A stretch of DNA of 34,535 nt from Pseudanabaena frigida (GTDB lineage: Bacteria; Cyanobacteriota; Cyanobacteriia; Pseudanabaenales; Pseudanabaenaceae). A program made the position numbers and the translations under genes. Shown here piece by piece: positions 1 to 34,535 of this stretch. The first letter of the stretch is position 1. Every line of letters begins with the position of its first letter. The stretch spans positions 1 to 34,535 of the forward strand of contig QBML01000038.1 in assembly GCA_003242085.1 (NCBI GenBank), given 5' to 3'. Below the pieces are notes generated by a model. That model saw only the letters and a list, made by a program, of their open reading frames with translations, had not been told where the DNA came from and did not search any database.

Positions 1-3
1 TAA

Positions 4-33
4 TCTACGGTTTTATCATGTAGTTACCGTAGA
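4..33. promoter_or_regulatory. Inverted repeat, possible operator
   Basis: The 8-base arms TCTACGGT (4-11) and ACCGTAGA (26-33) are perfect inverted repeats around a 14-base spacer. A related CTACGGTA occurs at about 5522, upstream of the second substrate-binding protein gene. It could be a dimeric regulator site, or part of an element cut by the window edge. The function is inference only. Confidence 0.2.
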
Positions 34-181
34 ATGTAAAGCTAAGTATGTCACTAGGTGTAAAAAAAATCAATCTTTTTTGTTGATAAATGTGAAACTT
101 TGCACTATAGAACAAATGTTCTACTGGTAGAAGACAGTCTATGTAAGCTTTTTGGTTATTTCGCTTCATAATAACCAAAAT

Positions 182-224
182 CCAGAGGAGAGTGGTGGAG
201 CTTTGCTCCACCACTCTCCTCTGG
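182..224. terminator. Perfect 20-bp hairpin, probable terminator
   Basis: Arms 182-201 and 205-224 are perfectly complementary over 20 bp with a TTT loop, followed by GTTTTA. This is a strong Rho-independent-like hairpin that would end transcription of a gene left of the window, or act in both directions. The rest of 1-431 shows no convincing gene. It holds an A/T-rich leader with a small palindrome, ACTAATAATTAGT, at 289-301, and presumably the promoter of the first operon. Confidence 0.7.
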
Positions 225-431
225 GTTTTATGTCTTAACTTATTTAGCAGTAGCTATAAGCTCAACATCGATCAAAATATTTAGATGAACTAATAATTAG
301 TATTTCGCATAATTGTAGTCCAGATGACATATCTTTTTCGCTTAACTGTGGCAAAGTTATGCTAACAATCTACGACAAACCAATCGGATAACGAGGGTAT
401 TGCTAGTAAATAGTTAGGAGCTAAGAAAACT

Positions 432-737
432 GTGATTGAGCTTGTCAGCGCTACCCGTTGTATTCAATGCAATATTTGCGTTTCCGTTTGTCCCACCAAT
501 GTCTTCGATCGCGTTGTCGATGCTCCACCAGAGATCGCAAGGCAAAGTAATTGTCAAACTTGCTTTATGTGTGAGTTGTACTGCCCTGTTGATGCGCTCT
601 ATGTGGACTCAAACGCTAATGAGCATGTAGTCGTGGATGAAAAAACTCTCATTGCATCGGGAGTTCTCGGCAGCTATCGCAGGAGTATTGGCTGGAGTCA
701 AGAACGTCCACTCTCCACGTCAACATCGAAAAATTAA
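432..737 (+). CDS. 2x[4Fe-4S] ferredoxin-like protein
   Basis: A 101-residue soluble protein with two canonical [4Fe-4S] motifs. Cys10, 13, 16 and 20 (CIQCNICVSVCP) form the first, and Cys41, 44, 47 and 51 (CQTCFMCELYCP) the second. This is the layout of bacterial dicluster ferredoxins and of AprB-like electron-transfer subunits. The start is a GTG with AGGAG at 416-420 upstream; no in-frame ATG precedes the first cysteine motif. The tail after about residue 60 has no recognised motif. It lies upstream of a substrate-binding protein and an AprA/FrdA-like flavoprotein at 2026, so it probably passes electrons to or from that flavoenzyme. The partner is inferred from position only. Confidence 0.85.
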   Translation: MIELVSATRCIQCNICVSVCPTNVFDRVVDAPPEIARQSNCQTCFMCELYCPVDALYVDSNANEHVVVDEKTLIASGVLGSYRRSIGWSQERPLSTSTSKN

Positions 738-826
738 TAGCAGTAAAGAATTGCTACGGAAAGCGCAACACTTCTTTAGCCAAAAATTAATAAAGCAATT
801 GATCGCAAATTTAAGAGGTGTGGGTA

Positions 827-1879
827 ATGCAACCAAAATCTGGACATAGAATTTTACCTAAATGGACAAAATCAGCGATCGCCGTAATAGCTATTATTGC
901 TTTGACGCTAGCTACAAGTAGCTGTAGCACAGGCACAGTACAAGTAACCAAAGATGCTGATGCACCCAAGGTCGCCACCGCAAAGCAAACATCTACGGAA
1001 TCCGTGGTACTAAATGTTGGATTTATTAGTTCTGAAAGCAAGATTCCCATTGGCCCTGAAGGTTGGGCTTTAGAAAAAAACTGGTTAGTTCCTGAACTCA
1101 AGGAATTTGGAATTAGCGAAGTTAAATTTGTTCCCTTTGTTGGGGGGCCACCTCTAAATGAGGCGATCGCAGGTAATCGTCTTGACTTAGGAATATATGG
1201 CGATACTCCCGCATTGGCGGGGCGATCGGCAGGTTTGAAGACCGTCATTATCAATCAAAATCGCGTTGGTAATGATGCATATTTAATTACTAAGAAAAAT
1301 GGCGCGAAAACAGTAGAAGAGTTAAAGGGTGAAAAGGTTGGCGTTACCAAAGGAACCTATTTACATCGTTATTTACTGGGTCGCTTAGAGAAAGCGGGTA
1401 TTGCTAAGGATGTCAAGCTCGTACAGGTTTCCACTGCGGATTCTAAAGCAGCTTTGGAACGGGGTGACATTGCGGCTTATCCCTTTTCGATTGCGATCGG
1501 CTTGGAGTTAATCGCTCAGGGCTATCCTGCGATCGATCGAGCCAAAAACCATAAGGAACTGGTTGGCTCAGGTGTCACGGTGGTTACTGAAGATTTCTTG
1601 AAAAAGAATCCTCGGTTTGTAGAGAAGTGGGAAAAGATTCGTCTCAAAGCCCTAGAGGATATCAAAGCAAATCCTGATGCTTTCTATAAGTTTGCAGCTA
1701 AGGCAAGTGGATATTCTGAGGAAGTTATCAAACAGGCTTATCCCATTGAGTTGTTCACGCAAGAATCATTTCCTGCTGAAGGTTTGCAGCTACTCAATTC
1801 CACCAAGCAGTTTCTCGCCGATCAGAAGTTGTTAAAAACCAACTTTGAGATTAAAGAATGGCAGTCGCCTAGTTCTTAG
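827..1879 (+). CDS. SsuA/TauA/NMT1-like substrate-binding lipoprotein (SBP 1)
   Basis: A 350-residue periplasmic-type binding protein of the nitrate/sulfonate/taurine family. A hydrophobic signal segment ends in a lipobox near ATSSC, so the mature protein should be lipid-anchored. The core has the family's features: an N-terminal lobe ending in the segment LDLGIYGDTPALAGRSAG, then EELKGEKVGVTKGTYLHRYL, then an ALERGDIAAYPF segment that fits a ligand-pocket strand. ATG at 827 is preferred over GTG at 818 because AAGAGG sits about 8 bases upstream of it. It lies between the ferredoxin and flavoprotein genes, suggesting it feeds their substrate. It is clearly diverged from the other four binding proteins here. 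The ligand is unknown; sulfonate-like is inferred from family and neighbours. Confidence 0.85.
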   Translation: MQPKSGHRILPKWTKSAIAVIAIIALTLATSSCSTGTVQVTKDADAPKVATAKQTSTESVVLNVGFISSESKIPIGPEGWALEKNWLVPELKEFGISEVKFVPFVGGPPLNEAIAGNRLDLGIYGDTPALAGRSAGLKTVIINQNRVGNDAYLITKKNGAKTVEELKGEKVGVTKGTYLHRYLLGRLEKAGIAKDVKLVQVSTADSKAALERGDIAAYPFSIAIGLELIAQGYPAIDRAKNHKELVGSGVTVVTEDFLKKNPRFVEKWEKIRLKALEDIKANPDAFYKFAAKASGYSEEVIKQAYPIELFTQESFPAEGLQLLNSTKQFLADQKLLKTNFEIKEWQSPSS

Positions 1880-1883
1880 CAGA

Positions 1884-1963
1884 GATCCCCCCCAGCCCCC
1901 CTTATAAAGGGGGGAGAATTTTTTTATCTTCTTCCCCCTTTATAAGGGGGATTGAGGGGGATC
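1884..1963. repeat. MITE-like GATCCCCC...GGGGGATC inverted repeat, copy 1
   Basis: About 80 bases. The outer arms are GATCCCCC and GGGGGATC, and each arm contains its own near-palindrome of the form CCCCCTTTATAAGGGGG. The whole therefore folds into one long stem or two smaller hairpins. It lies between the SBP 1 stop and the flavoprotein start. Related copies are at 3699-3779 and 14277-14353. Confidence 0.8.
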
Positions 1964-2025
1964 GAAACCTTAAACCGTAGACAGATCTCAAACTTATTGC
2001 CAAATTATTAATTGAGGAAAACATT

Positions 2026-3645
2026 ATGTCTCGCCAAACAAAAACTCTTTCTGAAATCAATTTAGAAGCAGATGTATTAGTCATCGGTGGTGGACCAGCA
2101 GGTACTTGGTCAGCATGGAGCGCTGCACAAAGTGGCGCAAAGGTGATTCTCGTAGATAAGGGCTATTGTGGAACCAGTGGTGCTGCCGCCGCCGCAGGCA
2201 ATGGCGTATGGTACATTCCACCCGATCCTGAGCAGCGCGAACAAGCAATGGCAAGTCGGGAAGCGATGGGCGGTTTTCTCGCCGATCGCAAATGGATGGA
2301 GCGTGTACTCGATCGCACCTATGACAATGTAAATACTCTTTCTGAGTGGGGCTATCCTTTTCAAGCCGATGTCGATGGTCAGCCCATTAAGCGATCTCTA
2401 CAAGGTCCTGAATACCTACGCCTAATGCGTAAAAAAATTCGTAAAGCAGGTGTAGAAATTCTCGACAATAGCCCTGCTTTGGAATTGCTAGTTGATAGTG
2501 AAGGTGCAGTGGCTGGCGCAAAGGGAATTAATCGCCAAACTGGTGAAAGTTGGACTGTGAAATCCGCAGCGGTAATTATTGCGACGGGTGGCTGTGCTTT
2601 CTTGAGCAAATCCCTTGGTTGCAATGTTCTCACTGGTGACGGCTACTTGATGGCAGCCGAAGCAGGAGCCGATTTCTCAGGGATGGAATTTTCCAATGCC
2701 TATGCGATCGCCCCTAGAGATTCCTCGGTTACTAAAACTCGCTTCTATACATGGGCTTCCTTTACCTACGAAGATGGCACGATCGTCGAAGGTGCAGGAT
2801 CGGCAAAGGGTCGTTCTGTCATTGCTAAGACTCTAATTGATCAACCTGTTTATGCCCGTCTCGATAACGAAGTTACCGACGAGATCAGAGATTGGATGCG
2901 AGCTTCTCAACCAAATTTCTTTATCTATTTCGATCGCGCTGGCATCGATCCCTTTACTGACCGATTCCCGATCACTTTGCGTCTAGAAGGCACGGTACGC
3001 GGTACGGGTGGTATTCGCATTGCTGATTACTCCTGTGCGACTTCCGTGGCAGGACTCTACGCCGCAGGTGATGCTGCTACTCGAGAATTAATTTGCGGTG
3101 GCTTCACTGGCGGCGGTAGCCATAATGCCGCTTGGGCAACCTCTTCGGGCTATTGGGCTGGGCAGTCGGCGGCGGAATATGCGGTGTGCTTAGGTACAAA
3201 AGTTAGCGATCGCCAAGTGCGTGCGGTCGGTGATGCAGGGCTACAACTGGATGGACGCAAAGCCTTTAATCCTGAAGAAGCGATTGCGGCTACACAAGGC
3301 GAAGTCTTCCCCTACGATCGCAACTGGTTCCGTTCTGAAGCCACTCTCAAAGCTTCTCTCCAAAATCTCGATCACGTTTGGAATGAAATCCGCAACAGTG
3401 GGGTACAGGGCAAAGATCAAGTTGTCCGCGCCCGTGAAGCTGCATCAATGGTATCGACTGCAAGATGGATGTATAACAGTGGTTTAGCCCGTACTGAAAC
3501 TCGCGGTATGCACCGTCGTACTGATTTCAACAAGCAAGATGCAAACCAGCATTACCGCCTACTTAGCGGCGGTCTGGATCAAGTTTGGGTCAAGCCTGAT
3601 GTTGAATCAGTAAAGGTTGAGAAGAAGGAATTAGTGACAGTTTAA
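2026..3645 (+). CDS. FAD-dependent oxidoreductase, AprA/fumarate-reductase flavoprotein family
   Basis: A 539-residue flavoprotein. A Rossmann FAD site lies near the N terminus (DVLVIGGGPAG, residues about 16-26), with an SGAAAAAGNG segment typical of the SdhA/FrdA/AprA flavin-binding region. A second FAD contact follows in GLYAAGDAATRELICGGFTGGG. It has no signal peptide, so it is cytoplasmic. In the family such proteins transfer electrons between an organic or sulfur substrate and an Fe-S partner. The dicluster ferredoxin at 432 is the obvious candidate, giving an AprAB-like pair. ATG at 2026 follows GAGGAAAAC. The true substrate cannot be read from the sequence; sulfur chemistry is inferred from context and from resemblance to adenylylsulfate reductase alpha subunits. 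Confidence 0.8.
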   Translation: MSRQTKTLSEINLEADVLVIGGGPAGTWSAWSAAQSGAKVILVDKGYCGTSGAAAAAGNGVWYIPPDPEQREQAMASREAMGGFLADRKWMERVLDRTYDNVNTLSEWGYPFQADVDGQPIKRSLQGPEYLRLMRKKIRKAGVEILDNSPALELLVDSEGAVAGAKGINRQTGESWTVKSAAVIIATGGCAFLSKSLGCNVLTGDGYLMAAEAGADFSGMEFSNAYAIAPRDSSVTKTRFYTWASFTYEDGTIVEGAGSAKGRSVIAKTLIDQPVYARLDNEVTDEIRDWMRASQPNFFIYFDRAGIDPFTDRFPITLRLEGTVRGTGGIRIADYSCATSVAGLYAAGDAATRELICGGFTGGGSHNAAWATSSGYWAGQSAAEYAVCLGTKVSDRQVRAVGDAGLQLDGRKAFNPEEAIAATQGEVFPYDRNWFRSEATLKASLQNLDHVWNEIRNSGVQGKDQVVRAREAASMVSTARWMYNSGLARTETRGMHRRTDFNKQDANQHYRLLSGGLDQVWVKPDVESVKVEKKELVTV

Positions 3646-3698
3646 ATTCCCTCACCACCTCGTCTATAACTTCCCTGTAAGGCTCATGAGTTACTAAA

Positions 3699-3779
3699 GA
3701 TGCCCCTCAATCCCCCTTAAAAAGGGGCAAGAAGAAAGGAAAAAATTCTCCCCCCTTTTTAGGAGGATTGAGGGGCATC
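3699..3779. repeat. MITE-like inverted repeat, copy 2
   Basis: The outer arms are GATGCCCCTCAATCCCCC and GGATTGAGGGGCATC, with internal C-run/G-run hairpins. It has the same architecture as 1884-1963. Both copies are followed about 12-25 bases later by a shared CGTAGACAG string just before a gene start. It sits in the 5' leader of the decayed ABC transporter gene. Confidence 0.8.
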
Positions 3780-3820
3780 TACACCTTGAAACGTAGACAG
3801 AGAGAATAAAGGAGCCAAAA

Positions 3821-5437
3821 ATGACGATCGCAACTCAGATCGTAAGATTTTCAACGCGCCGCCGATGCCCCCGATCGGTCAGCGACACCCTTCCGCTTTA
3901 TTTGGCATTTCACCAGTCACTATCATTGGTTCTATGTGGGCATGGTTTCCCTAGAAATTCTGCATGCGGTTTCAGGAATCATGCTTCCCTATACCATTAG
4001 CGAGATTATGCGCGGTGTCACTAGAGCTCCTAGCCAAAATACGGCTCCGCTTGAGGCTATGTTGAATCCATCCCATGCAGGCTTAAGTACTTTTGTTGGT
4101 TTATGGACTTTTTCGTTCATTACGATTTCCTATTGGTTAGCTCAGAGAAGTCACCCCTATAACCTCAAAGCCTTGTTAGCCCGTATTGGAACCCTTGGGC
4201 AAATTGTCGATTCGGTTATAAATCTTAGTAGTGTGCGTCTATTTACGAGGATTCCCTTTGAACGTAAATATTTACGCGATCGCCATGTAGAGGAACTAAA
4301 AGATGTTCGGCTGTCAAATTGGTATTCTGAGCAGGTGAAATGGTTCCAGTTCATCGCCGCCGCCGTTCTCAAGATTGGGACGCTCTATTATGCCCTCACT
4401 CTATGGGCAAATGGACAGATTCAAGTAGCTGACTTTGTCATGGCAAGCAGTCTCGCGCTTTTGATTATTTCGGAAGCAAGAAACTTAAGTCGCCGCTTCT
4501 TAGATTTTTTTGAACAGATTGGCAATGTCAGCAATGGGGTTTATACAATTATTCAGCCCCACGAAATTATCGATCAAGATCGACCTATTGCCCATCAGAT
4601 TAGCCAAGGCAAAATCGAATTTCGGGATATTAACTTCAGTTATTCCGAAGAGAAAAAGGTCATTGAGAATTTATCGGTCACGATTCAATCAGGGCAAAGG
4701 GTAGGGCTGGTGGGCTTATCTGGCTCAGGTAAATCTACCTTTGTGAATTTAGTATTGCGCCTATTCGATCCCCAATCTGGACAAATATTAATTGATGGTG
4801 TCGATATTCGCGACATCACTCAACATGATCTCCATGCACAGATTAGCTTGATTCCCCAAGATCCTTCCCTATTCCATCGCACTCTTTTGGAAAATATTCG
4901 CTATGGTCGTCTTGATGCCACTGATGATGTGGTTATCGAAGCAGCCCGCAAAGCAAATGCCCATGAGTTTATCGCCCAAATTAAAGAGGGGTATCAGTCC
5001 CTTGTCGGTGAGCGGGGCGTAAAGCTGTCGGGTGGTCAGCGCCAAAGAATTGCGATCGCGAGGGTCATTCTCAAAGATGCACCGATTCTAATTCTTGATG
5101 AAGCGACTTCGAGCCTTGATTCAATTACCGAACATGCCATTCAAGACACTCTCCATAAGGAAATGAATGGTAAAACCGTAATTGTCGTGGCGCACCGTCT
5201 TTCCACAATTTCCCATTTAGATCGCATCCTCGTATTTAATCATGGGAAAATAATTGAAGATGGTTCCCACGCTAACTTGCTGGTACTAAAAGTGCATACC
5301 ATCGACTATGGCAGATGCAAGCAGGCGGATTCTTACCTAAAAATCTGAGCGATCAAGATTTTGGCAATAATGCTCAAAATAACGGATCTAAAAACGGGTT
5401 TCCAATTGGCGCGATCGCTTCTCCTTCCAAATCATAA
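3821..5437 (+). pseudogene. ABC exporter-type transporter (fused TM and ATPase domains), degraded
   Basis: The intended start is ATG 3821 after AAAGGAG. That frame (MTIATQIV...) breaks at about 3844, and the rest of the gene runs one frame over, reading DFQRAAD...FIWHFTSHYHW into the long open frame from 3936. A second shift near 5285 takes the C terminus out of frame: LWQMQAGGFLPKN is readable to a stop at 5437, while the open frame stops at 5348. The membrane domain is also short. The sequence jumps from the first helix region (SEIMRGV) to SHAGLSTFVGLWTF, so roughly 70-100 residues (my memory of the family) appear to be missing. The ATPase domain is intact: Walker A GLSGSGKST, signature LSGGQRQR, Walker B ILILDEATSSLD and a switch histidine in VVAHRLS. 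Export function is probably lost unless the shifts are sequencing errors. Confidence 0.75.
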
Positions 5438-5499
5438 ATTTTAGTTTTTTGTTTCTATCCCATTTTGTATAGCAGTTAACTTGCATTTTAGTTCGACCC

Positions 5500-5514
5500 A
5501 TGTGAGGATCACAT
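5500..5514. promoter_or_regulatory. ATGTGA-N3-TCACAT dyad
   Basis: A perfect 6+6 dyad with a 3-base centre, lying about 110 bases before the SBP 2 start. The half-site matches CRP-type TGTGA/TCACA, but the spacing is 3 instead of 6, so a CRP-family site is doubtful. The rest of 5438-5622 is A/T-rich leader without a gene. Confidence 0.2.
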
Positions 5515-5622
5515 TTATAAACTACGGTATTTACGTGTATATTTAGTAGATTAGTCAAGATCTTTGATTTGCACAGGATCTACAGAATTTCAATAATTTC
5601 CCATAACTCGCTAGACAAGTCC

Positions 5623-6744
5623 ATGAAAGAACTGCCTCCATTGTTTAAGGTCTTCACTCGCCCCGATCAAGTCCAAAAAATTAAACGGCGATCGCTACTT
5701 TTTTCTGCCGCTTATGGGCTTATTGTAGCTACCACTTTAATTAGTTGCAGTGGCGCACCAACTAACACAGCTACCAACTCTCCTGACAATAAATCCGTCG
5801 CAACAAATAGTCCAAATTCTGGAGAGAAGAAAGTAATTCGAGTTGTTAGGTCTAAGCAACTTGGCGGTTTAGCCGTACTAGAAAAAAAAGAATTACTAGC
5901 TAAAGCTCTTCAACCCCTTGGCTATGAAGTGAAATGGGCAGAATTTGCCGCAGGACCTCAAGCTCTCGAAGCATTGAATGCCAAAGGTTTAGATATTGCT
6001 TACACTGCCGAATCTCCACCAGTATTTTATCAAGCCGCAGGGAATGAACTGATTTTCATTGGGGCTACGGCTTCTAATGGTAAAGGTATCTCTTTACTTG
6101 TTCCGAAGGATTCACCAGTTAAAAGTATCCAAGATTTAAAAGGTAAAAAAATTGCTTTTCAAAAAGCATCAATTGGACATTACTTAGCAGTACGAGCCTT
6201 TGAAAATGCGGGCTTAACTATTAATGATTTCGAGTCGGTATTTTTACCACCTCCTGATGCAGCCGCAGCCTTTAGTCAAGGTTCACTTGCTGGCTGGTTT
6301 GTTTGGGATCCCTTTGTTCCTCGCACTGAAGCAAGCGGCGCTGGAAGGGTACTATTTGATGGTGAGAAATTGCGTGATACTCGTAATTTTATATCAACTA
6401 GACGAGATTATTACACTGATAATAAGGAAGCAATTAAGATCTTTCTATCAGAGTATGAAAAAGCGGAAAAATGGATTCAAGACAATCCTAAAGAAGCCGC
6501 AGAATTGTTGACTGATGTATCGAAAATTGATGTACCAACTTTACTAAAAATGCATCCTAAATATCAGTATGGCTTGCGTCCATTTTCTCAAGAAATTATC
6601 GATGAGCAAGAGCGTGTTGCTGATTTCTGGTTCAGGCTCAAATTGATCCCTAAGCGTCCTGATGTCAAAAAGGGATTTCTAACTCCAGAAGAATATGCTT
6701 CGTTTACACCATCTGAAGTATTGGCGCTTGCTAAAAAGCCTTAA
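5623..6744 (+). CDS. SsuA-like sulfonate-type substrate-binding lipoprotein (SBP 2)
   Basis: A 373-residue binding protein. The N terminus has twin arginines followed by a hydrophobic stretch and a lipobox (KIKRRSLLFSAAY, then LISC), suggesting Tat export and lipid anchoring. The body carries SsuA-family blocks: VIRVVRSKQLGG, EFAAGPQALEALNAKGLDIA, ESPPVFYQAAG, GKKIAFQKASIGHYLAV, and a GWFVWDPF segment near the pocket. ATG 5623 is chosen because it aligns with the start of the next gene (MKxLxxLF...KIKRRSLLFSAAY in both), although no clear ribosome site is seen; a TTG further upstream is unlikely. It is a close tandem paralogue of SBP 3. A terminator hairpin overlaps its stop codon, so the two copies may be expressed separately. 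Confidence 0.88.
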   Translation: MKELPPLFKVFTRPDQVQKIKRRSLLFSAAYGLIVATTLISCSGAPTNTATNSPDNKSVATNSPNSGEKKVIRVVRSKQLGGLAVLEKKELLAKALQPLGYEVKWAEFAAGPQALEALNAKGLDIAYTAESPPVFYQAAGNELIFIGATASNGKGISLLVPKDSPVKSIQDLKGKKIAFQKASIGHYLAVRAFENAGLTINDFESVFLPPPDAAAAFSQGSLAGWFVWDPFVPRTEASGAGRVLFDGEKLRDTRNFISTRRDYYTDNKEAIKIFLSEYEKAEKWIQDNPKEAAELLTDVSKIDVPTLLKMHPKYQYGLRPFSQEIIDEQERVADFWFRLKLIPKRPDVKKGFLTPEEYASFTPSEVLALAKKP

Positions 6745-6785
6745 ATAAGTTAGTTGCGCTGCTTGGTAGCGCAACTAACTTATTT
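6743..6785 (+). terminator. Rho-independent terminator between SBP paralogues
   Basis: Arms 6743-6760 and 6768-6785 pair perfectly over 18 bp around the loop GCTTGGT. The left arm includes the last two bases of the SBP 2 stop codon. The right arm ends in ATTT and runs into TGTTATTTATTATT. It should reduce read-through into SBP 3. Confidence 0.75.
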
Positions 6786-6812
6786 TGTTATTTATTATTG
6801 AAAATTAAATTT

Positions 6813-7973
6813 ATGAAACCTTTAACAACTTTATTTCAATTTTTTGAAAGCTCTCACAAGGGAACAAAGATTAAACGGCGATCGCTACTTTTTTCCGCAG
6901 CCTACAGCCTTGTTGTATCAACTGCCTTAATCGGTTGCGGTACTACTCCAACCAATACCGCAACCAACTCCACGAATTCCACAAATCCATCAACCGTCGC
7001 GAGTTATGCTAAGACAACTACCGCAGCCAAGCCTGCTGCTAGTGGCGAGAAAAAAGTAATTCGGATTGTGCGTTCTAAGCAGCTTACACCTCTTGCTGTG
7101 CTGGAGAAAAAAGGAGATTTAGCGAAAGAACTAGATAAAATTGGTTATGAAGTAAAATGGGCGGAATTTGCCGCAGGTCCACAGCAACAGGAAGCACTCA
7201 ATGCTAACGGGCTGGACATCGCTTCTACTGCCGAATCACCACCTGTATTTGCTCAAGCTGCCAATAATCCGATTGTCTATATTGGCGCAAGTGCCACTAA
7301 TGGTAAGCCGATCGCCTTGTTAGTGGGCAAGGATTCCCCCATTCAATCTGTACAGGATCTTAAAGGCAAAAAGATTGCTTTTCAAAAAGCTTCCATTGGT
7401 CATTACCTAGCTGTGAAAGCTTTTGAAAAAGAAGGTCTAACGATCAATGATTTTGAATCGGTCTTTTTGCCCCCATCCGATGCTAGTGCTGCTTTCAGTC
7501 AAGGTAAAGTTGATGCTTGGTTCATTTGGGAACCCTTTGTGACGAGGACTGAATTAAGTGGTACAGGTCGGATCTTACTTGATGGTGAAAAACTGCGTGA
7601 TACTCGCAACTACTACACTACCACCCGTACATTCTATGAAGGTAATAAAGAAGCAATCAAGGTTTTCTTTGAAGAACTGGAAAAGGCTGATACTTGGGTG
7701 AAGGCAAATCCCAAAGAAGTATCAGAACTGCTAACTACTGTCACCAAAATTGAAGTACCGATTTTGGAAAAGATGCACGGTAAATACACCTACGGATTGC
7801 GTCCCATCACTGAAGAGATCATCAAAGAACAGGAGCAGGTTGCTGACTTCTGGTTCCGTTTGAAGTTGATTCCTAACAAACCAGATGTTCGCAAAGGATT
7901 TCTCACACCTGAAGAGTATGCCTTCATTACACCTAAAGGTGTTCTCAAACTTGCAGGGAATCCCAAGTCCTAA
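6813..7973 (+). CDS. SsuA-like sulfonate-type substrate-binding lipoprotein (SBP 3)
   Basis: A 386-residue paralogue of SBP 2, arranged in tandem. It has the same twin-arginine lipoprotein leader (KIKRRSLLFSAAY...LIGC) and a Thr/Asn/Ala-rich linker of about 50 residues after the lipobox, longer than in SBP 2. The core blocks repeat those of SBP 2, for example GKKIAFQKASIGHYLAV, FESVFLPPSDA and WFIWEPF. Differences cluster in the linker and in small pocket-side changes such as GWFVWDPF against AWFIWEPF, which would fit divergence in ligand preference. ATG 6813 is preferred over TTG 6798 by alignment with SBP 2. The neighbour downstream is a TauD-type dioxygenase, so a sulfonate or similar organosulfur ligand is a reasonable inference. 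Confidence 0.88.
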   Translation: MKPLTTLFQFFESSHKGTKIKRRSLLFSAAYSLVVSTALIGCGTTPTNTATNSTNSTNPSTVASYAKTTTAAKPAASGEKKVIRIVRSKQLTPLAVLEKKGDLAKELDKIGYEVKWAEFAAGPQQQEALNANGLDIASTAESPPVFAQAANNPIVYIGASATNGKPIALLVGKDSPIQSVQDLKGKKIAFQKASIGHYLAVKAFEKEGLTINDFESVFLPPSDASAAFSQGKVDAWFIWEPFVTRTELSGTGRILLDGEKLRDTRNYYTTTRTFYEGNKEAIKVFFEELEKADTWVKANPKEVSELLTTVTKIEVPILEKMHGKYTYGLRPITEEIIKEQEQVADFWFRLKLIPNKPDVRKGFLTPEEYAFITPKGVLKLAGNPKS

Positions 7974-7983
7974 TTTATTTGCT

Positions 7984-8029
7984 AATTGATTGGTAGGGGC
8001 AATTCATGAATTACCCCTACTAATCAATT
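7984..8029. repeat. TAGGGGCAATTCATGAATT palindrome, copy 1
   Basis: A nearly perfect palindrome centred on AATTCATGAATT with GTAGGGG/CCCCTAC arms, extended by AATTGATTG and TAATCAATT flanks. It lies between SBP 3 and the TauD gene and would form a strong RNA hairpin. Reading through it creates a spurious upstream extension of the dioxygenase frame (VGAIHELPL), which is why the dioxygenase start is placed at 8059. Other copies are at 8955-8982 and 32463-32510. Confidence 0.85.
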
Positions 8030-8058
8030 ACATAAACTTATTAACCCTAATTAAAATT

Positions 8059-8940
8059 ATGACCACAACAATTTCTAGCCATTCTACTACTAAGCAAGAA
8101 GTAAAAATCACTCCTCTGGATGCACCTTTAGGAGCCGTAGTTACTGGCTTAGACGCTAGTAAGCCCGTCGATCCCGCCACGATTTTACGACTGAAGCAAG
8201 CCCATCGCAATTATCACATTCTCATTTTTAAAAATCAGAAGTTAACTGACGAGCAGCTAAAGAATTTTGCCTATTACTTTGGCGATTTATTCGTTCCCCT
8301 TGACGAAACTCCCGTCCTCGCTTCTAAAACAGGGGTTACACCAGTGGTCATTCCCGTAGCAAATATCGAAGGTGGTTTTACGGGGACTGGAGAACTTTCT
8401 TTTCATGCCGATCACCATTGGACACCCTATCCTTCAAGCGGTTCATTTCTCTATGCCGAAGAAGTGACAACTAAGGGTGGTGAAACAGCTTGGCTCAATC
8501 TTAATCTTGCCTATGAATCTCTAGATGCTGCAACTAAGGAACAGATTAAAGATTTACAGTTAATTACCTACAATCCCTTTGTGCGTGATTCTGATTCACC
8601 TAAGCGCTTGTATCGTTACGATACTAGTACACCACTAGTTGCATCTGTATTTGCACATCCACTTGTACGTACTCATCCTGAAAGTGGATTAAAGATTCTC
8701 AGCCTCGGTTATGCGACAGAAGTATCCTTAGTGGGAGTCGATCCAGAGGAAGGTTCGGCACTAATTGCTCAATTGCGAGAGCATCTCAACCAACCCAAGT
8801 TCTATTACGAACATAAGTGGTCTGTGGGCGACATTGTGTATTGGGATAACCAATCAACTCTGCATCGTCGCATTGCCTTCGATCCTAGCGAGCGTAGAGT
8901 TCTGAAGCGTATCAGCCTTTCTGGTAGCCGTCCATTTTAA
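8059..8940 (+). CDS. TauD/TfdA-family Fe(II)/2-oxoglutarate dioxygenase
   Basis: A 293-residue cytoplasmic dioxygenase. The iron facial triad is visible as His116-Ala-Asp118 (FHADHHW) and His269 (STLHRRI), with an arginine-rich C-terminal block (ERRVLKRISLSG) that would bind 2-oxoglutarate. In this family the enzyme hydroxylates the carbon next to a sulfonate, sulfate ester or aryl ether, releasing sulfite or another leaving group. ATG 8059 is chosen because upstream codons fall in a palindromic repeat. It lies directly downstream of two SsuA-like binding proteins and upstream of a methyltransferase, all on the same strand. It is clearly distinct from the second TauD-like protein at 14381. 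The substrate is not determinable from sequence. Confidence 0.88.
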   Translation: MTTTISSHSTTKQEVKITPLDAPLGAVVTGLDASKPVDPATILRLKQAHRNYHILIFKNQKLTDEQLKNFAYYFGDLFVPLDETPVLASKTGVTPVVIPVANIEGGFTGTGELSFHADHHWTPYPSSGSFLYAEEVTTKGGETAWLNLNLAYESLDAATKEQIKDLQLITYNPFVRDSDSPKRLYRYDTSTPLVASVFAHPLVRTHPESGLKILSLGYATEVSLVGVDPEEGSALIAQLREHLNQPKFYYEHKWSVGDIVYWDNQSTLHRRIAFDPSERRVLKRISLSGSRPF

Positions 8941-8954
8941 ATACAGTCATCAAT

Positions 8955-8982
8955 GTAGGGACAATTCATGAATTGCCCCTAT
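8955..8982. repeat. TAGGGGCAATTCATGAATT palindrome, copy 2
   Basis: This is the core of the same palindrome (GTAGGGACAATTCATGAATT then GCCCCTAT) with one change in the left arm. It sits in the 67-base gap between the dioxygenase and methyltransferase genes. Confidence 0.8.
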
Positions 8983-9007
8983 ATTAAAAAATTTAGGAGT
9001 TATCATC

Positions 9008-9823
9008 ATGCCTACAACATTAACCAAAGTCTACGATCCCACTTTATTTCAAGGCGCAGCACCATACTATGTGCGCTACCGATCGCGTTATCCCCAAGCC
9101 CTATTTGATAAGCTCACTGAGCTATTTCAAATTGACGGTAAAGGACGTTTGCTCGATCTTGGTAGTGGTACTGGTGTTGTAGCGATTCCATTTAGCGATC
9201 GCTTTACCGATGTCGTGGCGATCGATCCCGATCCTGAAATGCTCGCTGAAGCCAGAGCCGAAGCTATTTCCAAAGGTGTTACCAATATTCGCTGGATTCA
9301 AGATCGTGCCGAATCTATATCGCCCGAACTCGGTCGGTTTCAATTGGCAACCTTTGGACGTTCTTTCCATTGGACACAACGGGAACTTGTGCTTGAGAAG
9401 CTTTATCCTTTGCTAACCGAGCAAGGTGGTGTCGCTATCCTTGCCACAGGTGACGATCCTTGGAATAGCGAATTGCCTTGGAAGAAAACAGCGATCGCTG
9501 TAGTCAAACGCTGGCTCGGTGAAGATCGGCGCACAGGCAAAGCAGGTGAAGGCAAATGGGAACCTCTGCCTATTCCTCACACAGAAGTACTTGCTAAGTC
9601 CCAATTTGCGCGTCAGAAACTCTTTGAGTTTAAGTTTCCTAAAGATTGGACCGTCGATTCCTACTTGGGTTATATCTACTCAACTGCCTTTGGTTTACCT
9701 TCATTTTTTGGTGAAAATCGCGACAAATTCGAAGCGGACTTACGAGCATCTTTACTAGAAGTTGCGCCCACTGGAACCTTTACCGAAGAACTGTCTGCTT
9801 CCGCTTTGGTTGCTTGGAAATAG
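9008..9823 (+). CDS. Class I SAM-dependent methyltransferase
   Basis: A 271-residue methyltransferase. Motif I is LLDLGSGTGVV (residues about 48-58), followed by an acidic ribose-binding strand (VVAIDPDPEML). The sequence FGRSFHWTQRELVL fits motif IV/post-IV of the Methyltransf_11 type. A well-placed AGGAG about 8 bases upstream supports ATG 9008. The neighbours are a TauD dioxygenase and an SBP. Its substrate is unknown. In an organosulfur island it might methylate a thiol or act on a released fragment, but that is inference from context only. Confidence 0.82.
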   Translation: MPTTLTKVYDPTLFQGAAPYYVRYRSRYPQALFDKLTELFQIDGKGRLLDLGSGTGVVAIPFSDRFTDVVAIDPDPEMLAEARAEAISKGVTNIRWIQDRAESISPELGRFQLATFGRSFHWTQRELVLEKLYPLLTEQGGVAILATGDDPWNSELPWKKTAIAVVKRWLGEDRRTGKAGEGKWEPLPIPHTEVLAKSQFARQKLFEFKFPKDWTVDSYLGYIYSTAFGLPSFFGENRDKFEADLRASLLEVAPTGTFTEELSASALVAWK

Positions 9824-9868
9824 TCGATTGAAAATAATGGTCTTGACTAGTTTTGGAGAATAACAACT

Positions 9869-10960
9869 ATGACTTCCGAATTCGATATACCGCGTCGTCG
9901 CTTTATCACTTTGACTGCACAAGGTTTAACAGGGTTTGCTGTATCACTGTTACTAGGAAGTTGTGGTGAATCAACCTCAACTACAGCAGCTAATTCGTCT
10001 ACCGTTAATAGCCTTGCCAGTAAAGATCCAAAAAACTTAGGAATCAAAGCTAAGGTTCTCCGCATGGGATATCAACAGGCAGGTGAGCTACTAAGAGCTA
10101 GACAAATTCTTGAAAAACGCTTCGATCCTCTAGGAATCAAAGTGGAATGGGCGCAATTTGCTCAAGGACCACAGCTCATGGAAGCGATGAATGTGGGTAA
10201 GATCGATCTGGGCTTAGTTGGCGAAACACCACCAATCTTTGCTCAAGTAGCAGGAGCTAATATTGTCTATGTAGTGGGAACCAAAAGAACACCATTAACA
10301 GGTCAAGCTTCTATTATTGCTGTACCACCCGAATCGACAATTCAGAAATTAGAGGATATTAAAGGTCAGGAAGTATACTTTCAAAAGGGTTCTGCATCCC
10401 ACTATTTTATTGTCAGAGCTTTGCAGGAAGTTGGCTTAACGATCAAAGATATCAAGGTTAAAAGTGCGCCGACTGTTGAAACTAGAGGAGCGTTTATTGA
10501 AGGAAAAATTCCTGTTTGGGTATCTAACGATCCTCACTATGCGATCGCCGAAGACTTAGGTCGGATTCGGGTAATTAAAGATTCGAGTAATTTAGACACG
10601 CCTGGAGCCTACTATGTCGCTAATAGACCTTTCGCCCAAGAGAACCTAGGTTTGTTAAAAATTGTGATTGAGGAACTTGAAGCTTTAGAGAAGTGGGCAG
10701 ACAGTAATCGTGCTGAGGTTGCCCAGATTTTAGTTAAAGAACAAAAACTTAAGCTTAGCGTAGCCGAAAAGGTAGTATCACGTCGCCCCTATGCAGGACG
10801 TAGAGGTTTGACTCCAGAGTTAATTAAAGAACAGCAAAAAGTTGCAGATCTGTTTTTTACTGAAGGTGTGATTCCTAAGAAAATTAATATCCAAGATGCA
10901 TTATTACCTGCTGAAGTTTATGCCGCAATTACACCAGTTGCATTATTAAAAGATACATAA
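9869..10960 (+). CDS. SsuA-like substrate-binding lipoprotein with Tat-type leader (SBP 4)
   Basis: A 363-residue binding protein. Its leader, PRRRFITLTAQG followed by a hydrophobic run and the lipobox LLGSC, is a good twin-arginine lipoprotein signal. The core carries the SsuA-family blocks WAQFAQGPQLMEAMNVGKIDLG, GETPPIFAQVAG, GQEVYFQKGSASHYFIVRAL and IPVWVSNDPHYA. It differs from SBP 2/3 in the pocket segment (WVSNDPHY against WFxWxPF), so it may take a different ligand. GGAGAA at about 9855 supports ATG 9869. It follows the methyltransferase by 45 bases and precedes a dienelactone hydrolase. No ATPase or permease is beside it. Confidence 0.88.
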   Translation: MTSEFDIPRRRFITLTAQGLTGFAVSLLLGSCGESTSTTAANSSTVNSLASKDPKNLGIKAKVLRMGYQQAGELLRARQILEKRFDPLGIKVEWAQFAQGPQLMEAMNVGKIDLGLVGETPPIFAQVAGANIVYVVGTKRTPLTGQASIIAVPPESTIQKLEDIKGQEVYFQKGSASHYFIVRALQEVGLTIKDIKVKSAPTVETRGAFIEGKIPVWVSNDPHYAIAEDLGRIRVIKDSSNLDTPGAYYVANRPFAQENLGLLKIVIEELEALEKWADSNRAEVAQILVKEQKLKLSVAEKVVSRRPYAGRRGLTPELIKEQQKVADLFFTEGVIPKKINIQDALLPAEVYAAITPVALLKDT

Positions 10961-11025
10961 TTGCTGTTGAAATCTTTTAAACCTATCTAAATATTCTGAT
11001 TCAAATCTTTATTCTTCTAAAAGGC

Positions 11026-11796
11026 ATGTCTACTGCAACTATCAATCAAACTCAAGATAACTCTACAATTCGTACATCTCGCGTGCAGATCGCTAATGGT
11101 GATTTGCTAATTGATGCTTACCTCGCCGAACCTGATCGCGTAGGTACTTTCCCCGCAGTGGTTGTTGTACAAGAGATCTTTGGCGTGAATGTTCATATTC
11201 GTGATGTAGCGGAACGTTTGGCAAAGGAAGGATATGTGGCGATCGCACCTGCCCTATTTCAACGCACTGCCCCAAATTTTGAGTCAACCTATGCTCCTGA
11301 AGATATTCAAGTAGGACGAGGTTTGAAGGATCGAACTAAGGCTGATGAAATCCTTAGCGATATCCAAGCAGCGATCGCCTATCTCCAAGCTTTGCCGAAT
11401 GTCAAGGGTGAGTCGATCGGCGCGATTGGCTTCTGCTTTGGTGGTCACGTTGTTTACCTGACCGCGACATTGCCAGAGATTAAAGCAACCGCTTCCTTCT
11501 ATGGTGGTGGCATTCCTAGCTCTAACCCTGGTGGTGGCGAACCGACAATTACGCTTACCAAAGACATTAAAGCACCAATTTATGCCTTTTTTGGCGAAGA
11601 GGATAAAGGGATTCCATTAACAGATGTGGACAAGGTGGAAACAGCGCTGAAAGAGGCGAAGATCTCCCATAAAATCTTCCGCTATCCTAACGCTGGACAT
11701 GGCTTCTTCTGTAATCATCGCGGTAGTTACCATCCCGAATCGGCAGCAGATGCTTGGACTCATGTTTTGGAATTGTTTCAAGAGAATCTAAAGTAA
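11026..11796 (+). CDS. Dienelactone hydrolase family protein
   Basis: A 256-residue alpha/beta hydrolase. The dienelactone-hydrolase triad can be placed at Cys137 (GFCFGGH), Asp193 (GEEDKGIP) and His225 (NAGHGFF), and the early block PAVVVVQEIFGVN is typical of the family. Such enzymes open lactone rings or cleave small esters in the cytoplasm, classically in chlorocatechol breakdown. AAAGG lies just upstream of ATG 11026. Placed among dioxygenases and a flavin monooxygenase, it could process an oxidised ring or ester intermediate. The exact substrate is inference. Confidence 0.87.
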   Translation: MSTATINQTQDNSTIRTSRVQIANGDLLIDAYLAEPDRVGTFPAVVVVQEIFGVNVHIRDVAERLAKEGYVAIAPALFQRTAPNFESTYAPEDIQVGRGLKDRTKADEILSDIQAAIAYLQALPNVKGESIGAIGFCFGGHVVYLTATLPEIKATASFYGGGIPSSNPGGGEPTITLTKDIKAPIYAFFGEEDKGIPLTDVDKVETALKEAKISHKIFRYPNAGHGFFCNHRGSYHPESAADAWTHVLELFQENLK

Positions 11797-11804
11797 AGAA
11801 CCAA

Positions 11805-11839
11805 ATTTTGATAGAGCGGCTTTGCCGTTCTATCAAAAT
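11805..11839. other. Intercistronic stem-loop
   Basis: Arms 11805-11820 (ATTTTGATAGAGCGGC) and 11824-11839 pair over 16 bp with one G-U, around a TTT loop. There is no U-run after it, so it is more likely an mRNA-processing or stabilising hairpin, or a small dispersed repeat, than a strong terminator. Confidence 0.5.
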
Positions 11840-11867
11840 AAATACTAATAAATAGCGAGCAAAATCA

Positions 11868-12833
11868 ATGAAAGCGTTATTACCTAAAGAATTTGCCGAT
11901 CGCTTAGAACCGCATTTGACAGGCAATCGCTACCCCGATCTCGAAAAAGCATGGGTAGACTCAACTGGCAATATTGAAGGCGATCCTACGGATGCCGAGG
12001 TTTATTTCAATTGGTTCTATCTCAAACCGCCAATTCTGCATCAAGTTCTTGATGTTGCACCCAAAATCCGTTGGCATCAAACTCCTAGTGCTGGAGTAAA
12101 TCACATTCTCACACCGAAATATCTAGAGCGCGATATCATCCTCACCAATGGTGCAGGCAATTCCGCAATTCCGATTTCCGAATTTGTTCTCACATATATT
12201 CTCTATCATGCTAAGAAAATCGATACTTTGATCGAATTGAGAGAGCAACGTGGTTGGAAGCGTGGGTTTGAATTGCAGCTTGGTGAGATTTATGGCAAAA
12301 CAATCCTGATTATCGGTGCTGGCAATATTGGTCAAGCGATCGCTCAACGTGCTAAAGCATTTGGACTCAAGGTGATTGGCTCACGGAGTAATCCCCAACC
12401 GCTTGAAAATTTTGATTTGATTGTTGGTAAAGATGAATGGCGATCGCTATTGCCTGAAGTTGATTATGTGGTCATAGCTACACCACTCACTCCTGAAACC
12501 ACCAAGCTCTTTGATGAAACGGCAATCAATGCTTTGCGTCCTGAAGCCTTTGTAATCAACATTGCTAGAGGTGCGATCGTGGATGAGGATGCGTTGATTA
12601 AGGCTCTCAAAGAAGAACGGATTGCAGGTGCGGCGCTTGATACCTTCACCGTAGAACCTTTACCTCAAGAAAGTCCCCTCTGGACTTTGCCAAATGTGTT
12701 TATCACACCCCATACTTCGGCATCTTCACCCCGCAGCATCGATCGCATTGTCAATCTCTTTCTCGATAATTTCCAACGCTATCGCACAGGTCAGCCTTTG
12801 CGGAATGTCGTAGATAAGTCTACGGGTTATTGA
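11868..12833 (+). CDS. D-2-hydroxyacid dehydrogenase (NAD-dependent)
   Basis: A 321-residue member of the D-isomer-specific 2-hydroxyacid dehydrogenase family. The dinucleotide-binding loop is IIGAGNIGQAIAQ. The catalytic residues can be assigned as Arg234 (NIARGAIVDE), Glu263 (TVEPLP) and His282 (ITPHTSASSPR). The enzyme would reduce a 2-keto acid or oxidise a D-2-hydroxy acid with NAD(P)H in the cytoplasm. It lies 71 bases after the dienelactone hydrolase, separated by a stem-loop. In this setting it may handle a short-chain acid released from a sulfonate, such as sulfolactate- or glyoxylate-like compounds. That is inference, and the sequence alone does not fix the substrate. Confidence 0.87.
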   Translation: MKALLPKEFADRLEPHLTGNRYPDLEKAWVDSTGNIEGDPTDAEVYFNWFYLKPPILHQVLDVAPKIRWHQTPSAGVNHILTPKYLERDIILTNGAGNSAIPISEFVLTYILYHAKKIDTLIELREQRGWKRGFELQLGEIYGKTILIIGAGNIGQAIAQRAKAFGLKVIGSRSNPQPLENFDLIVGKDEWRSLLPEVDYVVIATPLTPETTKLFDETAINALRPEAFVINIARGAIVDEDALIKALKEERIAGAALDTFTVEPLPQESPLWTLPNVFITPHTSASSPRSIDRIVNLFLDNFQRYRTGQPLRNVVDKSTGY

Positions 12834-12866
12834 TTCTGAAGTAAGCAAAGAAAAATTTAAATGCCC

Positions 12867-12931
12867 AGATCTCCGACTTTTTTTGTGAATTCACAAATCC
12901 CCTTTGATGAAGTAGAAAAAGTCTGAGATCT
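12867..12931. repeat. Nested inverted repeat (AGATCTCCGACTTTTT arms)
   Basis: The outer arms 12867-12882 and 12916-12931 match at 15 of 16 positions. A perfect palindrome TTTGTGAATTCACAAA (12882-12897) lies inside them. The element fills most of the gap between the dehydrogenase and GST genes and could act as an attenuating hairpin or be a small non-autonomous repeat. Confidence 0.7.
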
Positions 12932-12975
12932 CAATCTCCATCACATATAAAACGTCATCAACTGGAGAAAATTCA

Positions 12976-14166
12976 ATGTCAACTGCAACTATCACATCAC
13001 CAGCGATCGTAGAACCAGCCACTTCCCTACCTAGTTGGGAATATCTCTTAGAAACTGCCCGTAAATATACCGATGTAAGAAGGATTCGCCGCGTGGGTCA
13101 ACATCCTTCTACCCAACCTATTCCTAGTAGTTGGGATAATTTACCCGCCGATGGCATTGCGCCAGTACTCCTATATCGTGACTCGAATTCTTGGTGCCCA
13201 TTTTGCGAAAGAGTTTGGTTTGCCCTTGAAGAAAAGGGGATTCCCTTTACAACGGAATTTATCAATCTCAGCGATAAGCCCAAATGGTACACCAATCTCG
13301 TACCGACAACCCTTGTTCCTGCGGCAAAGATTGAAGGCGAATTGGTTTACGAATCCAAAGATATTCTGTTGGCTCTAGAAAAACGATTTCCTGAAGTGCC
13401 TTTATTGCCAAGCGATCCTGAAGAAAGAGCTGTAGCCGATCGCTGGATTGAAGAATCGGAAACTAACGGTTTTCGAGATCTTGCCTATCAATTATTGCGA
13501 AAAGCTCCTGAAGATCCACAGGAATTAGAGGAATTAAGAGCGAAGTTTGAAGCGCAACTGGATACCCTAGAAGCCAATCTTGGTAAATATCCTAGCCCCT
13601 TCTTTCTTTCGGAATTTAGCATCGTTGATATTCTCTACAGTCCTCACCTCGATCGCTTAGCTGCCAATCTCCCTGTTTATCGTGGCTATCACATTAGGGG
13701 CAATTCTCGATTCCCCAGTATCAATGCTTGGTTTGAGGCGATCGCCCAACGTCCTGCCTACCAACGCTCCGCCTCCGATAACACCACCAACAATTTACTA
13801 TTGCGCCGCCGCTTTGGAATTGACCCCGTTGGCAATCCTGCCCCCCTTGATACTGATAGAGCCAATCTCTTAGCCAATCGTGCAGAAGCCGCTGAACGTC
13901 TGAGTGATAACCATGAATTAGCGATCGCAGATATTCTCAAAAACTCAGGGGTCGCCGCTTTAGCAGTGAATAACGATCTTGAGGCAATCAAGGAAATTGT
14001 CGATCGCCATTTGCGATTTCTTGCCAACTATCTGCTCTATGGCAATGGCGAAATCCTTGCTGGTGGCAATACTGGCGGTAAGGAAGGCACTGGCACACCC
14101 GAAGCTGCGATCGGGCGATTACCTTCGCCTATCTTCGCAATCGCCTCTGTGCGCCCCGTGATTTGA
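12976..14166 (+). CDS. Glutathione S-transferase family protein, probable 3' frameshift
   Basis: The open frame encodes 396 residues. A thioredoxin-fold domain starts near residue 62 with the motif Cys74-Pro-Phe-Cys77, followed by the cis-proline region (VPTTLVPAAKIEG) and the glutathione-binding ESKDILLALEKRFP; a helical C-terminal domain follows. A GST would conjugate glutathione or reduce disulfide or hydroquinone intermediates in the cytoplasm. The C terminus looks broken. Near 14120 the reading switches frame, and the other frame gives AYLRNRLCAPRDLSAGAATA...ADKVLASLY up to a stop at 14226-14228, which reads like the native tail. The open frame instead ends in the unconvincing PSPIFAIASVRPVI. 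This may be a real frameshift or a one-base sequencing error. The roughly 60-residue N-terminal extension before the GST fold is unusual. Confidence 0.78.
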   Translation: MSTATITSPAIVEPATSLPSWEYLLETARKYTDVRRIRRVGQHPSTQPIPSSWDNLPADGIAPVLLYRDSNSWCPFCERVWFALEEKGIPFTTEFINLSDKPKWYTNLVPTTLVPAAKIEGELVYESKDILLALEKRFPEVPLLPSDPEERAVADRWIEESETNGFRDLAYQLLRKAPEDPQELEELRAKFEAQLDTLEANLGKYPSPFFLSEFSIVDILYSPHLDRLAANLPVYRGYHIRGNSRFPSINAWFEAIAQRPAYQRSASDNTTNNLLLRRRFGIDPVGNPAPLDTDRANLLANRAEAAERLSDNHELAIADILKNSGVAALAVNNDLEAIKEIVDRHLRFLANYLLYGNGEILAGGNTGGKEGTGTPEAAIGRLPSPIFAIASVRPVI

Positions 14167-14276
14167 GTGCGGGTGCTGCTACAGCGTTCCGATTTGCGGC
14201 GGATAAAGTTTTGGCTTCATTGTATTAAATTGTGCATTCATTTTAAGGCTTTCTATCTTTCGCATAATTTCTACTT

Positions 14277-14353
14277 GATCCCCCCTAGCTCCCCTTTCGT
14301 AAAGGGGGAAAAGAATAAAAAAGTCCCCCTTTACAAGGAGGATTTAGGGGATC
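14277..14353. repeat. MITE-like inverted repeat, copy 3
   Basis: The outer ends are GATCCCCC and GGGGATC, with internal hairpins CCCCTTTCGTAAAGGGGG and CCCCCTTTACAAGGAGG. It is the same family as 1884-1963 and 3699-3779, again ending a few bases (27) before a start codon, here that of the second TauD gene. Confidence 0.8.
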
Positions 14354-14380
14354 GAAACATTTAACCTTTAGGAGAGAAAA

Positions 14381-15301
14381 ATGAGTTCCAAACATTTTGA
14401 AATTAAACCCGTTGCAGGTCGCATTGGCGCTAAATTAATTGGTGTTGACCTTAGCACCAATCTTAGCGATGAAGTCATTGCTGACATTCGCAAAGCCCTT
14501 GTATTCTATAAAGTCATCTTCTTCCGTAATCAAAATTTGGACGCAGATGGACAACTTGCCTTTGCCCGTCGCTTTGGCGAAACCACTACCGCCCATCCCA
14601 CGGTTCCATCACTGGCTAATCAGCCCCATGTTCTCGATCTCGATTACAGCCGAACCGAAAGCCGTGCGAACAATTGGCACACCGATGTCACCTTCGTGGA
14701 TCGCCCACCTCTAGGTTCCGTACTTCGTGCCGTTACTATTCCTCCCGTTGGTGGTGATACGGTTTGGGCAAATTCCGTAACTGCCTATCAAGATTTACCC
14801 GTTCATTTGCGTGATCTCGCTGATACCCTCTGGGCAGTCCATAGCAACAAGTATGACTATGCTGAAGCTGCGGCTGATCTCTCTGAGCAACAGAAGGAAT
14901 ATCGCAAGACCTTCACTTCCACGGTTTATGAAACCCTACATCCTGTCGTGCGCGTGCATCCTGAATCAGGCGAACGCGGTCTATTTATCGGCGGCTTTGT
15001 GCGTCAGATTAAGGGACTTTCTCAGACCGAATCCAATGACATTCTTCGCTTGCTGCAATCCTATGTCATTCGTCTAGAAAATACCGTGCGTTGGAAATGG
15101 AAGGAAGGCGATGTTGCTTTTTGGGATAACCGCGCCACACAACATTATGCGATCGCTGATTATGGCACTCAACCCCGCCGAGTCCAGCGTGTAACCATTG
15201 CTGGCGATCTTCCCGTTAGCATCGATGGCAGAACGAGTCAAGCCGTTAAAGGTGATTCTTCCGCCTATACTCCCGATCTAGCTGCTGTGGGTGTGGTATA
15301 A
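14381..15301 (+). CDS. TauD/TfdA-family dioxygenase, taurine-dioxygenase-like
   Basis: A 306-residue Fe(II)/2-oxoglutarate dioxygenase. The iron ligands are His100-Thr-Asp102 (NWHTDVTF) and His255 (RATQHYAI), almost the same numbering as I recall for E. coli TauD (His99, Asp101, His255). The 2-oxoglutarate arginine lies in RRVQRVTIAGD. The early block (KPVAGRIGAKLIGVDLS) is also TauD-like. It should oxidise a sulfonate or related organosulfur compound and release sulfite. TAGGAG about 9 bases before ATG 14381 is a good ribosome site. The flavin monooxygenase starts 5 bases past its stop, so the two are almost certainly co-transcribed and translationally linked. Confidence 0.9.
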   Translation: MSSKHFEIKPVAGRIGAKLIGVDLSTNLSDEVIADIRKALVFYKVIFFRNQNLDADGQLAFARRFGETTTAHPTVPSLANQPHVLDLDYSRTESRANNWHTDVTFVDRPPLGSVLRAVTIPPVGGDTVWANSVTAYQDLPVHLRDLADTLWAVHSNKYDYAEAAADLSEQQKEYRKTFTSTVYETLHPVVRVHPESGERGLFIGGFVRQIKGLSQTESNDILRLLQSYVIRLENTVRWKWKEGDVAFWDNRATQHYAIADYGTQPRRVQRVTIAGDLPVSIDGRTSQAVKGDSSAYTPDLAAVGVV

Positions 15302-15305
15302 AACT

Positions 15306-16676
15306 ATGACTGAAAAACAGACTGAAAAACGCAAACTAAGACTTGGTGCATTCCTGATGAGTTCAGGACATCACGTTGCTTCTTGGCGCTATCCTGATGC
15401 TAACGCTAATGGCGGTTTAGATTTTAACCACTTCCGTAAAATCGCTGAAACTGCCGAACGAGGAAAATTCGATACGATTTTCTTCGCTGATGGTGTGTCG
15501 GTTCGCGATCGCGGTCAAGACAAAGACATCATCAGCCGTGCAGGGCATGTCGCACATTTTGAACCAATTACGCTGCTTTCGGCATTATCTGTCGTTACTG
15601 AGCATATTGGCTTGATCGCCACGGTTTCCACTACCTATAATGAACCCTATCATCTTGCGCGTAAATTTGCTTCACTCGATTACCTTAGTGGTGGTCGGGC
15701 TGGCTGGAATTTGGTGACATCGGCAACCGATAGTGAAGCGAAAAACTTCAATCTGGACAAGCATCCAGATCATGCGCCACGCTATCAACGCGCCCGTGAA
15801 TTTGTGGATGTGGTCAAAGGGCTGTGGGACAGTTGGGAAGATGATGCCTTCATTCGCGATAAAGAATCGGGTATCTTTTTCGAGCCTGATAAACTCCATG
15901 TTCCCAATCATAAAGGTGAATACTTCTCGGTACGCGGTCCTCTAAATGTGGCGCGTCCCATTCAAGGCTACCCTGTGATTGTGCAGGCAGGCTCATCGGA
16001 AGATGGCAAGCAACTGGCGGCGGAAACGGCGGAAGTGATTTTCACGGCGCACCAAACCCTTGCGGATGCTAAAGCTTTTTATGCAGATGTGAAGGAACGG
16101 GCGGCAAAATTTGGTCGCAATCCCGATCACATTAAAATCATGCCAGGAATCTTCCCTGTGATTGGTCACACCGAAGAGGAAGCGCAAGAGAAGTTCCAAA
16201 AGCTACAGGATGGTATCGATCCTAAAGTTGGTTTGGCTTTGTTGGGCAGTATGTTGGGTAATGTTGATTTGTCGGGATATCCCCTTGATGGACCTCTGCC
16301 TGATTTACCTGAAACTGAGTTACAGCAGAGTCGTCAAGATTTGTTGATTAGATTGGCGCGACGGGAGAATCTAACTATCCGCCAACTCTATCAATGGATT
16401 GCGGGAGCGAGAGGTCATTATCAAATTGTTGGTACTCCTAAACAGATTGCCGATCGCCTTGAAGAATGGTTCATCAACGATGCTGCTGATGGCTTCAATA
16501 TCATGCCTCCATATTTACCGACTGGATTAGAAGAGTTTGTGGATTTGGTAATTCCGATCTTGCAAGAGCGTGGTCTATTCCGTACTGAGTATGAAGGAAA
16601 GACCCTCCGCGAAAATCTCGGTTTGCCTCGTCCTACTAATCAATTTGTGGTTGAGAAGGAATTGGTAGCTGTCTAG
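15306..16676 (+). CDS. NtaA/SnaA/DszA-family FMN-dependent monooxygenase
   Basis: A 456-residue luciferase-like (LLM class) flavin monooxygenase. Typical NtaA/SnaA/DszA blocks are seen: LRLGAFLMSSGHHVASWRYP at the start, FDTIFFADGVSV, LSGGRAGWNLVTS, and the loop NFNLDKHPDHAPRYQRAREF. Family members use FMNH2 and O2 to attack nitrilotriacetate, pristinamycin precursors, dibenzothiophene sulfone or alkyl sulfides, and need a separate flavin reductase. No flavin reductase gene is in the window. ATG 15306 follows the TauD stop by four bases and is preferred over the overlapping GTG at 15291. With the two TauD proteins it makes at least three oxygenases in one island, suggesting a broad organosulfur range. 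Confidence 0.9.
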   Translation: MTEKQTEKRKLRLGAFLMSSGHHVASWRYPDANANGGLDFNHFRKIAETAERGKFDTIFFADGVSVRDRGQDKDIISRAGHVAHFEPITLLSALSVVTEHIGLIATVSTTYNEPYHLARKFASLDYLSGGRAGWNLVTSATDSEAKNFNLDKHPDHAPRYQRAREFVDVVKGLWDSWEDDAFIRDKESGIFFEPDKLHVPNHKGEYFSVRGPLNVARPIQGYPVIVQAGSSEDGKQLAAETAEVIFTAHQTLADAKAFYADVKERAAKFGRNPDHIKIMPGIFPVIGHTEEEAQEKFQKLQDGIDPKVGLALLGSMLGNVDLSGYPLDGPLPDLPETELQQSRQDLLIRLARRENLTIRQLYQWIAGARGHYQIVGTPKQIADRLEEWFINDAADGFNIMPPYLPTGLEEFVDLVIPILQERGLFRTEYEGKTLRENLGLPRPTNQFVVEKELVAV

Positions 16677-16704
16677 CGATCGCTTCTAAATAAATCCTAT
16701 TCGT

Positions 16705-16735
16705 AAATGTGGTTGTAATTTTTGCAGCCACATTT
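16705..16735 (+). terminator. Weak stem-loop after the monooxygenase gene
   Basis: AAATGTGGTTG (16705-16715) pairs with CAGCCACATTT (16725-16735), with one G-U, around TAATTTTT plus one base. It is followed by GCTAGTTTATAG, a poor U-run. It may mark the end of the TauD-monooxygenase transcript. Confidence 0.4.
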
Positions 16736-16765
16736 GCTAGTTTATAGTATTCCTTGATTAAACTA

Positions 16766-17431
16766 ATGGTAAATTCGGTTCTTTTTGATTTAGATGGAAC
16801 ATTACTCGATCGCGAAGCCTCGGTCGAACAATTTATCGCAGCACAATACGATAGACTTGTCGCTCACCTAAGCCATATTCGCAAAACCGACTATGTTAGC
16901 AGATTTATTGAGTTAGACTGTCGTGGTCATGTTTGGAAAGATAAGGTTTATCAAACTATGGTTGCAGAACTTGAGATTGGAGGTATAGGTTGGCAAGAAT
17001 TGCTTGATGATTACGAGACACAGTTTCAATTTCATTGTATTCCATTTGATTTTCTCTTTGACGTTTTAAATATTTTAAAGCAGCAAGGTTATTTGTTAGG
17101 GATAATAACGAATGGATTAGGAAAGTTTCAAACTCGTTCAATTGAAGAGTTAAAGATTAAAGATTATTTTGATGTGATTCTAATTTCTGAAATAGAGAAA
17201 GTCAGAAAACCGCAACCAGAAATTTTTCAGCGAGCTATAGACAGGTTAGGAGTTTCAGCATCTAACAGCGTTTTTATTGGAGATCATCCTGAAGCCGATA
17301 TCTTGGGAGCAAAGAACGTAAACATGAAGACTATTTGGAAACGCAATCCATATTGGCAGCAGTCAGAAGCAGCCGATGCAGTCATTGATGAACTTAATGA
17401 AATACCTCTTATTCTTGAGCAATTCAAGTAG
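16766..17431 (+). CDS. HAD-superfamily hydrolase (phosphatase-like)
   Basis: A 221-residue HAD hydrolase. Motif I is LFDLDGTLLD with both catalytic aspartates. Motif II is the threonine in GIITNG, the motif III lysine lies in EKVRKPQPEIF, and motif IV is FIGDHPEADILGA. A helical cap of about 75 residues after motif I makes it similar to phosphoglycolate-phosphatase-like and YjjG-type enzymes. It probably removes phosphate from a small metabolite, perhaps as a housekeeping enzyme. ATG 16766 is chosen over TTG 16754, which would add only four residues; neither has a strong ribosome site. Any link to sulfur metabolism is positional only. Confidence 0.85.
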   Translation: MVNSVLFDLDGTLLDREASVEQFIAAQYDRLVAHLSHIRKTDYVSRFIELDCRGHVWKDKVYQTMVAELEIGGIGWQELLDDYETQFQFHCIPFDFLFDVLNILKQQGYLLGIITNGLGKFQTRSIEELKIKDYFDVILISEIEKVRKPQPEIFQRAIDRLGVSASNSVFIGDHPEADILGAKNVNMKTIWKRNPYWQQSEAADAVIDELNEIPLILEQFK

Positions 17432-17499
17432 GGGTAGAGCATTTGCATCATTAATTTATCAACTCCCGCCAAAAATTTCTATTCGCAAATGCTCTACCC
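17432..17499. repeat. GGGTAGAGCATTTGC inverted repeat
   Basis: Perfect 15-bp arms at 17432-17446 and 17485-17499 around a 38-base centre, starting directly after the HAD stop codon. It belongs to the same family as the repeat at 17559-17622. Confidence 0.75.
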
Positions 17500-17558
17500 T
17501 CTGCGCCATTATCGATAAATTGTCCCCGCGTTAAATTGTCCATGCGTTTTGAGGTGTT

Positions 17559-17622
17559 GGGCAGAGCATTCCCAAATTAAGAGAACCTGAGAATTTAGAA
17601 ATTGTCGCGGGAATGCTCTGCC
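17559..17622. repeat. GGCAGAGCATTCCC inverted repeat
   Basis: Perfect 14-bp arms at 17560-17573 and 17609-17622 around a 35-base centre. The arms are close to those of the neighbouring repeat (xxGTAGAGCATTTGC against xxGCAGAGCATTCCC). Two related hairpin elements thus sit side by side in the gap before the MFS gene. Confidence 0.75.
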
Positions 17623-17653
17623 TCTACAGTAATTTTCTATAATTGTGTATCTT

Positions 17654-19033
17654 ATGAACTTCAGAAACTTTGAACGCACTGGGTTAGAAGATCTCTGGTC
17701 GCTCCATTATCCATCGCGATCGCTACTGGACTTCAACCCCAACGAAGAAGCTCTAGAGTATGATCACAAATTGCCAAACCCCAATTATTCGCCTGATTCA
17801 ATGCCCCAATCCCATTTTGTCGAGTCTCCTGAAGAAATCTTATCGCAAAGTTCTGAACCGATTGTAGAGAACTTCACCACCGATCACAACTTGATTTTAC
17901 TGCTATCAATTGTGAGTGGACTAGCCATCTCTAATGTTTATTATAATCAGCCCTTACTAGCCCAGATCGGGCGCAATCTTCAAGTTTCCGAACATCAGAT
18001 TGGCATTGTTCCTGCGATAACTCAAGTTGGCTATTCCATCGGCTTATTACTACTCGTTCCCCTTGGCGATCGCCTCGAACGGCGTAAATTAATCGTCACC
18101 GTTTTGAGCTTGCTAGTCTTCGCAATTATCGCTGTCGCAATTTCACCAAACCTAACCACACTAACCATCGCCAGCCTTGCCCTCGGATGTCTCAGCATTG
18201 TCGCCCAGTTAATCATACCCATGGTCGCGCAAATGTGCAGTCCCTTAGAGCGCGGTAAAACATTGGGGATTTTGATGAGTGGATTATCCGTCAGTCTTGT
18301 ATTTACCCGTACCATTAGTGGCTTTATCGGCGAAACCTTTGGCTGGCGATCGATCTATTGGCTCTCCGCAGGTTTAATCGTCACCTTAGCCATTACCGTG
18401 CGAGGAAAACTTCCCGTTGTGCCACCCGCATCCCAATTGTCCTATTTCAAATTAATGGGAAGTATTTTGAAATTGATTCGAGAGCAACCCATATTACGCG
18501 AAGCATCCTTAAATATCGCTCTCATCTTTGCTTCCTTCAATGCCTTTTGGTCAACGATGATCTTCTTTCTCGAATCAACCTATCATTACGATGGCAAAGT
18601 TGCAGGGCTATTCGGCTTAGTAGGCATTGTCGGCGCTTTGGTCACACCGCTAATTGGCAGACTTGCCGATCAATACACTCCCCGCAAAATCCTCAGCTAT
18701 TCGATCTCCTTAGCATTAACAGCCTTTACAATTTTAGCGATCGCAGGAACCTATCTCTCTGGATTAATCATCGGCGTTCTCTTTCTATTCTTAGGAATGC
18801 ACTCGTCCTTCATTCTCAATCAAATCCGTATTTACAGCCTCGTTCCTAATGCCGAAAGCCGCTTGAATACAGTCTATATGGTGACAAACTATACTGGTGG
18901 TGCGATCGGTTCTTTTTTAGGTGCTGTTGGTTGGAGTCTGTGGCAATGGCATGGTGTTTGTGCTGTCGCTATAACTCTAATCGGACTCGCCGCAATTATC
19001 CATTTCAAGATATTCTCATTCTCAAAAGCCTAA
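17654..19033 (+). CDS. MFS transporter with hydrophilic N-terminal extension
   Basis: A 459-residue major-facilitator protein with about 12 hydrophobic segments starting near residue 80. The loop 2-3 signature is readable as GDRLERRKLIV and its counterpart in the second half as GRLADQYTPRKIL. The block GLAISNVYYNQPLLAQIG is typical of the YnfM/arabinose-efflux-like drug and metabolite exporters. The first roughly 78 residues are hydrophilic and lack a recognised domain; an internal ATG at 17801 is an alternative start that would remove most of them. I chose ATG 17654 over GTG 17645. Only 14 bases separate it from the DOPA-dioxygenase-like gene, so the two form an operon. It may export a product of the pathway or an antimetabolite. 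Confidence 0.83.
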   Translation: MNFRNFERTGLEDLWSLHYPSRSLLDFNPNEEALEYDHKLPNPNYSPDSMPQSHFVESPEEILSQSSEPIVENFTTDHNLILLLSIVSGLAISNVYYNQPLLAQIGRNLQVSEHQIGIVPAITQVGYSIGLLLLVPLGDRLERRKLIVTVLSLLVFAIIAVAISPNLTTLTIASLALGCLSIVAQLIIPMVAQMCSPLERGKTLGILMSGLSVSLVFTRTISGFIGETFGWRSIYWLSAGLIVTLAITVRGKLPVVPPASQLSYFKLMGSILKLIREQPILREASLNIALIFASFNAFWSTMIFFLESTYHYDGKVAGLFGLVGIVGALVTPLIGRLADQYTPRKILSYSISLALTAFTILAIAGTYLSGLIIGVLFLFLGMHSSFILNQIRIYSLVPNAESRLNTVYMVTNYTGGAIGSFLGAVGWSLWQWHGVCAVAITLIGLAAIIHFKIFSFSKA

Positions 19034-19047
19034 ATCCAAAAAAATTC

Positions 19048-19398
19048 ATGACTGAAACAAACATAATTACTAGCTACCATGCCCATATCTATTACCATCC
19101 TGAAAACCTTGCTGCTGCGGAACAGGTGCGCCAAGGATTAGGCGATCGCTTTGAGGTGCAGTTAGGACGTTGGCACGATCAATTAGTGGGACCTCATACG
19201 CAATCGATGTATCAGGTTGCTTTTGCTGTTGACCAATTCGATCGCCTTGTGCCTTGGTTATTACTTAATCGTCAAGGTTTAGCGGTTTTAGTACATCCCA
19301 ATACTGGCAATGCGATCGCCGATCACACAGATCATGCATTATGGCTAGGGGAGAAGCTAGAAGTCAATCTGGAACCTTTACGTCGGGTTAGTAATTAA
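19048..19398 (+). CDS. DOPA 4,5-dioxygenase family protein
   Basis: A 116-residue small extradiol-type protein. Conserved His-rich blocks are visible: YHAHIYYHP at residues about 10-18, PHTQSMYQVAF in the middle, and HPNTGNAIADHTDHALWLG near the end. These match the DOPA_dioxygenase (PF08883-type) family, which cleaves catechol rings such as L-DOPA using Fe(II). The full length is normal for the family. ATG 19048 is preferred; an upstream open frame overlaps the MFS gene. The MFS partner directly upstream suggests a transport-and-cleavage pair for an aromatic. Bacterial members are mostly uncharacterised, so ring cleavage is an inference. Confidence 0.85.
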   Translation: MTETNIITSYHAHIYYHPENLAAAEQVRQGLGDRFEVQLGRWHDQLVGPHTQSMYQVAFAVDQFDRLVPWLLLNRQGLAVLVHPNTGNAIADHTDHALWLGEKLEVNLEPLRRVSN

Positions 19399-19482
19399 TC
19401 TTAGCAATGTAATGAGAGTTATATTAATATTTCCCAATTTAAATTTAAACTGACTAACAGATTAATTATTCAGCAAATTATC

Positions 19483-20127
19483 ATGCTAAGTATAGAAGAT
19501 TTTTTTACTAATTGTACAGGGCTATGGAAAACAGATAGAACTTACCATACCCCCCTTGATAACGAGGTGGAACGCTCCTATACTGAGTTTTGGGCGATAC
19601 CGCTAACCATTACCGACAAACAAAATCTAATTACCCCCAATGAGCAACTAGCGTTACAAGTGGATTTAGAACAAGTCAAGGACAATGAAAATCACTTACC
19701 AGGATTTGCGATCGCCTTTGATACGGTTTCTGAAAAAGGCGAAAAATTTTCAATGCAGTTAAAGGCTTTATTCGTACCCTATTTCTATGTTCTATCCGTA
19801 GATAAAAGCGTAACTTATCCCGACCCACCCACCGCCGCACAAGTTACTATAGAAGAGGAAATTATCAAAGGTTTCTACCTACGGAACGAGGGTTACTCCG
19901 AAGCAGGGGCGATCGCAGGTCGGTTTACCTATCAGCCCACGCGCCAAACCCTAGAAATGACCACCTATTACAGACGTTCCGTGGCTGTTGATCAAATGCG
20001 TTTCCTTGCGCCCGATCTCCGTTTACGCACAATCGTCACCTACAAGCGCGAACCTGATTCTCAGCAAACACCTACAGAAGTTTCTCTGGTCGGTTTCGGT
20101 TTAGAGCGCCGCTATCCCCTTAACTAG
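19483..20127 (+). CDS. CpcS/CpeS-like phycobiliprotein lyase homologue
   Basis: A 214-residue protein. The start (MLSIEDFFTNCTGLWKTDRTYH) and the block MRFLAPDLRLRTIVTYKR near residues 171-188 resemble the lipocalin-fold CpcS/CpeS chromophore lyases, which attach phycocyanobilin to phycobiliprotein cysteines. The central part (residues about 50-150) fits the alternating beta strands of a lipocalin but is not clearly conserved in my reading. It may be a divergent member with another ligand. It lies 84 bases after the DOPA-dioxygenase-like gene and 18 bases before the Old Yellow Enzyme gene, and is probably co-transcribed with the latter. If correct, it supports a cyanobacterial host. Confidence 0.6.
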   Translation: MLSIEDFFTNCTGLWKTDRTYHTPLDNEVERSYTEFWAIPLTITDKQNLITPNEQLALQVDLEQVKDNENHLPGFAIAFDTVSEKGEKFSMQLKALFVPYFYVLSVDKSVTYPDPPTAAQVTIEEEIIKGFYLRNEGYSEAGAIAGRFTYQPTRQTLEMTTYYRRSVAVDQMRFLAPDLRLRTIVTYKREPDSQQTPTEVSLVGFGLERRYPLN

Positions 20128-20145
20128 CACGAATTATTAAAAAAT

Positions 20146-21210
20146 ATGACTCATCTATTCTCTCCTTTCCAACAACGTGGCGTAACTTTCCGTAATCGCA
20201 TTGGCGTTTCGCCCATGTGCCAATATTCCAGCACTGACGGATTTGCTAATGATTGGCATCTCACCCATTTAGTCAGCCGTGCAGTGGGAGGAGCAGGTTT
20301 GGTATTTACCGAAGCCGCCGCCGTAGAACCTGAAGGGAGAATTTCACCCCAAGACTTAGGTATTTGGTCAGATCAACATATTGAAACCCTCGCCAAAATC
20401 AATCAGCAAATCCATCAAGCAGGTGCGATCGCTGGTATTCAAGTTGCCCATGCAGGCCGTAAAGCAAGTAATTCTGTACCTTGGGAAGGTGGTAAACCGA
20501 TTGATGAGACTCAAGGCGGCTGGCGACCAGTTTTTGCACCTAGTGCGATCGCCTTTAATTCTGAAAATAGTCCTCTACCTGAAGCTCTAGATTTGGCAGG
20601 AATTGAGCGAATTAAAAATGCTTATATTAATAGTGCAAAACGTTCTGTCGAAGCAGGATTTCAAGTAATTGAGATTCACGCAGCGCATGGTTATTTGTTT
20701 CATGAGTTTCTCTCGCCTTTGAGCAATCAGCGTGAGGATGCCTATGGCGGCAGTTTTGAAAATCGCATCCGTTTATTAGTGGAAGTCGCAAGTGACATTC
20801 GAGATGTAGTTCCCGATCACTATCCGATTTGGGTAAGAATTTCCGCAACTGATTGGATTGAGAACAGTTGGGATATCGACCAGAGTGTGGAACTTGCCCA
20901 TAAGCTCAAATCTCTAGGTATTGATGCGATTGACTCTTCTTCTGGGGGAATTCTCAATGGTCTTGGCTCCAAGATTCCCGTGGGTGCAGGTTATCAAACA
21001 GCTTTTAGCGATCGCATTCGCCGCGAAACAGGGATGAATACTGCTGCTGTTGGTTTAATCACTGCTCCCGAACAAGCGGATCATATAGTGCGTACAGGAC
21101 AAGCAGATTTTGTATTGATCGGGCGTGAATTTTTGAGAGATCCTTACTGGGCTGCTAGAGCCGCCAAGGAATTAGGTATTAAAGATTTGGTAGTGATCAA
21201 GAGGGAATGA
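20146..21210 (+). CDS. Old Yellow Enzyme, YqjM-type NADPH:flavin oxidoreductase, 3' end cut by IS1
   Basis: A 354-residue (beta/alpha)8 FMN enzyme of the YqjM/thermophilic-like Old Yellow class. Visible active-site features are Cys25 and Tyr27 in PMCQYSS, the substrate-binding histidine pair in IHAAHGYLFHEFLSP, and the FMN-phosphate block GLITAPEQADHIVRTGQADFVLIGREFLRDP. The family reduces activated C=C bonds with NAD(P)H. An IS1-family element starts at 21189. Native sequence ends at about Asp347, and the last seven residues (LVVIKRE) come from the element. The lost native tail (FNYPVQYQRAWL) is readable beyond the element at 21992-22032. In YqjM the C-terminal arginine of the matching QYxRxW motif reaches into the neighbouring subunit's active site, so activity may be impaired. 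Confidence 0.92.
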   Translation: MTHLFSPFQQRGVTFRNRIGVSPMCQYSSTDGFANDWHLTHLVSRAVGGAGLVFTEAAAVEPEGRISPQDLGIWSDQHIETLAKINQQIHQAGAIAGIQVAHAGRKASNSVPWEGGKPIDETQGGWRPVFAPSAIAFNSENSPLPEALDLAGIERIKNAYINSAKRSVEAGFQVIEIHAAHGYLFHEFLSPLSNQREDAYGGSFENRIRLLVEVASDIRDVVPDHYPIWVRISATDWIENSWDIDQSVELAHKLKSLGIDAIDSSSGGILNGLGSKIPVGAGYQTAFSDRIRRETGMNTAAVGLITAPEQADHIVRTGQADFVLIGREFLRDPYWAARAAKELGIKDLVVIKRE

Positions 21211-21987
21211 TAAGAATCATAGATTGGATGAGAGGATTGTAGTGATGGACAAAAAGCCAAATCATAGCAATGTGATTATCGAACTTTTTAGAGAAAGATA
21301 AAGTTTTTCTGACTAGACGAGCAACCCGTTGACGCAAAGTGCAATTAAACCTTTCAATGTGATTAGTTTGTCCAGACTCTTTGCCAACTGCCCGATGACG
21401 CTTTTGGGGTAATACACAACAGTAAGCTTGCCAAAAGTCACTATAGCAAACGGCACATTGACGATAGACACTTGGCAAAGATTGCCATAATTCCCTAGCA
21501 GCATCTTGATCTCGATTGCCGATATACACCCCAACAATTTCTCTAGTGTCACGGTCAATAGCTAACCACACCCACACCTTATATTTTTTATTACCAACAA
21601 AAGACCATAGTTCATCACATTCAATAGTGAGACGTACTTTTTTTTTAGGAATTACTTTTACTTTCCGCTCAACAGTACGAGATTTACTGTTGACGTAGCT
21701 TTGCACCCATTGCAACGAAACACCAGCAACGCGAGTGATCGCTCTTAAGGACATGCGCTCTAGCAGCAGCTTATCAACTAGTTGTTTTGTTGCTTCAGGT
21801 ATGGGCTGATTTCGAGGATTACTCACAAATTGGCGATGGCAGTCCTTACATTTGTGATTTTGTTTTCCATGACGGGTTGTGCCATTTTTGATAACTCTCT
21901 TAGATTTGCAGTAAGGACATTCTTGTTCCATCGTTTTTTCCTGTTCACTTGCTTTCTTTTTTATACCATTCCCTCTTGATCACTACC
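21189..21987 (-). mobile_element. IS1-family insertion sequence, complete, 799 bp
   Basis: The terminal inverted repeats begin GGTAGTGATCAAGAGGGAAT at both ends and match at 23 of 24 positions. The element is flanked by a direct duplication, AAAGATTT, at 21181-21188 and 21988-21995, the 8-bp size expected for IS1-type insertion. It carries one transposase gene on the minus strand and appears intact. Removing it with one copy of the duplication restores the OYE reading frame exactly. Confidence 0.93.
21197..21931 (-). CDS. IS1-family transposase
   Basis: A 244-residue transposase. The N terminus is a zinc ribbon (CPYCxSKRVIKNG...CKDCHRQF), followed by a helix-turn-helix (residues about 45-75). 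The catalytic acidic residues are readable in ECDELWSFVG, CYSDFWQAY and HIERFNCTLRQR. It is a single uninterrupted frame, unlike classical IS1 with its programmed InsA-InsB' frameshift; that fits the IS1 subgroup with one long gene. The stop lies inside the left terminal repeat, so the gene fills nearly the whole element. GAACAGGAAAA precedes the start. It is convergent with the interrupted OYE gene and likely active. Confidence 0.92.
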   Translation of the reverse strand: MEQECPYCKSKRVIKNGTTRHGKQNHKCKDCHRQFVSNPRNQPIPEATKQLVDKLLLERMSLRAITRVAGVSLQWVQSYVNSKSRTVERKVKVIPKKKVRLTIECDELWSFVGNKKYKVWVWLAIDRDTREIVGVYIGNRDQDAARELWQSLPSVYRQCAVCYSDFWQAYCCVLPQKRHRAVGKESGQTNHIERFNCTLRQRVARLVRKTLSFSKKFDNHIAMIWLFVHHYNPLIQSMILIIPS

Positions 21988-22032
21988 AAAGATTTTAACT
22001 ATCCTGTGCAATATCAAAGGGCTTGGCTATGA
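21988..22032 (+). pseudogene. Detached C-terminal tail of the Old Yellow Enzyme gene
   Basis: From the second copy of AAAGATTT the reading KDFNYPVQYQRAWL-stop continues the OYE frame, ending with TGA at 22030-22032. It contains the family's C-terminal QYxRxW motif. The fragment has no start of its own and is expected to be untranslated. Confidence 0.88.
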
Positions 22033-22033
22033 G

Positions 22034-22072
22034 AGAAGCTAATTCTTCTGCTTCGCAGAAGAATTAGCTTCT
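22034..22072. terminator. Perfect 18-bp hairpin, terminator of the OYE operon
   Basis: Arms 22034-22051 (AGAAGCTAATTCTTCTGC) and 22055-22072 pair perfectly over 18 bp around TTC, followed by TTGGCTTT. It stands one base after the original OYE stop codon and also faces the convergent CadD-like gene, so it probably served both. Confidence 0.75.
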
Positions 22073-22084
22073 TTGGCTTTACGT

Positions 22085-22753
22085 TTAGGAACTTGGCAAA
22101 AAAAGAGTATAGGACTTACTATCCATCAGGATTCTAAAGCCTAACCACATGAGGACAAAAGGGAAAATTTTACGGGCGTAGCGACTGAGAATAAAGGTAA
22201 TACCTGGTAGATGGGTTAGGGAATAAGACAAAAATAGCCAGAAGCTAACTGTACTGTAACAAACAGGGATGATTACTGATAGATTTTGAATTGAGCTACT
22301 GGCAAATAAGGGAATATAAATACCAAGATTGTTGCCACCATTGGAAATAGTTACTGAGGAAACGCGATAGGTCTGGGGATCGCGAAGTACCTCCCAGAGC
22401 GATCGCTTACGTGAGTCAAAGCCACGAATTTTGGCGTTTCTCTTCAAGTTCTCAGACTTGTCTTCATCGGAATCATCTTTATTGAGGTTAATTAGATTAT
22501 TCAATCCGATGAGGATTGGTAAAATTCCCAGTAACCCAATCCAAGTTGAGGGAATGGCTAACCCAATCAAAAAACCCACTAAACTGATCAATACCAAAGC
22601 TGTGAATCCTAGCAGTTCACCCACAACAACGTGCTTGGGACGAAAAGTACGATTGACCTGACTAAAGAAGGAAGTCAGATAGATATTATCGTCAAATGTC
22701 GTTGCTACAGCAGTAGCCAATCCAATTTTAATTGTCTCAATCAGCCAATCCAT
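22085..22753 (-). CDS. CadD-family cadmium resistance/LysE-like transporter
   Basis: A 222-residue inner-membrane protein with about five hydrophobic helices. The first helix, GLATAVATTFDDNIYLTSFF, carries the aspartate pair typical of the CadD family, and VTISNGGNNLGIYIPLFA is the matching second-half block. Between them is a charged loop (KDDSDEDKSENLKRNAK). CadD proteins export cadmium or related cations; many cyanobacterial homologues are untested. It is divergent from the SBP 5 gene and shares a 370-base spacer with it, and convergent with the OYE operon. Its role in organosulfur use is not evident, though thiol release and metal stress can be linked. Confidence 0.82.
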   Translation of the reverse strand: MDWLIETIKIGLATAVATTFDDNIYLTSFFSQVNRTFRPKHVVVGELLGFTALVLISLVGFLIGLAIPSTWIGLLGILPILIGLNNLINLNKDDSDEDKSENLKRNAKIRGFDSRKRSLWEVLRDPQTYRVSSVTISNGGNNLGIYIPLFASSSIQNLSVIIPVCYSTVSFWLFLSYSLTHLPGITFILSRYARKIFPFVLMWLGFRILMDSKSYTLFLPSS

Positions 22754-22830
22754 TAATATCTCTCACGCAATACTTTACTTGTAAACCTAAAGTTTTCTGC
22801 CCCAATCCAGCGCAAAGATCTTTAAGATGT

Positions 22831-22848
22831 TAGTGAAATTAGTCACTA
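22831..22848. promoter_or_regulatory. TAGTGA-N6-TCACTA dyad, CRP/FNR-like
   Basis: A perfect dyad with arms TAGTGA and TCACTA around six bases, lying in the divergent spacer between the CadD-like and SBP 5 genes. It resembles the CRP-family consensus TGTGA-N6-TCACA with one change in each half. A TATAAT hexamer at 23040-23045 is a possible -10 box for SBP 5. Apart from these, 22754-23122 is A/T-rich and holds no gene. Confidence 0.35.
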
Positions 22849-23122
22849 GCTATAGAAATTTATAGAAGATTTGCATAAGTTCTAATAATATAGAAATAAC
22901 TGCAAAAAGTCTAACATTCTAGCAGTATTACTAGGATATAACGCTTTATTTGCGTTATTTACAGCGTTTTATCCGTAAAATTTGCTGGTAAATTTTGCCA
23001 ATTTAAAGAAATATAAAAAATTCTTAGACTTTGTTTCAATATAATGCTCTGTATAGGTTACAAGATTTATTCAGGTTTATTTTTAGCAATATTTATTATC
23101 TATGTTTATCAAAGGAGCCGAT

Positions 23123-24457
23123 ATGATTAGGTCTTTGCTTGATCTTCTACCTAAACGCCCCAAGCAACATCAAAGTACTAGAAGAAATATTAAAGGTATT
23201 AAGCGATCGCCCAATATCTCTTCTAGATCCAACCTGAAAAAACTGACCATGCAATTTTGTCTTGGGCTTGCTTCAAGTTTGGCGATGGGGATAACTTTTG
23301 ATAGTCAGGTTGGGGCAGTTCCTAAATCTATCAGCAGTAACTCTCCATTGATTGCTCAGATAAGTCAACCAAATCAAAATAACTCATCATCTAACCCACC
23401 AGTTAAAGATTCGCCAGTGAGGTTACTGGAGACGGTAGGACTATTTGTGGGTGGAATTATTTTCTGCATTGCTTTAGATCGCTGGTTCTCGAAGCGTTCT
23501 TCCCCATCGGATAACACTCCCTTAGCGGAGCAAGCCAAAAAGCTCAAACAACTCAAAATTGGCTATCCAGAGGGCATGACAAATCTGGAGGTACTACGAA
23601 CTCAAGGCTTACTAGAAGAGCGGTTACGACCATTTGGACTGAGTATCACTTGGACAAGTTTTCTATCAGCTTCCGCTTTGATTGAGGCTCTGAGCAATGG
23701 CACAATTGACTTCTGCGGTGGTGGTGGTACGGCAAGCATTTTTTCGCAAGCCGCCGATCATATATTTGTGCGCGTAGCTAAAGAGAAATATACAGCTCCT
23801 AAAGGTCAAGCGATTTTAGTACCAGAAGATTCACCAATTCAGACCCTTGCGGATCTCAAGGGCAAAAAAATTGTTTTTGATAAAGGTTCCAGCGCCCATT
23901 ATATTTTAATCCGCGCCTTGCATAAGGTTGGTCTAGATTTTAGTGACATTGAGCCAATTTACCTGACTCAGCCACAGGCTCTATCGCTATTTCGGCAAGG
24001 CGAAGCGGATGCTTGGGTGATTTGGGTTCCCTATGCCCAGACTCAAGCTCGCAGTTCCTATCCAGGGCGATTGATCGCTGATTTAGAAAGCATTTTTGGC
24101 GATCAAGCCTCTGTGGAAGTTCCCACTTACTACTATGCGATTCCTGAACTTGTCCGTGACTATCCCGACCTACTCAAGGTAATCTTAGAGGAAGTTAATG
24201 AGGCTGGCGCATGGGCGAAGAAGCAGGAATTAGAATCTGTGCAACGTTTAGCAGCTCAACATGAAATCGATCCATCGATTGTGGAAACATTGCAGCAGCG
24301 CAGTTCGGAACGAGCGATTATTCCCATTGATGATCAATCCCTTACGGCTCTTCAGCATCAAGCCAATATATTTAGAGAACTCAATCTCATTCCTGAACGA
24401 ATCAATGTCAGGGATGGTTCCTATAGTTTGCAAACTAAGCAAAACTGGACTTATTAG
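23123..24457 (+). CDS. SsuA-like substrate-binding protein with extra membrane segment (SBP 5)
   Basis: A 444-residue protein. The solute-binding core starts near residue 140 (LKIGYPEGMTNLEVLRTQG) and has the family blocks NGTIDFCGGGGTASIFSQAAD, GKKIVFDKGSSAHYILIRAL and ADAWVIWVPYAQTQ. Unlike the other four it lacks a lipobox. The basic N terminus is followed by one hydrophobic segment (MQFCLGLASSLAMG) and, about 50 residues later, by a second (ETVGLFVGGIIFCIALDRWF) just before the core. It may therefore be held in the inner membrane by one or two helices, with a Ser/Asn/Pro-rich linker. ATG 23123 follows AAAGGAG by six bases, better than ATG 23102. A methyltransferase gene starts 16 bases after its stop. 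Confidence 0.85.
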   Translation: MIRSLLDLLPKRPKQHQSTRRNIKGIKRSPNISSRSNLKKLTMQFCLGLASSLAMGITFDSQVGAVPKSISSNSPLIAQISQPNQNNSSSNPPVKDSPVRLLETVGLFVGGIIFCIALDRWFSKRSSPSDNTPLAEQAKKLKQLKIGYPEGMTNLEVLRTQGLLEERLRPFGLSITWTSFLSASALIEALSNGTIDFCGGGGTASIFSQAADHIFVRVAKEKYTAPKGQAILVPEDSPIQTLADLKGKKIVFDKGSSAHYILIRALHKVGLDFSDIEPIYLTQPQALSLFRQGEADAWVIWVPYAQTQARSSYPGRLIADLESIFGDQASVEVPTYYYAIPELVRDYPDLLKVILEEVNEAGAWAKKQELESVQRLAAQHEIDPSIVETLQQRSSERAIIPIDDQSLTALQHQANIFRELNLIPERINVRDGSYSLQTKQNWTY

Positions 24458-24473
24458 CACTTCTAGTAATTAA

Positions 24474-25256
24474 ATGGCAAAATTCAATTATTACGATCGC
24501 ATTGCTCAGAACTACGACCAAACGCGCTGGTTGACAGAACCAATTGCCGAAGAGGTCGCCGATTTTATTTTGAAATTAGTTGAGGCAAGACCTGAAACCT
24601 CTTTTTTAGAAGCAGGTGTCGGCACTGGCGTAAATGTTTTACCTCTGGTCAAGCGTGGCTATAAGGTGACAGGAATTGATGTTTCTCAAGAAATGCTCAA
24701 TCGGTTTCGCCAAAAATTGCCAGAAGTTCCATCAAATCTAAACTTAGTCTGTGGTGATGCTTCTCAATTAGATTTTCCAGATCGGAGTTTTGATGTTGTT
24801 TTAACTGTGCATATGGTTCACACTGTTGCTAATTGGCAAAGGTTTCTCGATGAGATTACTCGCGTGTTAAACCCCAACGGCTTTTATCTCAATGCTCAAT
24901 GCATTACACCACCTGCAAGGCTGGAATTTGAGAACTATTTTCGAGCAATCTTGGCAAAGTATGAAGCTCAGGATTCTCAGCCTGAACCTAAGCCAATCGC
25001 TAAAATCAACATAGACATAGACCAATATTTCCTCAACAAAAGCTATCAATCCAATTACGCGATCGCTAAGGAATGGACAGTTAGCAATACGGTTAGAGAA
25101 CTCTTGAGTTTCTTTAAATTACGAGCCTATGGATTCTGTTGGCGCGTATCTGAGGAAATTTTTGAACAGGCGATTGCTGAATTTGAAGATTTTTGTATCG
25201 AGCGCTATTGCTCACTAGATACAGAACTATCATCTACCGCTAAGTTTGAAATATGA
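24474..25256 (+). CDS. Class I SAM-dependent methyltransferase
   Basis: A 260-residue methyltransferase. It shows YYDRIAQNYDQTRWL at the start, motif I FLEAGVGTGVNVLPL (residues about 44-58), the acidic strand VTGIDVSQEML, and the motif IV region DRSFDVVLTVHMVHTV. It belongs to the Methyltransf_11 type and resembles ubiquinone/menaquinone-like or small-molecule enzymes. It starts 16 bases after SBP 5 and is surely its operon partner. The pairing of an SBP with a methyltransferase is also seen at 9008-10960, so the association occurs twice in this island. The stop overlaps the start of a GNAT remnant (ATGA). Confidence 0.83.
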   Translation: MAKFNYYDRIAQNYDQTRWLTEPIAEEVADFILKLVEARPETSFLEAGVGTGVNVLPLVKRGYKVTGIDVSQEMLNRFRQKLPEVPSNLNLVCGDASQLDFPDRSFDVVLTVHMVHTVANWQRFLDEITRVLNPNGFYLNAQCITPPARLEFENYFRAILAKYEAQDSQPEPKPIAKINIDIDQYFLNKSYQSNYAIAKEWTVSNTVRELLSFFKLRAYGFCWRVSEEIFEQAIAEFEDFCIERYCSLDTELSSTAKFEI

Positions 25257-25345
25257 GAATACCACAGGCTTTAACTCAAACTCTCATCCGTTCTTATCAA
25301 GATAACGATCTCGATGCCATCGCTTAACTTTGGAGCAGCACTTAG
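25253..25345 (+). pseudogene. GNAT acetyltransferase N-terminal remnant
   Basis: ATG 25253 overlaps the methyltransferase stop. The frame reads MRIPQALTQTLIRSYQDNDLDAIA, then TAA, then LWSST, then TAG. IRxYQDxDLDAIxxLW is the usual start of a GNAT-fold N-acetyltransferase. Everything after about 31 residues is missing, probably lost during mobile-element rearrangement. It is short, so the assignment is tentative. Confidence 0.45.
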
Positions 25346-25448
25346 CATGAGAATTTCCGTATTTACAATATTCCCATCTGTACTCAGAATGGAAACTACT
25401 ACTAACAAAACTTATTCCGTAAGGTAGTAATTTGGTAGCAGAAATTGA

Positions 25449-26266
25449 GGTAGTGCTAAAAAGGAAAGGATATAGGAAAATATCAAGATGTTTGATACAA
25501 AGTAAAGCAATGTCAGAGTCAATGCCATCCTGTCCATCCTGCCAGTCGGTATCCGTGGTTAAGAACGGTAGTACAAGACATGGGAAGCAAAACTATAAAT
25601 GTCGAGACTGTGGTCGTCAATTTGTAGAAAATCCTCAGTGGCAGAGAATTTCAGAGCGTATCCAAGACACTTATGACCTTCTAGAGAGACTACTACTAGA
25701 AAAAATCCCACTAACTGGAATTGCCAGAGTCCTCAAGATTTCAGAACGATGGTTGCAGAGCTACGTGAATCATAAATATGAAAACATTCCCCAACAGGTT
25801 GAGGTAGAAACAAAACCAAAACACCGTTTGACTATACAGATGGATGAATTATGGTCTTTTGTGGATGACAAAGGTAACAAACAGTAGGTATGGCTTGCCA
25901 TTGATGCTGAGACTCGTGAAATTGTGGGTTGTTATATCGGCGAACGCTCTGGCGAATCAGCTCAAAAATTATGGGAATCGTTGCCTAGTGTCTATCGCCA
26001 ATGCGCGGTTATTTATACTGATTTCTACACACCTTATCCAGTTGTTCTTCCTAGCAAACGTCATAGGGCAGTGGGTAAAGAAACGGGAAAGACCAACTAT
26101 ATTGAGAGATTCAACTGTACGTTACGACAACGGGTATCAAGACTAGTTAGAAAGACCCTACCCTTTTCTAAAAAGTTGGAAAACCACATCGGAGCCATTT
26201 GGAATTTTATTCATCATTACAACGCTTCTTTGCCTGTTCGTTCATCCTTTCCTTTTTAGGACTGCC
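25449..26266 (+). mobile_element. IS1-family insertion sequence, copy with inactivated transposase
   Basis: The terminal inverted repeats are about 23 bp with two mismatches (GGTAGTGCTAAAAAGGAAAG at the left; the right end's complement starts GGCAGTCCTAAAAAGGAAAG), spanning about 818 bp. Similarity may extend a few bases outward (CAGAAAT at both ends). I see no target duplication, which fits an old or rearranged copy. It is a different subgroup from the element at 21189 by its repeats and protein. Confidence 0.85.
25510..26259 (+). pseudogene. IS1-family transposase with in-frame amber stop
   Basis: Read through its stop, the frame gives a 249-codon IS1-type transposase: zinc ribbon CPSCQSVSVVKNG...CRDCGRQF, helix-turn-helix, QMDELWSFVDD, IYTDFYTPY and YIERFNCTLRQR. 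A TAG at 25885-25887 falls where the relative at 21197 has the VWVWLAID stretch, so a TGG (Trp) to TAG change is likely. The catalytic domain after the stop is otherwise open to 26259. Translation should end before the second and third catalytic residues, so the copy is probably inactive, unless suppressed or mobilised in trans. Confidence 0.88.
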
Positions 26267-26290
26267 GATTTCTGTAACAAACATCAAATA

Positions 26291-26515
26291 GCGATCGCAA
26301 TACAGCAAAACATACAATTGATCGGCGATCACCTAAAATTTACGACTCACAGGAATAGCGATCGCCTTTAGGAGATAGATTGTTGATGCGATCGCCTAAT
26401 AATCACGACTCACAGGAATAGCGATCGCCATGAGGAGATAGATTGCTGATCTCTTAGAAATTACGACTCACAGTTCTAGAGATCTCATACAGCAAAACCT
26501 TTAGCTGATGGATAA
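26291..26515. repeat. 63-bp HIP1-containing tandem repeat, block 1
   Basis: The anchor ACGACTCACAG recurs at 26342, 26405 and 26463, spaced 63 and 58 bases. A full unit carries two HIP1 octamers (GCGATCGC) and the string GGAGATAGATTG. The last unit is degenerate, with both HIP1 sites changed (GAGATCTC). The rest of 26267-26707 has no gene; it contains a short direct repeat, TTTTTCAGCC, at about 26608 and 26639 before the chlorite-dismutase gene. Confidence 0.8.
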
Positions 26516-26707
26516 TTGAGTCAATCTAAAAGTAGGATATGAGTTAATTTGTCCTTAAATATCGAACCAAATCGCAGTTACGTCATAAACTCTAGATATA
26601 TAGAATTTTTCAGCCATAGCTCATCGTAATTGACAAGATTTTTCAGCCGCAACTCATTTTGGCAGCTTAAACTGACCAATCAAGAATCAAAATCCTAAGA
26701 GGATGTA

Positions 26708-27265
26708 ATGGATAATAGATATTCGTTTGTTGGCGGCAAGGAAGGCATATGGCAGGTAACAGATGTGCGGGGCATAGCTGGATCTTCTTTAGATCTCGTT
26801 GAAAGAGTAAATGTAGTAAATGATGCTGTCGCGGAATTGCCATTGGACAGTTCATGGGTTCTACAAAGTTTTACCAGCAATGTTCGCTATGCTATGCGTG
26901 ATGAAGTTACGGCTCTTCGGGCAGTACAGCCTGTACTGAATCGATCGGAAGCCATCTCTGCGGTGCTAATTCCGATTAAAAAAACTGTCGCGTGGTGGGA
27001 AATGGCACAAGATGAGCGACGGGCAATTTTTGAGGAACAGTCTCATCATACGGCTGTTGGATTGGATTATCTTCCAGAGGTTGCACGGCGGCTGATGCAC
27101 TGTCGCGATCTCGGAGAACCATTTGATTTTCTCACTTGGTTTGAATTTGCGCCTGAACACACTAAGGCTTTTGATGAATTACTGATGCGGATGCGTGCAA
27201 GCATAGAGTGGGAGTATGTGGAGCGAGAAGTTGAGGTTCGCTTGATTCGAGATGACATTTCATAA
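26708..27265 (+). CDS. Chlorite dismutase family protein, short (clade 2) form
   Basis: A 185-residue protein with the length of dimeric clade-2 chlorite dismutases. His114 (EEQSHHTAVG) and Arg127 (YLPEVARRLM) fall at exactly the numbers of the proximal haem ligand and distal catalytic arginine that I recall for Nitrobacter and Cyanothece enzymes. The blocks KKTVAWWEMAQDERRAIFEEQ and FDFLTWFEFAPEHTKAFDELL are also family-typical. If active, it splits chlorite to chloride and O2 on b-type haem in the cytoplasm; other family members are peroxidases or haem-synthesis enzymes. AAGAGG lies about 7 bases before ATG 26708. It stands alone between two blocks of the 63-bp repeat, so it may be a mobile or exchanged cassette. 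Confidence 0.88.
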   Translation: MDNRYSFVGGKEGIWQVTDVRGIAGSSLDLVERVNVVNDAVAELPLDSSWVLQSFTSNVRYAMRDEVTALRAVQPVLNRSEAISAVLIPIKKTVAWWEMAQDERRAIFEEQSHHTAVGLDYLPEVARRLMHCRDLGEPFDFLTWFEFAPEHTKAFDELLMRMRASIEWEYVEREVEVRLIRDDIS

Positions 27266-27393
27266 AGAAGCGATCACTCCGTTAAGGTTATCTGTTTCTA
27301 GGCGATATTAGGCAAGCAGAATTAGTTGAGTTGAGAGAAGTTATTGGCGATTCTTTTCTAGATGCGTAACGATTCAAAGACAAAAAATGTTAA

Positions 27394-27519
27394 GCGATCG
27401 CCTAAAACTCACGACTCACAGTACTAGCGATCACGTTTCAAAGATAGATTGTTGATGCGATCGCCTAAAAATCACGCCTCACAGTAATAGCGATCGCCTT
27501 GAGGAGACAGATTGCTGAT
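27394..27519. repeat. 63-bp HIP1-containing tandem repeat, block 2
   Basis: Two units of the repeat seen at 26291-26515, with anchors ACGACTCACAG at 27411 and ACGCCTCACAG at 27474 (63 apart). It lies in the gap between the chlorite-dismutase gene and the ATPase gene. The rest of 27266-27604 holds no convincing gene. Confidence 0.8.
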
Positions 27520-27604
27520 ATCATCTCGTTTGAATTAGAGTTAAATTTTTTAGTGATTTGCAGTTAACGGCAAAACTACAACGCAATTAAGTAGGGACTG
27601 TATA

Positions 27605-29191
27605 ATGGCATTGACCTTTCAAAAGTTAGCAAGATCAGCCGATTTCCCAAGTGAGGCTAGTAACGCGGGTTATCTAAAACCGAAAAATTGGGATGATTAC
27701 GATCACAAGACCTTATTTAGCCTCACTGTTTTTGATGAGCAGGGTAACAAGCAGACTATTGGTAACATAAAAATAGGTTTTGTTGGTCAAAATGGGGGAT
27801 GGACTGAAGAGCAAATTCCAGAGCAATTTGATGTGCTGCCTGAAACTTTTTATTCTCTTGGTCAGGATGCTGATTACTACAAAAATATAGTAGAAAGTCT
27901 TTCTCAAGAAATAGCTGTTAATGTTCTCACTGCTCTCGGCGATGTTGTGCATAATTCTGATCGCCTTGAAATTGCTGAAAACGAACGTGCTTTTCGGATT
28001 TCCTTACTTAGGTCTGTGAACCACACCACTATTGACAATCAGTTTAGAAGAATTCTGCGCCATGAAGCCCAACTCACTAAATATAATTTTTTCTATGAAA
28101 AGGTCGCTAATGCACGTTATTCAGGAATCAGGGTTGACTTCACTGTTGAGCCAAATACTAAGCCTTCTTCTAATATTCATATACTAATCAGCCGTAATGG
28201 AGTGGGAAAAACAACCCTGCTTAATAATATGGTTAATGCACTTCTTCCTAATAGAGGTTCTACAGAAGAAACTGGCAGTTTTTTTACTCCATCACAATCG
28301 AATGAAACTGCCACAATCGATAATGATTACTTTGCTGGCGTTGTTTCTGTTTCCTTTAGTGCTTTTGATCCTTTTACTCCTCCCAACGATCAGCCTGATG
28401 CTGATGCTGGAATGCGCTATTACTATGTAGGGCTAAAAAAGCGTTCTTCTCAACAAGACCAAGTGATTTTGGGGCTGAAAGATAAAGACAATTTGTGTTG
28501 CGATTTCGTAGATAGTCTAAACATATGTTTTGCGTTAACAGCGAAGAAAACTCGTTGGATAAATGCGGTTAGGACATTAGAGTCAGATTTTAATTTTGCT
28601 GAAATGGATTTGTGTGACCTTACTAATGTATATGAAGTAGATCAATCCGATAATAAACAGATGTTTTCTGAAAGGGCAAAAGCACTTTTCCAACTAATGA
28701 GTTCGGGTCACACCATCGTACTTTTAACTATTACAAAACTAGTTGAAACGGTTGAAGAAAAAACCTTAGTTCTGCTTGATGAGCCTGAAAGCCATCTTCA
28801 TCCACCATTATTATCAGCATTTACGCGAGCGTTATCTGATTTGCTGGTTAATCGTAATGGTGTAGCGATCATCGCCACCCATTCGCCAGTAGTGTTACAA
28901 GAAGTACCTAAATCTTGCGTTTCGATACTCCGAAGAACTAGGCTTATTGCAAATGTCGATAGACCAGAAAGTGAGACATTTGCAGAGAATGTGGGGATTT
29001 TAACGCGAGAGGTTTTCGGATTAGAAGTTTCTAAATCTGGATTTCACAACTTACTGGCGAAATCTGTTGCTGAAGGCAAAAGCTACGAAGAAATAGAACA
29101 AGAATATCAGAGTCAACTTGGTTTTGAGGGGAAAACAATTTTACGATCAATGGTAATGGTTAGAGATTCGCAATTGGGGGCTATCGAATGA
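27605..29191 (+). CDS. AAA/ABC-type ATPase of a Septu-like (PtuA-like) defence module
   Basis: A 528-residue ATPase of the AAA_21/OLD-like ABC class. The P-loop is SRNGVGKTT at residues 196-204, where the usual first glycine is serine. An ABC-signature-like MSSGHT lies near residue 365, Walker B TLVLLDEPESHLHP near 390-402, and the switch histidine in IIATHSP near 424. The first 150 residues show no known motif. Its gene overlaps the HNH nuclease gene by ATGA, so the pair is translationally coupled. ATPase + HNH pairs of this layout are Septu systems, in which PtuA senses infection and PtuB cuts nucleic acid. Septu membership is inferred from architecture. There is no reverse transcriptase nearby, so it is not a retron. 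Confidence 0.8.
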   Translation: MALTFQKLARSADFPSEASNAGYLKPKNWDDYDHKTLFSLTVFDEQGNKQTIGNIKIGFVGQNGGWTEEQIPEQFDVLPETFYSLGQDADYYKNIVESLSQEIAVNVLTALGDVVHNSDRLEIAENERAFRISLLRSVNHTTIDNQFRRILRHEAQLTKYNFFYEKVANARYSGIRVDFTVEPNTKPSSNIHILISRNGVGKTTLLNNMVNALLPNRGSTEETGSFFTPSQSNETATIDNDYFAGVVSVSFSAFDPFTPPNDQPDADAGMRYYYVGLKKRSSQQDQVILGLKDKDNLCCDFVDSLNICFALTAKKTRWINAVRTLESDFNFAEMDLCDLTNVYEVDQSDNKQMFSERAKALFQLMSSGHTIVLLTITKLVETVEEKTLVLLDEPESHLHPPLLSAFTRALSDLLVNRNGVAIIATHSPVVLQEVPKSCVSILRRTRLIANVDRPESETFAENVGILTREVFGLEVSKSGFHNLLAKSVAEGKSYEEIEQEYQSQLGFEGKTILRSMVMVRDSQLGAIE

Positions 29192-30048
29192 GAGCTTTAA
29201 CTGCACCAAATTACGATCCTCTGACAGTTTACCAAACATGCATCAATGGCGTTACAGACGATAGCTTAATCGACAGACTCAATAATATAACTGACGAAAT
29301 TGTTTTTGCAGCCAAGGATTACGAGCAAAAGGCTAAGGCTCAACTGCTTTATACTATTCCCAAAAACAACTGTAAGAATAATGAAATTGCTTTAGGCAAA
29401 GTAACTAAAGAGGAACTCAAAGAAGTTTACACCTCATATATGGTAGTGAGTTCAAAACCAGCAAGGGATATCTATGACTCATTGTTATCGCAGGCTCATT
29501 TAGGTAAATGTCCTTATTGTGGCTTTGGTCAGACTAGAACCTTAGATCATTATCTACCTAAAGCTAAATATCCTCAATTCTCAGTTCTCCCATTTAATTT
29601 AGTACCATCCTGTAGAGATTGTAATACAGGTAAAAACACGGCAATTGCGACTACAGCAGAAGCGCAAAGCCTACATCCCTACTTTGATCACCAGATTTTT
29701 ATTAATGATCAATGGCTCTACGCAAAAGTAAATGAAACTAAGCCTGCGACTATTTATTTTTTTGTGAAAGCTCCAAAGCAATGGGACGAGATATCTAAAG
29801 CAAGAGTTCAGGCGCACTTTTGCAATTTTAATTTGTCTTCACGATATTCAGTGGAGGCGGGCGATGCGCTAGTTTCCTTGAGAGATGTCTTAATCAGCTA
29901 TTGTCAGTCATTCGGTTCAAAGTCAGTAAGAGATCTCTTAAAGATAGAAGCTAACTCTTCTGCTAAACAGCATAGTAACTCTTGGAAAACGGCTATGTTA
30001 CAGGCACTTGTAGTAAGTGATTGGTATTGTGATGGTGGATTTCTATAA
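29188..30048 (+). CDS. HNH endonuclease (PtuB-like)
   Basis: A 286-residue nuclease. The HNH core starts at residue 108: Cys108 and Cys111 (CPYCG), Asp120-His121 (LDHYLPK), Asn137 (FNLVPSC), then Cys142, Cys145 and Asn146 (CRDCN). The four cysteines make a structural zinc site and His121 is the expected general base. The N-terminal 100 residues are helical and may bind the ATPase partner. A conserved-looking C-terminal region (residues about 180-286) has no motif I know. It overlaps the upstream ATPase gene by four bases and there is no further gene before 30323. As the effector of the pair it would cleave DNA or RNA on activation. Confidence 0.83.
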   Translation: MRALTAPNYDPLTVYQTCINGVTDDSLIDRLNNITDEIVFAAKDYEQKAKAQLLYTIPKNNCKNNEIALGKVTKEELKEVYTSYMVVSSKPARDIYDSLLSQAHLGKCPYCGFGQTRTLDHYLPKAKYPQFSVLPFNLVPSCRDCNTGKNTAIATTAEAQSLHPYFDHQIFINDQWLYAKVNETKPATIYFFVKAPKQWDEISKARVQAHFCNFNLSSRYSVEAGDALVSLRDVLISYCQSFGSKSVRDLLKIEANSSAKQHSNSWKTAMLQALVVSDWYCDGGFL

Positions 30049-30322
30049 GCTGTGCTTTGGCAAGTTATAGATGGTTGGCTTAGGTGTTAAATTTGGATAA
30101 ATTATTAGTGATCGCAAAGACCCATAATTATTAAGCGATCAGTTTAACGGGGCTGCAAGTATTGTTCTCCCAAATTTGATAGGCATCCACTTGAGCGATA
30201 TACAAGCGAAATTAGGTAGATAAAGCTCAAATTCTTGTACCGCCTACCACGCGGCAGTGTAATATTTTCGGTTTTAAGTTTAGACTTGAGTAGAAATCGC
30301 GAAGGGAAGAGCGCAAGCACCC

Positions 30323-32119
30323 ATGAATAAACCCGAAGATATTCCCACCCTATGGCAAAACTCTCGGAATTGGCTAGGAATGCAAATGGGCGTAGACGAA
30401 CATCGTAAAGCCGAGGTGTATTTAGAAATCTCACAGGCTGCCACATTACGCGATGCTTCCTACTGGCTTCAGGTTGTTTTTGCGGCAGGTATCGCCACCC
30501 TTGGGCTTATTCTCAACAGCCCCGCAGTAATTATTGGCGCAATGCTAATTTCTCCTCTAATGGGACCGATTCTCTCATTAGGGCTTTCTCTAGCAACTGG
30601 GGACTTTGTCTTGCTAGCTCGGGCGATCGCTAATCTCACCTTGAGTTGCACGGTGGCAATTAGTTTTGCCGTCATCCTGATTTTCTCGCTGCCTTTTAAG
30701 GAAATTACCAGCGAAATCGTCGGGCGGACTCAACCGAACACCCTCGATCTGGTAATCGCCCTTTTTTCGGGAGCCGTCGGCGCATTAGCTACCTGTCGTC
30801 CCATTAAAGGCGTAGTCAACTCCATTCCAGGAGCCGCGATCGCTGTCGCCCTCATGCCACCTCTATGCGTAGTTGGCTATGGCATCGGTACTGCTTTAAG
30901 CCTAAATCTATCTGATGGCTTCCAAACTGCAAGGGGCGGAGGATTGCTATTTCTCACTAATCTGGTAGCGATCGCCTTTTCATCATTGCTTGTTTTTCTT
31001 GCTCTACATATTGATACAGATACAGTGCGTGAAAAAGTGAGAATTTGGGAAGCAAACGATCCTGAAAGCGACATCATTCAAACATTTCTTGGTAACTATC
31101 CATTTTTACAAAAATTACGCCCCATCGGTAGCTTACTAGGAAGGTTACTGGTAGGGTTGTTAGCGGTTCTAGCGCTTTTAGTTCCCCTAAGTAATGCCTT
31201 TGGCCGCTTAGGTAATGAGGTCGCTCAAAAACAACGACAGAACTTTTTACGACGCAATGTCACGGAGATCTGGCAAAAAGATTTTGGAACTCTTCCCGAT
31301 GGACAGCCTCGCTCTACAATTGAACGAGTTTCCATTCGTGAACAGGATCGGCTGATCAATTTACAGCTAAACATTTTCACCAGCAAACTTTACTCACCTA
31401 TAGAAAAAGAACAATATATTAAAGAACTTGCTCAAAAAATTGACAAGGAACCCAAACAAATTCAATTAACCCTCAACGAGATTCCGATCGCCTCCAATGA
31501 AATTCTGACTAAACAAGAAGAAGTAAAAACGGTAGTAGAAACTCCTGCGCCTAATTTTCAAGAGTTACAGGTCAATCTCTTTCAAAAGCTAAATGCCTCT
31601 CTGGTCGATCTTGCCCTACCTCCCAAAGTTCAGTTACTAGACTATGCAGTCACTACGAGTAAAGCTCAGGCAATAGTTGTTTCGATTACTTATCTCAGCG
31701 ATCGGGATCTGAGTGATGATGCTCGTTCCTTAGTGATTCAAGATATTCGCACTCGATTAGATATCAAAGATGCGAATGTCAAGTTAGAACATATCAATAC
31801 ATCAGCAGGAGAAATTCTATTTGAGGAGGATAAATCTATCCTTCCATTATCGGCAAATAGCACATTAGACAAAATCGGCGCTTTACTCAAAAATTATCCT
31901 TCACTCAATCTCAATATATCAATTTCTCGGCGCAATTCAGAGTCATTCAGTTTTGAAAAATCACGATACAACGCGATCGCATTATATCTGTTTACCAAAT
32001 GGCAAATCGGACAAGAGCGAATCAGGTTATCTGTCCTATCAGGACTTTCTAGTGAATTGACTCCCATCAAATTACCGCAGGATGGTAGATCATCGTTACG
32101 TTTAAATGTAAACAATTAA
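30323..32119 (+). CDS. DUF389 membrane protein with OmpA-like C-terminal domain
   Basis: A 598-residue protein. Residues about 40-300 form a DUF389 domain: hydrophobic helices with the signature LNSPAVIIGAMLISPLMGPILSLG and a second block GALATCRPIKGVVNSIPGAAIAVALMPPLCVVGYGIG. About 280 soluble residues follow. Their last ~100 (GEILFEEDKSILPLSANSTLDKIG and later NLNISISRR) look like an OmpA/MotB-type peptidoglycan-associated fold. The function of DUF389 is not established. The tail suggests the protein tethers to the cell wall. Its start has no strong ribosome site; ATG 30323 fits the family. It ends against the IS30 remnant at 32121. Upstream, 30049-30322 shows no gene. Confidence 0.83.
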   Translation: MNKPEDIPTLWQNSRNWLGMQMGVDEHRKAEVYLEISQAATLRDASYWLQVVFAAGIATLGLILNSPAVIIGAMLISPLMGPILSLGLSLATGDFVLLARAIANLTLSCTVAISFAVILIFSLPFKEITSEIVGRTQPNTLDLVIALFSGAVGALATCRPIKGVVNSIPGAAIAVALMPPLCVVGYGIGTALSLNLSDGFQTARGGGLLFLTNLVAIAFSSLLVFLALHIDTDTVREKVRIWEANDPESDIIQTFLGNYPFLQKLRPIGSLLGRLLVGLLAVLALLVPLSNAFGRLGNEVAQKQRQNFLRRNVTEIWQKDFGTLPDGQPRSTIERVSIREQDRLINLQLNIFTSKLYSPIEKEQYIKELAQKIDKEPKQIQLTLNEIPIASNEILTKQEEVKTVVETPAPNFQELQVNLFQKLNASLVDLALPPKVQLLDYAVTTSKAQAIVVSITYLSDRDLSDDARSLVIQDIRTRLDIKDANVKLEHINTSAGEILFEEDKSILPLSANSTLDKIGALLKNYPSLNLNISISRRNSESFSFEKSRYNAIALYLFTKWQIGQERIRLSVLSGLSSELTPIKLPQDGRSSLRLNVNN

Positions 32120-32120
32120 T

Positions 32121-32440
32121 CGCCAAAGGATAAAATGTAACGGATTCTAATGAAGCAAAGATTACTTCGTAACGGATACGATAGTCAGGAAATTTTCTCT
32201 GTCTGTGTTTTATAAAATCCACTTCCCTCTAAAAGTCTTCTTCTTTTACAATTTTGAAATTTGCATTTTTAGGATAGAATTCTCTAATCAACCCATTTGT
32301 ATATTCATTCAATCCACACTCCCATGCATGATATAGATTTGCGAAAAAAGTGTCTGGTTGCAAGTTTTCAGAGAGCTTCTCATGTCCACAGAATTCTCTT
32401 CCATATCAAATATCATTGTCTCTCGGAATGCTGACTTTAT
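32121..32440 (-). pseudogene. IS30-family transposase C-terminal remnant, multiply mutated
   Basis: One minus-strand frame reads VSIPRDNDI-stop-YGREFCGHEKLS...DTFFANLYHAWECG, then GLNEYTNGLIREFYPKNANF...KEEDF-stop-REVDFIKHRQRKFPDYRIRYEVIFASLESV. FxxNLYxAWExGxNEYTNGLIRxFYPK is the hallmark of IS30 transposases (DDE catalytic core). The stops are TGA at 32406-32408 and TAG at 32229-32231, both in the same frame. No start or terminal repeats are found, so only the C-terminal third survives. It fills most of the 515-base gap after the DUF389 gene. Confidence 0.8.
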
Positions 32441-32462
32441 AGCAGTTTTTAGTTGAGTGCAA

Positions 32463-32510
32463 CACAAAAAATGTAGGGGCAATTCATGAATTGCCCCTAC
32501 ATTTTTTGTG
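32463..32510. repeat. TAGGGGCAATTCATGAATT palindrome, copy 3, perfect 48 bp
   Basis: It is a perfect palindrome over 48 bases centred between 32486 and 32487, with the same core as 7984-8029 and 8955-8982, extended by ATG and CACAAAAA arms. The right arm ends in TTTTTTGTG, so it could also terminate transcription in either direction. Confidence 0.92.
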
Positions 32511-32634
32511 CTTTTCTGTACAGCAGTCATTTGAAATCCGCTATAAAGTTTAAAATAGTTTGATCATCACTCGATTTATTTCAACCATAGTCTTATTTTT
32601 GGCTAAACCTGCAAAAATCACTTTACTAACGATT

Positions 32635-34266
32635 TTAGTTTGTATTTTTACTTTCTTGCTCGATAAACATCCAAGCTTGCAGAACCGATGCCACAGTCCA
32701 AGCTTGGGCAATACAACCACGCAATCGCATCGGAGCATCTCCATCAAAAATTTCACTCAAGCTACCTAGACCTCCAGCTTTGAGATGATTTGACATTGGC
32801 TGAAGTAGAGCATGAGCCTGTTCAGGATTTTGATAGACACGCAAATGACTTCGCACAAATCCGCCTATCAGCCAACCCCATACAGTGCCTTGATGATAAA
32901 CACTATCCCGTTGATAAGAATTACCGCCGTAATGTCCGCAATAGTCTGGATGATTTGAGGATAGCGATCGCAATCCATAGGAAGTGAGTAGTGATCGCCC
33001 ACATGCCTCAACAATACTTTTTTGTTGGAGTTGGGTTAATAACGGAGAGATAGGAAGAGAGACTGCAAAGATTTGATTGGGGCGCAGAGTATCATCGTTA
33101 CAATCCGCTTTGTCATCAGCATTTAGGACATCATAGCAATAGCCAGTGGATGAGTTCCAAAATTGTTGAAATCCAATTCTGGCTCGATCTGCGAGTTTCT
33201 CATAGCGATTGTGGGGTTTGCCAATCTTTTGGGCGATCATGCTCATTGTCGCGAGAGCGCAATACCAAAGTGCATTAATTTCTACAGGCTTACCAATCCG
33301 AGGCGTGACTACCCAGTCGCCAATCTTGGCATCCATCCAAGTTAGTTGGACTCCAGTTTCACCTGCATAGATTAATCCGTCACTATCGAGATGGATATTG
33401 TAGCGAGTTCCTTTGCAATGCCAATCGATAACCTCTTCTAGAGCAGGAAAGATTTGATATAATAATTGATCATCGCCAGTTGCCGCATGATAAGCACGGA
33501 TTGCTTCAAAGTACCAAAGCGTGGCATCGACAGTGTTATATTCTGGCGTTTCTCCAATATCTGGGAAACGATTTGGCAACATTCCGCGATCAAGATATTG
33601 GGCAAAAGTAAGTAAAATGGAACGCGCAATTTCAGGACGACCCGTTGCTAATGTCAATCCTGACAAACTAATCATCGTATCTCTTCCCCAGTCAGAGAAC
33701 CAATGATATCCAGCAATAATTGTTTTGCCGTTATCTAGCTCTGGTCGATCCACGATAAACTGATCGGCGGCTAGCACCAAATGCTTAATCCAATCTGGCG
33801 CTAACTGAGGTTGGACATTGGAAAAAGAATTTAAAGTATAGGAGGAATACCAAGCTTCTAAGAGCTTCGTTTCGCGATCGCGCTGAGTTTGCAACGCGAT
33901 TTCCCCATTAACTAAATTGTCTGAGTTTGTACTAGCAATGATGGTTAAAGTCTCGCCCACCTCTAGTTTTACTTCAAAGGTGACAACATGCATATGATCT
34001 TCGCGATCACTTAAACCCCGCTCTCGTTCCATCGCCAGATCAAATCCCCGATACCAATCGTGAGCGAGTGTGAGAATGCCGCGATCACTAAGCAAATAGA
34101 ATGGAGTCGCTGTCGAGAAAGCCTTTATACAAACTCCTTTCTCAATGAGATCCACTTGCATTTGCCAATTATCACCTATTAGACCTGTTGGGAAACAAAA
34201 GCAATGTTTAGAGCAGATTTTGCTCTTTCCATCTGTATTTAAGAAGCGTCCAAATAGAAGTTCCAT
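32635..34266 (-). CDS. Amylo-alpha-1,6-glucosidase / glycogen debranching enzyme, N-terminally truncated
   Basis: The open frame has 543 codons. From about residue 32 it reads as the debranching family (GDE_C, GH133 type): NWQMQVDLIEKGVCIKAF, TPFYLLSDRG, AHDWYRGFDLAMERERGLSDRED, the conserved HWFSDWGRDTMISLSG, and the C-terminal block HQGTVWGWLIGGFVRSH. It would hydrolyse alpha-1,6 branches of glycogen. Family members have roughly 150-200 further residues at the N terminus (from memory). Here those are replaced by about 28 codons (MELLFGRFLNTDGKSK...CFPTGL) that belong to the IS5-like element ending near 34181. The C terminus is complete. The (alpha/alpha)6 catalytic part is intact, but the protein probably lost its N-terminal domain and native promoter. 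Confidence 0.85.
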   Translation of the reverse strand: MELLFGRFLNTDGKSKICSKHCFCFPTGLIGDNWQMQVDLIEKGVCIKAFSTATPFYLLSDRGILTLAHDWYRGFDLAMERERGLSDREDHMHVVTFEVKLEVGETLTIIASTNSDNLVNGEIALQTQRDRETKLLEAWYSSYTLNSFSNVQPQLAPDWIKHLVLAADQFIVDRPELDNGKTIIAGYHWFSDWGRDTMISLSGLTLATGRPEIARSILLTFAQYLDRGMLPNRFPDIGETPEYNTVDATLWYFEAIRAYHAATGDDQLLYQIFPALEEVIDWHCKGTRYNIHLDSDGLIYAGETGVQLTWMDAKIGDWVVTPRIGKPVEINALWYCALATMSMIAQKIGKPHNRYEKLADRARIGFQQFWNSSTGYCYDVLNADDKADCNDDTLRPNQIFAVSLPISPLLTQLQQKSIVEACGRSLLTSYGLRSLSSNHPDYCGHYGGNSYQRDSVYHQGTVWGWLIGGFVRSHLRVYQNPEQAHALLQPMSNHLKAGGLGSLSEIFDGDAPMRLRGCIAQAWTVASVLQAWMFIEQESKNTN

Positions 34267-34535
34267 AAGCCTGCCGCATTCAACATAAGACGATCATCAA
34301 AATCAGGTACACGATTGCGATAAACTGCCGTTACTGAGTTATAACGCTTCATACCTGCATGAGCATGTTCGCATTTAACTCTTTGAGCACTAAATTCTCG
34401 ATTCTCCTGCTTCTGATGTTCAGTTAACTCTTTACCTCTTGGCTTTTTGTGGGGTAAACGTACATTGACAAACTCGTTTTGTAAACCCTGATATCCCAAA
34501 TCACCCTCAATCACTACTAGGTCGGGGATATTACT
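34181..34535 (-). mobile_element. IS5-like insertion sequence, partial, running off the right edge
   Basis: Debranching-enzyme homology stops at about 34180. AGACCTGTTGGGAAAC from 34181 looks like the terminal repeat of an IS5/IS427-type element, with TA on the inside edge of the host sequence as a possible target. The other end is outside the window, so the repeat cannot be verified. Confidence 0.65.
34239..34535 (-). CDS. IS5-like (DDE_Tnp_4) transposase, C-terminal part
   Basis: The frame is open to the window edge, so 99 codons of a longer gene are present, including the stop. The residues GDLGYQGL, NVRLPHKKPRGKELT, and RVKCEHAHAGMKRYN with RNRVPDFDDRLMLNAAGLWNFYL match the C-terminal half of DDE_Tnp_4 transposases, with the catalytic glutamate in the KCEHAHAG segment. 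The gene starts beyond 34535. Its stop lies about 60 bases inside the element's end. Confidence 0.85.
   Translation of the reverse strand, partial: SNIPDLVVIEGDLGYQGLQNEFVNVRLPHKKPRGKELTEHQKQENREFSAQRVKCEHAHAGMKRYNSVTAVYRNRVPDFDDRLMLNAAGLWNFYLDAS

Follow-up and report, generated by a model that had tools for sequence, protein, structure and literature searches.

Three adjacent genes in the window (the 34,535-nucleotide stretch of DNA analysed, from a Pseudanabaena relative) closely match the known Asf kit for obtaining sulfur from sulfonates, mainly aromatic ones, and not the AprAB sulfate enzyme. We consider it likely that they form a cyanobacterial AsfB-AsfC-AsfA module, which under sulfate shortage would scavenge sulfur from sulfonates, probably aromatic ones, that the cell takes up. 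The trio matches AsfA and AsfB and, by clade and gene order, AsfC, and is of an already described type, in place of the undescribed enzyme that a sequence-only reading had proposed.

A conserved ferredoxin–flavoprotein pair

The three open reading frames are intact on the + strand at 432–737, 818–1879 and 2026–3645, separated by gaps of 80 bp and 146 bp. The first (GTG start, 101 residues, Pfam Fer4 families) encodes an AsfB-like ferredoxin with two [4Fe-4S] clusters, the second (GTG start, 353 residues, NMT1) an AsfC-like sulfonate-type substrate-binding protein (SBP), and the third (ATG start, 539 residues, FAD_binding_2 and Succ_DH_flav_C) an AsfA-like FAD flavoprotein of the SdhA/FrdA/NadB/AprA superfamily, 94–95% identical to its counterparts within the genus. 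The row of two-cluster ferredoxin, SBP and flavoprotein described by the sequence-only reading is thus borne out. The cluster cysteines of the ferredoxin are C10/13/16/20 and C41/44/47/51; all eight, together with W88 of a conserved C-terminal motif (G80..G87-W88), are invariant in 30/30 aligned ferredoxins. A small subunit with two [4Fe-4S] clusters, a trait of AprAB, is thus present near the flavoprotein. Its proposed likeness to AprB is not supported: of 180 matches to the ferredoxin profile, the best 60 include no AprB chain, and the PAPS-reductase beta chain scored no better than PsaC.

The association of the trio is not due to chance. Of 71 loci in other genomes, 55 have the ferredoxin gene as the next gene after that of the flavoprotein: 35/35 in Bacillota, 11/11 in other bacteria (46/46 for the non-cyanobacterial loci) and 9/25 in cyanobacteria. 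Conservation of gene order, a check that the sequence-only reading had suggested, was found: 11/25 loci in cyanobacteria repeat the exact ferredoxin–SBP–flavoprotein order. AsfA is without a nearby ferredoxin in another count of 11/25 (at L025 the contig ends first), and several cyanobacterial loci have the arrangement A1-B-C-A2, with two AsfA paralogues flanking B and C. The SBP gene is missing right behind the pair in 5 of 11 annotated plasmid records.

Kinship with AsfABC

A passage of the Cupriavidus metallidurans CH34 paper (PMC2864759) gives AsfA/AsfB as Rmet_4334/5, a reductase–ferredoxin pair on CHR2, and writes the cluster asfRAB. The sole strong match to the window flavoprotein on that replicon lies at 928285–929832, with 62% identity over residues 7–524 (next match, E 8.9e-13), and a ferredoxin gene adjoins it. 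The CH34 ferredoxin (L098:9626-9961) is 52% identical to the window ferredoxin and belongs to the same family. We fitted six TauD genes on the replicon, in circular order, to the six published TauD tags; the resulting straight line, with residuals of up to 7.7 genes, takes 929 kb to tag 4334.5, and plain interpolation instead takes it to 4338.8. This places the putative AsfA match at the AsfA/AsfB locus Rmet_4334/5, a link made by gene position and not by tagged sequence. A search of some 10 kb around the pair in CH34 found no HTH_1 (LysR) gene, and a single-query search for asfR was also empty.

The binding protein scored 114 bits against the SsuA family, below the cut-off of 163.5. Its N-terminus, read by eye, is hydrophobic and signal-like with a Cys at the end, resembling that of a lipoprotein. 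In a tree of SBPs (85 reduced to 47 at 85% identity, excluding sequences with stops and those of <270 or >460 residues) it fell in a 21-row clade with 100/100 support that also holds flavoprotein-linked SBPs from Bacillota, Nocardia and Pseudomonas; the SsuA paralogues encoded in the window lie outside it. The Pseudomonas loci L085 and L087 are ordered flavoprotein–ferredoxin–SBP, as in asfABC, and the third gene product of L085 lies inside this clade. In CH34 and Azospirillum, the SBP closest to the pair falls far outside this clade, and Xanthobacter, Shinella, Paracoccus, Haematobacter and Planctomycetota contribute a separate group of seven rows.

Excerpts of a review (PMC4267179) describe AsfABC as needed for the use of aromatic sulfonates as sulfur source in P. 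putida S-313, in which the use of aromatic but not aliphatic sulfonates was lost. The window shares with AsfABC of S-313 and AsfAB of CH34 the flavoprotein, ferredoxin and periplasmic binding protein in an organosulfur setting, but differs in its B-C-A order, in the A1-B-C-A2 arrangement of its cyanobacterial relatives, and from asfRABC in that the 28 window ORFs scanned include neither a LysR gene nor SsuB/SsuC-type importer subunits. The region upstream of the trio is out of view, as window position 1 is also the start of the contig. A second paralogous pair is present in the same genome. On its contig C18, which also carries an SsuB-like ATPase gene as read from the sequence, a PRK08275 flavoprotein of the SdhA superfamily likewise neighbours an SsuA sulfonate-binding protein, but is nearer to PAPS reductase and AprA (327.2 bits against PRK06854, far more AprA-like yet below the cut-off of 557), and its next downstream gene does not encode a ferredoxin.

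The flavoprotein and a proposed route from sulfonate to sulfite

Comparison with family models showed that SdhA/FrdA and L-aspartate oxidase models outscore those of AprA on the window flavoprotein (61.7 bits for the AprA-alpha model PRK06854, cut-off 557; 38.4 bits for TIGR02061, cut-off 641.75). The predicted structure, built from an alignment of 52 flavoproteins (pLDDT 85.1, pTM 0.89), superimposed best on fumarate reductase FrdA (Z 43, versus 33.6 for AprA). The label SdhA/AprA-like stands at the level of the superfamily only, and the proposal of an AprAB-like pair is not supported. Residues were followed in an alignment of 100 flavoproteins, from which entries with stops or of 480 residues or fewer were left out, and in 22 rows hand-picked from it; rows of >600 residues or 97% alike were left out of the flavoprotein tree. 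Because G52, a Gly in 22/22 and 100/100 rows, replaces the flavinylated His (SdhA His45), FAD is expected to be bound non-covalently.

In the pocket region, T236, E321, R325, R353 and E354 are invariant in 100/100 rows. Tyr is found at Y226 in 99 rows, all 100 have Lys or Arg at position 237, and R263, the counterpart of SdhA R286, is conserved as Arg in 88 rows and gapped in 10; T236 aligns with SdhA T254 in the 22-row alignment. A loss of all FAD-facing catalytic residues, which would have refuted the sequence-only reading, is thus not the case. The invariance of five residues suggests a substrate-converting role for AsfA beyond the mere carrying of electrons, although the proposed lining of the pocket rests on sequence alignment. 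A parallel between GGGSHNAA and the AprA active-site His was rejected, since H366 is His in only 75/100 rows and the GGH motif of the PAPS-reductase chain sits at another place.

We propose that AsfC would capture the sulfonate on the outer side of the cytoplasmic membrane and deliver it to an ABC importer whose genes lie in another part of the genome. Once the sulfonate is in the cytosol, AsfB and AsfA would form a redox pair of two-cluster ferredoxin and FAD protein whose electrons drive desulfonation, and the sulfite released would enter assimilation. To this extent the earlier suggestion is supported: the flavin/Fe-S pair is linked with the binding protein of an importer and has a likely role in metabolising an imported compound. 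The partner is probably a flavin monooxygenase, either SsuD or an NtaA/DmoA-type enzyme such as the FMN-dependent (LLM) monooxygenase encoded in the same island (15291–16676, + strand; TIGR03860 626.7 bits, cut-off 279.7). Within the genus, SsuD occurs in 5/6 genomes with AsfA versus 2/20 without (Fisher p 0.0018, a value that ignores kinship). SsuD as an obligate partner was rejected: in a chosen set of 19 AsfA-bearing genomes (G000 plus those from which 18 of the 71 loci come) it is absent above the cut-off from three, and likewise from G020. An AsfAB system without any oxygenase was also rejected, as LLM-family monooxygenases are found in 4/4 genomes examined, all four without SsuD above the cut-off.

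AsfA could instead be the catalyst, a tentative alternative in which it would bind the sulfonate, or an activated form of it, beside FAD and reduce or cleave it. AsfB would then serve it in electron transfer, much as the beta chain serves the alpha chain of the P/APS reductases, and the key step would require no separate oxygenase. Known members of the SdhA superfamily bind substrate beside FAD. The conserved pocket-region residues are in keeping with this reading, and so are the three genomes without SsuD above the cut-off, two of which (Neobacillus and Paenibacillus) also have no TauD at E 1e-5. Against this stand the LLM-family enzymes of the SsuD-lacking genomes, the reading of the pocket from alignment, and the model given in excerpts of the review, namely oxygenation of the C–S bond with AsfA/B as electron supply (PMC4267179). 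More doubtful is a direct attack of FAD on the sulfonate sulfur in a charged, conserved pocket, as in AprA on APS, by a ferredoxin-fed desulfonating AsfA. Were AsfA the catalyst, ferredoxin reduced by light could drive it in cyanobacteria, and A1-B-C-A2 would mark two substrate specificities sharing one ferredoxin and binding protein. Whether AsfA is an electron carrier or a bond-breaking enzyme is now a testable question.

True AprAB chemistry, the interconversion of APS and AMP plus sulfite, for example to dispose of sulfite from sulfonates, is very improbable. The AsfA/AsfB pair and the P/APS reductases (AprAB and PAPS reductase 8a8o of Methanothermococcus thermolithotrophicus) share an FAD alpha chain of the fumarate-reductase superfamily, with SG- in place of the flavinylated SH-, and a 2x[4Fe-4S] beta chain. 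Both chains of 8a8o are recognisable relatives, and a passage on SAR11 (Pelagibacter) proposes that its AprBA detoxifies organosulfur-derived sulfite (PMC5069961). Structural alignment gives only 21–22% identity, however, the AprA scores are far below cut-off with FrdA the nearer fold, and the far more AprA-like protein of the genome sits elsewhere, on C18. The P/APS loop is shortened. Positions 122–124, where the alignment is ambiguous and an alternative version sets them next to PAPSR K120/R121/S122, vary: of 100 rows, 83 have R/K at the first, 60 have R/K at the second and 73 have S at the third. Just as hard to credit is an enzyme of the fumarate-reductase or succinate-dehydrogenase kind with a dicarboxylate as substrate and the sulfonate setting incidental. 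The flavoprotein does resemble SdhA/FrdA in fold, in its FAD domain, in the C-terminal R-x-E-x-R-G-x-H and in the aligned active-site Arg (R263) and Thr (T236), but the covalent-FAD His is missing and the genes found linked to it are those of sulfonate-type binding proteins and ABC components. H242, H354 and R399 (E. coli SdhA numbering), which we take to be the dicarboxylate residues, are changed: the first position is Y in 21/22 and H in 1/22 flavoproteins, and where the alignment is loose the second is E in 22/22 and the third lacks Arg in 22/22.

The organosulfur island and wider distribution

Downstream of the trio, all on the + strand, the window encodes four SsuA-family SBPs that exceed the TIGR01728 cut-off of 163.5, at 5569–6744 (213.7 bits), its tandem paralogue at 6798–7973 (232.8 bits), 9869–10960 (172.8 bits) and 23102–24457 (170.2 bits), as well as two TauD-family dioxygenases (PF02668) at 7990–8940 and 14381–15301.

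Relatives were found in 15 of 292 sampled cyanobacterial genomes. As excerpts of two papers have it, asfA is an established soil marker for aromatic-sulfonate desulfurisation in Proteobacteria and Actinobacteria (PMC4267179, PMC9694294). The family now extends to cyanobacteria and Bacillota, and its presence in cyanobacteria, with the second paralogous pair in this genome, indicates that phototrophs may use aromatic sulfonates as a sulfur source. No paper among the matches listed links asfA to cyanobacteria, in a search that most subscription journals lay outside.

In Pseudanabaena biceps, a gene for a 390-residue arylsulfotransferase-family protein comes after asfA; a search for a copy of such a gene in the window's own genome, run without a positive control, was empty. 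An Rfam scan of 16 Bacillota loci and the window identified one SAM riboswitch near the pair, at L062, between the flavoprotein–ferredoxin–nitroreductase genes and an Ssu operon. The riboswitch link is weak, because none was found at the head of the flavoprotein operon itself. A palindromic GC-rich repeat lies between asfC and asfA (1887–1963), and a related palindromic repeat is found downstream of asfA (3699–3775).

The trio and its distribution

The window, the beginning of contig C31 in a 5.39 Mb genome, carries three plus-strand ORFs in a row, as the sequence-only reading had observed: a ferredoxin gene (432-737, Pfam Fer4-type), a binding protein (SBP) gene (818-1879, NMT1) and a flavoprotein gene (2026-3645, FAD_binding_2 and Succ_DH_flav_C). 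The flavoprotein fell below the cut-off for every NCBIfam model among the best 25 listed, of which TfrA scored best (132.3 against 718 bits); SdhA/FrdA gave 121.2 (cut-off 567.3), PRK08275 102.8 (587) and the AprA-alpha model PRK06854 61.7 (557). Its AlphaFold model (mean pLDDT 85.1, pTM 0.89) superposed best onto E. coli FrdA (Z 43 to 44), above PAPS reductase (Z 39.5) and A. fulgidus AprA (Z 33.6). Thus, the AprAB label first attached to the pair is wrong.

One scan of species genomes yielded 71 loci, and 60 contain an AsfB-like ferredoxin. The ferredoxin gene lies directly downstream of a flavoprotein gene in 35/35 Bacillota, 11/11 other bacterial and 9/25 cyanobacterial loci, while the ferredoxin-SBP-flavoprotein order, proposed as a check across cyanobacteria, recurs in 11 of the 25. 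An SBP resembling that of the window lies within 3 kb in 55/71 loci and an SsuB-type ATPase within 6.5 kb in 43/71; the earlier idea of an importer-linked flavin/Fe-S pair was sound. Among annotated plasmid records, the pair is followed directly by an SBP gene, with permease and ATPase genes nearby, in 6/11. The remaining five place it in other company: in Nostoc edaphicum it stands among SsuD, SfnB and LLM genes, in Pseudonocardia with an MFS gene and an Ssu-like group, and in three rhizobial records with ABC genes of the Opp type. The rhizobial loci (L107-L109) share an upstream neighbourhood of a desaturase, Opp-type ABC genes and a PhnD-like SBP, and this different setting hints that the branch uses a different substrate.

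The family is sparse among cyanobacteria (15/292 sampled genomes). Within the genus, the flavoprotein occurs at 94-95% identity in five other genomes, with one truncated copy; named carriers include Pseudanabaena biceps PCC 7429. A full extra flavoprotein (A1) precedes the ferredoxin (B), SBP (C) and second flavoprotein (A2) in 6 of the 11 cyanobacterial ferredoxin-SBP-flavoprotein loci, and an A1 remnant does so in two (L032, L040); a third locus, L037, has a trace of 23 residues (E 0.005). We found no A1 trace in window 1-440, at the contig start, or upstream in P. biceps. A quick tree separated the cyanobacterial A1 (8 rows) and A2 (19 rows) groups with SH-aLRT of 100 and 99, and the window protein falls inside A2; the Pseudanabaena genes are therefore B, C and A2.

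Relation to published Asf genes

Published papers describe a P. putida S-313 asfA transposon mutant that lost the use of aromatic sulfonates and kept that of aliphatic ones (PMC4267179), and assign AsfA/AsfB of Cupriavidus metallidurans CH34 to Rmet_4334/5, with asfRAB listed on the replicon CHR2 (PMC2864759). We located these tags by position, the record having no gene table for that stretch, by fitting six TauD genes found on CHR2 to six published TauD tags with the same circular order assumed (0.895 genes per kb, residuals ≤7.7 genes). For the family's single strong CHR2 match, at 929 kb, the line gives tag 4334.5 and interpolation gives 4338.8; the flavoprotein next in relatedness lies at 896 kb, equivalent to tags 4305-4308. 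Polaromonas, Cupriavidus and Pseudomonas, for which asfA is reported in PMC4267179, are also among our carriers, and two Pseudomonas loci (L085, L087) have the flavoprotein-ferredoxin-SBP order of asfABC. We consider the system best classified as an Asf family member in a cyanobacterium, an already known kind rather than a new one.

The Pseudomonas L085 SBP lies within the clade of the window SBP (21 rows, support 100/100). A single AsfC family is opposed by a separate 7-row group beside that clade (Xanthobacter, Shinella, Paracoccus, Haematobacter and a Planctomycetota MAG) and by the pair-nearest SBPs of CH34 and Azospirillum, which lie far from it. Branches therefore differ in their binding protein and may also differ in substrate. 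The CH34 and Azospirillum result slightly lowered our confidence in the Asf explanation, which as a whole we still consider probable; the trio's substrate, the direction of electron flow and the bond-breaking subunit are at most inferred.

Putative pocket and organosulfur setting

We aligned 22 family rows with SdhA and PAPS reductase. The position of the flavinylated histidine of SdhA, His45, is Gly in 22/22 rows; H242 is Tyr in 21/22, H354 and R399 are replaced, and R286 is still Arg in 19/22. In an alignment of 100 family members, which include many close relatives, T236, E321, R325, R353 and E354 are invariant. On this residue pattern, FAD is probably bound non-covalently, the dicarboxylate site has been lost, and a family-specific charged pocket seems to be conserved. 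A pure electron carrier would need no such pocket, which raises the alternative that AsfA itself acts on the substrate. We regard this as the less likely reading; it is opposed by the published oxygenation model (PMC4267179) and by LLM-family monooxygenases in 4/4 genomes examined, each lacking SsuD above cut-off.

The Asf explanation places the trio in sulfonate sulfur scavenging, and the window also encodes four above-cut-off SsuA-family SBPs, two TauD dioxygenases, an NtaA/DmoA-type monooxygenase and a NamA-like flavoenzyme. SsuD is present in the same genome, with an SsuB-like gene on contig C18; on C19 (L096:7678-11187), a second flavoprotein-ferredoxin pair, its flavoprotein 49% identical to the window's, is followed directly by an LLM-type monooxygenase gene. 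Within the genus, 5/6 genomes with AsfA have SsuD above cut-off against 2/20 without (uncorrected for kinship).

Contig C18 also encodes a PRK08275-family flavoprotein (L116:8086-9810; 1004 bits, cut-off 587), which resembles PAPS reductase and AprA much more closely than the window flavoprotein does. Its gene lies within an Ssu region, directly 3' of an SsuA-like gene, and the next gene is not a ferredoxin. For AprA-like chemistry in this genome, this protein may be the stronger candidate. In Ectobacillus funiculus, a SAM riboswitch (L062:10643-10749) separates a flavoprotein-ferredoxin-nitroreductase group from an Ssu/TauD operon.

Flanking DNA and gene remnants

In P. biceps, asfA is followed by a 390-aa arylsulfotransferase-family gene; only its first 206 residues were matched in L027 and its first 75 in L007, so it may be incomplete there. 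Colinearity of the window (3601-5348) with P. biceps (L026 9790-10962) is lost around window 3833, immediately after this gene's start codon. The window sequence beyond carries an ORF for an ABC exporter, and the Pfam match to its membrane domain starts only at model position 152; both genes thus look truncated by rearrangement.

The L027 MAG has the SBP and flavoprotein in a single frame of ~829 aa (7026-9512), with the first 36 flavoprotein residues unmatched, reflecting a deletion or an assembly error. The AsfA of L010 (G023:C1:528513-529577), in a genome made up of a single contig, is matched over only 355 residues, so this gene may be decaying, in agreement with the A1 remnants. In the window, related palindromic GC-rich repeats of 77 nt, 74% complementary, flank asfA at 1887-1963 and 3699-3775. 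Their core pattern (≤2 mismatches) also matches 14290-14308, with six overlapping matches in total against 0.07 expected by chance.
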